A DNA stretch of 64,000 bases, taken from contig CAMVOS010000007.1 of the NCBI GenBank assembly GCA_947169185.1, positions 1 through 64,000 on the forward strand. Reading direction: 5' to 3'. The DNA is from an uncultured Prevotella sp. Its GTDB lineage: Bacteria; Bacteroidota; Bacteroidia; Bacteroidales; Bacteroidaceae. The translations under genes and the position numbers were made by a program. This document shows positions 1 to 64,000 of this stretch, in pieces. Under the pieces are notes generated by a model that was not told where the DNA came from, did not search any database, and worked only from the letters and a program-made list of their open reading frames with translations. Numbering within the stretch: the first letter of the stretch is position 1; each line of letters starts with the position of its first letter.

Positions 1-43
1 TTCATGGTACATCATTTTTCACTTTTCACTCTTCTCTTTTCAC

Positions 44-643
44 TTAATATGATTTTAGGTCCTTGTTCTCCAGCGTACGCCAGTTGGTAATCAGCAGACC
101 ATGCGGATTGTTCTGCGTCCTCGGTACGTTCTGCAGTTTTCCGACGGTGATGATACTGCGTTTTACGCTATTGGTACGTCGCTTGATCATCTGCGTACCG
201 TAATACTTGAAACTCATCTGATCTTTGTCAAGTTCGATACTATCGGCAACAATGGTCTCTACGGCAGAGCTGGAGAGCAACTGCGAGTAAAAGCCAGTTT
301 CCTCAATGGCCTGTTTCTGTCTCAAAGCACTCTCATCGGCCAGATACATGGCCTTACCAAACGTCCACTTCAGATACTCATCATCTGGAGAAAGATTGAA
401 AAAATATTGGTGGAACAATTGGATATGTGCCTTGGCCTCGATGTCAAAGGTCATCTCGTTCTTACTACGCTCTGCCATGAACGGAATGCTCCCGTCCAAC
501 ACATACACCTGCTGCTGTTGGTCTCTGACCAAACTGATGGCAAAGTAAAAGCACAGGCCGCAAGTCACGGCGCTGGCACTGACTGCCAGCAGAACCGTGA
601 ACATCGCAAGCTTCGTTTTCTTCTCTAAACTTTCAATTAACAT
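44..643 (-). CDS. traK: Conjugative transposon TraK protein
   Basis: 199 aa, N-terminal TM, TraK-like sequence (VYVLDGSIPFMAERSKNEMTFDIEAKAHIQLFHQYFF), positioned after TraJ in CTnDOT-like order. Confidence 0.88.
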   Translation of the reverse strand: MLIESLEKKTKLAMFTVLLAVSASAVTCGLCFYFAISLVRDQQQQVYVLDGSIPFMAERSKNEMTFDIEAKAHIQLFHQYFFNLSPDDEYLKWTFGKAMYLADESALRQKQAIEETGFYSQLLSSSAVETIVADSIELDKDQMSFKYYGTQMIKRRTNSVKRSIITVGKLQNVPRTQNNPHGLLITNWRTLENKDLKSY

Positions 644-680
644 GGTTATCTTTGTTTTTTCTTATTACTTATACTGTCTA

Positions 681-1838
681 TTATCTCGCACTACTTCTGG
701 CTACACTTCCCATGGTGTTACGTGTCACACTGATGCTTGAACCTACAAAGCTTCCTGCTGCGCCTCCTGCGGCGGCGGCTCCTGTGGTAGTCATCGAACT
801 AACTGCATTGCCGATACTGCTGCTGGCTCCTCCTGGAACAATCCATGAGGCAAGCTCTGGCACGAATTTCAAAAGCATGGCTCCAACCAATAATCCTACG
901 ACATACATACAGGTACTTCCAATGCCCTGCATACCCAGTCCTCCTATCTCTCCCCAACTGTAACTGGCGCTACCCAACAATGTTGTATAGGCTGTGGTGT
1001 CCTGTAGGATGGTATATTTCAGTATCATGTCGGCATAGATGCTACACATATAGATTAATGGTGCCCATAGCGACAGACTCACATACTTACTGATCCACTG
1101 ACTCCACGCACTGGCCCAAGGTGGTACGATACTCAGGGCAAAGGCTACAGGACAGAAGATTTTCAAGACGTTCATCATAAAGGCCTGACCAAGCAGCATA
1201 CCGAAATACATCACCTGATAGATAATTTCCCCGATATAGCGGAGCAGCATATTGATGGTTTCCGCTATCTTGGTCTCTGCGATGACAGCAGCTTCCTTAG
1301 CCCACTCCGACACGGCATTATCCATGTTCTTCACGGCATAGCTCACCTCTTCCCACCAATGGGAATCCTCTGAGAGTTTGGCTTCTGCTCTGCGCTTTCT
1401 GTCCAGCGAGTCGTTATGCGCACGTAGCCTATCCAGATACTGGCTCTGTAGTTTGGCCTCGTGTTTCTCCAAGGCATCGATACGCTGATGACTGATCTTT
1501 GCCTGTGCCTTCATTACACGTCCCATCTGCTCTCCCGGTGCTGCCACGGCATCGGCAATGGCATTGGCAGAGACGATACACAGTGAGATTCCCACGATAC
1601 GGAACAGCTTCATCACGTCAATACCGCGTCTGCCGAGCATCATCATCCAGCACTCATAGCTGGTCACGCACATGGCGAGTATTAGTCCCAACGACTTGGC
1701 AAAGCCGCCCCATGAGCCCAAGAATAGCGCGTGCTGGTGGATATAGTCCAGCACACTGGTCATCACTGGGTCTAATGTTGGCAAACCCATCGTCAGGAAC
1801 AAACTTCCCATGCTACAGTTCAATAACAATTCGTTCAT
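681..1838 (-). CDS. traJ: Conjugative transposon TraJ, polytopic membrane protein
   Basis: 385 aa, many TM segments, position between the TraI-like gene and TraK. Confidence 0.85.
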   Translation of the reverse strand: MNELLLNCSMGSLFLTMGLPTLDPVMTSVLDYIHQHALFLGSWGGFAKSLGLILAMCVTSYECWMMMLGRRGIDVMKLFRIVGISLCIVSANAIADAVAAPGEQMGRVMKAQAKISHQRIDALEKHEAKLQSQYLDRLRAHNDSLDRKRRAEAKLSEDSHWWEEVSYAVKNMDNAVSEWAKEAAVIAETKIAETINMLLRYIGEIIYQVMYFGMLLGQAFMMNVLKIFCPVAFALSIVPPWASAWSQWISKYVSLSLWAPLIYMCSIYADMILKYTILQDTTAYTTLLGSASYSWGEIGGLGMQGIGSTCMYVVGLLVGAMLLKFVPELASWIVPGGASSSIGNAVSSMTTTGAAAAGGAAGSFVGSSISVTRNTMGSVARSSAR

Positions 1839-1850
1839 CTTTTTATCTCC

Positions 1851-2540
1851 TTATTTTGAAACTTCTACATATCTCATCAAATCGATGGTACTTTGTGTCA
1901 CCTTTTCCATATCTGCCTTCAGCTTGATATAGCACTCCTCACGTTTGGCATTCTCCAGCTCATAGCCGTTACTGCTTTTATGCACATAGCTGACCTGCTC
2001 TGTGATAAAGCGATTCTGGTTGGAGAGGCTGTTAACCAAGGATATGACATTGGTATCGCCTTTGCTATTAGCTAGACAGTAAGTCAGCCCTGCGGAAATC
2101 TTATTCTGCATCTCATTAAAGTCATCTTTGAACATTAGATAGGCAGCATCAATCCGTCGGTCTGCGGCAGCGAGTGTCTCTTGCTCCAGTTGGTGCTTGA
2201 AATTCTTTTCCTGGGCATCGGTGGATTCCCGTGTCCACTCATCAGTAGCTGCACCCAACGTACGCTTCGGAAGCAATGGCTTGGCATCGCTCTTATGGGG
2301 CTTCAGGTTCAGATAGAATCCGCTATGGAACAGTCCATGCCACTCCCATTCCCACTCATGATGGGCATAACTGTTATGGAACAGCCAGTAGTAAAACCTC
2401 GGTTCAAACTCTAACGGCCCAGTTTCCATCGACCGCCATTGCAGACGTTTTTCTTCATCATAGACCTGAGCCTTACTTATCTGCGGAAGTAAAGCCAAGC
2501 CCATCGTTATTGTAATCAATGTCTTTCTCATATTGGCCAA
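1851..2540 (-). CDS. TraI-like/DUF4141-type secreted conjugation protein
   Basis: 229 aa, signal peptide, position just upstream of TraJ. Confidence 0.6.
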   Translation of the reverse strand: MANMRKTLITITMGLALLPQISKAQVYDEEKRLQWRSMETGPLEFEPRFYYWLFHNSYAHHEWEWEWHGLFHSGFYLNLKPHKSDAKPLLPKRTLGAATDEWTRESTDAQEKNFKHQLEQETLAAADRRIDAAYLMFKDDFNEMQNKISAGLTYCLANSKGDTNVISLVNSLSNQNRFITEQVSYVHKSSNGYELENAKREECYIKLKADMEKVTQSTIDLMRYVEVSK

Positions 2541-3244
2541 TCTTTTATAACGCTTTTTCCTATTTCTTCTAGTACTGACGTATCAATAATCTCCCAGATA
2601 TGACTCTCACGAATATACCCGCCCACCAACAGGTCGCACCACATATAAGCTTGCTGGATGATATCGCGCATATTGGTGATGCTCTGATTCAGTGTCCAGA
2701 TGATGTTCATACGCTCCTTGTTGGTGGCTCTGAAGAACTGTGTTTCTGATGCTGCCACGGCTAGGTAGAGTTTCCTGATATTCTTAATTTCCTTCGATAC
2801 CTTGTAATTGGCTTCAAAGGCATACCAGGCAACCAACGGTTTGCCTTTAAGATGGTCTGCTGCAAAACGTGTAAACTCGGAATATTCCTTCGTCAGTCTG
2901 ACAGTATTTGTTACGCAACGACTCATCTCAGCTGCAAGAGCCAGATATGACATGGCATCGTTGCTCTTCTTGTCGAGAATGGTCTTGACATCATCATACT
3001 TCTGGGCGACATCCTTCACCATAGCCTTGATAGAGGCATTGGCAGCCAACTGTCGGTTGCTCTCATCTTCGGCACTCATACACTCCTTATGCTGGTCTAT
3101 CAGTGCTTCAATGGTAGGCAGGTCATTTGGCAAGATGCCAGCCTGTCCTGTATGTGGGAATGTCATTCCCACCATGATTGCGAATATGATTAGCTTTATT
3201 CTCTTCATTCGTACTTCTGCGGTAGCAAATTTTACACTTTTCAC
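2528..3244 (-). CDS. Conjugation-associated secreted protein
   Basis: 238 aa with signal peptide, inside tra operon; overlaps next ORF by 13 bp. Confidence 0.6.
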   Translation of the reverse strand: MKSVKFATAEVRMKRIKLIIFAIMVGMTFPHTGQAGILPNDLPTIEALIDQHKECMSAEDESNRQLAANASIKAMVKDVAQKYDDVKTILDKKSNDAMSYLALAAEMSRCVTNTVRLTKEYSEFTRFAADHLKGKPLVAWYAFEANYKVSKEIKNIRKLYLAVAASETQFFRATNKERMNIIWTLNQSITNMRDIIQQAYMWCDLLVGGYIRESHIWEIIDTSVLEEIGKSVIKDWPI

Positions 3245-3258
3245 TCTTCACTTTTCAC

Positions 3259-4035
3259 TTACCCAAAGTCTTCCCAGCCACTGACAATGTCACCAACCGT
3301 CCACTTCATCTGCATGGCATTACACCATGTATCAGGATCCAACTCCATCAGCAGGTCTTCGAGTCCGTTATTGGTCTGACAGAGGAAGATCAGGGTATCA
3401 AGGTTGTTCCTGACAATCACCAAGTCTTCCAATATGTCATTGGCCATACCCATACGGTCAGCCCTTGACATGAAGTTATAGCCGTCATCCTTGCCGATGT
3501 TGGCTGTGCCGCCCTTCTGTGGTATCAGACTATTGGGTTTTAAAGGCGAAGTGACATGGCCGTTGTTCACAATGTTCACAAAGCCTGCAATACACTGCTC
3601 CGTCTTCATCGTCAGGTTGCTGATCTCATTCATACACAGGGGCAGGTTAATATGGGGCTTTCTTGCGAGCCAACTCACTGCTACAGGGATGTTAGTCACG
3701 ATATAGAGGGCATTTTCTCCGATAAGTTTGTAGTACCTGCTCTCCTCTCCGAAACCCTTGGTATTCTGCATAGACTGCTTATAGAGTTGTCTGATGACAT
3801 TGATAGCGGTGGTATATTCAGCGATACGCTCCTGCTTCTTCCGTTGCTCTGTGAGGGTGTTATTATGTATTCCCTCCGCTCCAGACTCAGCAGTAGTGTT
3901 CGCTCCGACCTGCATAATAGTCCAATAGTCGGTATTTATACGCCACCAGGCATTGGCAGGGACTGTGCTGACCAGTGCGGCCAGCAACAGTACCATGGCT
4001 TTTGTCATTTGTCGTTTCATGCTGTCTTGTCCCAT
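3259..4035 (-). CDS. Conjugation-associated secreted protein (possibly TraH-position)
   Basis: 258 aa, signal peptide (AMVLLLAALVSTVPANA), overlaps end of TraG ORF. Confidence 0.55.
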   Translation of the reverse strand: MGQDSMKRQMTKAMVLLLAALVSTVPANAWWRINTDYWTIMQVGANTTAESGAEGIHNNTLTEQRKKQERIAEYTTAINVIRQLYKQSMQNTKGFGEESRYYKLIGENALYIVTNIPVAVSWLARKPHINLPLCMNEISNLTMKTEQCIAGFVNIVNNGHVTSPLKPNSLIPQKGGTANIGKDDGYNFMSRADRMGMANDILEDLVIVRNNLDTLIFLCQTNNGLEDLLMELDPDTWCNAMQMKWTVGDIVSGWEDFG

Positions 4036-6884
4036 AGTTCCATGACTTTTTGTTGTTTATTGACTTCATTGGCAAACTTCAGGTATTTACCCGTCAGTCC
4101 AGCCTTCTCCATATCCCTGCAGAAGTGACGGATGCCCTCTACGGTATCACCTCCATAGTGCTTAATGTAGATTTTCAGAGCTTCTTTCTCTGCGCGTTCC
4201 GTGGTATAGGCCATATAGCACTCGGGAGGTTCTTCCACGCCATAGACATCTGCGCTCTGACCTCGGCATATCCAGACTTCCTTGAAGTAGTTGCGTCCCT
4301 CATGGTTGTCGAGCGAGTTGATCGTAAAGATCTGCTGTCGCTGTACATCAGTAATACCGAGGATAGCGGCTATCTCATCATACCTGTCCTTAAACTTGCT
4401 TTGATCCAGGAGTATCTTGATATCGGAGTTGTTGATAATAGCCTCTTTTACGATAGGCGAATCTATCACATCACCGAGTTCCTGAGTCACAACACCTGCA
4501 ATGCCATGGAACTTTCGCACGGTCTTATACAGGTACTTGATATACTCTGCCATCGTCGGTGAAGAGATGGCCTTCCACGCTTCTTCGATAATCAAAGCCT
4601 TGCGGCCTTTCTTGATACGCATCTTCTGCAGGAACACATCCATAATAATCAATACCACGATGGGAAAGAGCACGGGGTCATCCTTAATCTTATCAATCTC
4701 GAACACGATGAACTTCTCATCGAAGAGGTTCAAGTCCATGTCGTTATTCAAGATGGTTTCCATCTTACCGCCTTTATGGAAGGGTTCCAAGATAGCAGCA
4801 AACTCATTGATGGGAAAAGCAATGCCTTTCTCTTCCATCATCTGAGGAATACGCTCACAGGCGTACTCATAGAAGGTATCGAAAGAGAGCTTCGATACTT
4901 TCAGGTCGCGCTTCTGGCGCTCCATACGCTCGATACGCTGGTCTATCTTCATCAAGTAGTGTCCCTCTATCAGCTCCGGCATCAGGCGCATCAGCTGGTT
5001 ATTGGCATGCTCGCGCTCACCCACACTGGCCGATGGGTCATCTGCCAAGTTATGTAACTTCTCAACAAGACGCTGCACCTTGGCATGGTGTGCCTTTTCA
5101 TCCTCAGTATAGGTCTGCTTGTCGGAAGTTGGCTTTTCACCTTCAGTGGTGATTACATCTGCGTCATTCTCAATGGCCTCGATGTACTCGCCATACTTAC
5201 CATTACGCTTATCAGCCAACAGCAGCTGCTTGCGCAGTTCTTCCTTCTCTTCATTGGTATAACCACTAAAGGGATGGAAATAGGCATCATAATACTCGTT
5301 CAGCACGGTATCGATGATGGTGTCCTCCAACTTCTCAGGTGCCTTGTTGCCCTTGAAGATCTGGAAGATGAGCGACTTCAGGAAGTTTTTCTTCTCTCCG
5401 AAGTTCTGCTGATACTCCACGTCACTGACCTTGAAAGGGTTCATCGAGATAGGATGCTCCTTGCTATAGCTAATGTAGGTTCCATGGAAATAGCCACAGA
5501 TACCCTCATACGAATCACCAGTATCTACCATCACCACATCGGTGTCCTGCTCAATCAACTGACGCACCACGGTATTGGTCGAAAAACTCTTACCGCTGCC
5601 CGATGGCCCCAAACAGAAGAAGTTACTGTTGTTAGTGAGTTTCAGTTCTCCCTCCTTACCTGTAAAGTCGATGGCTATAGGCACACCCTGACGGTCTGTA
5701 TAGAACACTTTCAGCGGTGTCACCTCGTCATGCTTCATGCGCTCCTTGTAGAAGAGGCACAAGGCAGAGTCCTGCAAAGTCAAAAACAGGTCATAGTCCT
5801 TATTGAACTTATAGGCATTGCCGGGGAAGGAGCACATAAACAGCTCCAGCTGGTTATAGGCAGATTTGCTGGGGGCAATGCCCACCTCAAAGAGCTTGGT
5901 CTCCAGATAGCTTGTGACCTTGGTCAGGTTTTCCGGTCTGCACGACACAAGGACGTTGAAGTTCGTCCAGACCATCGTCTTCTGCTCTGTGGCAATAACC
6001 TCCAGCACCTCGTCAATGTCTGCCTTGGCCAGTTTGTTACTGGGGTCTGGCATTGAGGCATGGCGCTTGCTTTTACCAATCAGCCTTTGACGCTCCCTGC
6101 GCTGGGCAGGTATCTGTATCACCTGGTTATAGACCACGCAATCCGTCAGGGGTACGGTAGCCAGAAACGACAACAGATCGGTACTCATATTATAGCCGTT
6201 AATGGGCTTGGTCTGCACAGGATGGATGACCGTCGGCAAATCTATCACGTCGATGTCAACCAGCGAAAAGCTTTTTACCAGTCGGTCGCCCATCTTCAGA
6301 CTGTCATCGGTACACTTTAAGTTTGTCATCCCAAATGGCCCCTTCTTGAAGTCAAAGGCCATGAAGCGGTGGAGATATTCGTCTATCTCCTGCCTGTTCA
6401 GCAGATGGTGCCTAAGTCCCTTCTCTTCCAGGATGTCCTTTACCTTCTGCACCTTGTTATTGAACTCTGCCCATTTTTTCGGGTCGTAGGCCACGAAGGT
6501 ACTCTTTCTTGTTTCCTGCGTGATAATAATAAAGGTACGTATCTCGGTATAGGGTCTGCCCTCATAGTACCTAAAGTAGCTCTGGGTCAGGAACTCCATA
6601 CCCGGCGTGATGTCATGGTGGTACGCCTGTCTGCAAAAGATGTCCTGTTTTTGCAGGGCATAGCCCTCACCGAGTGTCTGCAGGATATGATCCAGCACGT
6701 TCATAAAGGTATAGTACTGGTCGGCATCGGTACAGTACTGCTGCACGGGATTCTCAATCTCGAAGATGGAGCTGTAGTTTCCCGCCTGACTGTACAGCAC
6801 GGTATTGACAACCCTGCCCTTTGCATCGGTAATGTCCTCAATGCCAGAAAACAGTCCGTCCAGTGTGTTTTTCCTAACGCTCAT
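4017..6884 (-). CDS. traG: TraG family conjugation ATPase (VirB4-like)
   Basis: 955 aa; Walker A CLGPSGSGKSFSTN; Walker B-like KALIIEEAWKAI. Confidence 0.93.
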   Translation of the reverse strand: MSVRKNTLDGLFSGIEDITDAKGRVVNTVLYSQAGNYSSIFEIENPVQQYCTDADQYYTFMNVLDHILQTLGEGYALQKQDIFCRQAYHHDITPGMEFLTQSYFRYYEGRPYTEIRTFIIITQETRKSTFVAYDPKKWAEFNNKVQKVKDILEEKGLRHHLLNRQEIDEYLHRFMAFDFKKGPFGMTNLKCTDDSLKMGDRLVKSFSLVDIDVIDLPTVIHPVQTKPINGYNMSTDLLSFLATVPLTDCVVYNQVIQIPAQRRERQRLIGKSKRHASMPDPSNKLAKADIDEVLEVIATEQKTMVWTNFNVLVSCRPENLTKVTSYLETKLFEVGIAPSKSAYNQLELFMCSFPGNAYKFNKDYDLFLTLQDSALCLFYKERMKHDEVTPLKVFYTDRQGVPIAIDFTGKEGELKLTNNSNFFCLGPSGSGKSFSTNTVVRQLIEQDTDVVMVDTGDSYEGICGYFHGTYISYSKEHPISMNPFKVSDVEYQQNFGEKKNFLKSLIFQIFKGNKAPEKLEDTIIDTVLNEYYDAYFHPFSGYTNEEKEELRKQLLLADKRNGKYGEYIEAIENDADVITTEGEKPTSDKQTYTEDEKAHHAKVQRLVEKLHNLADDPSASVGEREHANNQLMRLMPELIEGHYLMKIDQRIERMERQKRDLKVSKLSFDTFYEYACERIPQMMEEKGIAFPINEFAAILEPFHKGGKMETILNNDMDLNLFDEKFIVFEIDKIKDDPVLFPIVVLIIMDVFLQKMRIKKGRKALIIEEAWKAISSPTMAEYIKYLYKTVRKFHGIAGVVTQELGDVIDSPIVKEAIINNSDIKILLDQSKFKDRYDEIAAILGITDVQRQQIFTINSLDNHEGRNYFKEVWICRGQSADVYGVEEPPECYMAYTTERAEKEALKIYIKHYGGDTVEGIRHFCRDMEKAGLTGKYLKFANEVNKQQKVMELWDKTA

Positions 6885-7161
6885 ACAGCTGATGATAGTA
6901 TTTGATTCCTTTTTCTCGTTGTTTCGTATGCAGCCCCTTGCGCTGCTTCACATAGATAGTTAGCAGACCGCCTCCGGCACTTACGCCCAACACCAGCAGG
7001 GCGATGCCGAGTCCGAAGAGCACGTAACCGGCAATGAAGCCGAGAAACGACACGCCGAAGGTGACTGCGGCAATGAGGATAAAGCGTCCCCGGATGCCCA
7101 TAAATTCCAAGGGCATCTGGAGACCTTTGAATACAGGATAGCCTGCGTAGTTCGTTTCCAT
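6874..7161 (-). CDS. traF: Conjugative transposon TraF (DUF4133)
   Basis: 95 aa, two TM segments, VFKGLQMPLEFMGIRGRFI, directly upstream of traG. Confidence 0.82.
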   Translation of the reverse strand: METNYAGYPVFKGLQMPLEFMGIRGRFILIAAVTFGVSFLGFIAGYVLFGLGIALLVLGVSAGGGLLTIYVKQRKGLHTKQREKGIKYYHQLYER

Positions 7162-7164
7162 AGC

Positions 7165-7527
7165 TTAATAGCCAAAGAACTTCGGCAGGGCTACGGCCAT
7201 CGCTACCAGTGCGGCACAACCGCCAATGGTCATCATGATGGTCTTCTTCACATCCTGGTCGCCGTTGTTCATCTTGTAGAAGACGTTGAAGGCTCCGATG
7301 ATGCTGACCACTGCGGCAATCACATAGAGGAGGTTTCGCACAGGCTCGATGTAGCCCTTGAAGGTGCCTACGGCTCCCGTGATGGCACTCGATCCGGCAT
7401 CGGCCATAGCGTAGCCGGTACTCATGAAGAATAACAGTGCCAGGCTGGCAAGTCTCAAACCTTGGTAAGAAAGCTTACCCTTACAATTCTTAACGAGGGA
7501 ACACAGTTTGTTCCAGTTTTTCTGCAT
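7165..7527 (-). CDS. traE: Conjugative transposon TraE (DUF4134)
   Basis: 120 aa VirB2-like two-TM protein: NLLYVIAAVVSIIGAFNVFYKMNNGDQDVKKTIMMTIGG. Confidence 0.88.
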   Translation of the reverse strand: MQKNWNKLCSLVKNCKGKLSYQGLRLASLALLFFMSTGYAMADAGSSAITGAVGTFKGYIEPVRNLLYVIAAVVSIIGAFNVFYKMNNGDQDVKKTIMMTIGGCAALVAMAVALPKFFGY

Positions 7528-7650
7528 AATGTGTTTTTCATTTTGTTTTTGTCTTTCTTGAACATCTTAAAGTGGGGATTGTGTGTTTTTCATCCCATTA
7601 GGTATAACTGGTCATTAAACATCCTCTCCTTCGGGGGGCTTGGTGGGGTC

Positions 7651-7998
7651 TTACTCATAGAGTTTCATGACATCCTTCAAAGCTGTGCTCCCCGGATTGT
7701 CATGCTCCTGTTGGAGGGCGTTGTGCAACTGGTCAATGGTATAGCCGCCGCACATCTGGGTCAGTCCGTCATCCTGACTTCTTTCGTCATTTGATTCCTT
7801 TGCCAAAGGGATAGAGTCCCTGCTGATCTTCACAGGCTGGTACTTTTCCACCTCGCCCGTGATGTCCACCTCTTCCTCTATCCTCAGCTCATCACTCAGC
7901 AGACTGCCCTTACTGAAAAACAGGTCGTGAATGATCTGATAGGCATAATAGATGACGTAGCCCGTAATGATAATCGTCAATAGTGTCGTGAATTTCAT
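7651..7998 (-). CDS. Small membrane-anchored protein of the conjugation operon
   Basis: 115 aa, single N-terminal TM, co-directional upstream of traE. Confidence 0.5.
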   Translation of the reverse strand: MKFTTLLTIIITGYVIYYAYQIIHDLFFSKGSLLSDELRIEEEVDITGEVEKYQPVKISRDSIPLAKESNDERSQDDGLTQMCGGYTIDQLHNALQQEHDNPGSTALKDVMKLYE

Positions 7999-8123
7999 AG
8001 TATTCTCTTTCTTATTCTATTCGTGTTTCTCAAATGCGCTGCAAAATTACATCGTTTTTCCAAAACACGATGTGCTTTTTTCGCCTTTATATACTTTTCA
8101 TTCCTCCTTCACCTCCAGACACA

Positions 8124-8153
8124 AAAAAACACCGACCCATCACGAGCCGGTGC
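8124..8153 (-). terminator. Rho-independent terminator
   Basis: Minus strand CACCGGCTCGTGATGGGTCGGTG followed by TTTTTTT; downstream of the 8195..8995 CDS. Confidence 0.65.
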
Positions 8154-8194
8154 CTTTCCATTTTTATTATTAATCTCTAATCGTATGATCACTT

Positions 8195-8995
8195 TTATTC
8201 TCTCACCTCATGGTTGCCTCGCTCATAGCAAGGTCTTACCTTATAATTCTTGGTGAGCAGTAGCCAGATATAATAGACTCCATCATAAGTCCACTGTATT
8301 TCTGCTTTACCATCTGCTCCTGTCTTGATCACAGTATAGCCTCTGTCCTTGAAGCTCTCTGTCAACTCCCAGGAGGAATTACCTTCGTCATCTTCATCAA
8401 CATCAACGATAACACCATTCTGTTTCAAAGTACACAGCAAACCCTCTTCTGGCATACCGAAAGAATCGGCAATGGATGATGTGCTCTCTGAGAAGCCAGA
8501 CTTACGTATGAATTTGTCAAAGCAGATCTTGGCATACAGGTCGCCACAGCATTCCATGACTCCGTTGTGCCGGGAATCCCGTTTATTTGGCTGATAACCA
8601 TTGATAGGCACCTGAACGATTCGCATCTTGCCATCTGCATTTAGCTCACGTCTGGTCTCATAGTGTACTGGGATGTCGAAGATGGTCATCTGCTGTCTGT
8701 AAGTAGTATCACAGAAACAGGCGAGCAACTCTAGCGTCTTGTCCTGCATCACCACATGCTGGGTGAAACCCTGCATACACATCAGGTAGTCATCACCGTC
8801 GGGACTCTTCTGATACGAGAAGCCCTCCACGCCATTCTCTAGTAGTTCTTTCACTGCCTCGTCCCACGAGGAAAACGCAAGGGCGTATGTTTCCCTTAAA
8901 CTGTATGGAAACAAGTCACCATGCAAGAAGCACTTAAAAGTGCGAAGACAGTAGTCTTCGAAGCCCTCACCGGAGGGCATAATAAATGATTCCAT
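8195..8995 (-). CDS. Hypothetical protein of the mobile element
   Basis: 266 aa intact ORF, co-directional, followed by a terminator. Confidence 0.55.
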   Translation of the reverse strand: MESFIMPSGEGFEDYCLRTFKCFLHGDLFPYSLRETYALAFSSWDEAVKELLENGVEGFSYQKSPDGDDYLMCMQGFTQHVVMQDKTLELLACFCDTTYRQQMTIFDIPVHYETRRELNADGKMRIVQVPINGYQPNKRDSRHNGVMECCGDLYAKICFDKFIRKSGFSESTSSIADSFGMPEEGLLCTLKQNGVIVDVDEDDEGNSSWELTESFKDRGYTVIKTGADGKAEIQWTYDGVYYIWLLLTKNYKVRPCYERGNHEVRE

Positions 8996-9033
8996 AATTT
9001 TAAATGTTATGATTATAATTGATTGTATTTCTT

Positions 9034-9492
9034 CTATGCGGCCTTGGGGTGCGGCTGAGTCAGAAAGTTGGCAGTCACATGAACGCTCACCATCCTGGCT
9101 ATTTCGTCAAGGTAGGATTGCTGCACATGGAAGTCATTGGGAATAAACCCGTCGATATAGTCCTTTGGCCAAGACTTTAGCGACAATCGCCTACAGGCAA
9201 ACTCTTCATTGAAAGGCAGGTTGCAACGCTTGGCCTGGATATAGCCGATAAGGATGTTCTTCAGCACATCCTCAAAGGATTTGTTCTCCACTCTCACAGG
9301 TCTACGGTCATTCTCCACCTGACGGACAAGCATCATTCGTCTACTGTCACTCAGTTCTCCCAATAGGAAGGCCGAATTCAGCAGATTGCCCTTCATTTTC
9401 CTGACCTTGTGGGTATTTCCGATTTCTACCTCGTAGGTTAGTTTCTCCAACTCATTCAGTCGGAGTCTTTTCTCTTCACTCAACTGTTTCAT
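9034..9492 (-). CDS. Hypothetical protein of the mobile element
   Basis: 152 aa ORF in a co-directional run. Confidence 0.55.
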   Translation of the reverse strand: MKQLSEEKRLRLNELEKLTYEVEIGNTHKVRKMKGNLLNSAFLLGELSDSRRMMLVRQVENDRRPVRVENKSFEDVLKNILIGYIQAKRCNLPFNEEFACRRLSLKSWPKDYIDGFIPNDFHVQQSYLDEIARMVSVHVTANFLTQPHPKAA

Positions 9493-9500
9493 AGTACTGA

Positions 9501-10268
9501 TTAATGTTTGTTTGAATATCCTGTATCATAATCTTTTTCACTTTTCACTATTAACTCTTCACTTTTCACTTCCGGGTGGTGGCTATACCAAGCCAATTTC
9601 CGAAAATCAACATTCTCAAAGTGTATATAATATGCCATTTCGTTCATTCTGGAAACGATTCTTAGTCCCAGATGCTCCCTCAGCTGATCACTGTCGAGAT
9701 TGGTACTCACCACCATGGGAAGACGCAACTTATAGCGTTCCGTGAAGACATTTCTCAGAGGATAGAGCGGATTGCCCCATCGGAGTATCTCGGCTGGTTC
9801 ACAGCCCAAGTCCTCGATACCAAGGTACGACGGCCAAGTCACAAGTTCGTTCCACTCTCTGGTAGAATCTATCAGGGTGCACAGTTTGGTGGCATCGCAG
9901 ATCTTTAAGTTGACATCCTCCGACAGCAGCCTGTTTTCCACCAGCCACCAAAGGGTTTGTCGCATGGCCTCCATCAGCGTGGTCTTTCCCGTAGCAGTAC
10001 TGCCGTCCAGCACAATCATGAAGCGATTGTCATTGCTGTCGGTCAGGAAATGGGCCAGCTTGCTGATGACACCACTGGTCAGGTTATTGGGGACGTAGGT
10101 GACCCTACGATGGGCAACCTGTCTGCGATAAGCCATCTCCAACAGTGCTGTCAGCCCCTCTTCGTCCACGCCTATCTTAGAGCGGTCGGTCATACCCGGC
10201 AGCAAAAGAGTCCGTCCTTGACGCTTCAACTCCTCTACGAGGGTCTTGATATCCATTGGTTGTCCCAT
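9501..10268 (-). CDS. P-loop ATPase, DnaC/IstB-like helicase-loader-like (start may be the internal Met at about 10256)
   Basis: Walker A DGSTATGKTTLMEAM; position next to an initiator-like gene. Confidence 0.6.
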   Translation of the reverse strand: MGQPMDIKTLVEELKRQGRTLLLPGMTDRSKIGVDEEGLTALLEMAYRRQVAHRRVTYVPNNLTSGVISKLAHFLTDSNDNRFMIVLDGSTATGKTTLMEAMRQTLWWLVENRLLSEDVNLKICDATKLCTLIDSTREWNELVTWPSYLGIEDLGCEPAEILRWGNPLYPLRNVFTERYKLRLPMVVSTNLDSDQLREHLGLRIVSRMNEMAYYIHFENVDFRKLAWYSHHPEVKSEELIVKSEKDYDTGYSNKH

Positions 10269-11091
10269 ACGTCTGTGTTACTTGCTTGTTTCGATAAAAA
10301 TTCTCCAGAACTTTCTGAAAGTGCTGCGGCATCATGATCCAGTCGAAGTCGGCTATCCAGCCCTTTTGTCCCTTTCCGTTCAGGAAGTCACTGGCGGCTG
10401 CATTCCTGATGGCCTGCTTCACGCTTTCTTTATCAACACCCGTTTGCGCTATCAGCTGTTCGTATGCTTGTCTGCGTTCAGGCGTTTTTAGTGCCACCTG
10501 CGGAATAACTTTTCCCTTCATCTGCTGATTGAAGAAGTCTATAATCTCATCGAAATCATTTTCAAAAAGATTTCTCTCAAATATTTTAGCCACCGCCTCC
10601 TCGCGCGTACGCGCTCCTCCTCCGGCTATAATATTTATCTTTTTATCAATAAAAGGTGTAAGGTTCACTTGGGGGTACATCTGGCGGTCAACTTCGCCGT
10701 CAAGGTTTACCGCATCCTTTACCTCGGACTTTACCTCCAAATCAGCCCAACCGAGCTGAGTAATAGTAATTATCGACTTATGGTTATCGGTCTGTCTCTC
10801 AATAAGTTTGTCTTGCTCCAATCGTTGCAAGAACCTGATTACCGTAGGCTTGCTGACACCCCACTGCTTTACCAGCGAGTTGACCGTTACGATGACCTGT
10901 CTCGCTTGGAGGTAAACCTGTTGGCGGTTGAACCAGACGGTTTTCTCCGTCCAACTGGCTTCACGCCTGAGCCACGTCCACCATTTCAGGTAGCGCTCAT
11001 CATGACCTACCCATCCATCCAGCACAACCATGGGAATGGTGATAAACCTGGCCGTGCGCTGCTGTTGATCTTCCGTTTCTTCGTTTCTCAT
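10177..11091 (-). CDS. Winged-helix replication-initiator-like protein
   Basis: 304 aa; VNSLVKQWGVSKPTVIRFLQRLEQDKLIERQTDN winged-helix segment. Confidence 0.6.
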   Translation of the reverse strand: MRNEETEDQQQRTARFITIPMVVLDGWVGHDERYLKWWTWLRREASWTEKTVWFNRQQVYLQARQVIVTVNSLVKQWGVSKPTVIRFLQRLEQDKLIERQTDNHKSIITITQLGWADLEVKSEVKDAVNLDGEVDRQMYPQVNLTPFIDKKINIIAGGGARTREEAVAKIFERNLFENDFDEIIDFFNQQMKGKVIPQVALKTPERRQAYEQLIAQTGVDKESVKQAIRNAAASDFLNGKGQKGWIADFDWIMMPQHFQKVLENFYRNKQVTQTYGTTNGYQDPRRGVEASRTDSFAAGYDRPL

Positions 11092-11121
11092 AACTCTAAA
11101 CTCTCAACTTTCAACTCTAAA

Positions 11122-11409
11122 CTAGAGTAAGCTCTTGCATTTCACTGCTGCAAACGCTGCCTCAATCTGAAACTTCGAATAATAGTAAGGCGAGTTCTGA
11201 CTGGTTCCCTTCTTGAAGCCCTTAATCAAGCCTTTCCGCACCATCGCGTCAAACTTCCTACTCATCTTACTGTCATTACCCAGCCAGGCTCTTACCTCTG
11301 AAGCCTTCAGCTGGTCTTTCACAGGATCGAGCTTCTGCACCGCTGACAGTGCTCCAAGTGTGGCTGCATTCGTTAGCATCGCCTGTAAAGTTGTCACTGT
11401 TATGTCCAT
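11122..11409 (-). CDS. Small DNA-binding-like protein
   Basis: 95 aa basic protein with helix-rich C-terminus, first gene of the minus-strand block. Confidence 0.45.
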   Translation of the reverse strand: MDITVTTLQAMLTNAATLGALSAVQKLDPVKDQLKASEVRAWLGNDSKMSRKFDAMVRKGLIKGFKKGTSQNSPYYYSKFQIEAAFAAVKCKSLL

Positions 11410-11478
11410 CTTTCTACCTTAAATTTTTTGCATTTATATTAAAATATAATATTCTTAATAACTTTTTTGCATTTTTAC

Positions 11479-11509
11479 TTGCATATATCGGAGCAAATGC
11501 TTACCTTTG
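11479..11509 (+). promoter_or_regulatory. Bacteroidetes-type promoter for the S24 repressor
   Basis: TTGC (11479-11482) - 19 nt - TACCTTTG (11502-11509). Confidence 0.65.
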
Positions 11510-11621
11510 CACCCGAACAGCGTTTAAAACGGCTGCAAAATTACAACTTTTCAGAATATTCACAAAACGAATTTAAAGTTTCATTCCTACAAATCATAAT
11601 ATTTTAGAATTTTTAAGCATT

Positions 11622-12302
11622 ATGACAACTGATAACGAACAAACTACCGTGCAGGGCGTTGCAGAGAGATTCGCCCAAGCAGCAGAAGAACTGCGTCTGA
11701 CAGGACGACAGTTATATCGTGACGGAATCGTCGCAAACGACCAAGTTCTGAGCAAAATCACGCATGGTTGGCAGAAGCCTACTAAGAAAGCTATCGAACT
11801 ATTCTGTCAGAAATACGGTGTAAGTGCAGCATGGATGTACACTGGTGAAGGTAACATGTATATAGGCAGAACTATGCCATTTGCCCCCACCATGGAAAAC
11901 GTAGAAGGGAAACTGTTCTATAACACTGATTTCAAATTATGTATCGACAATCAAGGGGAGCCTATACCCAATGGGGAAGAAAAGCCCATATATGTCCCTC
12001 AAATAGGTGTTGTTGATTTTTGGTGTTTAAACCTCGACGACTCTCTGGCACCAGCTATCATGCCGGGTGACATGATTGCCTTGAAGAAATTTTCCACATG
12101 GAAGGAGTATTTACCTGGTGATTTCGATTGTATCGTTGTAACAAACGGATTCAAAGTGTTACGCAAGGTTTCTGCAAAACAGGACGACGAACAAAGCATT
12201 GTTTTTATCCAGATGATTGACGGAAAACCCGTAGAGTCCAAGATTCCTAAAAACATCATCGTCGAGATTTACAGTGTTGTCTGCAATCTGCACCGCAGGT
12301 AA
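11622..12302 (+). CDS. CI-like transcriptional repressor with S24/LexA-like C-terminal domain
   Basis: 226 aa; N-terminal HTH, then DDSLAPAIMPGDMIALKKF. Confidence 0.82.
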   Translation: MTTDNEQTTVQGVAERFAQAAEELRLTGRQLYRDGIVANDQVLSKITHGWQKPTKKAIELFCQKYGVSAAWMYTGEGNMYIGRTMPFAPTMENVEGKLFYNTDFKLCIDNQGEPIPNGEEKPIYVPQIGVVDFWCLNLDDSLAPAIMPGDMIALKKFSTWKEYLPGDFDCIVVTNGFKVLRKVSAKQDDEQSIVFIQMIDGKPVESKIPKNIIVEIYSVVCNLHRR

Positions 12303-12323
12303 CCGTCACCTCCGAAAACGACA

Positions 12324-12364
12324 CATCCCCCGACTCAGTCCACGAAGAACTGAATCGGGGGATG
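12324..12364. terminator. Strong inverted repeat between convergent transcription units (probable bidirectional terminator)
   Basis: CATCCCCCGACTCAGT ... ACTGAATCGGGGGATG, 16-nt arms with one mismatch. Confidence 0.55.
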
Positions 12365-12424
12365 CCCATTAAATGACATATAGACGACTGAGTTCATCAA
12401 CCCTCAGCCATCATCCATCAGACT

Positions 12425-12571
12425 TTATACATCATCCATCTTCCTTCTTTTCAGCTCTTCATTCACCAATCCTACGGGCATACCTTTCCCATAACCCAGA
12501 AAACCTCCGAACCCAAAGTCCATGAGGTAAGCCGGTATTCCCGTATACTCCGAATTATAGAGCTGTCTCAT
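12425..12571 (-). CDS. Candidate sORF, 48 aa (MRQLYNSEYTGIPAYLMDFGFGGFLGYGKGMPVGLVNEELKRRKMDDV)
   Basis: Read manually (below the ORF-track cutoff); ATG to TAA, co-directional with the defence-like cluster. Confidence 0.35.
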   Translation of the reverse strand: MRQLYNSEYTGIPAYLMDFGFGGFLGYGKGMPVGLVNEELKRRKMDDV

Positions 12572-12655
12572 TTCTGTTTATCTTCTTGTTCAGTTTGTTG
12601 CCATGTCATGGCGACCAGCCACCGTTCCCTGTGGTTTTCCGCCGGGCCTTAGCGC

Positions 12656-12889
12656 CTATTCATATTGATTCTTCCTCCTATATTGTTCCGTCAATTCCAG
12701 AAGCTTTCTAAACTTCTCCACCCTTTCCAGCTTCAGCGTCCCAGCATTCATCTGCTTCCTGTTATGCTTCAACCACGTATAGTATTCACCTCTCTCTTCC
12801 GCATCATACTTCGAGGGATTGCGCTTATTGGTCTCAATAAACGTCATCACCTCATTATATCTTGCAATCCACTTCTCGTCCTGCGTCAT
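12656..12889 (-). CDS. Small helicase-associated (HA) domain protein
   Basis: 77 aa; DEKWIARYNEVMTFIETNKRNPSKYDAEERGEYYTWLKHNRKQMNAG matches the HA-domain pattern. Confidence 0.65.
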   Translation of the reverse strand: MTQDEKWIARYNEVMTFIETNKRNPSKYDAEERGEYYTWLKHNRKQMNAGTLKLERVEKFRKLLELTEQYRRKNQYE

Positions 12890-12895
12890 ACCGCC

Positions 12896-14422
12896 CTAAA
12901 CTTTTTCATCATCTAAGACATCGTTCACATACTCTTCCATCACAATGCCCTGCTTCCTCGCCTCCACAATCTTGTCATACTCAATATGTTTCACCGCATT
13001 CACAAAACAGAAAACGGCCTCTCTCACAGTCGCTATCAGATTCATCGCCACTTCTTCAAACTCACCGCGAGAAATAGTCAGCACAGCGTCATTATCCTCC
13101 ATCAGTCCATTATCAACTATCTGTATAGCCCTGTGCTCCATAGCATTCCTTACCTTCTGCAGATTCTTGGTCTCTTCTGCCTGAAGATAGTATTCATTCC
13201 CACCATAGATATCATTTCTGATAAACAGCAGCCCTGCTAAGGAAATCACCGTTGAATGATTAAGAATCTCGGGTCTTATATTCCTACCTTTCTTGTCGTT
13301 ATACCACAATCCTTTAAACGAGACATCCTTACCGTTTATCCCAAGCCCCAAATATCCATTCAGCGCAAAGGCAATCTTATCCAATAAAGAATACAGTGAT
13401 CTGAAAGCAGCCTTTGCCAATTCTACATGATAGGAATAATTGGAGTAATCCAATACGTCCGCCAACTGCACATTCTTATCTGAGAAATGCACCTTCCCCG
13501 TCTCCTTGAAATAGGAATATAGCATAAACCTCGCAGACACATACTCCTGTTTGATTTCATTCAGCAGCGACATCATCCGATAACTATCATTTACAGCATC
13601 CTTAACCGTATATAACGAATCGAAATAAAGGCTGTCATCCTGTGAATAAAGCGAAGCGGGGGTTATCTCATTATATCCATTCAGACGCAGATAGTTCTCA
13701 TTCACCCACCTATTGTATTCGTCCTCTTCCGATGTCCCATATTCTACGTTCTTCTCATCTAGCGAGGCAGGTGTTTTCAGTCCGCTTATCCTGCGATACA
13801 TATCTCTGGCAGATTGAGTCGTTTCTGGCTTGTTCAGGAATTGCTTCAAAAGTTCCTTTGCTTTCGCCACCACAAACGGTTGCACTCGTTCTTCATAATA
13901 GCCAAACATCCCTCCAAATGAGAATCCTATATTGAACTGCCACATATAGTCGTTGGGCATCAACAGTCCAGCCTTAAAATAGGAATGTAAGGCTTCTTGG
14001 TGCCGTCCCAGATGATCATACACATTTCCCAAATGCACGTAAGCTTGGTATTCACACCCCTGTACAGTATTATACAGTGTCCATATCTTCTTTCTTCTCA
14101 CCTCATCTGCAATGCGCAATGTCATCCTATAGCAGAATAACTCCTTCATCACCAGCGGGTGATTATACATTGCTTGCGATGGGTCTTGGGTGAAGCATTT
14201 CTTGGTGTTACAGGCCTGCCCCAGAACATAGTACGACATCAGCCTGTCATATGTATTCAGCTGTCCTCCCTTTAGCAACGTCTCAACGCTGTTAATGATG
14301 GTGTCAACTTCTCCAACAGATTTCTGTCCAGCTCTGACTTCATTGATCGATGAGCCAAATCCTTTCAGTTCCTCTGAAGTCTTTGTCACCTCCGATTCTT
14401 TCAACTGTTCCTGTACGTCCAT
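12896..14422 (-). CDS. TPR-HEPN protein (LA2681-like HEPN), putative RNase effector
   Basis: 508 aa; helical TPR-like region (EYQAYVHLGNVYDHLGRHQEALHSYFKAGLL) and a RNAMEH (Rx4H) HEPN motif. Confidence 0.72.
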   Translation of the reverse strand: MDVQEQLKESEVTKTSEELKGFGSSINEVRAGQKSVGEVDTIINSVETLLKGGQLNTYDRLMSYYVLGQACNTKKCFTQDPSQAMYNHPLVMKELFCYRMTLRIADEVRRKKIWTLYNTVQGCEYQAYVHLGNVYDHLGRHQEALHSYFKAGLLMPNDYMWQFNIGFSFGGMFGYYEERVQPFVVAKAKELLKQFLNKPETTQSARDMYRRISGLKTPASLDEKNVEYGTSEEDEYNRWVNENYLRLNGYNEITPASLYSQDDSLYFDSLYTVKDAVNDSYRMMSLLNEIKQEYVSARFMLYSYFKETGKVHFSDKNVQLADVLDYSNYSYHVELAKAAFRSLYSLLDKIAFALNGYLGLGINGKDVSFKGLWYNDKKGRNIRPEILNHSTVISLAGLLFIRNDIYGGNEYYLQAEETKNLQKVRNAMEHRAIQIVDNGLMEDNDAVLTISRGEFEEVAMNLIATVREAVFCFVNAVKHIEYDKIVEARKQGIVMEEYVNDVLDDEKV

Positions 14423-14436
14423 CTTACTACCAACAT

Positions 14437-16494
14437 CTATTTCCCAGACACGTAAGCCAACGTGCCCACCAAGGAATTACTGCTAAGAAAATGCGCTATC
14501 GTGAGCCAGTTCTTAGACTTATTCTTTTTTATCTCGTCCAAACTGACCGCTTGAATAAAACTATGCACTTCTTGTTTGGTACCCATCTCCATCACGACAA
14601 ACGTAAAACCGAAATCTCCTTTGCGGAAGCAATAGTACTCATCTTTACCAGCAGCCCCCTTCTGGAGAAGTTCGTTAATCTTCATTCCTATTTGCTTCAC
14701 CTCATCTCTACTGAAATTCAGAAGGCCAAGGACTACCTGGCCCAATCCGTAATGAGGAGATGAGTCGATCTCCTTTACAAGCGCATCGAATGTTCCATTC
14801 CGCCACGCACTATTATCCACCGTTACATCCTTATGTTTTGCATACTGAGGTAAGAGTTCTGCATCTATCGCTTTCGCATACGAGTTATCAAACATAAACG
14901 CATCATACTCACCCCCCTCCAGATTTAGCCGATTATAGGTGTATGCAGCCAGACAATTCAATTCTACATCTGTGCGGGTATTGTCATAATGTTTCTGGCG
15001 ATTGTGAACATAATGCATAAAATAGTAAGGCTCATTCAAATACAAGCCCATCACACTTACGTCAAATACATTAACGGCAAGTGCGGCTGGTTCCGATGGT
15101 TCCCTGTTCAGCAGTACTGCCATTTGATGCGTCAGCGATGGATATTCATCCGAAGTTTCACAAACAATATAGACCTCTCGAAGCGACGGAAGAGTAATTG
15201 TTTGCCGTGTCTTCTTATCCTCAAATCTGTAATCAGTTTGATGAAGCAATGCCTCTCTGCATTTTAAGCCCTGTTTGTAAGCTGCTTGAAAACTCTTCGT
15301 GAAATCCTTCCGTATGGATTCAAGATTCCCTTGTCGTGATGCAAGGGTCAATCCTTTTGACTTTATCTGGAAACAAATAGCATAGTCCTTCCAGATACAC
15401 AATGCATCAATATCGGTTTCTTGATTTTTCCCTTTACAAACAATTACATCCTTATAACAGTTCTTTCCAAATATGCCTTTCAGCACTCTCAACGTCTGAA
15501 CTTCAGAGAAATCGCCCGTATGCGAACCTATCTTTTTGTGTTCGTCAAGCTGCTCATACAGCCAGTACCTTGGCGTATCATACATGCTCTTAAAAAGCTG
15601 TTGTGCCTCTGACACAAGATAGGAGCCAACAGACGTTTTTATAACAGGAGATGACATCAAGATGCTTAAGTCTCCTGGTTCTTTACATGCTTCGTTACAG
15701 CCTTTTGATGGTTCTACACTGAATAGCTTAAGGTAGTTCTCAGCACCATCATATTCAACTATATCTTCCTTTGTAAAGGAAATAGCGTCCTTGAGTCTAT
15801 CACAGAATTCCTGTATAGTCAGTTGCTCTTCTTGGTTATAGAAGAACTGCCAAAGCGTCAACTCCTTCCGAAATTGTTCTTCTGTCAATTCAGAAGGCTT
15901 ATTTTTCAACTGTTGCTCCCAGGTTTCGGGTAAGGATTGCAGCCTGAAACGCCTAATCTTATTCCACACCGTCTGTTTTATTTTACTGGCTATATCGCAG
16001 AACTCATCCTTATCGTAGCCTTTATGTTCTTTCAGCCATTGGTCATCCTCTTCATAGCGTTTCTTGGTGTAGTAGATATACTCCTCATCATACAAAGCGC
16101 CACCACTATAGAAGATGGCTTCTTGAAAAACCGCTCCGTCATAATAAGGCTTAAACTCTGCGAGTTTTCCATTCATGATGTCTTGTACGTGCGAAGCAAC
16201 TCCCGAAAAGAAAGTGAAATGCAATTCTTCCATGAGACGCGGAATTTCACTCCTCATAGAATAAAGTTCATCGAAATCAGATGGATACTGCCAGAAATCC
16301 CCTTTATTCACCAAAAGGCTCCACAGGAAAAGAATCTCATTAGCAGAAAGCCGCTCTTGGTTATTCCTTTTCTCAATGTTGACGGTTGCTATCGACTCAT
16401 CTTCTATCTGAGCCATTATAAGAGCATAAACAAATCCCTTCTTTGAGATAAGTTCATCTATCTTCTCCAGTACCTGACGCATTTCATTATTCAT
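14437..16494 (-). CDS. Large protein with PD-(D/E)xK/NERD-like nuclease core
   Basis: 685 aa; SEVQTLRVLKGIFG ... QETDIDALCIWKDYAICFQIKSKG fits E...D...QxK. Confidence 0.6.
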   Translation of the reverse strand: MNNEMRQVLEKIDELISKKGFVYALIMAQIEDESIATVNIEKRNNQERLSANEILFLWSLLVNKGDFWQYPSDFDELYSMRSEIPRLMEELHFTFFSGVASHVQDIMNGKLAEFKPYYDGAVFQEAIFYSGGALYDEEYIYYTKKRYEEDDQWLKEHKGYDKDEFCDIASKIKQTVWNKIRRFRLQSLPETWEQQLKNKPSELTEEQFRKELTLWQFFYNQEEQLTIQEFCDRLKDAISFTKEDIVEYDGAENYLKLFSVEPSKGCNEACKEPGDLSILMSSPVIKTSVGSYLVSEAQQLFKSMYDTPRYWLYEQLDEHKKIGSHTGDFSEVQTLRVLKGIFGKNCYKDVIVCKGKNQETDIDALCIWKDYAICFQIKSKGLTLASRQGNLESIRKDFTKSFQAAYKQGLKCREALLHQTDYRFEDKKTRQTITLPSLREVYIVCETSDEYPSLTHQMAVLLNREPSEPAALAVNVFDVSVMGLYLNEPYYFMHYVHNRQKHYDNTRTDVELNCLAAYTYNRLNLEGGEYDAFMFDNSYAKAIDAELLPQYAKHKDVTVDNSAWRNGTFDALVKEIDSSPHYGLGQVVLGLLNFSRDEVKQIGMKINELLQKGAAGKDEYYCFRKGDFGFTFVVMEMGTKQEVHSFIQAVSLDEIKKNKSKNWLTIAHFLSSNSLVGTLAYVSGK

Positions 16495-16498
16495 AATC

Positions 16499-19400
16499 CT
16501 ACATCCCGTACCTTATCTTCATAAAGTCCTCACGGTTCTTCTCCATATCCAGCAACTTCTTCTCATCAGCTATGCACTTATCAGCCCATTCCCGAACTTC
16601 AGGTTTCGGATGCCCCAACAACTTCTCAAAACACTTGATGTTTCGTGCGTAGTAACTGGACACATCGTTTCCATACCATGAGAATGTTCCCAGGTTACTC
16701 GATATACTGCTTCTCACGTCCTTCTGTTCGCCAAAATTATCCAGCAACCATATAATCCACTTGTTAAATCTGCCAGTTTCCTTGCCATTTTCATCATACT
16801 CAAAACAAGGAACCATAGCGGCAATCCTGTTCGGACCAGATTCTGGGTTGTCTATGCACAGTTGCTTAATCAGCTTCTCGTCTATATCGAACAATGGCCC
16901 TTTACCAAAGCCAAATCCCGAGCCTAGTTCGTCCTTCACCTGGTAATAGAACAAGAATGAATCGGGGCCTAACAGAGCTTTTGCGAATTCCGGCCATACA
17001 GCATCAAAATAGTCTTTCAATAACTCTGTAAAGACCCCCTCCGTACTCAAATGAACCATCTGGGTATTATATACTTCTATAAACTTTTGGTTCACCAGCT
17101 TGGCAAATTCAACATCATGCCACAGTTGAAGCGTCTCAACTAGAATGCGACTATACTCATTGAGCATACGACCATTGTCGCCGTCAATCTTATAATTGAG
17201 TAAAGCCTCTTTTACAATCGCTATTGATTCGGGATGGTCATCTTTTCTCATCGTGAAACGCTCGGTTTCAACGTATGCCACCAGCTCGTTGGGACGATCT
17301 GGGAAATTCTCTTTTAATGCCTTAAGCAATAGAAGATATCTTTCATCTCCATATGATCTGAAGAAGTGCAGATATACGGGCAGGAAATCCGTTTTCAACA
17401 AACCTTCCTTTTGTTCTGTCAGCAATTGACAAAACTGTCCTAAATCAGCATTTTCCGTTCCAGCCATCAGCGAAATATAAAGCTGTTCCCGTCCATTATT
17501 TCTCAGTTCAGTAAGGAAATCAGCCAAGGGGTTTCTGTCCTTTGAATAGTATGCTAGATTACCCAAGAATGGACTATAGAACTCTTTGGGTTCTGATGAT
17601 AATATGCCCTCAATTGTTTTATAAAGACCTACTAACTGCTCGTCAGAGGAGATTGTCGCCAATGGCCTTACGAAATCTATCGGAATGTACTCTTTGTCTT
17701 CCAGCAGTTTTCTTACTTCGTCAGCATCAATATAAACTTTCTTATCAAAGAAATCTACAGCCAGAGGAGAAAATAGTGTTTCTGACAATTTCATCTGCTC
17801 TTTATCGCCCAGATGATACTTCCCATGTAGTTTATAGAGAGCCTCATTGAGCCTTGTCTTAAACGAACCACCTCTCAATTTTTCCATTAGCACATCTACA
17901 CCCAAGGCCTTTGCATCAATGCCAAAGTTATAAACAGTTTTGGCCAGAGCCTCATATCCCTTATCCCATTGATATCCTTTCGCTTCTGCAATCCTTTCCA
18001 ATAATGGTATAAGAACATTCTTCTGACCTCCTCTCGCCCAGTGATAGACATTTTCTTCCACTACTTCTGCTATCAAGTCCACCACTTCGGGATTCCGGTC
18101 CATCCATTCCAGCAAAAAGTTTCGACAACCATACCAATATTCAAATATCTCATTCCATGTATCCGGAGTATAGTCTTTCCTGTTCTCAAAACCGAATTTT
18201 TCTGCTCCTCCCATTTTGGTGAACCCACCATTTCTTAGCGCAGCAGCAAAACAGCGAACCGTTAGAGCCATATAATCTTCACTTTCATAGGTGAGCCCTC
18301 CAAGGGTTTGCAGACGTTCATGTAAATTCACCTCTGTTCCTGCAAGTCCAATATGGAAGAGCTGAATCAGCTGTCCTGTGGCGTTGTTGCCTATATCTTC
18401 ATTCTCAGCAGCAGCCAGACGTGCCATTACAACAACGCCATCGTGGTAGCTTTCATGTGCGAAGCAAAGTCTTTCCAAAGCCCAAACCACATTCCGTCTT
18501 CCATCTCCATCGAAATGATCTCTTAACCAACCTATGTCTTTTTGTCCTAAAGTTCCTCTAAGATTTGCTGCAATGGCGGCAGGGTTCACCGTACTCATTG
18601 CGAGGAAAAGCTTAGAACCCAAGCCAGAACACAGGTTTTCCTCGTCGAAAAAAGGGTGGTTCACGTCAGCATTCACCAGTCTTTCCACCATCTTAAAGGC
18701 TTCCTTGTTTCCTGACATCTGCTGAATATGCTTACAGAATCCTTCGCTGATTGCGTTCTGTACCCATTCGGGCTGTTCTTTTATATGGTTTATTAGTTCC
18801 TTGAAGTGTATTGGAGTGTTACAAACGTTCTTGAACCACTCTGCCGTCAACCATACAGCCAGGGGAAATGGTCTCACATAAAGCCATATTCCCTGCACGT
18901 CTATAAGCGTTGGAAAATACTTCTCTACTAATTTCCCGGCTATACTTCTGCGTTCGGTGAACTCCATTCCGTTCAGTGGGGTCACGAGATTGTCCTTTAT
19001 GAGATATTCAAACCCTTCGTGAGCAGCATCCTGGTATGGGAATGGCAGGCAGAGTGATAGGGTTTGCCACACTCTTTTTTCCTCTTCTTCTTTGCCTGCT
19101 GTCAAATCTAGTAGCTTTGGCATGAGGTGCGCCACGGCTTCAGGTCCTGCTGTGTTGTCTTCCTGATATGCCTTTATCAGTTCCAATGCCATCTGAGGAT
19201 ATCCTTCTGCCAATTTTTGAATTTCAGCTACATCATTCTTATTGTTTTCATTTTCTTCCAGTTTCTCACTGATGTATTGATTAACCCTATCGAGCATTTC
19301 TTCCGGCTTCAGTTTTATCACTGGAAATGATTTGATATTGTCAAGAGCATCATTGAAATAATCGTGATGGACCATAATGAGTCGAAACTGGTCGTTTTTT

Positions 19401-20449
19401 TGATTCCTGATGCTTATCAATATAGAAACCATTTCCATTGGGCAATCATCCACTATGATAATCCCATCATTACCATGATTTTGGATGAGTATCTGTTTCA
19501 ACTCGCCCGTTAACTGCTCCTGGTTATTATTATATTTTGCATAGTATCGGTTGGGTTCTCGTTCAGTACCTTTGAATGCTTCGTAAATGAGTTTCGACTT
19601 GCCCATACCCGACAATGCGGTCAACAACAGCGTCGGTTCATCGTCATCTCTGAGCTGATTGATAATCTCTTTTGTCCTCTCGTTTTCTATGAAAGGACCC
19701 GTCTGGTTCAATTCATAACCTGATTGGTCAAGAGGATTCAACAGTTTACGACTATCGATACTATTGGCTATACCACTGTCTGCAATATAATCAAAGTCTC
19801 TATTCTCCACAATTCCGTCAAACAAACCGGTGGATAAGAATTTCGAAGATGGCATACATACAAACTCGTTGTTGTTTCCATCATACCTCCCCACTTCCGA
19901 CATATAGGCGGCCATATACAGCACATTCGATGAATCTTGATAGAAAATACCTCCTCCTGACGTACCCTCAAAATTAATCACGGGTTCCAGACTCTGTACA
20001 TTCAATTGAATATTAATAACTGCCCAGCTGTTTTCTCCTCTATGTTCGAAAGCGTAATGTTTTGGTACCTTGTCGCCTTTGTGAAAGCCACAAAACTCTG
20101 CTGGTCCGTTAACGCTTGACGTTAGGAGCCTTACTCTGTCAATGCCAGAAAGAGACGTATCGCCCGAATAGGTAGCAAGCATTACCGTAGCATCATCCTT
20201 TCTGTCGTAATAAACAACCTTTGCAACCTTAAAAACAAGTTTCCGGCTGTTTCTTGTCATCGACACACCTATCTGGTCTTCGTCCAGATATCCGTCTTTT
20301 GCATCGTTCTCTATTACGTGGGCGGCAGTAAGTATATAGACAACATCTCCAACAGCGACGATGGTTCCCGAACCTTCGCTACCGTTGGAGCACTCTATTT
20401 TTACCGTGACCTTCTTCAGGTCTCGAATGTTTGCTTTCGTCAGATTCAT
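16499..20449 (-). CDS. Trypsin-like serine protease fused to STAND-type P-loop NTPase, Avs/AVAST-like
   Basis: 1316 aa; His in LTAAHVIE, Asp in RKDDATVMLA, Ser in FEGTSGGGIF; Walker A TALSGMGKSKL; long helical C-terminus. Confidence 0.82.
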   Translation of the reverse strand: MNLTKANIRDLKKVTVKIECSNGSEGSGTIVAVGDVVYILTAAHVIENDAKDGYLDEDQIGVSMTRNSRKLVFKVAKVVYYDRKDDATVMLATYSGDTSLSGIDRVRLLTSSVNGPAEFCGFHKGDKVPKHYAFEHRGENSWAVINIQLNVQSLEPVINFEGTSGGGIFYQDSSNVLYMAAYMSEVGRYDGNNNEFVCMPSSKFLSTGLFDGIVENRDFDYIADSGIANSIDSRKLLNPLDQSGYELNQTGPFIENERTKEIINQLRDDDEPTLLLTALSGMGKSKLIYEAFKGTEREPNRYYAKYNNNQEQLTGELKQILIQNHGNDGIIIVDDCPMEMVSILISIRNQKNDQFRLIMVHHDYFNDALDNIKSFPVIKLKPEEMLDRVNQYISEKLEENENNKNDVAEIQKLAEGYPQMALELIKAYQEDNTAGPEAVAHLMPKLLDLTAGKEEEEKRVWQTLSLCLPFPYQDAAHEGFEYLIKDNLVTPLNGMEFTERRSIAGKLVEKYFPTLIDVQGIWLYVRPFPLAVWLTAEWFKNVCNTPIHFKELINHIKEQPEWVQNAISEGFCKHIQQMSGNKEAFKMVERLVNADVNHPFFDEENLCSGLGSKLFLAMSTVNPAAIAANLRGTLGQKDIGWLRDHFDGDGRRNVVWALERLCFAHESYHDGVVVMARLAAAENEDIGNNATGQLIQLFHIGLAGTEVNLHERLQTLGGLTYESEDYMALTVRCFAAALRNGGFTKMGGAEKFGFENRKDYTPDTWNEIFEYWYGCRNFLLEWMDRNPEVVDLIAEVVEENVYHWARGGQKNVLIPLLERIAEAKGYQWDKGYEALAKTVYNFGIDAKALGVDVLMEKLRGGSFKTRLNEALYKLHGKYHLGDKEQMKLSETLFSPLAVDFFDKKVYIDADEVRKLLEDKEYIPIDFVRPLATISSDEQLVGLYKTIEGILSSEPKEFYSPFLGNLAYYSKDRNPLADFLTELRNNGREQLYISLMAGTENADLGQFCQLLTEQKEGLLKTDFLPVYLHFFRSYGDERYLLLLKALKENFPDRPNELVAYVETERFTMRKDDHPESIAIVKEALLNYKIDGDNGRMLNEYSRILVETLQLWHDVEFAKLVNQKFIEVYNTQMVHLSTEGVFTELLKDYFDAVWPEFAKALLGPDSFLFYYQVKDELGSGFGFGKGPLFDIDEKLIKQLCIDNPESGPNRIAAMVPCFEYDENGKETGRFNKWIIWLLDNFGEQKDVRSSISSNLGTFSWYGNDVSSYYARNIKCFEKLLGHPKPEVREWADKCIADEKKLLDMEKNREDFMKIRYGM

Positions 20450-21825
20450 AGTTCTGTTATTTTTTCATGCACCTCGAAATTCCATTTCTCTTTCTCTCCC
20501 TCATTTAGGAAGGGAGCTCCATTAGTAACTATTAGGTCCATCTTGTGATTAAAGCTAAGATGCACCTTTTCTTCTTTATTTCTGTTAGGATGGCATAGTA
20601 TATGGGCAATGGCTGTCCTGTCAGGATGATTAGAGCGATTCTTTCCTCCGTTCGTTGAAATGAGATAATTGTTGCATTTAATAATGTCAAGCAGGCTATT
20701 GCTCGTATTATTCCTACTGCCATGGTGTGATACCTTAACATAGTCCACCTCCAGTGGTTTATCTTCAGAATATCCTTTTACTTCCCTCAGATATTTCTCC
20801 ACATTTTGAGGGTAGCTGTCACCCAACATCAGAATACTAAGATCTTCGCATCTGAGGATAAATGCTATGCTTGCAGCGTTAGCAAGTTCATTGTCTCTTT
20901 CCAAATTTGGCTCATCGGGTATATCCTTAGCAAGTTCTTCAAGTGGTGTCTTGAGATCTTGTATATTTCGCTGTGATGCTTTTAGAAGCTGTTTACCTTC
21001 TTCTTCCTGTTTCTGGATAGCCATCATCCTCACTTCATTAGTCGGCGAAAAGACCTCAATGGTTGCAAATGGCAAATCTATGTCAAGACCTTCGCATATA
21101 TCATCTCGCCATGTCATTTCCCCTGTATTAGCCATCTCGTTCAGCAAAACCGACAGTTTAGCTCCTTGTTTGGCACTGGTTGTCTTGTCTTCTGCCACCT
21201 CAACAAATCCGGCACAGTTAGCCCATATACTCTTGGCGGGAATCGTGCCGTTATCTCGGCAAGTGTTTATCCATTGTAAGATACCACCAATATGGTCGTC
21301 ATCATAGTGTGTCAGTATCATGAGGTCGGGTATCCCTGTTTGCTGAAATTTGTTTTGTAAGACATATCCACATCCTGTTGGGCCTCCGTCCACTACTATC
21401 ACTCCATGATTATCTCCCCTATGGCATTCTATCACAAAGGCATCGCCATGTTTCACTTGTAGAAAATGTATTTTGTTCTTTTTTGTCTTTCGTCCAGGAT
21501 ACAACATTATATTCTTTCCTTCCACTGGTGTCATTTGGAATAATGAAACCATCACTCTAAAATTCTCATCATCCTTTAATGTCTCGTCAAAATAAAAATG
21601 AGGGTATTGTGGATACAACGACCCACCGTTCTGTTTTTCCAGTATAGCCCAATTAATCTCCCCCTCAACTTCTTTCAACAGATTCTCAAATACGTCTGCT
21701 TCCACCCCTTCAGGACGATTTATCTTCTCTATCTTGTACAACACTGTCTCGCCATTAGGTAATTCCAATGGCTTTTCAAAATACTCTACACATCCGTTTT
21801 GACTTATCATAACTACACCCTCCAA
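20446..21825 (-). CDS. MBL-fold hydrolase (ComEC-type), partner of the protease-STAND gene
   Basis: 459 aa; ILTHYDDDHIGG (HxDxDH), VVDGGP, LSILMLGDS, KVSHHGSRNNTS; ATGA overlap with 16499..20449. Confidence 0.85.
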   Translation of the reverse strand: MEGVVMISQNGCVEYFEKPLELPNGETVLYKIEKINRPEGVEADVFENLLKEVEGEINWAILEKQNGGSLYPQYPHFYFDETLKDDENFRVMVSLFQMTPVEGKNIMLYPGRKTKKNKIHFLQVKHGDAFVIECHRGDNHGVIVVDGGPTGCGYVLQNKFQQTGIPDLMILTHYDDDHIGGILQWINTCRDNGTIPAKSIWANCAGFVEVAEDKTTSAKQGAKLSVLLNEMANTGEMTWRDDICEGLDIDLPFATIEVFSPTNEVRMMAIQKQEEEGKQLLKASQRNIQDLKTPLEELAKDIPDEPNLERDNELANAASIAFILRCEDLSILMLGDSYPQNVEKYLREVKGYSEDKPLEVDYVKVSHHGSRNNTSNSLLDIIKCNNYLISTNGGKNRSNHPDRTAIAHILCHPNRNKEEKVHLSFNHKMDLIVTNGAPFLNEGEKEKWNFEVHEKITEL

Positions 21826-21893
21826 TCTAATATAGACAGGTTGAAATCATCTGCTTTCCTTCTTCATCTATCACATACCATATCACCACCTGC

Positions 21894-22913
21894 TTATTTC
21901 ATCTCCTTAAGCGGAAACTCCTTCGTGTTTTTAAGGTTCCTTTCCAACAAACCGAACAAAGACAAGTCATAATGCGCCATTGAGTCTTTGAATATATCCA
22001 CATTGACCACACCGACATCAAGGTTGTTCTTGATACGCTCATATTCCTCACTTGTTGGTTCCGTCAAAACAAACAGTTCATCTAAGCCCTTTGCAAAGAA
22101 TGGCTTCTTAGGGCCTGGCACCGGCAGCGCAAGGTTATTGAAAGTAATCTGTGGGTAGTTAAACTGCTCGTTGACATGCACGGACGTGTAGCGTACACCT
22201 TTAAAATCCTGATGTATCGCTATCTCGTCACAAGTCAACCATTCCATAATAAGTTGTGGTATCAGATAGCAGGATTTGTATGGATCACCATAATCTGCGA
22301 CCTTTACCATACATGCCATAATTAACGGAAACAGTTTAACGCAGGCCTTTAAATCTGAGGAAAAAGTATCATATGATGGTATTTCCAACGATATAACTTG
22401 GAATTTTTTGATAACTTCATATCTACTTATCATACAATCGCCTACTGGTGGCCGGTGTAACTCTTCCCAACAGGCATTAGCATGATAGCCAAGATAGAGG
22501 CATGGGAGTCCTGGCATACTGAACCTTTGGGTTTTCACCAAATAACGTTTATCATCAGGTATGGGTAATAGGTCTTTATACCCAAACTGAACATCATCTT
22601 TGCGAAGTCTCATCCTATAAAAACTCTCACCGATATCCACGAAAGGCTTTAGATACGAGAGTTTGTGCAATTGGGGGCTTAGTGTTTCATACGCCTTCGT
22701 CTGATTACCAGAATAAGCATAATCAAAACAAGTCAATATGGCATCACACAAAGAGACAACCTCGCTTACTGTATCTTCATCTACGAGATTAGCAGCACCT
22801 TTTATAACACCTTGAAAAACCTTAAAGGAATCCTCTAACAGCACCTTGGCATCATGTTCCCCATGATGTTCTATAGGTACTAACGTAACGATTTTCCTAT
22901 ATAGAATATCCAT
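21894..22913 (-). CDS. RES-domain protein (putative NAD+-degrading toxin/effector)
   Basis: 339 aa; FYRMRLRK ... RFSMPGLPCLYLGYHANACWEELHRP ... SCYLIPQLIMEWLTC supplies Arg, Glu and Ser RES motifs. Confidence 0.72.
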   Translation of the reverse strand: MDILYRKIVTLVPIEHHGEHDAKVLLEDSFKVFQGVIKGAANLVDEDTVSEVVSLCDAILTCFDYAYSGNQTKAYETLSPQLHKLSYLKPFVDIGESFYRMRLRKDDVQFGYKDLLPIPDDKRYLVKTQRFSMPGLPCLYLGYHANACWEELHRPPVGDCMISRYEVIKKFQVISLEIPSYDTFSSDLKACVKLFPLIMACMVKVADYGDPYKSCYLIPQLIMEWLTCDEIAIHQDFKGVRYTSVHVNEQFNYPQITFNNLALPVPGPKKPFFAKGLDELFVLTEPTSEEYERIKNNLDVGVVNVDIFKDSMAHYDLSLFGLLERNLKNTKEFPLKEMK

Positions 22914-23031
22914 TATTATGGCACATATTTAATCCCTTATAAAACCAACAAGGAGCCATATCCCTATTGGAGTTGCTCATAACCAACAGTTCTATGACTC
23001 ACTTGCCAGAATGTATTATCGTCGTGCGAAT

Positions 23032-24090
23032 TTAGTCATAGTACGCCTTATACCACTCTGCAAATTTCCTCAATCCCTCTCTCAACGTTATCTTAGGAGT
23101 GAACCCATAATCCCGTTGCAAAGCCTCAGAATCTGCATAGGTTGTAGGCACATCCCCAGGTTGCATCGGAACGAGTTTCTTGTGCGCATCAAAGTCGTAA
23201 TCCTTAGGCAACACACCTGCACGTACCAACTCCTCTTGCAGAATGTTCACAAAGTCCAGCAAGTTCTCAGGCTGTCCACCACCTATGTTATATACGGCAT
23301 ACGGCGGAATGGGAAGTCCATCCTCACCATTCTTGCGTTCAGGAGCACCAGCCATTACACGAACGATTCCCTCTACAATATCATCCACATAGGTGAAGTC
23401 CCTACGGCAGTTACCGTAGTTGTATATTTGGATGGTATCACCCTTCAATAACTTATTGGTAAAACCAAAGTAAGCCATATCAGGACGACCTGCAGGACCA
23501 TAAACCGTAAAGAACCTCAAGCCTGTTGAAGGAATATTATAGAGCTTGCTATAGCAATGCGCCATCAGCTCATTACTTTTCTTGGTAGCAGCATACAGCG
23601 AAACAGGATTATCCACCCTATCATCCGTAGAGAACGGGACCTTCTTATTACCACCATACACAGAGCTTGAAGAAGCATAAACCAAATGCTGTACAGGATT
23701 GTGGCGGCACGCTTCCAGAATATTATAGAATCCAATGATATTACTCTCAATATACACATCCGGATTCTCAATAGAGTAACGCACACCTGCCTGAGCTGCC
23801 AGATTCACAACAATATCAAACTTATAATCCGCAAAGAGTTTGTCTATTAACACCTTATCAGCAATGCTTCCCTTTACTGACTTATAGTTGATGCCAGCAG
23901 GTTTTGCTTTATCCAACTCGCTAAGACGGTATTCTTTCAGTGAAGGATCATAGTAGTTATTGAGGTTATCAATACCCACAATGGTACCTTCTTTCATATC
24001 GTGAAAGAGACGATGAACAAGGTTGCTGCCTATAAAACCAGCATGTCCTGTTACCAGAATGGTTTTGTGATTAAGATCTATCTTTTCCAT
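23032..24090 (-). CDS. NAD-dependent epimerase, UDP-glucuronate 4-epimerase-like (cassette copy A)
   Basis: GHAGFIGSNLV Rossmann motif, YAATKKSNE catalytic region. Confidence 0.88.
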   Translation of the reverse strand: MEKIDLNHKTILVTGHAGFIGSNLVHRLFHDMKEGTIVGIDNLNNYYDPSLKEYRLSELDKAKPAGINYKSVKGSIADKVLIDKLFADYKFDIVVNLAAQAGVRYSIENPDVYIESNIIGFYNILEACRHNPVQHLVYASSSSVYGGNKKVPFSTDDRVDNPVSLYAATKKSNELMAHCYSKLYNIPSTGLRFFTVYGPAGRPDMAYFGFTNKLLKGDTIQIYNYGNCRRDFTYVDDIVEGIVRVMAGAPERKNGEDGLPIPPYAVYNIGGGQPENLLDFVNILQEELVRAGVLPKDYDFDAHKKLVPMQPGDVPTTYADSEALQRDYGFTPKITLREGLRKFAEWYKAYYD

Positions 24091-24814
24091 ATTTATCTAC
24101 GGCCTCATAATATGTATCCAGGCTTCCGATGTCAAACCGTCCGGCACTCATCTTCCACGCGTGCATAGTGGTATGTTCCACCATATAGTGTGCCAGGTTG
24201 CCCGGGGCATCTTTGCCACAACCATTTTCCACGGAGTGACGAACCAAGTCTAAGTCTTTCTTCAAATAAATATAAAAAGGAGGAACAGCCCAATGAGTCT
24301 TAGGCTCCTGCGGCTTCTCTGCCATCTCCAGTACTTTCTGGTTATCATCCAGTACCACCACACCCGTCCTTTGCAGTTTCTCTATCGAGGGCTGCTCGTG
24401 GCACATAATGCACGAAGTTCCTTTCTGGTATGCAAAGTCCACAAACTCTTTGAACGAGAATTCCAGGATATTGTCAGCCGCCACCACCAGCATATCCTCA
24501 TAAATATCTAACTTCTCCATCGAAAACAGCAGGTCGCACACAGCCCCTAGTCGCGTCTCATTGGTCTCTGTGCCGTCATCCATAATGGTGATGGGGCAAC
24601 GATAATGCTGACCATTCACCCATTCATCAAAGATGGGTGCGAACTTATGGTTGGTGATAATGATATGTTCGTCTATCTCCGGAATTCGGTCTATATCATC
24701 CAACATCCTTCCCAGAATGGTACTATTCCCAATCTTCAACAACGGCTTCGGGAAGTTCTTGGTCAACTCCCCCAACCTCGTGGCATAACCTGCAGCAATA
24801 ACTACATTCTTCAT
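24071..24814 (-). CDS. Sugar nucleotidyltransferase (copy A)
   Basis: AAGYATRLGELTKNFPKPLLKIG. Confidence 0.87.
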   Translation of the reverse strand: MKNVVIAAGYATRLGELTKNFPKPLLKIGNSTILGRMLDDIDRIPEIDEHIIITNHKFAPIFDEWVNGQHYRCPITIMDDGTETNETRLGAVCDLLFSMEKLDIYEDMLVVAADNILEFSFKEFVDFAYQKGTSCIMCHEQPSIEKLQRTGVVVLDDNQKVLEMAEKPQEPKTHWAVPPFYIYLKKDLDLVRHSVENGCGKDAPGNLAHYMVEHTTMHAWKMSAGRFDIGSLDTYYEAVDKYGKDRS

Positions 24815-26004
24815 CCTTCTACGAATCTTGCTCCGTCATCACTCTTACAGAAATACACTTTGAACGAGTTCTTATATTGCGGGAACTGCTCCAAGTATTT
24901 TTCCGTAATCTCTTTCTCAATCTGCTCCTTCTTAGCAGGATCAACCAACGCAATGCAAGCGCCCTTGAATCCCGCACCTGAGAAACGGCCACCATACACA
25001 CCATCTGTGGTCAGCATAGCATTATAAATAGCAATCAACTCTGGGCTTCCACACTCATAGTTATGAATGCTGCTCTCACAACTGGCCTTTGAAAGACTGC
25101 CAAGCCATTCCAAATTTCCCGTTTCCCAAGCCGTAATACCTTCACGAACTCTCTTATGCTCTCCAAAGAAGTGTTCTGCTCTACGAGCAAACCTGGGTGG
25201 CATCTCATCCCTATGTCTGCGATACATAGTCTCCGGCACATCCCGTAAGAAGGTCTTATCGTGCGTCTTCAGCGGCACGTTCTCATACGCCTGCACAATC
25301 CAAGCAGCCGTCTTACATTCCGTTACGCGCAGGTTATAGTCAGATGACATCAGGCTACGGGTCAGACCGCTAAAGAAGATACCCAACTCGAACTCCGGCA
25401 TATTCTCTGCCTTGGGTATCAAGCGATATTCATCACTCTCACAGTCCAACATCAACAGGTGGTCTTTCTTGCCCAGTGCAATGCAAGCCTGATCCAGCAG
25501 ACCGTTGTTCAGACCTATATACTCCCGTTCTGCTTCGCTGGCAATCTTCATCACCTCAAATGGAGCCAGCGTAATGTTGTTAGCCTTGGCGAAAGCCATC
25601 ACGTAGGCAATCAGAACAGCCGCACTTGATGACAATCCACCTACCGGCAACGATCCCTTAATGGTTCCCGTGATACCCGTCTTCAACTGGAACCGCTTCT
25701 GCAATGCAAACTTGGCTCCTCGGGCATAATCACCCCAGTTGCCCTGCTTCACCAGTGTGGGTGCTGCAATATCAAAACTCACATCACCCGTAAAGGTTTC
25801 GCTCTTCAACACTACAAGGCTTTCACCTCTTCCATCTTCCTTCTTACTTCTTACATCGAAGTATAGGTCCACGCCCTTATCAATGGCGAAACCCGTCACC
25901 AACCCATGCTGGTGATCCACGTGAGCGCCCAATGGGCACACTCTATACGGACTGAAAATATGATATTGGGAATCCATTCTATCGTTTAAACTAAACCTTT
26001 TCAA
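24811..26004 (-). CDS. GHMP kinase, galactokinase-like (copy A)
   Basis: PYRVCPLGAHVDHQ; GSLPVGGLSSSAAV. Confidence 0.87.
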   Translation of the reverse strand: MKRFSLNDRMDSQYHIFSPYRVCPLGAHVDHQHGLVTGFAIDKGVDLYFDVRSKKEDGRGESLVVLKSETFTGDVSFDIAAPTLVKQGNWGDYARGAKFALQKRFQLKTGITGTIKGSLPVGGLSSSAAVLIAYVMAFAKANNITLAPFEVMKIASEAEREYIGLNNGLLDQACIALGKKDHLLMLDCESDEYRLIPKAENMPEFELGIFFSGLTRSLMSSDYNLRVTECKTAAWIVQAYENVPLKTHDKTFLRDVPETMYRRHRDEMPPRFARRAEHFFGEHKRVREGITAWETGNLEWLGSLSKASCESSIHNYECGSPELIAIYNAMLTTDGVYGGRFSGAGFKGACIALVDPAKKEQIEKEITEKYLEQFPQYKNSFKVYFCKSDDGARFVEG

Positions 26005-26129
26005 GGTAGCATGTGAACTGCCTTAACCGTCACATCGTCGTAGCAACGTGCCTTGCCGTCCTCAATGTTATTCTGTTGCACACAGAGATTCTTCCCCCCC
26101 CTTTGCACCAGTTACTAGAATCTTCATTA

Positions 26130-27188
26130 TTACTTTACTATATTGGGGATTCCATTCAACTCGTTCTGAATATACTCGAGGCTGGCAATCTTTGCCTTTG
26201 TCTCTTCAACATCCAGAAGTTTGGTATTATGCGAATTAAACTCGGTCAAATGAACCCTATTTGCATCACCCTCAGTGAAATACTTGTCATAGTTCAATGT
26301 ACGATTATCTGCTGGAACACGATAGAAATTACCCATATCCTCAGCTTTTGAGCATTCTTCGTTAGTCAGCAAAGTTTCGTACATCTTTTCACCATGGCGT
26401 ATACCAATCACGCGGATTTCTGGTTCGTTGGGCGCCTGATGCTTAAAGAGTTCTATCACAGCTTCTGCTTGAGTTTGGATGGTGCATGCTGGGGCCTTTT
26501 GGACTAAAATATCTCCATTCTGACCATGTTCGAATGCGAAGAGTACCAAGTCAACGGCCTCTTCCAATGACATGATAAAACGCGTCATCGAAGGCTCGGT
26601 GATGGTGATAGGATTACCCTTACGAATCTGGTCAATCCAGAGAGGAATAACAGAACCACGGCTGCACATCACGTTACCATAACGAGTACAACAGATTTTT
26701 GTATTACCAGACATACGAGATTTCGCCACTGCCACTTTTTCCTCAATCGCTTTGGTGATGCCCATCGCATTGATAGGGTAAGCAGCCTTGTCTGTGGAAA
26801 GACAGATGACACTCTTTACACCTGCGTCAATTGCCGTATCAAGTACATTATCCGTTCCTAACACATTGGTCTTCACCGCCTCCATAGGGAAGAACTCACA
26901 ACTGGGCACCTGCTTCAGAGCTGCAGCATGGAACACATAGTCCACGCCTTTCATTGCGTACTTCAACGTGCTCTTGTTGCGCACATCACCAATATAGAAC
27001 TTAATCTTGTTAGCCACCTCCGGCATACGCGCCTGGAAGTCGTGGCGCATATCGTCCTGCTTCTTCTCGTCGCGGCTGAAGATACGAATCTCACCAATGT
27101 CTGTTCTCAAAAAACGGTTCAGTACAGCGTTACCGAACGAACCAGTACCTCCTGTAATAAGAAGGGTTTTGTCCTTAAATACACTCAT
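26130..27188 (-). CDS. capE: UDP-GlcNAc 4,6-dehydratase/5-epimerase (CapE-like)
   Basis: KTLLITGGTGSFGNAVLNRFL; full-length SDR extended. Confidence 0.82.
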   Translation of the reverse strand: MSVFKDKTLLITGGTGSFGNAVLNRFLRTDIGEIRIFSRDEKKQDDMRHDFQARMPEVANKIKFYIGDVRNKSTLKYAMKGVDYVFHAAALKQVPSCEFFPMEAVKTNVLGTDNVLDTAIDAGVKSVICLSTDKAAYPINAMGITKAIEEKVAVAKSRMSGNTKICCTRYGNVMCSRGSVIPLWIDQIRKGNPITITEPSMTRFIMSLEEAVDLVLFAFEHGQNGDILVQKAPACTIQTQAEAVIELFKHQAPNEPEIRVIGIRHGEKMYETLLTNEECSKAEDMGNFYRVPADNRTLNYDKYFTEGDANRVHLTEFNSHNTKLLDVEETKAKIASLEYIQNELNGIPNIVK

Positions 27189-27207
27189 TGTTATATTAAA
27201 TTAATAA

Positions 27208-27597
27208 TTATTTCTTCATTATATCTTCTTCACCAAGCGGCTCATATGGACCATCCTTGGCCTCAAAGAGGATAGTACCAGACTCAAGGCATTTGAGACT
27301 ATGCCACTGCCCTTTCTCGATATTTAGTACATCCCCACCAGGAACCATATCAACGGTCCCAGTCAACTTCCCGTTGTCATCATAAAAGTACTCCTCAAAA
27401 TGTCCTCTAATGCAGATGCAAGTCTCAGAAGAGTCTCTGTGTCTATGTATTGGCACTATTGTACCAGGCTCCAGAGCATTCAGCATCCGCTGGCTATTAT
27501 CCTCTGTCGAGTTTCTAAGATCCAAATTGCAACGTAGTCTTTCAATTGTCTTTGCTTGGGCGGTCAACTCATTAAACTTTGCTTTCCTAATAATCAT
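27208..27597 (-). CDS. WbuC family cupin protein
   Basis: 129 aa; NALEPGTIVPIHRHRDSSETCICIRGHFEEYFYD. Confidence 0.75.
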   Translation of the reverse strand: MIIRKAKFNELTAQAKTIERLRCNLDLRNSTEDNSQRMLNALEPGTIVPIHRHRDSSETCICIRGHFEEYFYDDNGKLTGTVDMVPGGDVLNIEKGQWHSLKCLESGTILFEAKDGPYEPLGEEDIMKK

Positions 27598-27609
27598 AGC
27601 AAGTTATTA

Positions 27610-29337
27610 CTAAAAACTCTTCTTAATATTATCACGCGAAGGTAAATCAATACCGTCTAGTAATTTAACCTTAACGTCATTATTTGAACATTTTATTATA
27701 TTACCACTCATCTCGTAGTCTATAGGTGTGTCCGAGAATAAAACGGGTATTTGAGTCGATGTGTTGGGATTGAAACGAATATAATTATTACACAGTTTAT
27801 AACGTATTTTTTTTGACCCAACAATTAATATAGCTCTGACGTCAATATTGTTATTATACAGAGTCAAACAATTCCCTTCTTTCTCGATATCTGAACCCGC
27901 AAACACCCCTGTGGAAAAATCTGAAATGGGGACAACCTTATTATTTATGATTGTAGTATTATAGCCATAACCTACCATCCAAATAGCAAAACATTCAAAT
28001 AAGTTACCATCAATTATTTCATTCTCCCCCCTACATTGTATGCCGATCTGATAATCACCGTAGATTCGATTGTTTCTATAGATATTACCATATGAAGTTG
28101 AATGTCCACCTATAGCGCTACCTGTTTCCCCGATATTTTTCTCCTGATAAAAAGAACAATTTCTAACTATATTATAGCGGGATTCAAAACTGCCTGAAAA
28201 ATCAACTCCCCTCCTATTCTCATAGAACTCTGAGTTTTCTATTACAATGTGGGAACCTTTGTTAACCTGTATACCATAAGATGTTCCCGTTCCTGAATAA
28301 TATGCTCCTTTAAATAAGCAGTTTCTTACACATCCTGAATACCCACCTAAACTCAACAGCGCATTCGACCCTTCTTGGGCTTCAAAACTACAATCTTCAA
28401 TAAGAAAATCACTTCCATTAAAGCTTAATCCATCTTTACCAGTAAATACAAAATGACAATTTTTCAGTTTGTATGCCCTTGGTTTATAAATTACATAAGT
28501 TGATTTTACGCTTTGTTTACTATAAGTTCTTTCGATTGAAAAACGCTCCAAACTATCTGCCAATAGAATTTTATCTCCGTCTACACTGAGAATTCTAGAT
28601 GTAATACCTTTATATAAAGTCGGAATCCCTTTCTCATTAGGTCTTGAATCAAATATTGTTTCATCAGCCGTCGATATTTCAATGACATATCCTTCATATT
28701 TCTCAGAAACTTCATTGGAAACCTTAACAGAATTAATAAAATTCTTATCACCTATTGGAGAACAAATACCACATGTAGATGCAGATGACCAATAGCGAAT
28801 ACTATTGTTTGTTTTCAAGTATAGGTTTTTAAAATTGACGCTCTGGTTATCATCTAATATTATTGTTTCATTAATAATAAATGGAATACTTTCAAAATCC
28901 ACCTCAACGTTTGGTAGACCTTGGAAATCCTTCACATTCAACAAAGTGCGATCGCCAACTAACCATGAGATCTTTATCGGATGCTGGTAAGAGGAAATAT
29001 CAACATTATCAAAGATTCGCTTAGATTCACTATCTATAATATAATCCCCTTGTAATTTACCGTTACAAATTACACCATTTTTGAATATAAGCCTGGTATT
29101 TTCAAGCAAATTAACGGTTTCACCCTTAAGATCTATTGTTCCGCTAATTACATATCTTGTATTACTTCTAATCACCTGCTTCGAAAAGGGCTTCCTAGTG
29201 CATATTATTACTGTTCTTTGTTTAATATCTCTGTTGTTCTCTCTAGTAAAAGCTTGAATAGGGCGCAAATAGAAGAAGCCAACTAAAAAAAATATGTATA
29301 ACCATCCTCTAAAAAATGATTCAGTTATCCGATGCAT
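27610..29337 (-). CDS. Secreted right-handed beta-helix protein
   Basis: 575 aa; repeated SYGNIYRNNRIYGDYQIGIQCRGENEIIDGNLF-type coils; N-terminal hydrophobic segment. Confidence 0.7.
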   Translation of the reverse strand: MHRITESFFRGWLYIFFLVGFFYLRPIQAFTRENNRDIKQRTVIICTRKPFSKQVIRSNTRYVISGTIDLKGETVNLLENTRLIFKNGVICNGKLQGDYIIDSESKRIFDNVDISSYQHPIKISWLVGDRTLLNVKDFQGLPNVEVDFESIPFIINETIILDDNQSVNFKNLYLKTNNSIRYWSSASTCGICSPIGDKNFINSVKVSNEVSEKYEGYVIEISTADETIFDSRPNEKGIPTLYKGITSRILSVDGDKILLADSLERFSIERTYSKQSVKSTYVIYKPRAYKLKNCHFVFTGKDGLSFNGSDFLIEDCSFEAQEGSNALLSLGGYSGCVRNCLFKGAYYSGTGTSYGIQVNKGSHIVIENSEFYENRRGVDFSGSFESRYNIVRNCSFYQEKNIGETGSAIGGHSTSYGNIYRNNRIYGDYQIGIQCRGENEIIDGNLFECFAIWMVGYGYNTTIINNKVVPISDFSTGVFAGSDIEKEGNCLTLYNNNIDVRAILIVGSKKIRYKLCNNYIRFNPNTSTQIPVLFSDTPIDYEMSGNIIKCSNNDVKVKLLDGIDLPSRDNIKKSF

Positions 29338-30478
29338 TCCTTAAATCTCTATAACCCACTTTATTAAAATAGTCTATTACGCCATTAGAAGTAATCCTTA
29401 TAAGAAATTTTACTGAATCCACAGGGAAAATTCTAGAATGTCTACATAAATCTAAAACTCTGCGATTGTACGACATTACTTTTCTTACAAAAAAAGAAGA
29501 CTTACCATAGTAAGAGTTATCACGATTATGCCCCATATTCCCAACCTCTAGAAGAAAACAATTGATTAGCACAGCTTTTTTCCCCCACCTTTTAGTAGTG
29601 ATATAGAAAGGCATCGCTTCCTCTGGCATACCTAAAAAATTCACGGCATAATAACCAAACGCCCTCCATTCGCTCAGTAGCCCCATTCTTCTAAGTCTAT
29701 TCCCAAGCAAATCATAGTCTATTGAGCTTCTATTAGTCCATAGTAGCCTACACCAATCACAGATCTGCCTTAAGCCTAAACCACCTTTAAAAAAATGCTT
29801 TAGAAAATGAGTGAATACAAAAAGAATATCATTATTAATCCCTGGCAGAAAAACCGGAGTTTTACCATTCATCCATGAACGAACATTTCCACAAAAAAAG
29901 ATATCATCCTGAATTTCCTTAATTACAAGATCAACCCTATTAGAAAGTCCGCAAAATTGATTGTCATGTAATTCTATCTCCCAAAGTGACACCTGAGCAC
30001 TTATATTTCTTGCCTGTTCAAAAACCGGATCAAAGCCATTCTTCGTTAATGGTCTGAGAAATTCACGCGCCTTATGAAAGTTCTCTTCACTTAATAAAAG
30101 ATCTATATCCCCGCTTGAACGCCATAAAGGCCTCTTATAGCACTGAGCAACCCCCTGTCCTTTAACCAATACAGCATCAATCCCAATAGCACGCATCTTT
30201 TCGATAAGCCCACCAATAAAATTGTTCATTGCTGTGTTTCTTTGCTCAAGTTGCAAAGCTTCACCAACAAACAAGAGCACTTCTTCCTTTGGTATCTTAA
30301 TATCTGCAATATGTTCTAGTCCAGCAGCAACAAGGCCAACAACCGATTGTTCTTGCGCCAATCGATATATTACATTGAAATCAACATCTCCATACGGTTC
30401 GAGTTGGACATCATTTTCCCAAAGACCAGCTCTTACTAAGGCGAGGAATGCTTGTGTATTATTATCCAAAATCATCAC
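29321..30478 (-). CDS. Nucleotidyltransferase family protein (NTP_transf_5-like)
   Basis: VLVKGQGVAQCYKRPLWRSSGDIDLLL. Confidence 0.75.
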   Translation of the reverse strand: MMILDNNTQAFLALVRAGLWENDVQLEPYGDVDFNVIYRLAQEQSVVGLVAAGLEHIADIKIPKEEVLLFVGEALQLEQRNTAMNNFIGGLIEKMRAIGIDAVLVKGQGVAQCYKRPLWRSSGDIDLLLSEENFHKAREFLRPLTKNGFDPVFEQARNISAQVSLWEIELHDNQFCGLSNRVDLVIKEIQDDIFFCGNVRSWMNGKTPVFLPGINNDILFVFTHFLKHFFKGGLGLRQICDWCRLLWTNRSSIDYDLLGNRLRRMGLLSEWRAFGYYAVNFLGMPEEAMPFYITTKRWGKKAVLINCFLLEVGNMGHNRDNSYYGKSSFFVRKVMSYNRRVLDLCRHSRIFPVDSVKFLIRITSNGVIDYFNKVGYRDLRNASDN

Positions 30479-30534
30479 AAATCGAATGCCGCGAACTCAT
30501 TCATTGCTGAGGTGCAGCTTGACTTCGCCCGATA

Positions 30535-31791
30535 TTAGGCAATGATTGCACTCTTAATAGAGTCAACAATATATTTGACATCCTCGTCCTTTACATAAGG
30601 ACCGGCAGGTAAGCACATCCCCACCTTAAAGACAGCCTCACTCAAGCCATTCACGTATGCTGGCGCATTCTTATAAACAGGTTGCTTATGCATAGGTTTC
30701 CATACCGGACGAGCCTCAATACCAACTTGATCCATGAATACACGAAGTGCCTCTACATTGTCATTGGGCTGACAATCAGTAGTTGCACTATCTGCCACAT
30801 GGATGACACCGGCAGCTCCGCCTACGGCACCCTTTACTACGGTCTTATAAGCGTTTTCTTGACCTTTGACCTTCACATCAGGGTCAATGGTAATGGTGCA
30901 GAGCCAATAGTTGCTGTCATACTCTCCAGTTGCCGGCTGGCTATGTACCTTGATACCCTTTACATCTTTGAGCAACTCTTCATACAGTTTCTGCACATGC
31001 TTATGGTGTGCAATATGATCATTAGCCACGGTCATCTGCCCTCGACCAATACCAGCACAGATGTTACTCATACGGTAGTTATATCCAATCTTCTCATGCT
31101 GATAGTATGGATAGCTCTCACGATACTGAGTGGCATACATCATAATTTCGCGCCATTCATCTTCATTATCGGTAATCAATGCACCTCCACCTGAGGTTGT
31201 GATCATCTTATTGCCATTAAATGAGAGTACGCCATACTTACCAAAAGTTCCAAGAATTTGGCCCTTGAACTTAGAGCCAAAGCCTTCAGCTGCATCTTCC
31301 ACTACAGGGATGTCATACTTGTTGGCAATCTCCATAATACGGTCTGCCTTATAAGGCATACCGTAAAGTGCTACTGGTACTATGGCCTTAGGTTTCTTAC
31401 CAGTCTTGGCAATTCGGTCCTTGATGGCTTCCTCCAATAACTCAGGATCCATATTCCAAGTGTCTTTCTCGGAGTCAATGAAAACCGGAGTAGCACCCAG
31501 ATAGGTAATCGGGTGACTGGAAGCGCAGAAGGTAAAGCTCTGAACACACACTTCATCACCAGGCTTTACACCACAGGCAATCAGGGCCAGGTGGACGGCT
31601 GCCGTACCGGCAGAAAGCGCGACAACGCGCTTGTTCTGCCCACAGAACTCCTCCAGGTCCTTCTCAAAACCGTTGACGTTCGGGCCAAGAGGAACGACCC
31701 AGTTGGTATCAAATGCTTCTTTAATGTAATTCTGTTCAAGTCCGGCCTCGCTCATGTGAGCCAAGCAAAGGTATATTCTTTTATCAGCCAT
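30535..31791 (-). CDS. DegT/DnrJ/EryC1/StrS aminotransferase
   Basis: VPLGPNVNGFEKDLEEF; VVEDAAEGFGSKFKGQ; SFNGNKMITTSGGG. Confidence 0.9.
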   Translation of the reverse strand: MADKRIYLCLAHMSEAGLEQNYIKEAFDTNWVVPLGPNVNGFEKDLEEFCGQNKRVVALSAGTAAVHLALIACGVKPGDEVCVQSFTFCASSHPITYLGATPVFIDSEKDTWNMDPELLEEAIKDRIAKTGKKPKAIVPVALYGMPYKADRIMEIANKYDIPVVEDAAEGFGSKFKGQILGTFGKYGVLSFNGNKMITTSGGGALITDNEDEWREIMMYATQYRESYPYYQHEKIGYNYRMSNICAGIGRGQMTVANDHIAHHKHVQKLYEELLKDVKGIKVHSQPATGEYDSNYWLCTITIDPDVKVKGQENAYKTVVKGAVGGAAGVIHVADSATTDCQPNDNVEALRVFMDQVGIEARPVWKPMHKQPVYKNAPAYVNGLSEAVFKVGMCLPAGPYVKDEDVKYIVDSIKSAIIA

Positions 31792-31803
31792 CTTATATAA
31801 TTA

Positions 31804-32811
31804 TTAATCAACTTCAACTAAATAATCATTCTTTGCGAATGTCTTTCCATACTTAGGCGTCAAGATGCTCGCATCCACCCTCTCGCCTTTTAACCATGAA
31901 ATAATAGCCTTAGGCATATTCACGCCAGCTTCGTACGAGAATGGGTATCCGCCACCAAAACGGGGGTTCAATTCAAGCACACAATAATCGCCATTGGCTC
32001 TCTGCATAATATCCACATCCAAATTACCAATGTGCTTCAAATTGCGTCCTATTGAAGCACCCATCTCCCGCACTTCAGGAAGATCAACAGTAGTAGCTTT
32101 ATCAGTTTCGCCAGCGCGCATCGCCAATTTCTGCTTTACAGAAACGGCAATGTTATTGCCCTTCAGGTCATTAATCACATCCAAGCCAAACTCTTTTCCG
32201 CCCAGTTTTTCTTGAATCATGATATACTCATCACCCACTGAAGCTGCTGCAAGAATAGTCTTCTTTATTTTCTTCATCAGAAGGTTGTAATAGATGTCCA
32301 GTTCCTTCATATCTGCAATAGATTCCAAACCAATAGAACCAGAGCCCCAACGAGGTTTCATAAATAGCGGGAAAGCAATCTCTCCTTTTGCCAATGCAGC
32401 TTTGGCATCAGCAAGACGTACATAAGTCTTAGGTGCGTTTAAGCCTATTGATTCTACCCACTGAGCAGTCTTATACTTATCAAAACATATGTCAATAACT
32501 TCTGGATCAGATACTATCACTTTCACACCCTGTGCTTCAAACTTTGCTTTGTGCTCAGCCAGGATTGGAAGCTCCAAGTCGTTAAGCGAAATCAGAGCAT
32601 CTACTTTCTGCTCCTTGCAGATGTCCAGAGTAATATCAATATATTTCGGGTCATAAACCGCAGGGACTTGAATCTTAACATCTGCAGCAGTAAGTGCGGG
32701 TGCACTCAGCTGCATGTCTGTTGCAACAATCTTGTCGCCTTCAGACATATTCTCTTTAAAATATTTCAGAAGATACGTGCGTCTTCCCGCACAAGTAAAA
32801 AGTATATTCAT
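31804..32811 (-). CDS. ATP-grasp protein
   Basis: FPLFMKPRWGSGSIGLESI; VLELNPRFGGGYPFSYEAGVNMP. Confidence 0.85.
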   Translation of the reverse strand: MNILFTCAGRRTYLLKYFKENMSEGDKIVATDMQLSAPALTAADVKIQVPAVYDPKYIDITLDICKEQKVDALISLNDLELPILAEHKAKFEAQGVKVIVSDPEVIDICFDKYKTAQWVESIGLNAPKTYVRLADAKAALAKGEIAFPLFMKPRWGSGSIGLESIADMKELDIYYNLLMKKIKKTILAAASVGDEYIMIQEKLGGKEFGLDVINDLKGNNIAVSVKQKLAMRAGETDKATTVDLPEVREMGASIGRNLKHIGNLDVDIMQRANGDYCVLELNPRFGGGYPFSYEAGVNMPKAIISWLKGERVDASILTPKYGKTFAKNDYLVEVD

Positions 32812-32820
32812 TATGCTATC

Positions 32821-34080
32821 TTAGTATTTATAAATCTGAATAATATCTTCTATTGTCTGTCTTCTCCTGGCCTCCACAAACTCACCATTTTTTTCCATCA
32901 AGATGGGCTCGAGGTAATTGATAAATGTTGGGGTAAGACATATTGTGTAGGCACCTACACCTCTAAACTGAATGTATTCACCTGCCTTCATCTTAGGCAT
33001 ATTAACCTCTTTCAGCATAACATCCTTCTCCATACAGGTTGAACCCACGACATCACAAACATAATTTTCAGCTGTTTCTGTTGCTGTCAATGCTTTATGA
33101 GGAAGGTTGTTTGAGTGCATCGTTGGTTTAACGTCGAACACAGAGCCATCAACCATCACAAAGTTCACCTTTCCGACCCTCTTGTTCTGATATACTTTCG
33201 TGTAATAAGTAAACACATTGGAAACAACAGAAGATCCCGGCTCAATCACGATGTAAGGCTTATGAGACATAAACCATTGGTTAGTCAATGTTTCTCCAAG
33301 CACACAATCTGCATAATCTTCATATGTGGGCCGTCCTGTCAAATCCATGCCCTCTGGTGCTGCACCAAAATAACCACCGCCTATATCAAAAAACTCCAAG
33401 TCATTAAGCTGATATTTCTCACAGACCGTAAGCATGTGTTTGGTAATTATCTTATAATTTAAGACGGCTCTATCAGAAGTTGAGGTGTGCCCATGTAAAG
33501 ATATTATACTAACGCCCGCTTTGCGAAGTCTTTCAACGTTCTTTTCAATTAGATCAGCTGGAAAGCCAAACCTTCCAAATCTTAACCCGCACTGAATTGT
33601 GCTATTTCCATTCTCGTCAGTTAAGTTGATATTGATACGCATACCAACCTTAAGGTTACATGAAGGATGCTGTTCTTTATACTTGCACACAGCATCTACT
33701 TCATATTCACTGTCTAGATTGATAATTGATCCATCCTCAATTGCCCGTATCAAAACGGTAGACCTTTTAATTGGGCCATTGAAAATAATCTTTTTAAAGC
33801 CAAGATTTTGAGCCAATGCATATTCCATATCAGACACCACTTCTGCAAAGCAGCCCTCGTCCTTGGCTATCTTGCAGAGTGCAGGCACATAGTTGGTTTT
33901 AAAAGAATAACCCGCAATGATTCTTTCATACTTTCGCTTGAAAGCATTAATAAACCCATTGACGTTATGCCTATATCTGTCAGAATCCATTATATAAAAC
34001 GGAGTTCCGAACTTATCATCAAGGCTCTTAATTAAGCTATAACTAATTGGTTCCATCAAAATCTTCCATTGTGGCGTCAT
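32821..34080 (-). CDS. Type III PLP decarboxylase (LysA-like)
   Basis: ERIIAGYSFKTNYVPALCKIAKDEGCFAEVVS; EFFDIGGGY. Confidence 0.8.
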   Translation of the reverse strand: MTPQWKILMEPISYSLIKSLDDKFGTPFYIMDSDRYRHNVNGFINAFKRKYERIIAGYSFKTNYVPALCKIAKDEGCFAEVVSDMEYALAQNLGFKKIIFNGPIKRSTVLIRAIEDGSIINLDSEYEVDAVCKYKEQHPSCNLKVGMRININLTDENGNSTIQCGLRFGRFGFPADLIEKNVERLRKAGVSIISLHGHTSTSDRAVLNYKIITKHMLTVCEKYQLNDLEFFDIGGGYFGAAPEGMDLTGRPTYEDYADCVLGETLTNQWFMSHKPYIVIEPGSSVVSNVFTYYTKVYQNKRVGKVNFVMVDGSVFDVKPTMHSNNLPHKALTATETAENYVCDVVGSTCMEKDVMLKEVNMPKMKAGEYIQFRGVGAYTICLTPTFINYLEPILMEKNGEFVEARRRQTIEDIIQIYKY

Positions 34081-34651
34081 TGTCAGAGTTGATATCTTCT
34101 CTGAACAACACCTTCTTGATTGTTATAAAAATGACCTTCAAATCAGTAAGAAGCGACACATGATCAACATACCACACATCCAACTTAAATTTTTCAGTCC
34201 AGCTAATTTGATTCCTGCCATGACACTGTGCCCATCCGCTAATGCCAGGCCTAACTTCATGCCTGCGCATCTGCTCTTTACTATACAATGGCAAATACTG
34301 CACGAGAAGAGGACGCGGTCCAATTAAAGCCATATCACCTTTCAGGACATTAATCAACTGTGGCAACTCGTCAATAGATGTAGAGCGAACAAATTTTCCA
34401 ACCTTTGTCAAGCGATCACCATCAGGTAGTAAATTACCATCAGCATCCCTTTCATCGGTCATTGTTTTATATTTAATGACCTTGAACAGCTTTCCATCTC
34501 TACCTGGTCGCTCCTGTAAGAAAAATGCGCCTGCCCCTTTGTTGGCAAAATGTAACCAAATTGTAACCACCAGCAAAATTGGTGAAATACAAATAAGTGC
34601 AATCAGTGAGATGCAGAAATCAAAGAATCGCTTAAAGAAATGCTTATACAT
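34043..34651 (-). CDS. Undecaprenyl-phosphate sugar transferase
   Basis: KRFFDFCISLIALICISPILL; FFLQERPGRDGKLFKVIKYKTM; SIDELPQLINVLKGDMALIGPRPLL. Confidence 0.92.
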   Translation of the reverse strand: MYKHFFKRFFDFCISLIALICISPILLVVTIWLHFANKGAGAFFLQERPGRDGKLFKVIKYKTMTDERDADGNLLPDGDRLTKVGKFVRSTSIDELPQLINVLKGDMALIGPRPLLVQYLPLYSKEQMRRHEVRPGISGWAQCHGRNQISWTEKFKLDVWYVDHVSLLTDLKVIFITIKKVLFREDINSDNDATMEDFDGTN

Positions 34652-35871
34652 TATTTCTTTAACTTAGAATAAGTAGTTTCTAATACATCAGCAACTTGCG
34701 CAGATAACTTGGCTTTGTCATAAACCTCCACAGAGAGTTTACGGGCATTCTCTCCCCATTTCTGCAGCTGGGGCTTGTTGTCTTTGTACTCTAGCAATTT
34801 TACGGCAAGCATCTCAGGCTTTTCAGGGTCAACATAGAAGCCACAATTATCTTTTTCAACCATATCCTTTGTCCAACCAGCAGAATTAACAATAATTGGT
34901 TTACCAGCGGATAAAGAATCAAAAAGTTTATTTGGTGAGTTTGTTGCCAATATAGGAAGATTTTTAAATGATGTAATACTTGCATCACAGCAATTAGTAA
35001 CCTCCGCAACAATTCCCACTTTATAATTACCTAAGAAGCGTACATTGTGCAAATCATTATCTTTTACCATTTCCTCAAGCATGGGCAGCATAGCTCCTTC
35101 GCCCATGAAAAGGAACTGAATACAGTTGTCGCCTCTTTTCTTTAATTCAATAGCGGCCTTAACAATGTAATCAAGTCCGTTGGCTACGGCAAGCATTCCA
35201 AAATGAATGACATTGAACTTAGTCAAATCAAGATCAAACTGCTTGACAATATCTTGGTTCATTTCGTGCGGATAGAATATGTCAGGTTTCGACATATTGG
35301 GTATCATAGAAGTCTTCTCTACAGGTGTTCCGGTCTTAATGACACCTTCTTGCATACCAGGAGAGAGCGCAACAACATGCTCAGATCGTTTGTATATTCT
35401 TTTTTCAAACTTTCGAAGTAACCATATCAAAATAGGATTAGTTACAGCCCCCACTTGAATAGGAAACTCTGGCCAAAGATCACGAACTTCAAACACATAT
35501 CTCCAGCCTTTTAAGGCTCTTAAAGCCAATGCAACAGCACCAATTGTAAGAGGAGTAGATGTTGCATAAACTAAATCCACATCTTTCTCTTTAGCTGCAA
35601 CAGAAATAGACTGAAAAATAAATTTCACAAAGGACCAAACCTTTTGTAACTTTGTCTGTGAATTGTTATAGAAATTATTGATATAAATAACATCTATACC
35701 ATCTCTATCAAACCTTCCTGGCTCATGCTTTGACTCGCTATTGCCTGTTATCACAGTTACATGATGACCTCTTTTTACCAATTCCTTTGAAATCCAATAA
35801 GACCGTGTTGCTCCTGGTTCTTGTGGAGTTACAAAGTATTGGTGAATATATAATATATTCATATTAATCAA
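34651..35871 (-). CDS. Glycosyltransferase family 4
   Basis: GATRSYWISKELVKRGHHVTVITG. Confidence 0.88.
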   Translation of the reverse strand: MINMNILYIHQYFVTPQEPGATRSYWISKELVKRGHHVTVITGNSESKHEPGRFDRDGIDVIYINNFYNNSQTKLQKVWSFVKFIFQSISVAAKEKDVDLVYATSTPLTIGAVALALRALKGWRYVFEVRDLWPEFPIQVGAVTNPILIWLLRKFEKRIYKRSEHVVALSPGMQEGVIKTGTPVEKTSMIPNMSKPDIFYPHEMNQDIVKQFDLDLTKFNVIHFGMLAVANGLDYIVKAAIELKKRGDNCIQFLFMGEGAMLPMLEEMVKDNDLHNVRFLGNYKVGIVAEVTNCCDASITSFKNLPILATNSPNKLFDSLSAGKPIIVNSAGWTKDMVEKDNCGFYVDPEKPEMLAVKLLEYKDNKPQLQKWGENARKLSVEVYDKAKLSAQVADVLETTYSKLKK

Positions 35872-35950
35872 GAATTAAATTATGCCCTATGTGAAAAACT
35901 ATTACGTTAGCCAACTAATCTCAAATAATTAAGAGATATCTCTTCTTTTT

Positions 35951-36787
35951 TTATTTATACTTATTCTCGTCTTTCTTAATCTCTTCAGCATACTTCTCAG
36001 ATATAGATTTTATACCAAATAAACTAAAAAGAGAACGAACCAAACTAAAGATTTGCTTATTTTGTCGAATATAGAGATGTAAATCCAAGTAAAGGCTAGT
36101 AATAATATCTAGTTTCCCTCTCTGGCGATAATCTATTATGTAACCTTTTTTCTTAAAACGTCTTAAACCTTCTCTTAAATATTTACCTCTTTGAACCATA
36201 TGCTCAATATGAAGAATATTCCGAGTATCACAAAGACATAGCCCGTCTAATGAATGAGTTATATCATTCTTTAAATTCCTCTTTATTTCAAATTCCCACG
36301 CGGTATAATCCTCATTATTGATAACTTTCTTAAGAAAATCAACACTCCATATTGATGTTAAAAGGCTGATTCCATACTCAACGTTTGCGTCTATCTTTTT
36401 TAGAAATTTACTATCACCATAATACTCCGTAAACAATGGCGTTCTCTCTTCTAATTTATAATACACCACATTATTCGACTCAATAAAAGTGATAGCTTCA
36501 CTTATTTTACTGTCAACGTAATCTGAAATATAATAATCCTCTAACATTAAGATTACATATTTTGAATGTATCTGCTCTAATGAGTATAGTAATCTTCCTG
36601 TCCAATTAAGAACATCCCCACATAAAATCGTCTTTACGTTGTTTTCAGTACAATCTTTACTATTCGTCACTAAATATGTGGGATATTCGCATTTATTCCA
36701 ATATAGATCTTTCAAAACAAAAAAATCATGCCACAAGTCACTATAAGCATCGCAACTCATGACTATAATACTAACGTCTTCTCTCAT
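35951..36787 (-). CDS. Glycosyltransferase-like protein
   Basis: 278 aa; SIIVMSCDAYSDLWHDFF...VILMLEDYYISDY. Confidence 0.5.
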   Translation of the reverse strand: MREDVSIIVMSCDAYSDLWHDFFVLKDLYWNKCEYPTYLVTNSKDCTENNVKTILCGDVLNWTGRLLYSLEQIHSKYVILMLEDYYISDYVDSKISEAITFIESNNVVYYKLEERTPLFTEYYGDSKFLKKIDANVEYGISLLTSIWSVDFLKKVINNEDYTAWEFEIKRNLKNDITHSLDGLCLCDTRNILHIEHMVQRGKYLREGLRRFKKKGYIIDYRQRGKLDIITSLYLDLHLYIRQNKQIFSLVRSLFSLFGIKSISEKYAEEIKKDENKYK

Positions 36788-36793
36788 ATCTCT

Positions 36794-37426
36794 TTATAAT
36801 AACATTTTTAGAGGAAGGAATCCCTCCACATAATCAACTTTATTTGCATAGCCCCAGATATGATTACGTTCGATAACAGTCCCGAATAACTTATTGAAAC
36901 GATTATGGTCGCCCTCATATGCGGCTAATGAATCAAGTTTCTTTTGAATTTGTTCAGATATATCTACAAAAACTAAAGGATTGAGTTGTTGCTGGAGAAT
37001 ATAACCATTCGAATGGTACATTAAGACATTGCGGCAATGCCGAGAAGCTGTTTTGCAAATACGCGAGGCTTCAACATGATCTTGGTTCATGTCATCATAA
37101 TAATGCATGAAAACCGTATCAATATTTAAATCAAATATCACCTTCTCAACTCGTTGCATAATAGCTGTGTTATATACTAACTCGTTACACTGTACCGGCT
37201 TAAATTCTGTGATTTCTTTGATGCCAAGTATCTCACAGGCTTTAGCACTCTGGCGAATGCTTGAATCAGCATCAACATGAATATTCATTTGTGCAAAATT
37301 GGTCTCATTATTTGTCAGAGTTAATTTGTATACATTTTTCCCCTGCGCAGCTAATTTTGCAGCTGTACCGCCACACCCAAGCTCAGTATCATCATAGTGG
37401 GCCCCAATAATTAAAATGTTGTTCAT
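36794..37426 (-). CDS. PIG-L family deacetylase
   Basis: NNILIIGAHYDDTELGCGGTAAKLA. Confidence 0.88.
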   Translation of the reverse strand: MNNILIIGAHYDDTELGCGGTAAKLAAQGKNVYKLTLTNNETNFAQMNIHVDADSSIRQSAKACEILGIKEITEFKPVQCNELVYNTAIMQRVEKVIFDLNIDTVFMHYYDDMNQDHVEASRICKTASRHCRNVLMYHSNGYILQQQLNPLVFVDISEQIQKKLDSLAAYEGDHNRFNKLFGTVIERNHIWGYANKVDYVEGFLPLKMLL

Positions 37427-37458
37427 TATTTAATATTTTTTGGTTATCATATATAATA

Positions 37459-38598
37459 CTAACAATTCACGTCTACCCCTTTTATAATACTATCATAGAA
37501 ATGATAGTATACTTTTGCAATATTAATCCATCGGAATTGAGTGAAGTCAACTCCATTAGCATTAAAATGGCTCCTATTTTGGAATATTTTATCAATAGCT
37601 TTTACAATATCTGGAACTGATAACGGATTAACGCCAATCCCTATTTCCTCAGGAAACATTTGGTCTATTCCTTGTCCTTTGGTATAGACACAGGCCAGAC
37701 CTTGAGTCATTGCCTCAATGTAAACAAGCCCAAAGGTCTCGTGAATTGAAGGCATGGCAAATATCGAGTTATCTAAATAAATATCCTTTAACTCCGTCTT
37801 ATCATTAACCTGTCCCATATAACACAAGGTTTGTGGATTTTTATTAGCTAAAGACATAATCCTTTCCTTTAGCTCTCCACGCCCCCCAACTAAGGTGAGT
37901 CGAATATCTGGATATTTTTCACTAAGACACAATACAGCTTCTACTAATCTGATAACGTTCTTATTATCATCATATACCCCAACGTAAATAAGATTGTGAT
38001 TGTTTGGAGCGATTATACGACCTTTAACACTATTATCAAGCCAGTAATCATCTACCCCGTTAGGCTGCACAACAATTCTATTTTCAATTTGAGATAAAAA
38101 TGTTTTTATATATGGATGTTCACAAAAGCTGCGCCTTAGTGCTTCTGATATAAAAACTATTAATCTAGCATTCATCAAAATTCGCTTACCAAATGGCCAT
38201 TCATGATACGCATTCTTAAGGTGTATGTTAATATCAGAATTTCTAACTGTTACGATATAAGGAATATAATAACTTCTGAATAGTCTATATGCGACACCGC
38301 CATCACTAAATAGAGTTGTTGCATGGCATATGTCAATCTTACTCGCGTTTATCCTCCCAGTTAAGTCATGAAAGACTTTTCGACCCTTATGGTAGTAGAA
38401 GTAACGGTCGTATTTCTTTAGGATGCATGCATAATGTATTTTTGACACATCGCTATCAAAATAATTCCGTCCCTCATATTTCTTTTCAATGAAATAAGAG
38501 TAAATTTCCTGAGTAACACCTAAACATTCAAGCGACTTATAAAGATTCTGATGTACCTTGCTACCAGGAAAGTCACTACATATATGTAAGACCTTCAT
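37459..38598 (-). CDS. Glycosyltransferase family 4
   Basis: LIYVGVYDDNKNVIRLVEAVL...SIHETFGLVYIEAMTQGL. Confidence 0.85.
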   Translation of the reverse strand: MKVLHICSDFPGSKVHQNLYKSLECLGVTQEIYSYFIEKKYEGRNYFDSDVSKIHYACILKKYDRYFYYHKGRKVFHDLTGRINASKIDICHATTLFSDGGVAYRLFRSYYIPYIVTVRNSDINIHLKNAYHEWPFGKRILMNARLIVFISEALRRSFCEHPYIKTFLSQIENRIVVQPNGVDDYWLDNSVKGRIIAPNNHNLIYVGVYDDNKNVIRLVEAVLCLSEKYPDIRLTLVGGRGELKERIMSLANKNPQTLCYMGQVNDKTELKDIYLDNSIFAMPSIHETFGLVYIEAMTQGLACVYTKGQGIDQMFPEEIGIGVNPLSVPDIVKAIDKIFQNRSHFNANGVDFTQFRWINIAKVYYHFYDSIIKGVDVNC

Positions 38599-38606
38599 AA
38601 TGACAA

Positions 38607-39362
38607 TTATATATGTTCCTCTACGCCACGGAAATGAACATTAAGTTCGTGCAGGTGTTCCAACAGTGTACCGAGGGGTGTACCCTCTGTCATCTTGGCA
38701 AATGCATTCACATCCTTGGGAAAACACTTACCGCCATAACCGAACTTACCATCAGGTCCAGGTACGTAAGTATGAGTATCATTGATATATCCAGACAGGA
38801 GTATACCTGTATGAACCTTGCGCCAGTCTGCGCCCATCTGTTCGCAATACTCGCGACAAGCATTAAAGTATGTTACTTTGTATGCTCCAAATACATTGTG
38901 CATGTACTTAGTTAGTTCTGCCTCCAACGGAGTCATCACAGTAAACTTCTTGCCCACAAAGATTTTGGTCAAAAGATCATGAGCACCCGTGAAAACCATT
39001 GTCTGCTTTCTGAAGTCCTCGATAAAGGTACGTTCCGTTAGGAATTCAGGCATATAACATACCTGGTGCCCTGTCTCTTTTGAAAGGAGGTCGCTAGTAC
39101 CAGGAAGGATAGTTGTACGAACAAATACTGGTACGTCAGGAAGATTTGTTATTAACTCTTTCATGAGAGTCAGATCCTGTGTACCATCATCTTCGGTAGG
39201 AACATGAATTTGCAGAAATGCAATATCAATGTTACTTAGGTCATCATTATAACCCTTTGGCGGATCACTGATGAACAATTTACACTCAGGATTGTTATGC
39301 TCCAACCAATCTTTAAGGGCTCCACCTACGAAGCCACACCCAATAATTCCAACGTTAATCAT
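38607..39362 (-). CDS. UDP-glucose/GDP-mannose dehydrogenase-like protein (short, 251 aa)
   Basis: VGIIGCGFVGGALKDWL; ELTKYMHNVFGAYKVTYFNA; GKFGYGGKCFPKD. Confidence 0.75.
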   Translation of the reverse strand: MINVGIIGCGFVGGALKDWLEHNNPECKLFISDPPKGYNDDLSNIDIAFLQIHVPTEDDGTQDLTLMKELITNLPDVPVFVRTTILPGTSDLLSKETGHQVCYMPEFLTERTFIEDFRKQTMVFTGAHDLLTKIFVGKKFTVMTPLEAELTKYMHNVFGAYKVTYFNACREYCEQMGADWRKVHTGILLSGYINDTHTYVPGPDGKFGYGGKCFPKDVNAFAKMTEGTPLGTLLEHLHELNVHFRGVEEHI

Positions 39363-39439
39363 ATTATAAAAATTAAATTACAATTTTCTACTATTATTAT
39401 GATACTGTTTACACGAAAGTGCAACCGAAATTAACCTAA

Positions 39440-40705
39440 TTAGAGCCTTGCCAATCGTAATTTCTCAAAACCATAATCTTTTATATTCCATCTTTGACTT
39501 TGCACTGCAATAAACAAAACGAGCCCCAAATACTCACTATGAACAAACACAGCCTCTAGATTATAATTTAAAACCAATATTAAAAATAATCCCCAATTAA
39601 GTAGGTTGCTATTTTTGCTTGTTTTAGACAGCAGCAAAATATAAAATAAGATTACTAAAAAACCTCCTATTAAACCTAATTCACTTAAGTAAACTAAATA
39701 AGTATTATGCATTCTTACATTATGGTCCTTCGGGAGTATTTCTGAAAGATGCTTTTCAGGGAACACTTTTCCTGAACCAACGCCAATATAATCTGATTGT
39801 TCTAGAACGCTCCATGCCTCATTGTTCAAATCCCAGCGACCGGAAGACATATCTGATGTTGATGACGTTGCCTTATAATCTAAACGTTCTTTAAATGGCA
39901 TGAACACCCCATAATGATCCATTATTAAGAACCCGCCAATGAATACAATCAACACTAGGACCTTATTTTTGAATGATTCCGTCTTAAAAAGGCGAAGAAT
40001 ATAAAACAACAGAAATAGAATCCATAATAATATTGGACCACGAGATAATGTCAAGAACAGAGCAATTGTCGAAACAGAAAGAGCTGCTATCTTTGTGAAC
40101 TTCCTTAGTTTATAAAAACTTAGAATAAGTATACTAAGCATGGCAACAATCAAACCCGAACCTGTAGATGCACCCACAGTAGTTGCGACTCTAAAAACTC
40201 CACCAATATCATATTCATCCGCTGTTAAATCGACTCCTGCTGCTGAGGTATAAGTCAATAAGCCAAGACCATAAATTATGATTTGTAATGAAATAAAAAA
40301 CAACGAAAATAGCATTAAATATTTTGTCTTGTCAGCATGCACAACATCTAGTGGAAAGAGAAGAAACAATAGCGGCAAATAAATAAATGTTAAATTCCCC
40401 AAAATAATATTTAGATACTGCACCAGGCTGTATCCATCTCCAATAGAGCGAACGAACACATATACAAATAACAACAATAAAATGCTAATATAGCTTCTTA
40501 CTTTTTTTCGCTTGGACGGTATTCTAAGTTTATAATAATACAATATATAGAAATAGAAAAATATGCTTGGTAAATAAAACAATACACCTAGAATGCTAAT
40601 ATAAAACTTATCCTCTAAACCACTGGGCAATATCCAATGAGTAACCATTGGTAAGACTAGTAAGTTCGGAATGACAAATTCACGAAATTCCTTTAGGCTA
40701 ATCAT
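39440..40705 (-). CDS. O-antigen polymerase/ligase-like (Wzy)
   Basis: 421 aa polytopic; HNTYLVYLSELGLIGG periplasmic-loop motif. Confidence 0.75.
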   Translation of the reverse strand: MISLKEFREFVIPNLLVLPMVTHWILPSGLEDKFYISILGVLFYLPSIFFYFYILYYYKLRIPSKRKKVRSYISILLLLFVYVFVRSIGDGYSLVQYLNIILGNLTFIYLPLLFLLFPLDVVHADKTKYLMLFSLFFISLQIIIYGLGLLTYTSAAGVDLTADEYDIGGVFRVATTVGASTGSGLIVAMLSILILSFYKLRKFTKIAALSVSTIALFLTLSRGPILLWILFLLFYILRLFKTESFKNKVLVLIVFIGGFLIMDHYGVFMPFKERLDYKATSSTSDMSSGRWDLNNEAWSVLEQSDYIGVGSGKVFPEKHLSEILPKDHNVRMHNTYLVYLSELGLIGGFLVILFYILLLSKTSKNSNLLNWGLFLILVLNYNLEAVFVHSEYLGLVLFIAVQSQRWNIKDYGFEKLRLARL

Positions 40706-41907
40706 ATTGTTTTGTATAGATTTACAATGTTTTCACATTGATAGTCATTTTTGATTGGTTGATTATGACATAAACGCCCATTTGAATAGGCTTTCCAGAT
40801 TATCTCTAACTGATTCTCAATATCATCTACTTTATCAACATCTGCAAAAAAAGGGATTTCCCCATTGAGATACAAATCGTTTAACACACCATGAGCTGGA
40901 GAAATTGAAAAAATGGGTATGCGCATCTGCATAAAATCAGACACTTTTGTAGGTAAAAAAATACCGATTTCACAAGGTGCTTCTATTATAACTGCAACAT
41001 CATAATTATTTAGCGCAAGAAGGCTTTCTGAATATTTCATTGGTGCTATATAGTATATGTATCTATCAAGCGAAAGCTCCTTAATATAAGCATCTAATGA
41101 ATCATTACCCTTCCCCATAATTGAAAAACTAATATTCGCATCAGGATGCTTATCTATAAACAATCGTAAAGCTTTAAGAAACGAATATGGATCTCTCGGT
41201 TGCCCAAGATTACCAGAATGAATAAGACGTAACATACCTTCTTTCTTCTGGGGTTTAATATTCGCACCTTGTGTTATAACGGCATGAGGAATAACCAAAC
41301 AATTGCCTTTATTAATTTGTAAATACTGAAGCATATAATCCATAATACGTTTGTTGGGGAAAATATGAACATCTGCTTTTTCCATAATACGTATTATGCA
41401 TTCACTCTGAGAATTAACCTTACAAAAGGCGCCCTTTCCATATGGCGCCGGGTATTTTTCGCTTGGGAATGGATCATTCCATGTTGCTACCCATTTTATA
41501 TTATAGTGTTTTTGCAAATAGTATCCTACAAGAAATGATGGCGAATTTTTTGTAAGAATATAGTCATAATTATTCTTTTTTACTAATTCACGAGCTTTCC
41601 TAATTGCCGGATATGCCCAATGGCATCCTTTAAAGAACACCCCTGTAAAAAGAAAAGATAAAAAGTGTTGAAGGAGCGTTCTTAAAGACAACTTATTATC
41701 AACACGGATTATACTGAGGCTATTTACTTTTACGCCAAAGTAACTCAAGTCGTCAGATGGATAATTTTCCCATACCATCTGACGACTAATTAAATCAATA
41801 CAATATTCATCCGATGATGAAAGCGCCTGTAATAGCTTAATGTTTACTATGTTTTCAGCACCTGTTACCGGAAAGCACGCAGGGGCAATTACAAGAATCT
41901 TTTTCAC
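40702..41907 (-). CDS. Glycosyltransferase
   Basis: 401 aa; LIHSGNLGQPRDPYSFLKALRLFI. Confidence 0.75.
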   Translation of the reverse strand: MKKILVIAPACFPVTGAENIVNIKLLQALSSSDEYCIDLISRQMVWENYPSDDLSYFGVKVNSLSIIRVDNKLSLRTLLQHFLSFLFTGVFFKGCHWAYPAIRKARELVKKNNYDYILTKNSPSFLVGYYLQKHYNIKWVATWNDPFPSEKYPAPYGKGAFCKVNSQSECIIRIMEKADVHIFPNKRIMDYMLQYLQINKGNCLVIPHAVITQGANIKPQKKEGMLRLIHSGNLGQPRDPYSFLKALRLFIDKHPDANISFSIMGKGNDSLDAYIKELSLDRYIYYIAPMKYSESLLALNNYDVAVIIEAPCEIGIFLPTKVSDFMQMRIPIFSISPAHGVLNDLYLNGEIPFFADVDKVDDIENQLEIIWKAYSNGRLCHNQPIKNDYQCENIVNLYKTI

Positions 41908-43211
41908 TGTCTTCTACTTTTGTTTACAGTAATTACAATATAAACTGATTGATATATAGTGTGAATAAAATAAGCACATAAAATAGCTAAAGATAAACCA
42001 GTTGCCCCCATTCCCATATGAATAAAGAGGTATGAAAAACCTATCATCATAGCCGACCATATAAAATTGAACAATAAGCCCGTCCACATCTTAGCCCTAC
42101 TAACTATAGTTAAACCAACAACGCTTGAAGCAGTACTGAAAATAGAAGAAATAGCCAAGACTATTAAAGGTAGAGTCTTTCCTTCGTATTCGGAGCCGAA
42201 TGATTTCATTATCCAAGGACTAGCAATGGCAACAATCATTGTTAAGAGAAAAACTATCCCTACGTTTAAGTATAAATTATATCTAAACACTTTCCAAAAC
42301 TTGTCTGTATCTGAACTTGATATACTAGAAAGTATTGGTAAAACTATTTGACTAATAGCAGCAGGAAAATAAATTATTAAGGTTTTCCAATAATCCGAAG
42401 CTTCATAAACCGCAAGTTCTCCATAATTTGAATAATTTATTAAAATATTTTTGGTTATCCAGTATGTTGGGGCCACCATAATAGAAGCCAGCATGGCCGG
42501 TAGAGAGAACTTGTATAACAGAGAAAAATCCTCTTTATCTATAATAAATCTTCTCGGGCCTATTTCTAATCGGGATAAATCTTTATTGATTGTTAAGTAA
42601 TTACAAACAAATAAAACAAGATAGCCAAGACCAAAGCCAACAAAAGCACCAGTTACACCATATAAGTATGCACCTAAAAGCATTAAGCCGGATTCTGCTA
42701 AACTACTTATGAATGTATTTATAGCTCTACCTTTAAAATCTTCGAGACCATATATAACACCATCTTGAGCACCATTCAATACAGTTATAAAAAGAAAAAA
42801 AGCTCCTATTTTTAGACATGGTGCCAAGGAAGGTTCTTTTATGCTGTGAATGGCTAAATAATCAGAGAAAAAATATACAATTATTGCTACAATTAAGCCA
42901 GTAATAAATGAAAATAATGTTGTTAAATTATAAATACTATATACTTTTGCTCTATTGGAAAACCTGTATTCCGAAATATATTTAATTGCCGTATGGCCAA
43001 GACCAGCTATACCAAAAACTACAAACATGTTAATAGTTGACCTAACCATCCCCAGTTGGCCATATTCTTCAATGGTCAATAATCGAGCACATATAATACC
43101 TGATAATAAAACTATTATTTTGGCCATTGCAGTTCCGGTAAAAGACCAGAATGCACCACTTGCCATTCTTTTCCCAATTTCAGATTTCAGCGCGCTTCTC
43201 CAATTTATCAT
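41904..43211 (-). CDS. Oligosaccharide flippase (Wzx-like)
   Basis: 435 aa polytopic MATE-like; GAFWSFTGTAMAKIIVLLSGIICARLLTIEEYGQLGMVRS. Confidence 0.85.
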   Translation of the reverse strand: MINWRSALKSEIGKRMASGAFWSFTGTAMAKIIVLLSGIICARLLTIEEYGQLGMVRSTINMFVVFGIAGLGHTAIKYISEYRFSNRAKVYSIYNLTTLFSFITGLIVAIIVYFFSDYLAIHSIKEPSLAPCLKIGAFFLFITVLNGAQDGVIYGLEDFKGRAINTFISSLAESGLMLLGAYLYGVTGAFVGFGLGYLVLFVCNYLTINKDLSRLEIGPRRFIIDKEDFSLLYKFSLPAMLASIMVAPTYWITKNILINYSNYGELAVYEASDYWKTLIIYFPAAISQIVLPILSSISSSDTDKFWKVFRYNLYLNVGIVFLLTMIVAIASPWIMKSFGSEYEGKTLPLIVLAISSIFSTASSVVGLTIVSRAKMWTGLLFNFIWSAMMIGFSYLFIHMGMGATGLSLAILCAYFIHTIYQSVYIVITVNKSRRQ

Positions 43212-43936
43212 ATTTCGATGGATTTCTTTACAAAAGAAGGGAAATAAGATCCTACATCGCCATGATCTGTAAACTTCTCTTCTATAGCTATTACCTTATA
43301 ATTATACTCATTAAGATCACTAAGCAAGTCTACAATTTCTTCTTGATATGTTGGCTCAAGCTTTGAGAACAATAAATAAATGATAGTGCCACAACCTTTA
43401 TTCTTTTCAACTATTTCTCGAATAGAATTATTTAATATTTTTGTAAATTCTAATGAATCTCCTTCTCCCATCATCGAATTAAAAATATCTAAATGTTTCT
43501 GACAATTTAGATATGTTCCAATATTATATTGGCAAGCACCACTGAATACTGCTGTTGCCCTATTGTTAATGCCATAAAATAGTGCGGCAGAACCTCCTTT
43601 AGAACTGCCTGAAAAATACGTAGATTTATAATTTTTGCGTTTGAGTATCCGATCTATCAGACCTTGCGTTTCATATTGAGGATAGTTAGAACCACTCTCA
43701 TACAAATAATAACTTCCCCTATATGCATAGGGATCTAATATATACAATTTATCAACATCAAGCCCGCTAAAACTTTTTACATAATTATATCTACGTTGAT
43801 TTCCAGGAGAAAAACCTGAAAAAACAATTAACAAAGAGTCTGAATGGTTATTAATGAATAAATAACGTAATTTCCGTCCAAAACGTCTTTCTTTTATTTT
43901 TATATATATTTTGTATAAAAGCGACTTAACACTCAT
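43208..43936 (-). CDS. Alpha/beta-hydrolase-like capsule protein (XcbB/CpsF-like)
   Basis: YFSGSSKGGSAALFYG nucleophile elbow; DHGDVGSYF near C-terminus. Confidence 0.5.
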   Translation of the reverse strand: MSVKSLLYKIYIKIKERRFGRKLRYLFINNHSDSLLIVFSGFSPGNQRRYNYVKSFSGLDVDKLYILDPYAYRGSYYLYESGSNYPQYETQGLIDRILKRKNYKSTYFSGSSKGGSAALFYGINNRATAVFSGACQYNIGTYLNCQKHLDIFNSMMGEGDSLEFTKILNNSIREIVEKNKGCGTIIYLLFSKLEPTYQEEIVDLLSDLNEYNYKVIAIEEKFTDHGDVGSYFPSFVKKSIEI

Positions 43937-43972
43937 ATTAGATACATTTCTATCAAAAAACTACAATAAGTC

Positions 43973-45148
43973 TTATTTCACTTCGTATCGCGCCACCTTA
44001 TCACCATTCAGGACACGGACGATACGCGAGCATGCTTGGCCGTCACCATAAGGGTTGACGGCTTTGCTCATTCTTTCGTATGCAGCCGCATCATCCAGCA
44101 AAGTGCTCACCTCAGAAACAATTAGGTCATGATTGGTCCCAACAAGGTGTACCGTACCGCTCTTCAGAGCTTCAGGACGCTCTGTGGTGTCACGCATCAC
44201 GAGCACCGGCTTGCCGAGACCAGGAGCCTCCTCCTGAATGCCGCCAGAGTCTGTAAGAACCAAGGTCGATTTCTCCATCAGATACACAAACTCCAGGTAC
44301 TGCAGCGGCTCAATGAAGAAGAAGTTAGGACGGGTCAAGTCCTCACCGAACACCTCGTGAATAGGTTTGCGCACATTGGGATTGAGGTGCATGGGGTAAA
44401 CAAAATCCACATCAGGATACTTCTCCGAGAGATCCTTCATGGCCGTAACCATAGAGATAAATCCCTCACCAAAGTTCTCGCGGCGGTGACCAGTAATCAA
44501 AACCAACTTCTTGCCGCCATCCAAACGAGTTACATCATAACCGGCACTCTTCAGCACATTGATTTGTTCATCTGCCAGAGCCTTGTCACTCTTTAGCTTG
44601 TCCACCACCATGTGGAGAGCATCAATGACAGTGTTGCCTGTCACGAAGATCTGTCCTTGAGCCTTCTCCTCCTGCAGATTCTTCTCAGAAAGCGGAGTTG
44701 GAGCAAAATCGTAAGTGGCAATACGCCCTGTAATCTGGCGATTCATTTCCTCCGGCCAGGGAGAATAAATATTATGTGTTCTCAAGCCAGCCTCCACGTG
44801 ACCCACGGGAATCTGCTGATAGAATGCAGCAAGAGCAGCAGCTGTGCTGGTGGTGGTATCACCATGAACAAGCACCACATCAGGCTTACACTCCTTAAAC
44901 ACATCCCTCATACCCGTCAGCACACGCGCAGTAACATCATAGAGGTCTTGTCCCTGCTTCATGATGTTCAGATCGTAGTCCGGCTTCACATCAAAGATAG
45001 TCAGCACCTGGTCCAGCATCTCGCGGTGCTGTCCAGTTACACAAACAATCGTTTCAAACTCATTCGGATGCTTCTGGAACTCTTTCACCAACGGGCACAT
45101 CTTAATGGCCTCCGGGCGCGTTCCAAACACAAGCATTACTTTTTTCAT
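43973..45148 (-). CDS. wecB: Non-hydrolysing UDP-GlcNAc 2-epimerase
   Basis: VMLVFGTRPEAIKMCPLV; GHVEAGLRT; LVLTDSGGIQEEAPGLGKPVLVMRDTTERPE. Confidence 0.93.
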   Translation of the reverse strand: MKKVMLVFGTRPEAIKMCPLVKEFQKHPNEFETIVCVTGQHREMLDQVLTIFDVKPDYDLNIMKQGQDLYDVTARVLTGMRDVFKECKPDVVLVHGDTTTSTAAALAAFYQQIPVGHVEAGLRTHNIYSPWPEEMNRQITGRIATYDFAPTPLSEKNLQEEKAQGQIFVTGNTVIDALHMVVDKLKSDKALADEQINVLKSAGYDVTRLDGGKKLVLITGHRRENFGEGFISMVTAMKDLSEKYPDVDFVYPMHLNPNVRKPIHEVFGEDLTRPNFFFIEPLQYLEFVYLMEKSTLVLTDSGGIQEEAPGLGKPVLVMRDTTERPEALKSGTVHLVGTNHDLIVSEVSTLLDDAAAYERMSKAVNPYGDGQACSRIVRVLNGDKVARYEVK

Positions 45149-45163
45149 TATCGTAATTCTTAA

Positions 45164-46477
45164 TTAGTCTCGCTTAAATATATCTCTTGTATAAACCTTC
45201 TCTTTCACATCATCCAAAACCGTATCATAGCGGTTGGCAATGATGGCATGGCTTTGGGCCTTGAACTTGGCAAGGTCATTGACCACTTCACTACCAAAGA
45301 ACAAACTGCCATCTTCGAGTGTAGGTTCGTAAATGATAACCTTAGCACCCTTGGCTTTTATACGCTTCATAATGCCCTGAATGGCGCTCTGGCGGAAGTT
45401 GTCGGAGTTACTCTTCATTGTGAGGCGGAAGACGCCAATGGTAGGTGTCTGGAGGCCGGCATTATTCTGCGTGTAAACATTATTCTGAGTATAGTCGTAA
45501 TATCCAGCCATCTTGAGGACCTGATCTGCAATAAAGTCTTTGCGGGTGCGGTTGCTCTCTACAATGGCAGACATCATGTTTTGAGGAACGTCTGCATAGT
45601 TAGCCAGGAGCTGCTTGGTGTCCTTGGGCAAGCAGTAGCCACCATAACCAAAGCTGGGGTTATTGTAGAAGGAACCAATGCGAGGATCAAGACCAACACC
45701 CTCAATGATAGACTGGGTGTCAAGGCCTTTTACTTCTGCATAGGTATCCAGTTCGTTGAAGTAGCTGACTCGGAGAGCCAGATAGGTGTTGGCAAAGAGC
45801 TTCACGGCCTCTGCCTCTTTCATGCCCATAAACAGTACGTCAATGTTCTCCTTGAGGGCACCTTCTTGCAACAGGGCAGCAAACTGACGGGCTTTCTGCT
45901 CCATCTTGGCCACATCAGTTACCTGCAGGATAGCCTCATTCTCTTCCTTGAATTCAGGTCGGTCAATAATCTTGGGGCTGCCCACAATGATGCGGGAAGG
46001 ATAGAGGTTATCGTAGAGGGCTTTACTCTCTCGGAGGAATTCCGGAGAGAAGAGCAGGTTGAACTTCTTGTGGCCTTTGGCAGCATACTGCACATAGAGG
46101 TTGCGGGTGTAACCTACAGGAATGGTGGACTTGATGACCATGGTGGCATCTGGATTGACGCTAAGCACAAGGTCAATCACCTCCTCAACGTGAGTGGTGT
46201 CAAAGAAGTTCTTTTGAGGGTCATAGTTGGTGGGGGCAGCAATCACCACAAAGTCTGCATCTTTGTAGGCGGCTGCACCATCTAAGGTGGCCTTCAAGTT
46301 CAGGGGCTTGTTGGCCAGGTAATCCTCAATGTAGTCATCCTGGATGGGTGACTTCTTGTTGTTAATCAACTCTACTTTTTCAGGAATCACATCAACCGCT
46401 ACCACCTCGTTGTGCTGTGCCAACAGAGTGGCAATGCTCATTCCCACATAACCGGTTCCTGCTACTGCTATCTTCAT
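45164..46477 (-). CDS. Nucleotide-sugar dehydrogenase
   Basis: [52 protein letters not shown]. Confidence 0.9.
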
Positions 46478-46521
46478 AATGTCTGGTATTATATTCTATT
46501 GTTAAAATGTTAAATGTTAAT

Positions 46522-47721
46522 TTACACTTCCTCATAGAAGGTGTCGGGATGCGATGCATCGAACACTTCGTTGCAGTACATAACTGTCACAAGGTTTTCC
46601 GTTTGTGACAGATTTATAATATTATGCGTATAACCGGGCAACATGTGTACACACTGAATATTATCCCCAGAGACTTCGAACTCCAGGACTTCGTCGGTGC
46701 CCAGCTTGCGCTCCTGGATGAGGCCGTGGCCGGAGACTACAATGAAGAACTCCCACTTGGTGTTGTGCCAGTGCTGGCCCTTGGTGATGCCGGGACGGCT
46801 GATGTTGATGGAGACCTGGCCGCAATTGAGGGTGTGCACCAGCTCGGTGAAGGAGCCGCGGTCGTCTACATTCATCTTGAGGGGGAAGGCCACTTTCTCC
46901 TTGGGCAGGTAGCTGAGATAAGTGCTGTAGAGCTTTTTGGCAAAGCTGCCAGCAGGGATCTCAGGGATTAATAAGGTTGAGGGTTGAGAGCTGAAGGATT
47001 TCAGGAGTTCAACTATCTCTCCCAATGTTATCTTGTGTGTTACAGGACAGTAACAATACTTGCCGTCTGCCTGCGGCAGCACGTCAAGTCCATCGAACTC
47101 GCAATGGTGCTCGCGGCCCTGGAGGCAGAGGATCATCTCGTCTACCAGATCGTCGATATACAGCAGTTCCAACTCAACGGAGGGGTCGTTGACGGTATAG
47201 GGCAGGTCGCAGGCAAAGGCGTTGCAGAAGGTGGCCACGGCACTGTTGTAGTTGGGGCGGCACCACTTGCCAAAGAGGTTGGGGAAACGGTAGATGAGCA
47301 TTCGGGCTCCGGTCTCCTGACCATATTGCAGGAAGAGGTCTTCGCCGGCCTTCTTGCTTCGGCCATACTCGCTGTTGCCAAAGCGGCCGGTGAGGGAGGC
47401 CTGCTGGCTGCTGGAGAGCATGACAGGACAGGTGTTGTGGTGCTTCTTAAGCGTGTCCAGCAGGGTACTGGCAAAGCCAAAGTTGCCCTGCATAAACTCC
47501 TCCTGGTTCTGCGGGCGGTTCACGCCGGCCAGGTTAAACACGAAGTCGGCCTGCTGGCACCATTCGTCCAGTTGTTCGGGAGTGGAGTCCAGATCGTACT
47601 CAAAGACTCCGTCAATCCGTAGCTGCGGGAACCGTCTATCCTTGCCTTCGGCAATATTCTTCAGTGCCCAGCATAGGTTCTTCCCAACGAAGCCCTTGGC
47701 TCCTGTAACAAGTATTTTCAT
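46522..47721 (-). CDS. capF: CapF-like bifunctional reductase with C-terminal cupin
   Basis: KILVTGAKGFVGKNLCW; cupin GQHWHNTKWEFFIVVSGHGLIQER. Confidence 0.85.
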   Translation of the reverse strand: MKILVTGAKGFVGKNLCWALKNIAEGKDRRFPQLRIDGVFEYDLDSTPEQLDEWCQQADFVFNLAGVNRPQNQEEFMQGNFGFASTLLDTLKKHHNTCPVMLSSSQQASLTGRFGNSEYGRSKKAGEDLFLQYGQETGARMLIYRFPNLFGKWCRPNYNSAVATFCNAFACDLPYTVNDPSVELELLYIDDLVDEMILCLQGREHHCEFDGLDVLPQADGKYCYCPVTHKITLGEIVELLKSFSSQPSTLLIPEIPAGSFAKKLYSTYLSYLPKEKVAFPLKMNVDDRGSFTELVHTLNCGQVSINISRPGITKGQHWHNTKWEFFIVVSGHGLIQERKLGTDEVLEFEVSGDNIQCVHMLPGYTHNIINLSQTENLVTVMYCNEVFDASHPDTFYEEV

Positions 47722-47738
47722 TTTGTTAGCTTAATAGC

Positions 47739-48143
47739 TTATTTGTTTAATTGCTTAGTAGACGCTTGCTCTTCGAGCTTTTGTTCGTAAGAGTTGCTTA
47801 GACCATTAATCATCTTTGCAACGGCATCAATCGAAGGCTTAATTGCCTCTACGCTTTCTTCTGTTATATAAGTAAGTTCAATTGCTATTAGCAGTTGGTT
47901 GTAGGTTTCCATCAGTGAGCCATAGGCTATTTCTAAGAAATGAATTTGTTCCTTCAATGACCTACGTCCACTGCCTTCTGCAATGTTTGAAGGAACTGAT
48001 ACTATGGCTCTTCTTATCTGGTCACAGAGGGCATATTTTTCAAACTTTGGAAAATTGTCAAGCAGATGATAAACATCTACCACCAGTTTCTTGGCTTCCT
48101 GCCAAACTTTCAGTTTCTCAAAAGAATAAGCAATGCCCGTCAT
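47739..48143 (-). CDS. Four-helix-bundle (S23/IVP-like) protein
   Basis: FEKLKVWQEAKKLVVDVYHLL; RRAIVSVPSNIAEGSGRRS. Confidence 0.88.
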   Translation of the reverse strand: MTGIAYSFEKLKVWQEAKKLVVDVYHLLDNFPKFEKYALCDQIRRAIVSVPSNIAEGSGRRSLKEQIHFLEIAYGSLMETYNQLLIAIELTYITEESVEAIKPSIDAVAKMINGLSNSYEQKLEEQASTKQLNK

Positions 48144-48185
48144 TCTATTTAACCTACTAACCTACTAAGCTATTAACCAATTAAA

Positions 48186-49352
48186 CTAGAACTTCCTCCA
48201 CACCATCTTATTTACCACACCGACGTAGGATTGGATAATCCTTACAACCTTAGTACTTACGTTTTCGTCGGTGTAATCAGGTACGGGTATTCCGGGTTCG
48301 TTATTCTTGATGAGTTCCACGGCAACGTCAACGGACTGGAGTAATCCCTTGGTGTCTATGCCGCTCAGGACAAAGCATCCCTTGTCAAGGGCCTCGGGGC
48401 GCTCGGTGCTGGTGCGGATGCACACGGCGGGGAAGGGCTTGCCAATGGAGGTGAAGAAGCTGCTCTCCTCGGGCAGGGTACCGCTGTCGCTCACCACGGC
48501 AAAGGCGTTCATCTGCAGGCAGTTGTAGTCGTGGAAGCCCAGGGGCTCATGCTGGATGACGCGCTTATCGAGCTGGAAACCACTTGCCTCCAGGCGCTTG
48601 CGGCTGCGGGGGTGGCAGGAGTACAGGATGGGCATATCGTACTTCTCGGCCATCTTGTTGATGGCGTTGAACAGGCTCAGGAAGTTCTTCTCGGTGTCAA
48701 TGTTCTCCTCACGGTGGGCGCTCAGCAGGATGTACTTGCCCTTCTGCAGGCCCAGGCGCTGGTGGATGTCGCTGGCCTCTATCTCCTTGAGGTTGCCACG
48801 GAGCACTTCGGCCATGGGGCTGCCGGTGACGTAGGTGCGCTCCTTAGGGAGGCCGGTGTCGGCCAGGTAGCGGCGGGCGTGCTCGCTGTAGGCCATATTG
48901 ACGTCGGAGATGATGTCCACGATGCGGCGGTTGGTCTCCTCGGGCAGGCACTCGTCCTTGCACCGGTTGCCGGCCTCCATATGGAAGATGGGGATGTGCA
49001 GGCGCTTGGCCCCGATGACGCTCAGGCAGCTGTTGGTGTCGCCCAGCACCAGCACGGCATCGGGCCCCGTGGCCACCATCAGCTGGTAGCTCTTGGCAAT
49101 GATGTTGCCCATGGTCTCGCCCAGGTCACTGCCCACCGCCTCCAGGTAGATGTCCGGATCGGCCAGCTTGAGGTCCTTGAAGAACACCCCGTTGAGGTTG
49201 TAGTCGTAGTTCTGCCCCGTATGCGCCAGCAGGCAATCGAAATACTGCCGGCACTTGTTAATCACAGCGGCAAGACGGATAATCTCCGGTCTTGTACCAA
49301 CAATAATCAGAAGCTTTAATTTACCATCATTTTTAAATTGTTTCATTGCCAT
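48186..49352 (-). CDS. capG: UDP-N-acetyl sugar 2-epimerase (CapG-like)
   Basis: KLLIIVGTRPEIIRLAAVINKC; TGQNYDYNLNGVFF; SDSGTLPEESSFF. Confidence 0.88.
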   Translation of the reverse strand: MAMKQFKNDGKLKLLIIVGTRPEIIRLAAVINKCRQYFDCLLAHTGQNYDYNLNGVFFKDLKLADPDIYLEAVGSDLGETMGNIIAKSYQLMVATGPDAVLVLGDTNSCLSVIGAKRLHIPIFHMEAGNRCKDECLPEETNRRIVDIISDVNMAYSEHARRYLADTGLPKERTYVTGSPMAEVLRGNLKEIEASDIHQRLGLQKGKYILLSAHREENIDTEKNFLSLFNAINKMAEKYDMPILYSCHPRSRKRLEASGFQLDKRVIQHEPLGFHDYNCLQMNAFAVVSDSGTLPEESSFFTSIGKPFPAVCIRTSTERPEALDKGCFVLSGIDTKGLLQSVDVAVELIKNNEPGIPVPDYTDENVSTKVVRIIQSYVGVVNKMVWRKF

Positions 49353-49644
49353 TCTTTATTAAACACATTTGCTCTGACTGGCAGTATCGAACTGCATCGT
49401 GATACGACCACCTGTGCAGTCAGATATTCATTCGTTTGTTAAATTTTGTATCGAAATATTTATTTTTGTTTTCTAGCTAAACGAAGGTCTTTTCAACTTC
49501 TCTCGGATTTTCTCAGAACAGGCCGAGCCCTGAATTTTCTCGATTTTCTCTCATTTTCCTCTCAAACACCCCTTTTGTCACCTCAACCAACCTTCCAAAA
49601 ATTAACATTTCTTTACTCTCAAGGGATAAGAAATCTTAATGCTC

Positions 49645-49675
49645 TTGCGTATTCGGGTAAAAAGTAGTATCTTTG
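49645..49675 (+). promoter_or_regulatory. Plus-strand Bacteroidetes-type promoter
   Basis: TTGC (49645-49648) - 19 nt - TATCTTTG (49668-49675). Confidence 0.5.
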
Positions 49676-49794
49676 TATAGAAATGAGCGGAAAAGGCTCA
49701 ATTTCCCGGATGTCTGATGAATGTCTGATGACTCTGGAAACGGTGGTTTCGTATTGCAATGACTGTCAGGCCGTTATGCGGAAGTTCACATTAG

Positions 49795-49965
49795 CTAGGA
49801 AAGCTGATTGGCTACACCACTATTCGAAGACTCTACTACGCTATACATCAGATCAGATTTTGCCTGCAAAACATCAAGCTTTGCTTGCAAAGAGTCAACC
49901 TTGCTTTGAAGGCTATCTGAATGTAATTCGAGGGCTTTCGCCCAAATAGAATCAGCGTGGTTCAT
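49795..49965 (-). CDS. Candidate 56-aa coiled-coil sORF, possibly a transposase-N-terminus relic
   Basis: Manual translation MNHADSIWAKALELHSDSLQSKVDSLQAKLDVLQAKSDLMYSVVESSNSGVANQLS. Confidence 0.3.
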   Translation of the reverse strand: MNHADSIWAKALELHSDSLQSKVDSLQAKLDVLQAKSDLMYSVVESSNSGVANQLS

Positions 49966-49979
49966 TCTTCTGTCTAGTT

Positions 49980-50168
49980 TTATACTCTATCTTCCAGCTT
50001 AGCCAGGAGTTGGTCAACGCTCTCCTTGAGAGATTGTTGACTGGCGGAGCAGTCATCGACCTGACGGGCCAGGCGGTCAACAGACCGCTGCAGCGCTGCG
50101 CGCATAGCGGCACTCTGCTGCACAGCAGCATCAGTATCCCGTCGCAATTGTCTTATCTCGTCGTCCAT
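49980..50168 (-). CDS. Candidate 62-aa coiled-coil ORF, possibly a transposase relic
   Basis: DDEIRQLRRDTDAAVQQSAAMRAALQRSVDRLARQVDDC heptad-like pattern. Confidence 0.3.
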   Translation of the reverse strand: MDDEIRQLRRDTDAAVQQSAAMRAALQRSVDRLARQVDDCSASQQSLKESVDQLLAKLEDRV

Positions 50169-50261
50169 ACTCTATTCTATCGGTATTCTATCTCTCTTCG
50201 AGGAGTATTCGACCCCTAACAAAATTGTCTTCCTTCCAAAAACGTCTTTTACGCTCTTAGG

Positions 50262-50368
50262 AGCGTGAACCCTCCGTGTTCCCTCCGTGTATGTACCGTG
50301 TACGTTCCGTCTTCCTATCGTCTCGCTACCCGAACGCTACCCTAACGCTACTGTCTCGCTATCGGCTT
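50262..50368. repeat. Degenerate tandem 9-11-mers
   Basis: CCTCCGTGTTCCCTCCGTGT... and TCTCGCTACCCGAACGCTACCCTAACGCTACTGTCTCGCTA. Confidence 0.6.
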
Positions 50369-50610
50369 GTTAAACACCCCGTTGAGGTTGTAGTCATAAT
50401 TACGCATTGCGTTTCCTCCTTCTCGCTCGACAGTGCTCATGCAAGCATGGCACTGTACTCACTCGTGCGTCGGTTCTGGCCCGTATGCGCCAGCAGGCAG
50501 TCGAAGTACGTGCGGCACTTGCCGATGACCGCCGCCAATCTTATAATCTCCGGCCGCGTCCCCACAATGATGAGGAGCTTGAGTTTGCCGTTGTTTGCGA
50601 AATTTGCCAT
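50367..50610 (-). pseudogene. 5' fragment of a second capG-like gene, interrupted by a palindromic insert
   Basis: Translates MANFANNGKLKLLIIVGTRPEIIRLAAVIGKCRTYFDCLLAHTGQN then runs into the insert and a stop; matches the N-terminus of 48186..49352. Confidence 0.85.
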
Positions 50611-50710
50611 ATTGTGTTTCGTTATTTGTTATCTTTTATTTATTGACCACGGATTGCTCGGATTGAACGGATTACCTTTTTTATATTGATGGCAATCTTG
50701 AGTAAGATTG

Positions 50711-50765
50711 CTTTGCTTAAGCAAAGGTTTTGTTTTTCTGAAGTGCTTCTGAAAGCTAGCTTTCA
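50711..50765. repeat. Two perfect 16-bp palindromes
   Basis: CTTTGCTTAAGCAAAG (50711-50726) and TGAAAGCTAGCTTTCA (50750-50765). Confidence 0.8.
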
Positions 50766-50837
50766 AGACACTTAAGCAAAATAAAACTTATCATCAATAT
50801 TGGGAAATCTGTGTGTATCCGTTAGATCTGTGTTCGA

Positions 50838-51209
50838 CTATATAACTATTCTGTCTTTTTCCAGTTCGTCGGAGCATCCGAAGTTGTAGAGTAAACCTAA
50901 CTTCATGCCCGTGGCATGTAGATAATTATAGACTTGAGACCGGTGAGTGTCATCCAAGGCGCTTACCGCCTTCAACTCGACAATTATCTTATCATAGCAG
51001 ACGAAATCTGCTTTGTAAGTTTGTTTTAACTCTACACCATCGTAAGTTATCTTCAGTTCTTTCTCTCGTTCATACGGGATGTTGCGTCTCTGGAATTCTA
51101 TTTCCAGTGCTTCCTGATAGACTGCTTCAAGGAAGCCGTGACCGAGCTTATTGTAAACATGGAACGCAGCTCCGTTGATTGCATAAGTAAGGTCACTGTA
51201 TAGCAACAT
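50838..51209 (-). CDS. GxxExxY family protein
   Basis: GAAFHVYNKLGHGFLEAVYQEALEIEFQRRNIPYEREKELKITYDG. Confidence 0.9.
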   Translation of the reverse strand: MLLYSDLTYAINGAAFHVYNKLGHGFLEAVYQEALEIEFQRRNIPYEREKELKITYDGVELKQTYKADFVCYDKIIVELKAVSALDDTHRSQVYNYLHATGMKLGLLYNFGCSDELEKDRIVI

Positions 51210-51295
51210 ATCCTTTATTCTTAGACCACGGATTGTCCTGATTCAACTGATTTTATCCGTATTATCCGTTAAATCCGTGTTCGTAATTTATTCCC

Positions 51296-51763
51296 TCACT
51301 TGGCTAGCACAATGCTATCTGCGGCATCGGCAAACTTGGAGAGGTCGGCTTCGTGGAGAGGATAGTACATGCTCACCACTTCCTTGATGCCCAGGCCTTT
51401 CTTGCGCATATAGGCAAAGCTGCGGCGGGTGAGCCACTGGTAGTAGGCCAGCACCCAGCCGGCCCAGTACTCGGGGCCTACGGTATAGGTGCCGTCATTG
51501 TCGTGCAGCACAGTGCCGCCCGTGGACTCCACCACACTGTCGGCCAGCTCGGCACCCGACATGCCCACCAGATAGCGGGGGTTGCCGCCAGCGAACTGTC
51601 GCGACACGTCGGAGGCAAGGAACTTCTCGTAGAACTCCTCGATGGGGTAGCCGTACTTGCGCACGCCACAATCGAGCATCACGGCAAGGTTGCGCATGGC
51701 TCCGGAGAGGTATGTCTTCTTATATGCCCTGGCCATTTTTCCAATTGTTTCTGATGATGTCAA
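51296..51763 (-). CDS. Hypothetical partner of the DUF3990-like ART
   Basis: 155 aa; overlaps 51720..52397 by 44 bp. Confidence 0.6.
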   Translation of the reverse strand: MTSSETIGKMARAYKKTYLSGAMRNLAVMLDCGVRKYGYPIEEFYEKFLASDVSRQFAGGNPRYLVGMSGAELADSVVESTGGTVLHDNDGTYTVGPEYWAGWVLAYYQWLTRRSFAYMRKKGLGIKEVVSMYYPLHEADLSKFADAADSIVLAK

Positions 51764-52397
51764 TCACGTATATCTCGTTCTCCGCCATGGGTTTAGCCGC
51801 AATCTGGCGGTACTTGCCGCGAGCCTCCTCGTCGCGCTGACGGTACTTGGCGAAGTACTCCTTGCGGGGAGCCTTGATAGCCTCCACGAAAGTGAGCGCA
51901 TCGAAAGCTTTCTTCGACTTCAGTACCACCTGCTCGCCTAACTTGCCCAGGCGCATGGCCTCGGATAGGTCGGAGAGCGAGAGCGTGCCGTTCACGAAGT
52001 CGCCCGCATAGGAGAAGTAGGAGTCGTTGGCACGGTAGCCAATGATGATGTCGTACTTCTTGTAATCGACCTTGAAGTTCTCCAGAATGTATGCCCTTGC
52101 CCGCTGCGGCAGACCCTCGGCCACGTTGAACTTGCGGTTCTCCAGCAGGATGGCCAGCCAGTTGAGAATGTTGTACTCGGGGGTGTTAAGATTCAAAACA
52201 CTGAGGCCGGTCATCTTCAGCTGATAGTGGTTGGCATACCCGTCAGTGTCCGACGAGCAGGCCCATTCCTTGGCCAACTCAGCATGCTCGGTGCAGTAGA
52301 AGCCCCGACCGTAGTCGTTGTAGAGTTTCCCCGCCCCAAACACAGGACTCTCTATCACCTTGGGAGAGCCGTGGTATATGTCAATCACATCAGACAT
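51720..52397 (-). CDS. DUF3990-like ADP-ribosyltransferase-fold protein
   Basis: IYHGSPKVIESPVFGAGKLYNDYGRGFYCTEHAELAKEWAC. Confidence 0.75.
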   Translation of the reverse strand: MSDVIDIYHGSPKVIESPVFGAGKLYNDYGRGFYCTEHAELAKEWACSSDTDGYANHYQLKMTGLSVLNLNTPEYNILNWLAILLENRKFNVAEGLPQRARAYILENFKVDYKKYDIIIGYRANDSYFSYAGDFVNGTLSLSDLSEAMRLGKLGEQVVLKSKKAFDALTFVEAIKAPRKEYFAKYRQRDEEARGKYRQIAAKPMAENEIYVIDIIRNNWKNGQGI

Positions 52398-52680
52398 AGT
52401 ACTGGTCGTTGTTATATTTCATTTTGGCAGTCGTAACTGCCGAATTACCGGCTATCTCACTTTTGGCAGACGCGTCTGCCAAATTGATTTCGTCAGTCGT
52501 AACTGACGAATTGCTGTCGAATACGCGCCATTCCTCGTAGAACGTGCGCATGTTACGCAGGTTACGGGCAGAGAAACCCTTGAGCCCGGGCAACTCGGCA
52601 CTGAGCTGGCGACTGATGGTCTCAGCCGTCTTGATCTGCTGCACCGCCTCGTTATACTGTGTACTCAGTTTCTCTTGCAT
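52390..52680 (-). CDS. Truncated DUF1016 N-terminal domain (YhcG-like fragment)
   Basis: ISRQLSAELPGLKGFSARNLRNMRTFYEEW; only 96 aa, no nuclease domain. Confidence 0.7.
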   Translation of the reverse strand: MQEKLSTQYNEAVQQIKTAETISRQLSAELPGLKGFSARNLRNMRTFYEEWRVFDSNSSVTTDEINLADASAKSEIAGNSAVTTAKMKYNNDQYYV

Positions 52681-52724
52681 CGCTTCTATTCTTTATCTTG
52701 TTAATCCGTCAGTCACGACTGACG
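52423..52724. repeat. Cluster of four related short hairpins
   Basis: GGCAGTcgtaACTGCC, TTTGGCAGACGCGTCTGCCAAA, TTCGTCAGTcgtaACTGACGAA, CGTCAGTCacGACTGACG. Confidence 0.85.
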
Positions 52725-52909
52725 TTTTATTCTTTCTATTTGTGGCACAAGTTGTGCAACAATTTGTTTCAATCTCGGTTGAGGGAATATTTAATCCCTC
52801 AGATATTCCCTCAAATGGGTTCGTTTATTTCCTTATTATATACTCGGCCACCATCGGCCTATGTTAGGTGCCACGGGGACAGGCCCCTGTCACGGTGAGG
52901 GCGGGAGTT

Positions 52910-53303
52910 TTATTCCGTCAGTTCTTGGGCCTCATGCATATTTTGCGCGTGACAGGCGTCAACGATCGTGACAGTATCGCCCTCTATCGTGTACGCAAAG
53001 TACCACTTGAGCTTTGCTCGAGTCTGCTCACGCTCGACAATGCACAAATACGATTTGGCATTGTTCTCGCTTAATCGCAGCCTTGTCAGTGTTCGCCATG
53101 TGGTAGCCCGCCCAACGTTTCAGAATAGGCGGACGTCGCAGAAGACCGTTTTCTATACGGTAGAATGCATCCACAGCATCATCGATATTCTGCAGCATCA
53201 GCTCCTCGGAATAGGTGTGTCTGTACTTCAGTGCCACGTGGTAATAGAACGAATATATTGCCTCATAGCACTGAGGGAGGACTAAGTACTGATACCTGCT
53301 CAT
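52910..53303 (-). pseudogene. RelE/ParE-like toxin, frameshifted
   Basis: ORF 53028..53303 ends early; the other frame continues ENNAKSYLCIVEREQTRAKLKWYFAYTIEGDTVTIVDACHAQNMHEAQELTE* to 52910. Confidence 0.65.
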
Positions 53304-53590
53304 GGCATAGAATAGACCTCGTGAACCATCCGGTGAAGTCGCTCGCGCATAGTTTCCACGTCTATAGCATGGCTGGCTGAAGCAGACAACTCTGCCTGCC
53401 TGCTGCTTTTCACGCGTTGCTCTATGGCATCATAAACCTCTTCTGTGGTCAGATTACTTTCATTACGCATCTGCTGGAGGCGAAGGTCTATAAGTTCCTG
53501 TGCCCAAAGGCGGATGGCTGCCGTGGAGTCTAACTCGGGACGCATGTCGCGAAGTGCAGCCTCATCAACGTTTATACTTACCATGCACAT
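53300..53590 (-). CDS. Cognate antitoxin-like protein
   Basis: 96 aa; ATGA overlap with the toxin. Confidence 0.6.
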   Translation of the reverse strand: MCMVSINVDEAALRDMRPELDSTAAIRLWAQELIDLRLQQMRNESNLTTEEVYDAIEQRVKSSRQAELSASASHAIDVETMRERLHRMVHEVYSMP

Positions 53591-53739
53591 AATTCAAACC
53601 TTTCTTTATTTGTTGACTACTAAATTACTTGTTTTTATCTCATTTGAGGGAATATTTTCCGTCGGGTGAGGGAATATTTTATCTTAACGAGGTCCGAACA
53701 GGACCTGTGCCATGCACGGACCTCGTGATGAGAGTTTAT

Positions 53740-54363
53740 TTACAGGGCATGATAGCCTCCGGTCTTCTTGCTGCCTCGGTGCTCAATGAGACCTCGCTCA
53801 ATCAGCACCTTGATGTGGCGCTCAATGGACTTCGAGGGTATCCCCGTCTCGGCTTCAATTCCAGGGACATTTATTCCCTCATTGACCTTGATGCAGTCGA
53901 GGACCTTAGTTTGTCCCGCAGAAAGGTCGGAAAGAGCAGAAATAATGTCTTTTTCCGAACACGAATCACTCGAATTACACGAATTTGAGTCCTCTGAGGG
54001 ATTATCTGAGGGAATATCCACTCGCTTTTTTTTATCCCTCATCGCGAAGTACCGTTTCCGGAATCGCTCCGACTCCGTGATCAGCCGGCCTTCAGCATAG
54101 TGCATAAAGCCTTTTGCCTTGTGCTCTGGATCATCCTCGATGAAAGGCAGCAGCCTTAACATCGCCCGATAAATCTTTTCCGCTTCCTCAATGCGCTTCT
54201 GCTCCAGCCGGAGTTTGAACACATCAGAAGCGACCCAGAACATGCACAGGGTCGTGAACCGCCCCTTATGCTCCCTATAGATCGGACGTATCGCCTCGTA
54301 CGCCTCCTCAATCTTGCCCTGCTTGCGCAAAGCAAATATATCCTTAACGTTCATAAACCGCAA
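53740..54363 (-). CDS. Winged-helix protein
   Basis: C-terminal INVPGIEAETGIPSKSIERHIKVLIERGLIEHRGSKKTGGY. Confidence 0.6.
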   Translation of the reverse strand: MRFMNVKDIFALRKQGKIEEAYEAIRPIYREHKGRFTTLCMFWVASDVFKLRLEQKRIEEAEKIYRAMLRLLPFIEDDPEHKAKGFMHYAEGRLITESERFRKRYFAMRDKKKRVDIPSDNPSEDSNSCNSSDSCSEKDIISALSDLSAGQTKVLDCIKVNEGINVPGIEAETGIPSKSIERHIKVLIERGLIEHRGSKKTGGYHAL

Positions 54364-54368
54364 GGATA

Positions 54369-55271
54369 TTAGAAGGCTATCGGATCTATATCGTCCAACC
54401 AGGTTGTATTAACCAGAAATGAACCAACTGTTGCACTTGCTGCCGTAGGATACATCGAACCCGTCAGCTTGGTCACGCGGTTGCGCTTGAACGGCACGTT
54501 GGCCACCACCGTACTGTAGATCGTATTGCCATCCGCATCCAGCGTCTCGATGGTGACATCCATGGTCTGCTCATCGGTCGCCAGGAACACATAGCCAACG
54601 GAACTGGATGTCTCTCCCACTCCGGCACTGTTGCCCACGGTACTGACCGAACCCGTATTCGAAGGAGCCAGACCCGTTGTTGGATCAAAACTCCTACTGC
54701 CGGCCGCAAACGTCATGCGCACCTTGCTCACATTAGCCGTTTTGCCATCGGTGGACTCCACAATCAGCTTCGTCACGATACGGTCGAGCGTTGCACTAAG
54801 CTCCACGGCATTAGCACTGGTGATACTCACCGGCTGAGTGGCTGCAAAGGTCTCACGCACATCGCCCGTAAAACCTGCCAGATTTGCATTGGTCAGCGTG
54901 AACTCATCGCCCTCGTAGAACGTGTAGCCCAGCACCACCATCGTGTAACTGCCCAACGGCAATGAGGTCGAAAACTCACCAAAGGTGGTGTAGGTGTCGG
55001 CATCATCGCGATTCTGGGTGTGCTTGTACACCTCCGTGCCATTGCTGGCATAGAATGCCAGTGTAAGAAACTTGATGCCGTTGTAACTACCAACAGCCGT
55101 CGCCCGCGTGGTGCCAGGGAAGTCCTCCTGGGAGACGACAAAACCGTCAACCCTTACAGTCACCGGTGCAGCGGCCTGCTCGCTAGAGAGATTAACACTT
55201 GAGTCCAAAGACTCGTTGGTGCAGCTGGCTGCCATCAGCGCCATTGCTGCGAAAATCATTTTGTAATTCAT
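54369..55271 (-). CDS. Fimbrillin-like lipoprotein (paralogue 1)
   Basis: Lipobox MALMAASC; FimA/Mfa-like beta-sandwich pattern; paralogous to 55498..56382. Confidence 0.65.
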   Translation of the reverse strand: MNYKMIFAAMALMAASCTNESLDSSVNLSSEQAAAPVTVRVDGFVVSQEDFPGTTRATAVGSYNGIKFLTLAFYASNGTEVYKHTQNRDDADTYTTFGEFSTSLPLGSYTMVVLGYTFYEGDEFTLTNANLAGFTGDVRETFAATQPVSITSANAVELSATLDRIVTKLIVESTDGKTANVSKVRMTFAAGSRSFDPTTGLAPSNTGSVSTVGNSAGVGETSSSVGYVFLATDEQTMDVTIETLDADGNTIYSTVVANVPFKRNRVTKLTGSMYPTAASATVGSFLVNTTWLDDIDPIAF

Positions 55272-55497
55272 AAAAGTTATAAAATAAAGTTGTGGTGTGC
55301 AATATGCAACACCGCACCAAAATTACAACTTTTTGTAATTACAGAAAATGATTCTTGTATTTTTTTACAAACAGCAGCGGGAGGGAGATATTATCCCGAC
55401 CGAGAACGGTCGGGCACGGTGGCTATTTATCTGCGGGGAAACCGCCGAGGGCGAGACCTGCTAGGAAACCGCTGGGCACATTAGAGGCGAACCGTTA

Positions 55498-56382
55498 TCA
55501 GAAATTGATGGTGTTACCCGGCAACCAGTCGGTATTCAGCTTGAAGGAGCCCGATGAGGTTGATGCTCCATACATTGCACCTGTCAGAGTCGTTATACGA
55601 TTGCGTTTGAGAGGTACATCCTTCACTGTCTTACTGAAAAGCACATTATCATTGGCATCGAGGGTTTCGATGGTGATATCCATGATCTGCTCATCGGTCG
55701 CCAAGAACACACCGCTAGATATGGTGGTAGCAGTGCCTACCGCCACACTGGTGGCCACAGTATTGGCAAAGCCGGTGTCATCGGTAGCAAGACCGGTAGA
55801 AGGATTGAAACTCCTGCTTCCACCGGAAAATGTTGTACGAATGGAGGTGACAGCAGCGCTACGACCGTCAGTAGAAATGACGCTCACTTTCGCCATGATG
55901 CGGTCGAGGGTGGCAGTAAGCTCTATTTCGTCAGTGTTGATAACCGACACAGCCTGGGTAGCCACAAACGTCTCGCGGACATAGTCATCAAATCCTGCTG
56001 CAGTAGGGCTAGTCAGCGTGACTGCATGACTGGTGGAACCTTGTCCATATCCTATCACCACCATGGTATAGCTGCCCATGGGGAGCGATGTAGTGAACTC
56101 GCCAAAGGTGGTATAGGTAGTGTTGTCGCTCTTAAACTGCGTATGCTTGTACATCTCGGTACCATCGTTCTTATAGAAAGCGAGAGTGATGGCCTTGGCA
56201 GTGGCGTAGGAACCAATGTCTGTGCTCCGTGTAGTGGGGAACTCCTCTTGCGTGATAGTGAAGTCGTTTACATGAACCGTCACCGGTACTAGCGTTTTAT
56301 TGCTTTCTGAACCGTTGTCATTGCTGCACCCTGCAAAGAGCAAGCACAACATAACGGTAGCTATTAAAATTTTATTAAACAT
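55498..56382 (-). CDS. Fimbrillin-like lipoprotein (paralogue 2)
   Basis: Lipobox LLFAGC; strong similarity to 54369..55271. Confidence 0.65.
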   Translation of the reverse strand: MFNKILIATVMLCLLFAGCSNDNGSESNKTLVPVTVHVNDFTITQEEFPTTRSTDIGSYATAKAITLAFYKNDGTEMYKHTQFKSDNTTYTTFGEFTTSLPMGSYTMVVIGYGQGSTSHAVTLTSPTAAGFDDYVRETFVATQAVSVINTDEIELTATLDRIMAKVSVISTDGRSAAVTSIRTTFSGGSRSFNPSTGLATDDTGFANTVATSVAVGTATTISSGVFLATDEQIMDITIETLDANDNVLFSKTVKDVPLKRNRITTLTGAMYGASTSSGSFKLNTDWLPGNTINF

Positions 56383-56450
56383 TATTTTAAGATATATTAA
56401 TCATTTATATACTGGAGAGTGTGAGCTTTTCCCACGATTTGAAAGCGGGG

Positions 56451-57626
56451 TTAACCGTAATACTCCTTATACCATTCGGCAAACTTTCTTAACCCTTCGC
56501 GGAGGGTTATTTTCGGGGTGAACCCGAAATCGCGAGCAAGGGCGGAGGAATCCGCATAAGTCACGGGCACGTCACCTGGTTGCATCGGGACGAGTTGCTT
56601 GTGGGCCTCGAAGTCATAGTCCTTGGGCAGGACACCGGCACGGACGAGCTCCTCCTGGAGAATGTTCACGAAGTCCAGCAGGTTCTCCGGCTGGCCGCCA
56701 CCGATGTTGTAAACGGCATACGGCGGAATGGGCAGGCCGTCTTCTCCGTTTTTACGTTCAGGCGCACCTTTCATTACACGTACGATACCCTCTACGATAT
56801 CATCGACATAGGTGAAGTCGCGTCGGCAGTTGCCGTAGTTATAGATCTGAATGGTCTTCCCGGCCAGCAACTTGTTGGTGAAACCGAAGTAGGCCATATC
56901 CGGACGGCCGGCAGGTCCGTACACCGTGAAGAAGCGCAGGCCCGTAGTAGGGATATTGTACAGCTTGCTGTAGCAGTGGGCAAAGAGTTCGTTGCTCTTC
57001 TTGGTAGCCGCATATAGCGAAACCGGATTGTCCACGCGGTCATCAGTCGAGAACGGCACCTTCTTGTTGCCGCCATAGACGCTGGAGCTGCTGGCATAGA
57101 CCAAGTGTTCAACAGGATTGTAACGGCAGGCCTCGAGGATATTGTAGAAGCCCATCATGTTAGACTGGATGTACGCATCCGGATTCTCGATGCTGTAACG
57201 GACTCCGGCCTGGGCAGCCAGATTCACCACAATATCGAAGTGGTTATCGGCAAAGAGCTTGTCGATGAGGGCCTTGTCTGCGATATCGCCCTTGATGAAG
57301 GACCAGGTGTTTCCCGGCCGCTGAAGCGGCGGGCACATGGACGAAGAGGAATCACCCGACGGAGAACCGTCTAGCACAGTGGCTAGTTGTTCGATTTCCT
57401 GGAGGCGGTATTCCTTGAGGGAGGGGTCGTAATAGGCATTCATATTGTCAATGCCCACGATGGTGGCACCAGTCAAGTCCTGGAACAGGCGCTTCACCAG
57501 GTTGCTGCCAATGAATCCGGCGGCACCGGTGACTAATATCGTTTTACCGTTTAAATCAATTCTTTCCATATTTCTTTTGTGCTTCGTAATAAGTATCAAG
57601 GCTTCCGATGTCAAATCGGCCGGCAC
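56451..57626 (-). CDS. NAD-dependent epimerase, UDP-glucuronate 4-epimerase-like (copy B)
   Basis: Near-identical to 23032..24090 apart from an insert; real start probably the internal Met of MERIDLNGKTI. Confidence 0.88.
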   Translation of the reverse strand: MPADLTSEALILITKHKRNMERIDLNGKTILVTGAAGFIGSNLVKRLFQDLTGATIVGIDNMNAYYDPSLKEYRLQEIEQLATVLDGSPSGDSSSSMCPPLQRPGNTWSFIKGDIADKALIDKLFADNHFDIVVNLAAQAGVRYSIENPDAYIQSNMMGFYNILEACRYNPVEHLVYASSSSVYGGNKKVPFSTDDRVDNPVSLYAATKKSNELFAHCYSKLYNIPTTGLRFFTVYGPAGRPDMAYFGFTNKLLAGKTIQIYNYGNCRRDFTYVDDIVEGIVRVMKGAPERKNGEDGLPIPPYAVYNIGGGQPENLLDFVNILQEELVRAGVLPKDYDFEAHKQLVPMQPGDVPVTYADSSALARDFGFTPKITLREGLRKFAEWYKEYYG

Positions 57627-58350
57627 TCATGGGCCAGGCGTGCATGGTGGTGTGCTCTACCATATAGTGCGCCAGATTGCCCGGGGCGTCCTTGCCGCAG
57701 CCGTTCTCTACAGAGTGACGGACGAGGTCGAGATCTTCGCGCGTATATATATAGAAAGGTGGCACGGCCCAGTGCGACTTAGGCACCTGCGGTTTCTCCT
57801 CCATACCCAAAACACGGTTGTTGGCATCGAGCTCGACCACACCTGTGCGCTGGAGCTTCTCGATAGAGGACTGCTCATGGCACATGATGCAGCTGGTGCC
57901 TTTCTCTTTTGCAAAGTCCACAAATTCTTGGAACGAGAAGAACAACAGATTATCTGCAGCAACGACCAACAAATCATCATTGATAATTGACAATTGAGAA
58001 TTGAGAATTGACAATTGCTTTCCATCAGCAAGAGGAACACCCCCCCCATTGATAGCGAGAATAAGGTCGCACACAGCACCCAGGCGGGTGTCGTTGGTCT
58101 CAGTTCCGTCATCTACGATAGTGATAGGTTTCAGCCATCGACATTCTTTCTGTTTCCACTCCTCAAAAATGTGGGCGAACTTATGGTTTGTGATGATAAT
58201 GTGCTCGTCGATCTCAGGAATCTGGTCGATATCATCGAGCATACGTCCGAGAATCGAGCGTTCACCTATCTTCAACAACGGCTTCGGGAAGTTCTTGGTC
58301 AACTCTCCCAGCCTCGTTGCATATCCTGCGGCAATAACTATATTTTTCAT
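57556..58350 (-). CDS. Sugar nucleotidyltransferase (copy B)
   Basis: Near-identical to 24071..24814 plus an insert. Confidence 0.87.
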   Translation of the reverse strand: MKNIVIAAGYATRLGELTKNFPKPLLKIGERSILGRMLDDIDQIPEIDEHIIITNHKFAHIFEEWKQKECRWLKPITIVDDGTETNDTRLGAVCDLILAINGGGVPLADGKQLSILNSQLSIINDDLLVVAADNLLFFSFQEFVDFAKEKGTSCIMCHEQSSIEKLQRTGVVELDANNRVLGMEEKPQVPKSHWAVPPFYIYTREDLDLVRHSVENGCGKDAPGNLAHYMVEHTTMHAWPMSAGRFDIGSLDTYYEAQKKYGKN

Positions 58351-59492
58351 TCGTCTACAAATCTTGCACCATCGTCGGGGCGAACCCAGAAGACCTGGAA
58401 TGTCTTTTCATATTCCGGGAACTGAGCCAGGTAGCGCTCTGTCAGAACTTTCTCGACATTCTCCTTATGGGCGGGATCCACCAGTGCGATACAAGCGCCC
58501 TTGAATCCGGCACCGGAGAATCGGCCGCCATAGACTCCGGGGAGTGAGCGCATAATCTCGTAGATGGCAATCAACTCGGGTGAGCCACACTCATAGTTGT
58601 GAATACTCGACTCACAGCTATCGAACGACAGCTTTCCGAAGAGCTTCAGATTACCGGTCTCCCATGCCGTAACGCCCTGACGAACTCTACGGTACTCACT
58701 ATAGAAATGCTCAGCCCTACGTGCAAATCTCGCGGGCATAGCGATACGCGTCTTGTCGAACGTGGCCTTGGGGATATCGCGCAGGAAGGTCTTATCGAAC
58801 GTCTTCAACGGCTGCTCGGTATAAGCCAGCATGTTCCAGGCAGCGGTCTTGCACTCGTAAACACGGAGGTTATAGTCGGAATTGACAAGGCTTCGTGTGA
58901 GTCCACTGAAGAAGATGCCAATCTCAAACTCCGGCATCTCGGGATTGCGCTTGATGATGCGCCAGTCGTTGCTGTCGCAATCGAGAAACAGCAGTCCATC
59001 CTTCTTGCCCAGGGCAATACAAGCCTGATCCAGAAGACCATTGCTCAGTCCGATATACTCACGCTCCGCCTCTGAGGCAATCTTTACGACTTCAAAAGGC
59101 TGTAGCTTGATTTCATTGGCTTTGGCAAAGGCCATTACGTAGGCAATCAACACGGCAGCACTACTGGAGAGACCACCCACAGGCAGTGAACCCTGCAGCA
59201 CGCCCGTAATACCCTTAGAAAGCTCAAAACGTTTCCTCAATGCATATTTCGCGCCACGAGCATAGTCGCCCCAATGATATTCTCGAACCTGCGATGGGGC
59301 ATTAATCTCGAAATCGACGATACCCTCAAAGGTCTTAGACTCCAGGTGTACATGTCCGTCATCGGATACATCGAACCACAGGTCCACACCCTTGTCGATG
59401 GCAAAACCGGTGACTAAGCCATGCTGATGATCCACATGTGCACCCAAGGGGCACACACGGTAAGGGGAAAAAATATGATAAGTATATTTCAT
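58347..59492 (-). CDS. GHMP kinase, galactokinase-like (copy B)
   Basis: Near-identical to 24811..26004. Confidence 0.87.
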   Translation of the reverse strand: MKYTYHIFSPYRVCPLGAHVDHQHGLVTGFAIDKGVDLWFDVSDDGHVHLESKTFEGIVDFEINAPSQVREYHWGDYARGAKYALRKRFELSKGITGVLQGSLPVGGLSSSAAVLIAYVMAFAKANEIKLQPFEVVKIASEAEREYIGLSNGLLDQACIALGKKDGLLFLDCDSNDWRIIKRNPEMPEFEIGIFFSGLTRSLVNSDYNLRVYECKTAAWNMLAYTEQPLKTFDKTFLRDIPKATFDKTRIAMPARFARRAEHFYSEYRRVRQGVTAWETGNLKLFGKLSFDSCESSIHNYECGSPELIAIYEIMRSLPGVYGGRFSGAGFKGACIALVDPAHKENVEKVLTERYLAQFPEYEKTFQVFWVRPDDGARFVDE

Positions 59493-60646
59493 TTTGTCTT
59501 CTTTGCTTTTATGTCTTTAATAATAGCATGATAACGCCGGAAGATGTCCGGACAACCGGAATGGGTGTTGCGATAGTCCTTGACCGCTTGTCGCCAGTGG
59601 GCCTGACGGGTGGTAATGAAGAGGGCGATCATCAAGTAGGCATCAGTAGGGCTGAGGGAGGAGGGAGAAGGGAGGAGGGAAGACGGCTGAAGGCTGATGT
59701 CTGATGGAAGATGTAAGAGATCTAAAGCCTGCTGCTGGTAGAGGTCGCGCTTCTTGGCACTCTTCAGCAGATAGGCACAGATGAGTTTGAGGGCCACGAA
59801 ACGGGCATGCTCATCAGCATCGTCGACATAGATGCGGTCATAGGTCGCCAGTCGCTTGAGGCGCTGCTGGTCGACCTTGGTCACTTCCTCAGTATAGCGT
59901 TTGCCAAAGCGGTGGCTCAGGATGTCGATAATCTCCTCTTCGTAGTTGGTGATAGGGTTATCGGTGAGCATACGACCGCGTTCGGCATCCTCGAAGAGTA
60001 CGTCGCCCACACGAACGTCCGTAAAATTAATGCTCTTGGTACGGCCCAGGATGTTCATGCTGATGGTCATGCAGAGCTGTCCGTGCTTGATAACAACCTT
60101 CTTCACCACACCCCGCTTGCCAGTCCACGGCTCGGTCTGTAGGATGACACGGTCGCCAATAGTAAAGTCATCCAGCGGTTGGTCAATATAGAACTGTAGG
60201 TGGCGATTTTGGACGGTATCCATCAATAGTCGTATCTCGGCATCGGTAACCTTTACTTCCTTGTGATTGGTGTCACGATAGTAGCGCAAACGTGAGCGTG
60301 CCTTAGTGTTCCAGTCGGACGAGACAATAGCCCGTACGCGCTCTTCCGGTGCCTGAATGAACACAAAGTTATGGAGGTCATCGCGCAAGGCATTCGGATC
60401 GTCCTGTGCTTTATAGTGCTTATCGGTGACAGCACCCTTCACCTCCTGTCCTTCATGGAAGATGGGCATGTACTGAAAGGGTACATAGAAACGATAAGGG
60501 GGCAGTGGGGTTTCGTCCGGCTTGCAGAACAAGCCAGCACTGTCTTTCTGCAGCATAGTTTCGATGTACTGCGGTTTAAGGTGCCACATGACATACCATG
60601 AGTCGTGAGCGTTTTCCTTGTCAATCATTTGTTGAGACATAGCCAT
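59489..60646 (-). CDS. NusG-like (UpxY-type) transcription antiterminator
   Basis: SWYVMWHLKPQYIETML; KOW-like FTIGDRVILQTEPWTGKRGVVKKV; first gene of the copy B operon. Confidence 0.65.
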   Translation of the reverse strand: MAMSQQMIDKENAHDSWYVMWHLKPQYIETMLQKDSAGLFCKPDETPLPPYRFYVPFQYMPIFHEGQEVKGAVTDKHYKAQDDPNALRDDLHNFVFIQAPEERVRAIVSSDWNTKARSRLRYYRDTNHKEVKVTDAEIRLLMDTVQNRHLQFYIDQPLDDFTIGDRVILQTEPWTGKRGVVKKVVIKHGQLCMTISMNILGRTKSINFTDVRVGDVLFEDAERGRMLTDNPITNYEEEIIDILSHRFGKRYTEEVTKVDQQRLKRLATYDRIYVDDADEHARFVALKLICAYLLKSAKKRDLYQQQALDLLHLPSDISLQPSSLLPSPSSLSPTDAYLMIALFITTRQAHWRQAVKDYRNTHSGCPDIFRRYHAIIKDIKAKKTK

Positions 60647-60807
60647 AGTTCTTTCTTGTCCGCGTCTTATTCCATACGGGACCTAAGCTCCTGTTTATAA
60701 GCTTATTATATTTACCAATCGGTCCACCTGCACTTGCGGAGTCTCGAGAAACCACACACTAGTAAGTTTTCGTCCGACGGCAGGTTCACCTGTCTTTTGT
60801 ACACACC

Positions 60808-60829
60808 AAAAATAGACCTTTTAAGGTCT
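60808..60829 (-). terminator. Leader terminator-like hairpin upstream of the NusG-like gene
   Basis: Minus strand AGACCTTAAAAGGTCTATTTTT. Confidence 0.55.
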
Positions 60830-60848
60830 TTATGGCATAATACGGGTG

Positions 60849-60856
60849 CAAAGGTA
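60849..60856 (-). promoter_or_regulatory. -7 element of the NusG-like operon promoter
   Basis: Minus strand TACCTTTG; -33 element weak. Confidence 0.5.
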
Positions 60857-60918
60857 CGAAGAAAAAATGATATAAACTATTTTTTAATTAAGAAAAAATA
60901 AGTTTTTTACAAAAAGCG

Positions 60919-61725
60919 TTAAAAGTTCAGATGATATTCACCGTCCCAACCATTAAATAGTCCAATCGAGGAAGCCATAGTAGCCCCTGAAAAGTAGGGA
61001 CAATTGCAATGTGTGATATGATTCTGTTGGAGTGACACATCATAGTCACGTTCCAGGAGGACGTTATCACTGGCATCATAGGCGGTCACCAGGAGACGAA
61101 TCGTGCCCTCAGCAGCATGCAGAAAGGTATACAGGTCGAACGTTTTCTGACCGTTGGAAACATCGAACAGCACCGACTGCTTACTGTTCACGCAGCCCAG
61201 ACCGGTGGTAGCATCGAAGGCTCCACTGCCGCCAGTATAATAAAAGCGCATCTTCTTGACATTTGCAGGATAGTCATCCTTAAGTACAAACCGGCAGAGT
61301 GATACGATACGATGTGGAGCGACCGTCTTCGTCACCGATTCATCACCAATAGAAATATAACTCGTAGCAAGGAAGGTATCGGTAAAGCCCTGGGCATTCG
61401 TGTATTGCACCTTCTTAATGCTTGCCAAAGTGGGGTTACCGTCACTGCTATGGGCTACGACCACCAGTTGATATGTGCCGGATTCCAACTGAAAGGAGGC
61501 ACATCCGTAATCGGCCACGCCAGAAATTTGGTTAACCTGCTTAACACGTGAGCCATTCATATCGAAGACTACGAAGTTCAGGCGGGTTACTGGCAATCCA
61601 ATATTGGCAATACTGACAACGAGGTTACCATCCTGCTTTATCGTCTTGTCATCTTCTGGCGATATAGGCTTTTCGCAAGAGACCATCGCCATCAAGAATA
61701 CAAATATGGCGAGAATCTGTTTCAT
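60919..61725 (-). CDS. Fimbrillin-like lipoprotein (paralogue 3)
   Basis: Lipobox FLMAMVSC; same architecture as the two paralogues. Confidence 0.6.
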   Translation of the reverse strand: MKQILAIFVFLMAMVSCEKPISPEDDKTIKQDGNLVVSIANIGLPVTRLNFVVFDMNGSRVKQVNQISGVADYGCASFQLESGTYQLVVVAHSSDGNPTLASIKKVQYTNAQGFTDTFLATSYISIGDESVTKTVAPHRIVSLCRFVLKDDYPANVKKMRFYYTGGSGAFDATTGLGCVNSKQSVLFDVSNGQKTFDLYTFLHAAEGTIRLLVTAYDASDNVLLERDYDVSLQQNHITHCNCPYFSGATMASSIGLFNGWDGEYHLNF

Positions 61726-62759
61726 CGTTCGATGTGGAGCAGTTGGGTGATTTGGCGCGTAAGGGGCGTGGGGCGGTTGTCGATATAGGCATCGAGGATG
61801 CGGGATTTAGCCTTGAGGGGAATTACGTCGTAGTCGGCAATGGCGGCAGGAATGAGGGCGCTATGGCCTTCACGCAGTAGGATTTCGTCACCCGTGCTAC
61901 GAACGCGTAACGTGCAGTCGCCCTCAATACACATGGTGATGATAAAGCTGTCATACTTCAGCAGGTTGCGATGGAAACGATCCTTAAATTCTAACACACG
62001 GACACTGAAATAGGGCGAATCGACAATGAGTACCGCCCGATTATCGAGTTGGGGATAATCCGTACGATAGTTACGCTCCACCTCGTAATCGAGGGCCTTG
62101 GCCGCCAGTTCGGTATGCAGTTCACGAGGCTTACCATCGAGGCCCGGACGGTTATAGTCGAAGATACGATAAGTAACATCGCTGGACTGCTGAACCTCAG
62201 CTAACAGAATACCGCCACAGATGGCATGGACACGACCGGCAGGTAGGTAGAAGACATCGCCGGCCTTGACCTTGTGGTCAGCCAAGACCTCAGTGATGCT
62301 TCCATCTTCTATTCGTTTCTGATATTCGTAGGGGGTGATATGCTGCTTGAATCCCGCATAGAGATGTGCATCGGGGGTGGCCTTGATGACATACCACATC
62401 TCAGACTTACCCATCTTGCCGTGTTCTCGTTGCGCCATCTCGTCGTTGGGGTGTACCTGAATGCTCAGGTCGCGCTGGGCATCGATGAACTTCACCAAGA
62501 GCGGCAGTTGGCCATGGTACTTCTCGTTAACAGCACGACCCAAGATGGCTTCAGGGTGTTCGGTCACGACCGATATCAGGTCGCGACCAGCCCACGCACC
62601 ATTGCTGATGATGCTGGTGCTGGAGGGTACTGCACTGACCTCCCACGACTCTCCAATGAGGTCATCAGTGGCAGGCAAACCCTTGTAGGGTTGCAACTGA
62701 TGACCTCCCCATACGACGGTATGGAGATTGGGTTGGAAGAGAAGAGGATAGAAGCGCAT
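61722..62759 (-). CDS. manA: Mannose-6-phosphate isomerase, class I
   Basis: LVKFIDAQRDLSIQVHPND; YLPAGRVHAICGGILLAEVQQSSDVTYRIFDYNR. Confidence 0.93.
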   Translation of the reverse strand: MRFYPLLFQPNLHTVVWGGHQLQPYKGLPATDDLIGESWEVSAVPSSTSIISNGAWAGRDLISVVTEHPEAILGRAVNEKYHGQLPLLVKFIDAQRDLSIQVHPNDEMAQREHGKMGKSEMWYVIKATPDAHLYAGFKQHITPYEYQKRIEDGSITEVLADHKVKAGDVFYLPAGRVHAICGGILLAEVQQSSDVTYRIFDYNRPGLDGKPRELHTELAAKALDYEVERNYRTDYPQLDNRAVLIVDSPYFSVRVLEFKDRFHRNLLKYDSFIITMCIEGDCTLRVRSTGDEILLREGHSALIPAAIADYDVIPLKAKSRILDAYIDNRPTPLTRQITQLLHIER

Positions 62760-62810
62760 GCGCTAAATAATTAGAGGTGAGAGGTGAGTGGTGAGTGGTG
62801 AGAGGTGAGG

Positions 62811-64000
62811 TTATTTGGCGTAAGCTACGCTACGCGTTTCACGGATCACGGTGATCTTCACCTGACCGGGATAGGTCATCTCGTTCTGGATCTTCGATGC
62901 AATCTGGCCGCTCAGTGCCTCCGTCTCGGCATCGTCCATCTTGTCGGCACCCACGATAACACGCAACTCACGACCAGCTTGGATAGCGTAGGTCTTGGTA
63001 ACACCGGGATACGACATGGCAATGGCCTCAAGGTCGTTCAGACGCTTGATATAAGCCTCGACAATCTCACGACGGGCACCAGGACGGGCACCAGAGATAG
63101 CATCACAAATCTGTACGATAGGTGCCAACAGGGTCTGCATCTCCATCTCGTCATGGTGGGCACCTATGGCATTGCAGATATCGGGTTTCTCTTTGAATTT
63201 CTCGGCAATCTTAGCACCATACAATGCGTGGGGCAACTCGCTCTCCTCATCGGGTACCTTACCAATATCATGCAACAAGCCGGCACGCTTAGCCTTCTTG
63301 GGATTCAGGCCCAGCTCAGCAGCCATCACCGCACAGAGGTTAGCAGTCTCACGGGCATGCTGCAACAGGTTCTGACCATACGAGGAACGGTACTTCATCT
63401 TACCGATGATACGTACCAGTTCGGGATGCAGACCATGAATACCCAGGTCAATAGTCGTACGCTTACCAGTCTCGATAATCTCGTTCTCGAGCTGTTTCTT
63501 GACCTTGGCAACGACCTCCTCGATACGGGCTGGATGGATACGACCATCGGCCACCAACTGGTGGAGCGCCAAACGGCAGGTCTCACGACGTACAGGGTCG
63601 AAAGCTGAGATAACAATGGCCTCAGGCGTATCGTCAACGACAATTTCAACACCGCAGGCAGCCTCGAGGGCACGGATATTGCGACCTTCACGACCAATGA
63701 CACGACCTTTAACGTCGTCGTTATCGATATGGAAGACGGAAACAGAGTTCTCGACAGCAGTCTCAGTAGCGACACGTTGGATAGTCTGAATAACAATTTT
63801 TTTCGCCTGAGCATTAGCATTGAGCTTAGCCTCATCCATGATCTCGTTGATATAGGCAGCAGCATCGGTCTTAGCCTCGTCCTTCAGCGACTCCACCAAG
63901 CGCGCTTTGGCCTCATCAGCACTGAGTCCGGAGAGTTCTTCGAGCTTGGCACGCTCCTGCAACTGCATCTTCTCGAGTTCCTCAGACTTGATGGTCAGCA
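62811..64000 (-). CDS. rny: Ribonuclease Y, 5' end beyond the window
   Basis: KH ([31 protein letters not shown]) and HD ([10 protein letters not shown]) domains; frame stays open to 64000. Confidence 0.93.

Follow-up and report, generated by a model that had tools for sequence, protein, structure and literature searches.

Four palindromes in and beside a truncated YhcG/DUF1016 gene

Why four related palindromes should be clustered in and beside a short DUF1016-like reading frame is the question raised by this DNA from an uncultured Prevotella sp., which was analysed as a stretch of 64,000 nucleotides (hereafter the window). An initial annotation had described four hairpins, three in a DUF1016 fragment ORF and one just 5′ of its start codon, and all of them were found as described. 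The three internal palindromes lie in a minus-strand ORF (52390–52680) and comprise TTCGTCAGT-CGTA-ACTGACGAA at 52489–52510 (palindrome 1), a perfect 22 nt palindrome with the arms TTTGGCAGACG/CGTCTGCCAAA and the full sequence TTTGGCAGACGCGTCTGCCAAA at 52462–52483 (palindrome 2), and GGCAGT-CGTA-ACTGCC at 52426–52441 (palindrome 3). Palindrome 4, CGTCAGTC-AC-GACTGACG at 52707–52724, ends 26 nt 5′ of the ATG of the same ORF. The palindromes exceed chance expectation; with up to three mismatches allowed, the palindrome core was matched four times in the window, against a mean of 0.23 in 100 dinucleotide shuffles of the window, and two palindromes with an arm score of at least 9 were produced by none of 1000 synonymous-codon shuffles of the ORF. 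Another short palindrome, GCACAA-c-TTGTGC (52748–52760, minus strand), lies ∼64 nt upstream of the fragment ATG and is perhaps what remains of a different site.

The 96-residue product of this ORF is a truncated YhcG, a fragment rather than a full member of the family. It matched DUF1016_N (PF17761) with an E-value of 2.4e-8, above the cut-off, over profile positions 47–83 only, and also matched the PADLOC candidate PDC-S02. When compared with the full-length homologue at locus L188, the fragment has kept the first residues, both helices of the helix–turn–helix (HTH) and the palindrome region; ∼43 residues have been lost in frame, and everything after the palindromes is gone, including the whole nuclease domain. 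The C-terminal PD-(D/E)XK domain (YhcG_C, PF06250) was not detected anywhere in the genome from which the window derives, which is 75% complete. The predicted DNA-reading HTH helix, SARNLRNMRTF, is encoded at 52540–52572 (minus strand) and was assigned from the covariation described below and the AlphaFold secondary structure of a homologue (L156). The fragment has a palindrome after the HTH, an arrangement which is proposed here as a feature of the family. A DNA similarity search of plasmids with the window fragment returned nothing useful.

The ATG of the adjoining DUF3990 gene (51720–52397, minus strand; PF13151, E=1.2e-44), which is PDC-M42A-like by PADLOC, overlaps the stop codon of the fragment ORF (ATGTCTGA), and the two are therefore probably co-translated. 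Downstream lies a 155-residue ORF (51296–51763, minus strand; PADLOC E=1.1e-6) resembling the partner PDC-M42B, and together the two genes (51296–52397, minus strand) match the PADLOC phage-defence candidate pair PDC-M42A/B. Palindrome 4 is a possible candidate for an ordinary operator of the DUF3990 operon.

Several other features were observed in the vicinity. The 11-mer TGAGGGAATAT occurs in five exact copies within ∼1.3 kb (52780–52813, 53645–53677 and 54007–54017) around neighbouring small genes; with up to one mismatch there were 11 matches in the window against 1.66 expected, and these repeats are perhaps the operator of some other regulator. They flank two short overlapping ORFs (53028–53303 and 53300–53590, minus strand), which had no Pfam or NCBIfam match and whose layout resembles that of a toxin–antitoxin pair. 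A short ORF at 50437–50610 (minus strand) is near-identical to the N-terminus of a 388-residue ORF (48186–49352) that reads like a UDP-GlcNAc 2-epimerase, which represents a partial duplication.

The palindrome is a feature of the YhcG/DUF1016 family

The window hairpins are an instance of a trait that characterises the entire YhcG/DUF1016 nuclease family, archaeal genes as well as that of E. coli K-12. Among relatives, 77 DUF1016 ORFs contained 74 palindromes of score at least 9, against ∼3.8 expected from synonymous shuffles, and 65 of the 74 shared one place, between the HTH and the SWSH motif, where the DNA mostly encodes peptides such as I-V-Q-Q-P-V-A-Q-L. The same palindrome was present in 69 of 84 ORFs from named genomes of many phyla (Cyanobacteria, Acidobacteria, Planctomycetes, Proteobacteria, Chlamydiae, Methanosarcinales and others), and DUF1016 genes on viral contigs carry the same type. 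Palindromes of score at least 9 occurred at 0.99 per kb in DUF1016 ORFs compared with 0.17 per kb in flanking ORFs. The usual family form spans 27 bp, unlike the palindromes of the window, which are even-centred.

When the site was chosen solely by protein position, at six codons ahead of the invariant Trp, 79 of 165 distinct sequences formed 9 or more of the 13 base pairs and the distribution was bimodal; in many of the remaining sequences the palindrome is displaced by inserts. Taking the best 27 bp palindrome in the region, at least 10 of 13 pairs were formed in 201 of 236 genes, against 9/226, 6/222 and 9/220 (∼4%) for control stretches from the same genes. The inserts are additional palindrome copies, which often share the core of the first copy.

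The sequence of the palindrome varies from gene to gene, and paralogues inside single Bacteroidales genomes carry different palindromes, so a single host protein reading all of them is unlikely. Copies in the manner of an upstream operator were at chance level in the 1–1.5 kb flanks of palindrome-bearing ORFs, except at tandem paralogues. At four loci (L015, L016, L026 and L029) an extra palindrome precedes the main one, being located 5′ of the HTH codons or in an N-terminal extension, and in L026 and L029 the two have similar cores. Truncated or split DUF1016 genes were also encountered (L185, L190, L192 and L195, and the viral L097, L099 and L100); all except L195 break off at or just past the palindromes, as does the window fragment. 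Remnants reduced to the HTH retain their palindromes. DUF1016/YhcG was found in 479 plasmid records.

Palindrome bases covary with the predicted DNA-reading helix

Mutual information was calculated between the bases of the half-site and all protein columns outside the palindrome. The best protein columns for offsets 5, 6, 7, 8 and 9 were 47, 47, 43, 46 and 46 respectively. In the AlphaFold model of L156 (HTH helices at 51–62 and 71–83, N-terminal pLDDT mostly ∼70–89), columns 43, 46 and 47 fall in the second helix of the predicted HTH, at its positions 2, 5 and 6, and such positions of a recognition helix are classical contact points. This helix is encoded ∼19 codons from the palindrome. Arg43 was accompanied by G at offset 7 in 102 of 102 genes, and Thr or Ser at this column by T or C in 50 of 53; Asn or Gln at column 47 went with A at offset 5 (24/26) and Arg47 with C at offset 5, which is G on the opposite strand (37/39). 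These pairs are chemically as expected.

Common ancestry fails to explain the covariation, because in contrasts between 93 disjoint closest pairs the association of offset 7 with column 43 (p=2.5e-11) and that of offset 6 with column 47 (p=6.9e-9) ranked first and second among 1855 base–residue tests. Associations at offsets 2–4 may reflect subfamily history. A held-out set consisted of viral-contig genes less than 80% identical to any gene used earlier; at least 9 of 13 pairs were formed in all 35 examined, and for the genes reaching 10 or more pairs the Arg43–G7 association was seen in 16/16 and that of Asn/Gln47 in 9/9. The family-wide palindromes, their gene-specificity and the base–residue covariation were thus established by computation, and the site co-evolves with the reading helix of its putative binder. 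The initial annotation had also suggested that the hairpins could be target sites, and the covariation lends substance to this by pointing to recognition by the DUF1016_N HTH itself.

In the window helix, Arg39, Arg42 and Asn43 correspond to columns 43, 46 and 47 of the model. Palindromes 2 and 3 fit the Arg43/Asn47 code, palindrome 2 having G7 and A5; two of the four window palindromes do not match the current helix.

Helix and palindromes are exchanged as one cassette in E. coli yhcG

The K-12 yhcG gene was used as the query for E. coli, a Photorhabdus gene having given no matches, and it was matched in 4434 of 5426 complete E. coli genomes. Two allele classes are ∼96% identical except between approximately nucleotides 241 and 400, where identity falls to 62%. 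This divergent cassette of ∼160 nt contains both the helix and the palindromes, which are swapped as one. The common class (cassette in 3795/5426 genomes) combines Lys43 with CGCCAGACA (C7) as first palindrome, and the other (473/5426) combines Arg43 with GTGCAGACA (G7), in agreement with the code.

The yhcG gene of K-12 MG1655 has three tandem palindromes, of which copies 2 and 3 do not match the current helix, and the same is true of copy 2 in TUM2330. The mismatched extra copies in E. coli K-12 and in the window may be relics of older specificities. Two disruptions of this gene were observed (loci L351/L352): yhcG of E. coli B breaks off within the third palindrome, next to a gene for a transposase, and the third palindrome of strain ECCWS199 is interrupted by an IS1. 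Insertion sequences may favour these palindromes.

Searches for dispersed copies

The hairpins had initially been proposed to be mobile, of REP/RAYT type, and to be similar in idea to Rickettsia palindromic elements (RPEs). In the 75% complete genome of the window the core was found beyond chance only at the window locus; there were three other matches, at chance level, and more in a reversed-pattern control. The single gene for a Y1/RAYT-type transposase (Y1_Tnp) in this genome had no such hairpins around it. The exact window core was not found in the other related genomes searched, where copies with one mismatch were about as frequent as in the reversed control. Sixteen other genomes were searched genome-wide with the commonest family core, allowing up to three mismatches; few matches were obtained, and the palindromic ones followed up beyond the known loci fell without exception in DUF1016 genes or fragments of them.

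REP elements and RAYTs (PMC3733652) resemble the present case in that short palindromes are able to form hairpins. Unlike those systems, the YhcG palindromes are intragenic at a fixed position and associate with no tyrosine transposase, and neither dispersed, mostly intergenic copies nor repeats flanking a RAYT were found; a REP/RAYT system was therefore rejected. RPEs, of ∼100–150 nt, occur in many unrelated genes and in intergenic regions (PMC4316617). They share with the YhcG palindromes an in-frame position in coding sequence and extra copies that are in-frame inserts; the YhcG palindromes, unlike RPEs, measure 22–35 nt, lie in a single family and place and co-evolve with a helix. In the genomes searched the same element was not found in many unrelated genes, and the likeness is superficial, the encoded peptide forming part of a conserved domain.

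That mobile palindromic elements of either type were inserted in frame into DUF1016 genes is thus very improbable and already largely refuted. The extra tandem copies, which are in-frame inserts after a conserved position, are what such an origin would predict. The comparison of DUF1016 genes with and without inserts, which the initial annotation had proposed and which proved to be the right test, speaks against it: genes that lack an insert still have the canonical palindrome, formed by codons for conserved domain residues, and only additional copies are inserts; so do the restriction to one family and one place, the lack of dispersed copies and of a RAYT link, and the covariation with the reading helix.

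Discussion

The bases of the palindrome change in step with the DNA-reading helix of the protein encoded around it, which makes self-binding very probable; the palindromes are most likely self-recognition sites, bound by YhcG/DUF1016 proteins within their own genes. Physical binding, dimerisation and repression are steps that we infer from sequence, and they may be pictured as follows. DUF1016_N would be an HTH DNA-binding domain, of which a symmetric pair of subunits would read a palindrome of ∼27 bp located in the coding sequence of the protein itself, usually ∼19 codons 3′ of those for the reading helix. The helix and its site would be inherited jointly as one specificity cassette, so each gene would retain a private site. 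Protein bound inside the gene could block transcription as a roadblock, and this negative feedback, strengthened by additional palindrome copies, would hold a potentially harmful PD-(D/E)XK nuclease at low levels at each new location of the mobile gene.

Autorepression is our first choice for the purpose of self-binding, and a tentative one held at slightly less than even confidence, because each gene has private sites that move along with it, and because several occur per gene in a nuclease gene frequently carried by mobile elements. Against it, a site ∼100 codons into a gene is unusual and promoter-region copies are not general. In the window only the HTH and four sites, one of them in the 5′ region, are left, joined to the DUF3990 gene, which suggests a stand-alone autoregulator of the operon or its decaying remnant.

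The main rival to autorepression is action of the nuclease at the site. The palindrome would then be a substrate at which YhcG binds and its PD-(D/E)XK domain nicks, cuts or resolves the DNA, for example where a cruciform is extruded, with self-cleavage, gene conversion, homing or a replication checkpoint at the locus of the gene itself as the result; both the action and these outcomes we regard as unlikely, at roughly one chance in four. The helix–site covariation fits a substrate equally well, and several truncated copies stop at or just past palindromes. The nuclease fold is also in favour, Foldseek having placed only this domain of YhcG (near EndoMS/NucS, McrBC and Card1; no solved structures were found by sequence), as are the resemblance to Holliday-junction resolvases (Kosinski 2005, PMC1189080) and the synthetic lethality of a yhcG deletion with dnaB, dnaN and parE hypomorphs (PMC2672614). 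Set against these, genes persist with intact, often multiple, perfect sites, and HTH-only remnants keep their palindromes; the E. coli truncations examined adjoin insertion sequences or transposase genes and so need not be self-cuts. It is conceivable, if rather doubtful, that YhcG is a self-addressed nuclease, the reading helix and target palindrome forming a specificity cassette of ∼160 nt in the gene and the nuclease being aimed at its own gene, licensed by it or held inactive on it.

Two further explanations can hardly hold. Inverted repeats in a coding region would fold in the mRNA, and a hairpin could control translation or stability of the message. A G–T mismatch in the DNA corresponds to a tolerated G–U in the mRNA; among imperfect arm pairs G–T was nevertheless rarer than A–C (63 against 109), and with no G–U excess an RNA hairpin was rejected. 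Pairing also reaches offsets 1 and 2 (58% and 75%), central bases which could not pair in an RNA loop, and the covariation with the HTH counts against this reading, which is highly improbable. More improbable still is a functionless mutational by-product. Template switching at quasi-palindromes makes imperfect palindromes perfect, and could do so here; the restriction to one place in one family across phyla and the covariation would be left unexplained, and the held-out Arg43–G7 association argues against it.

Preference for self-recognition invites comparison with other intragenic sites. Autoregulatory operators and binding sites are known inside the gene of their own binder, for example parS within spo0J/parB, and the palindromic YhcG site likewise appears to lie inside the gene of its reader. 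It differs in that it encodes conserved domain residues, that the protein has a nuclease domain and that different genes have different site sequences, which vary in concert with the reading helix. Rpn nucleases with the intragenic antitoxin RpnS (PMC10327210) share with YhcG a PD-(D/E)XK nuclease and a control element within the gene; in Rpn this element is a protein, produced from the variable C-terminal domain, whereas that of YhcG would be a DNA site and belong to the N-terminal domain. The window ORF is a fragment of YhcG/DUF1016 (PF17761 plus PF06250, COG4804; PADLOC PDC-S02) and its palindromes are those of the family. In the papers found on the family (PMC1189080, PMC2672614), YhcG is described as a nuclease whose N-terminal domain is unknown, and the open literature searched yielded no palindrome, DNA-binding code or self-site for YhcG/DUF1016.

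The YhcG/DUF1016 nucleases are widespread and uncharacterised, and are listed by PADLOC as a phage-defence candidate. These data would assign to their N-terminal domain the role of a sequence-specific HTH, together with a binding site within the gene and part of a recognition code; all of this can be read from sequence, and E. coli K-12, with its three yhcG palindromes, offers a means of testing it. A conserved DNA signal is concealed within codons that specify a protein domain, and the site and the helix that reads it evolve as one cassette. Were YhcG indeed a self-addressed nuclease, bacteria and archaea would possess a novel, self-referential type of genetic element, which might serve in defence or as a gene drive and whose addresses would be allele-specific within a single species, E. 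coli for example.
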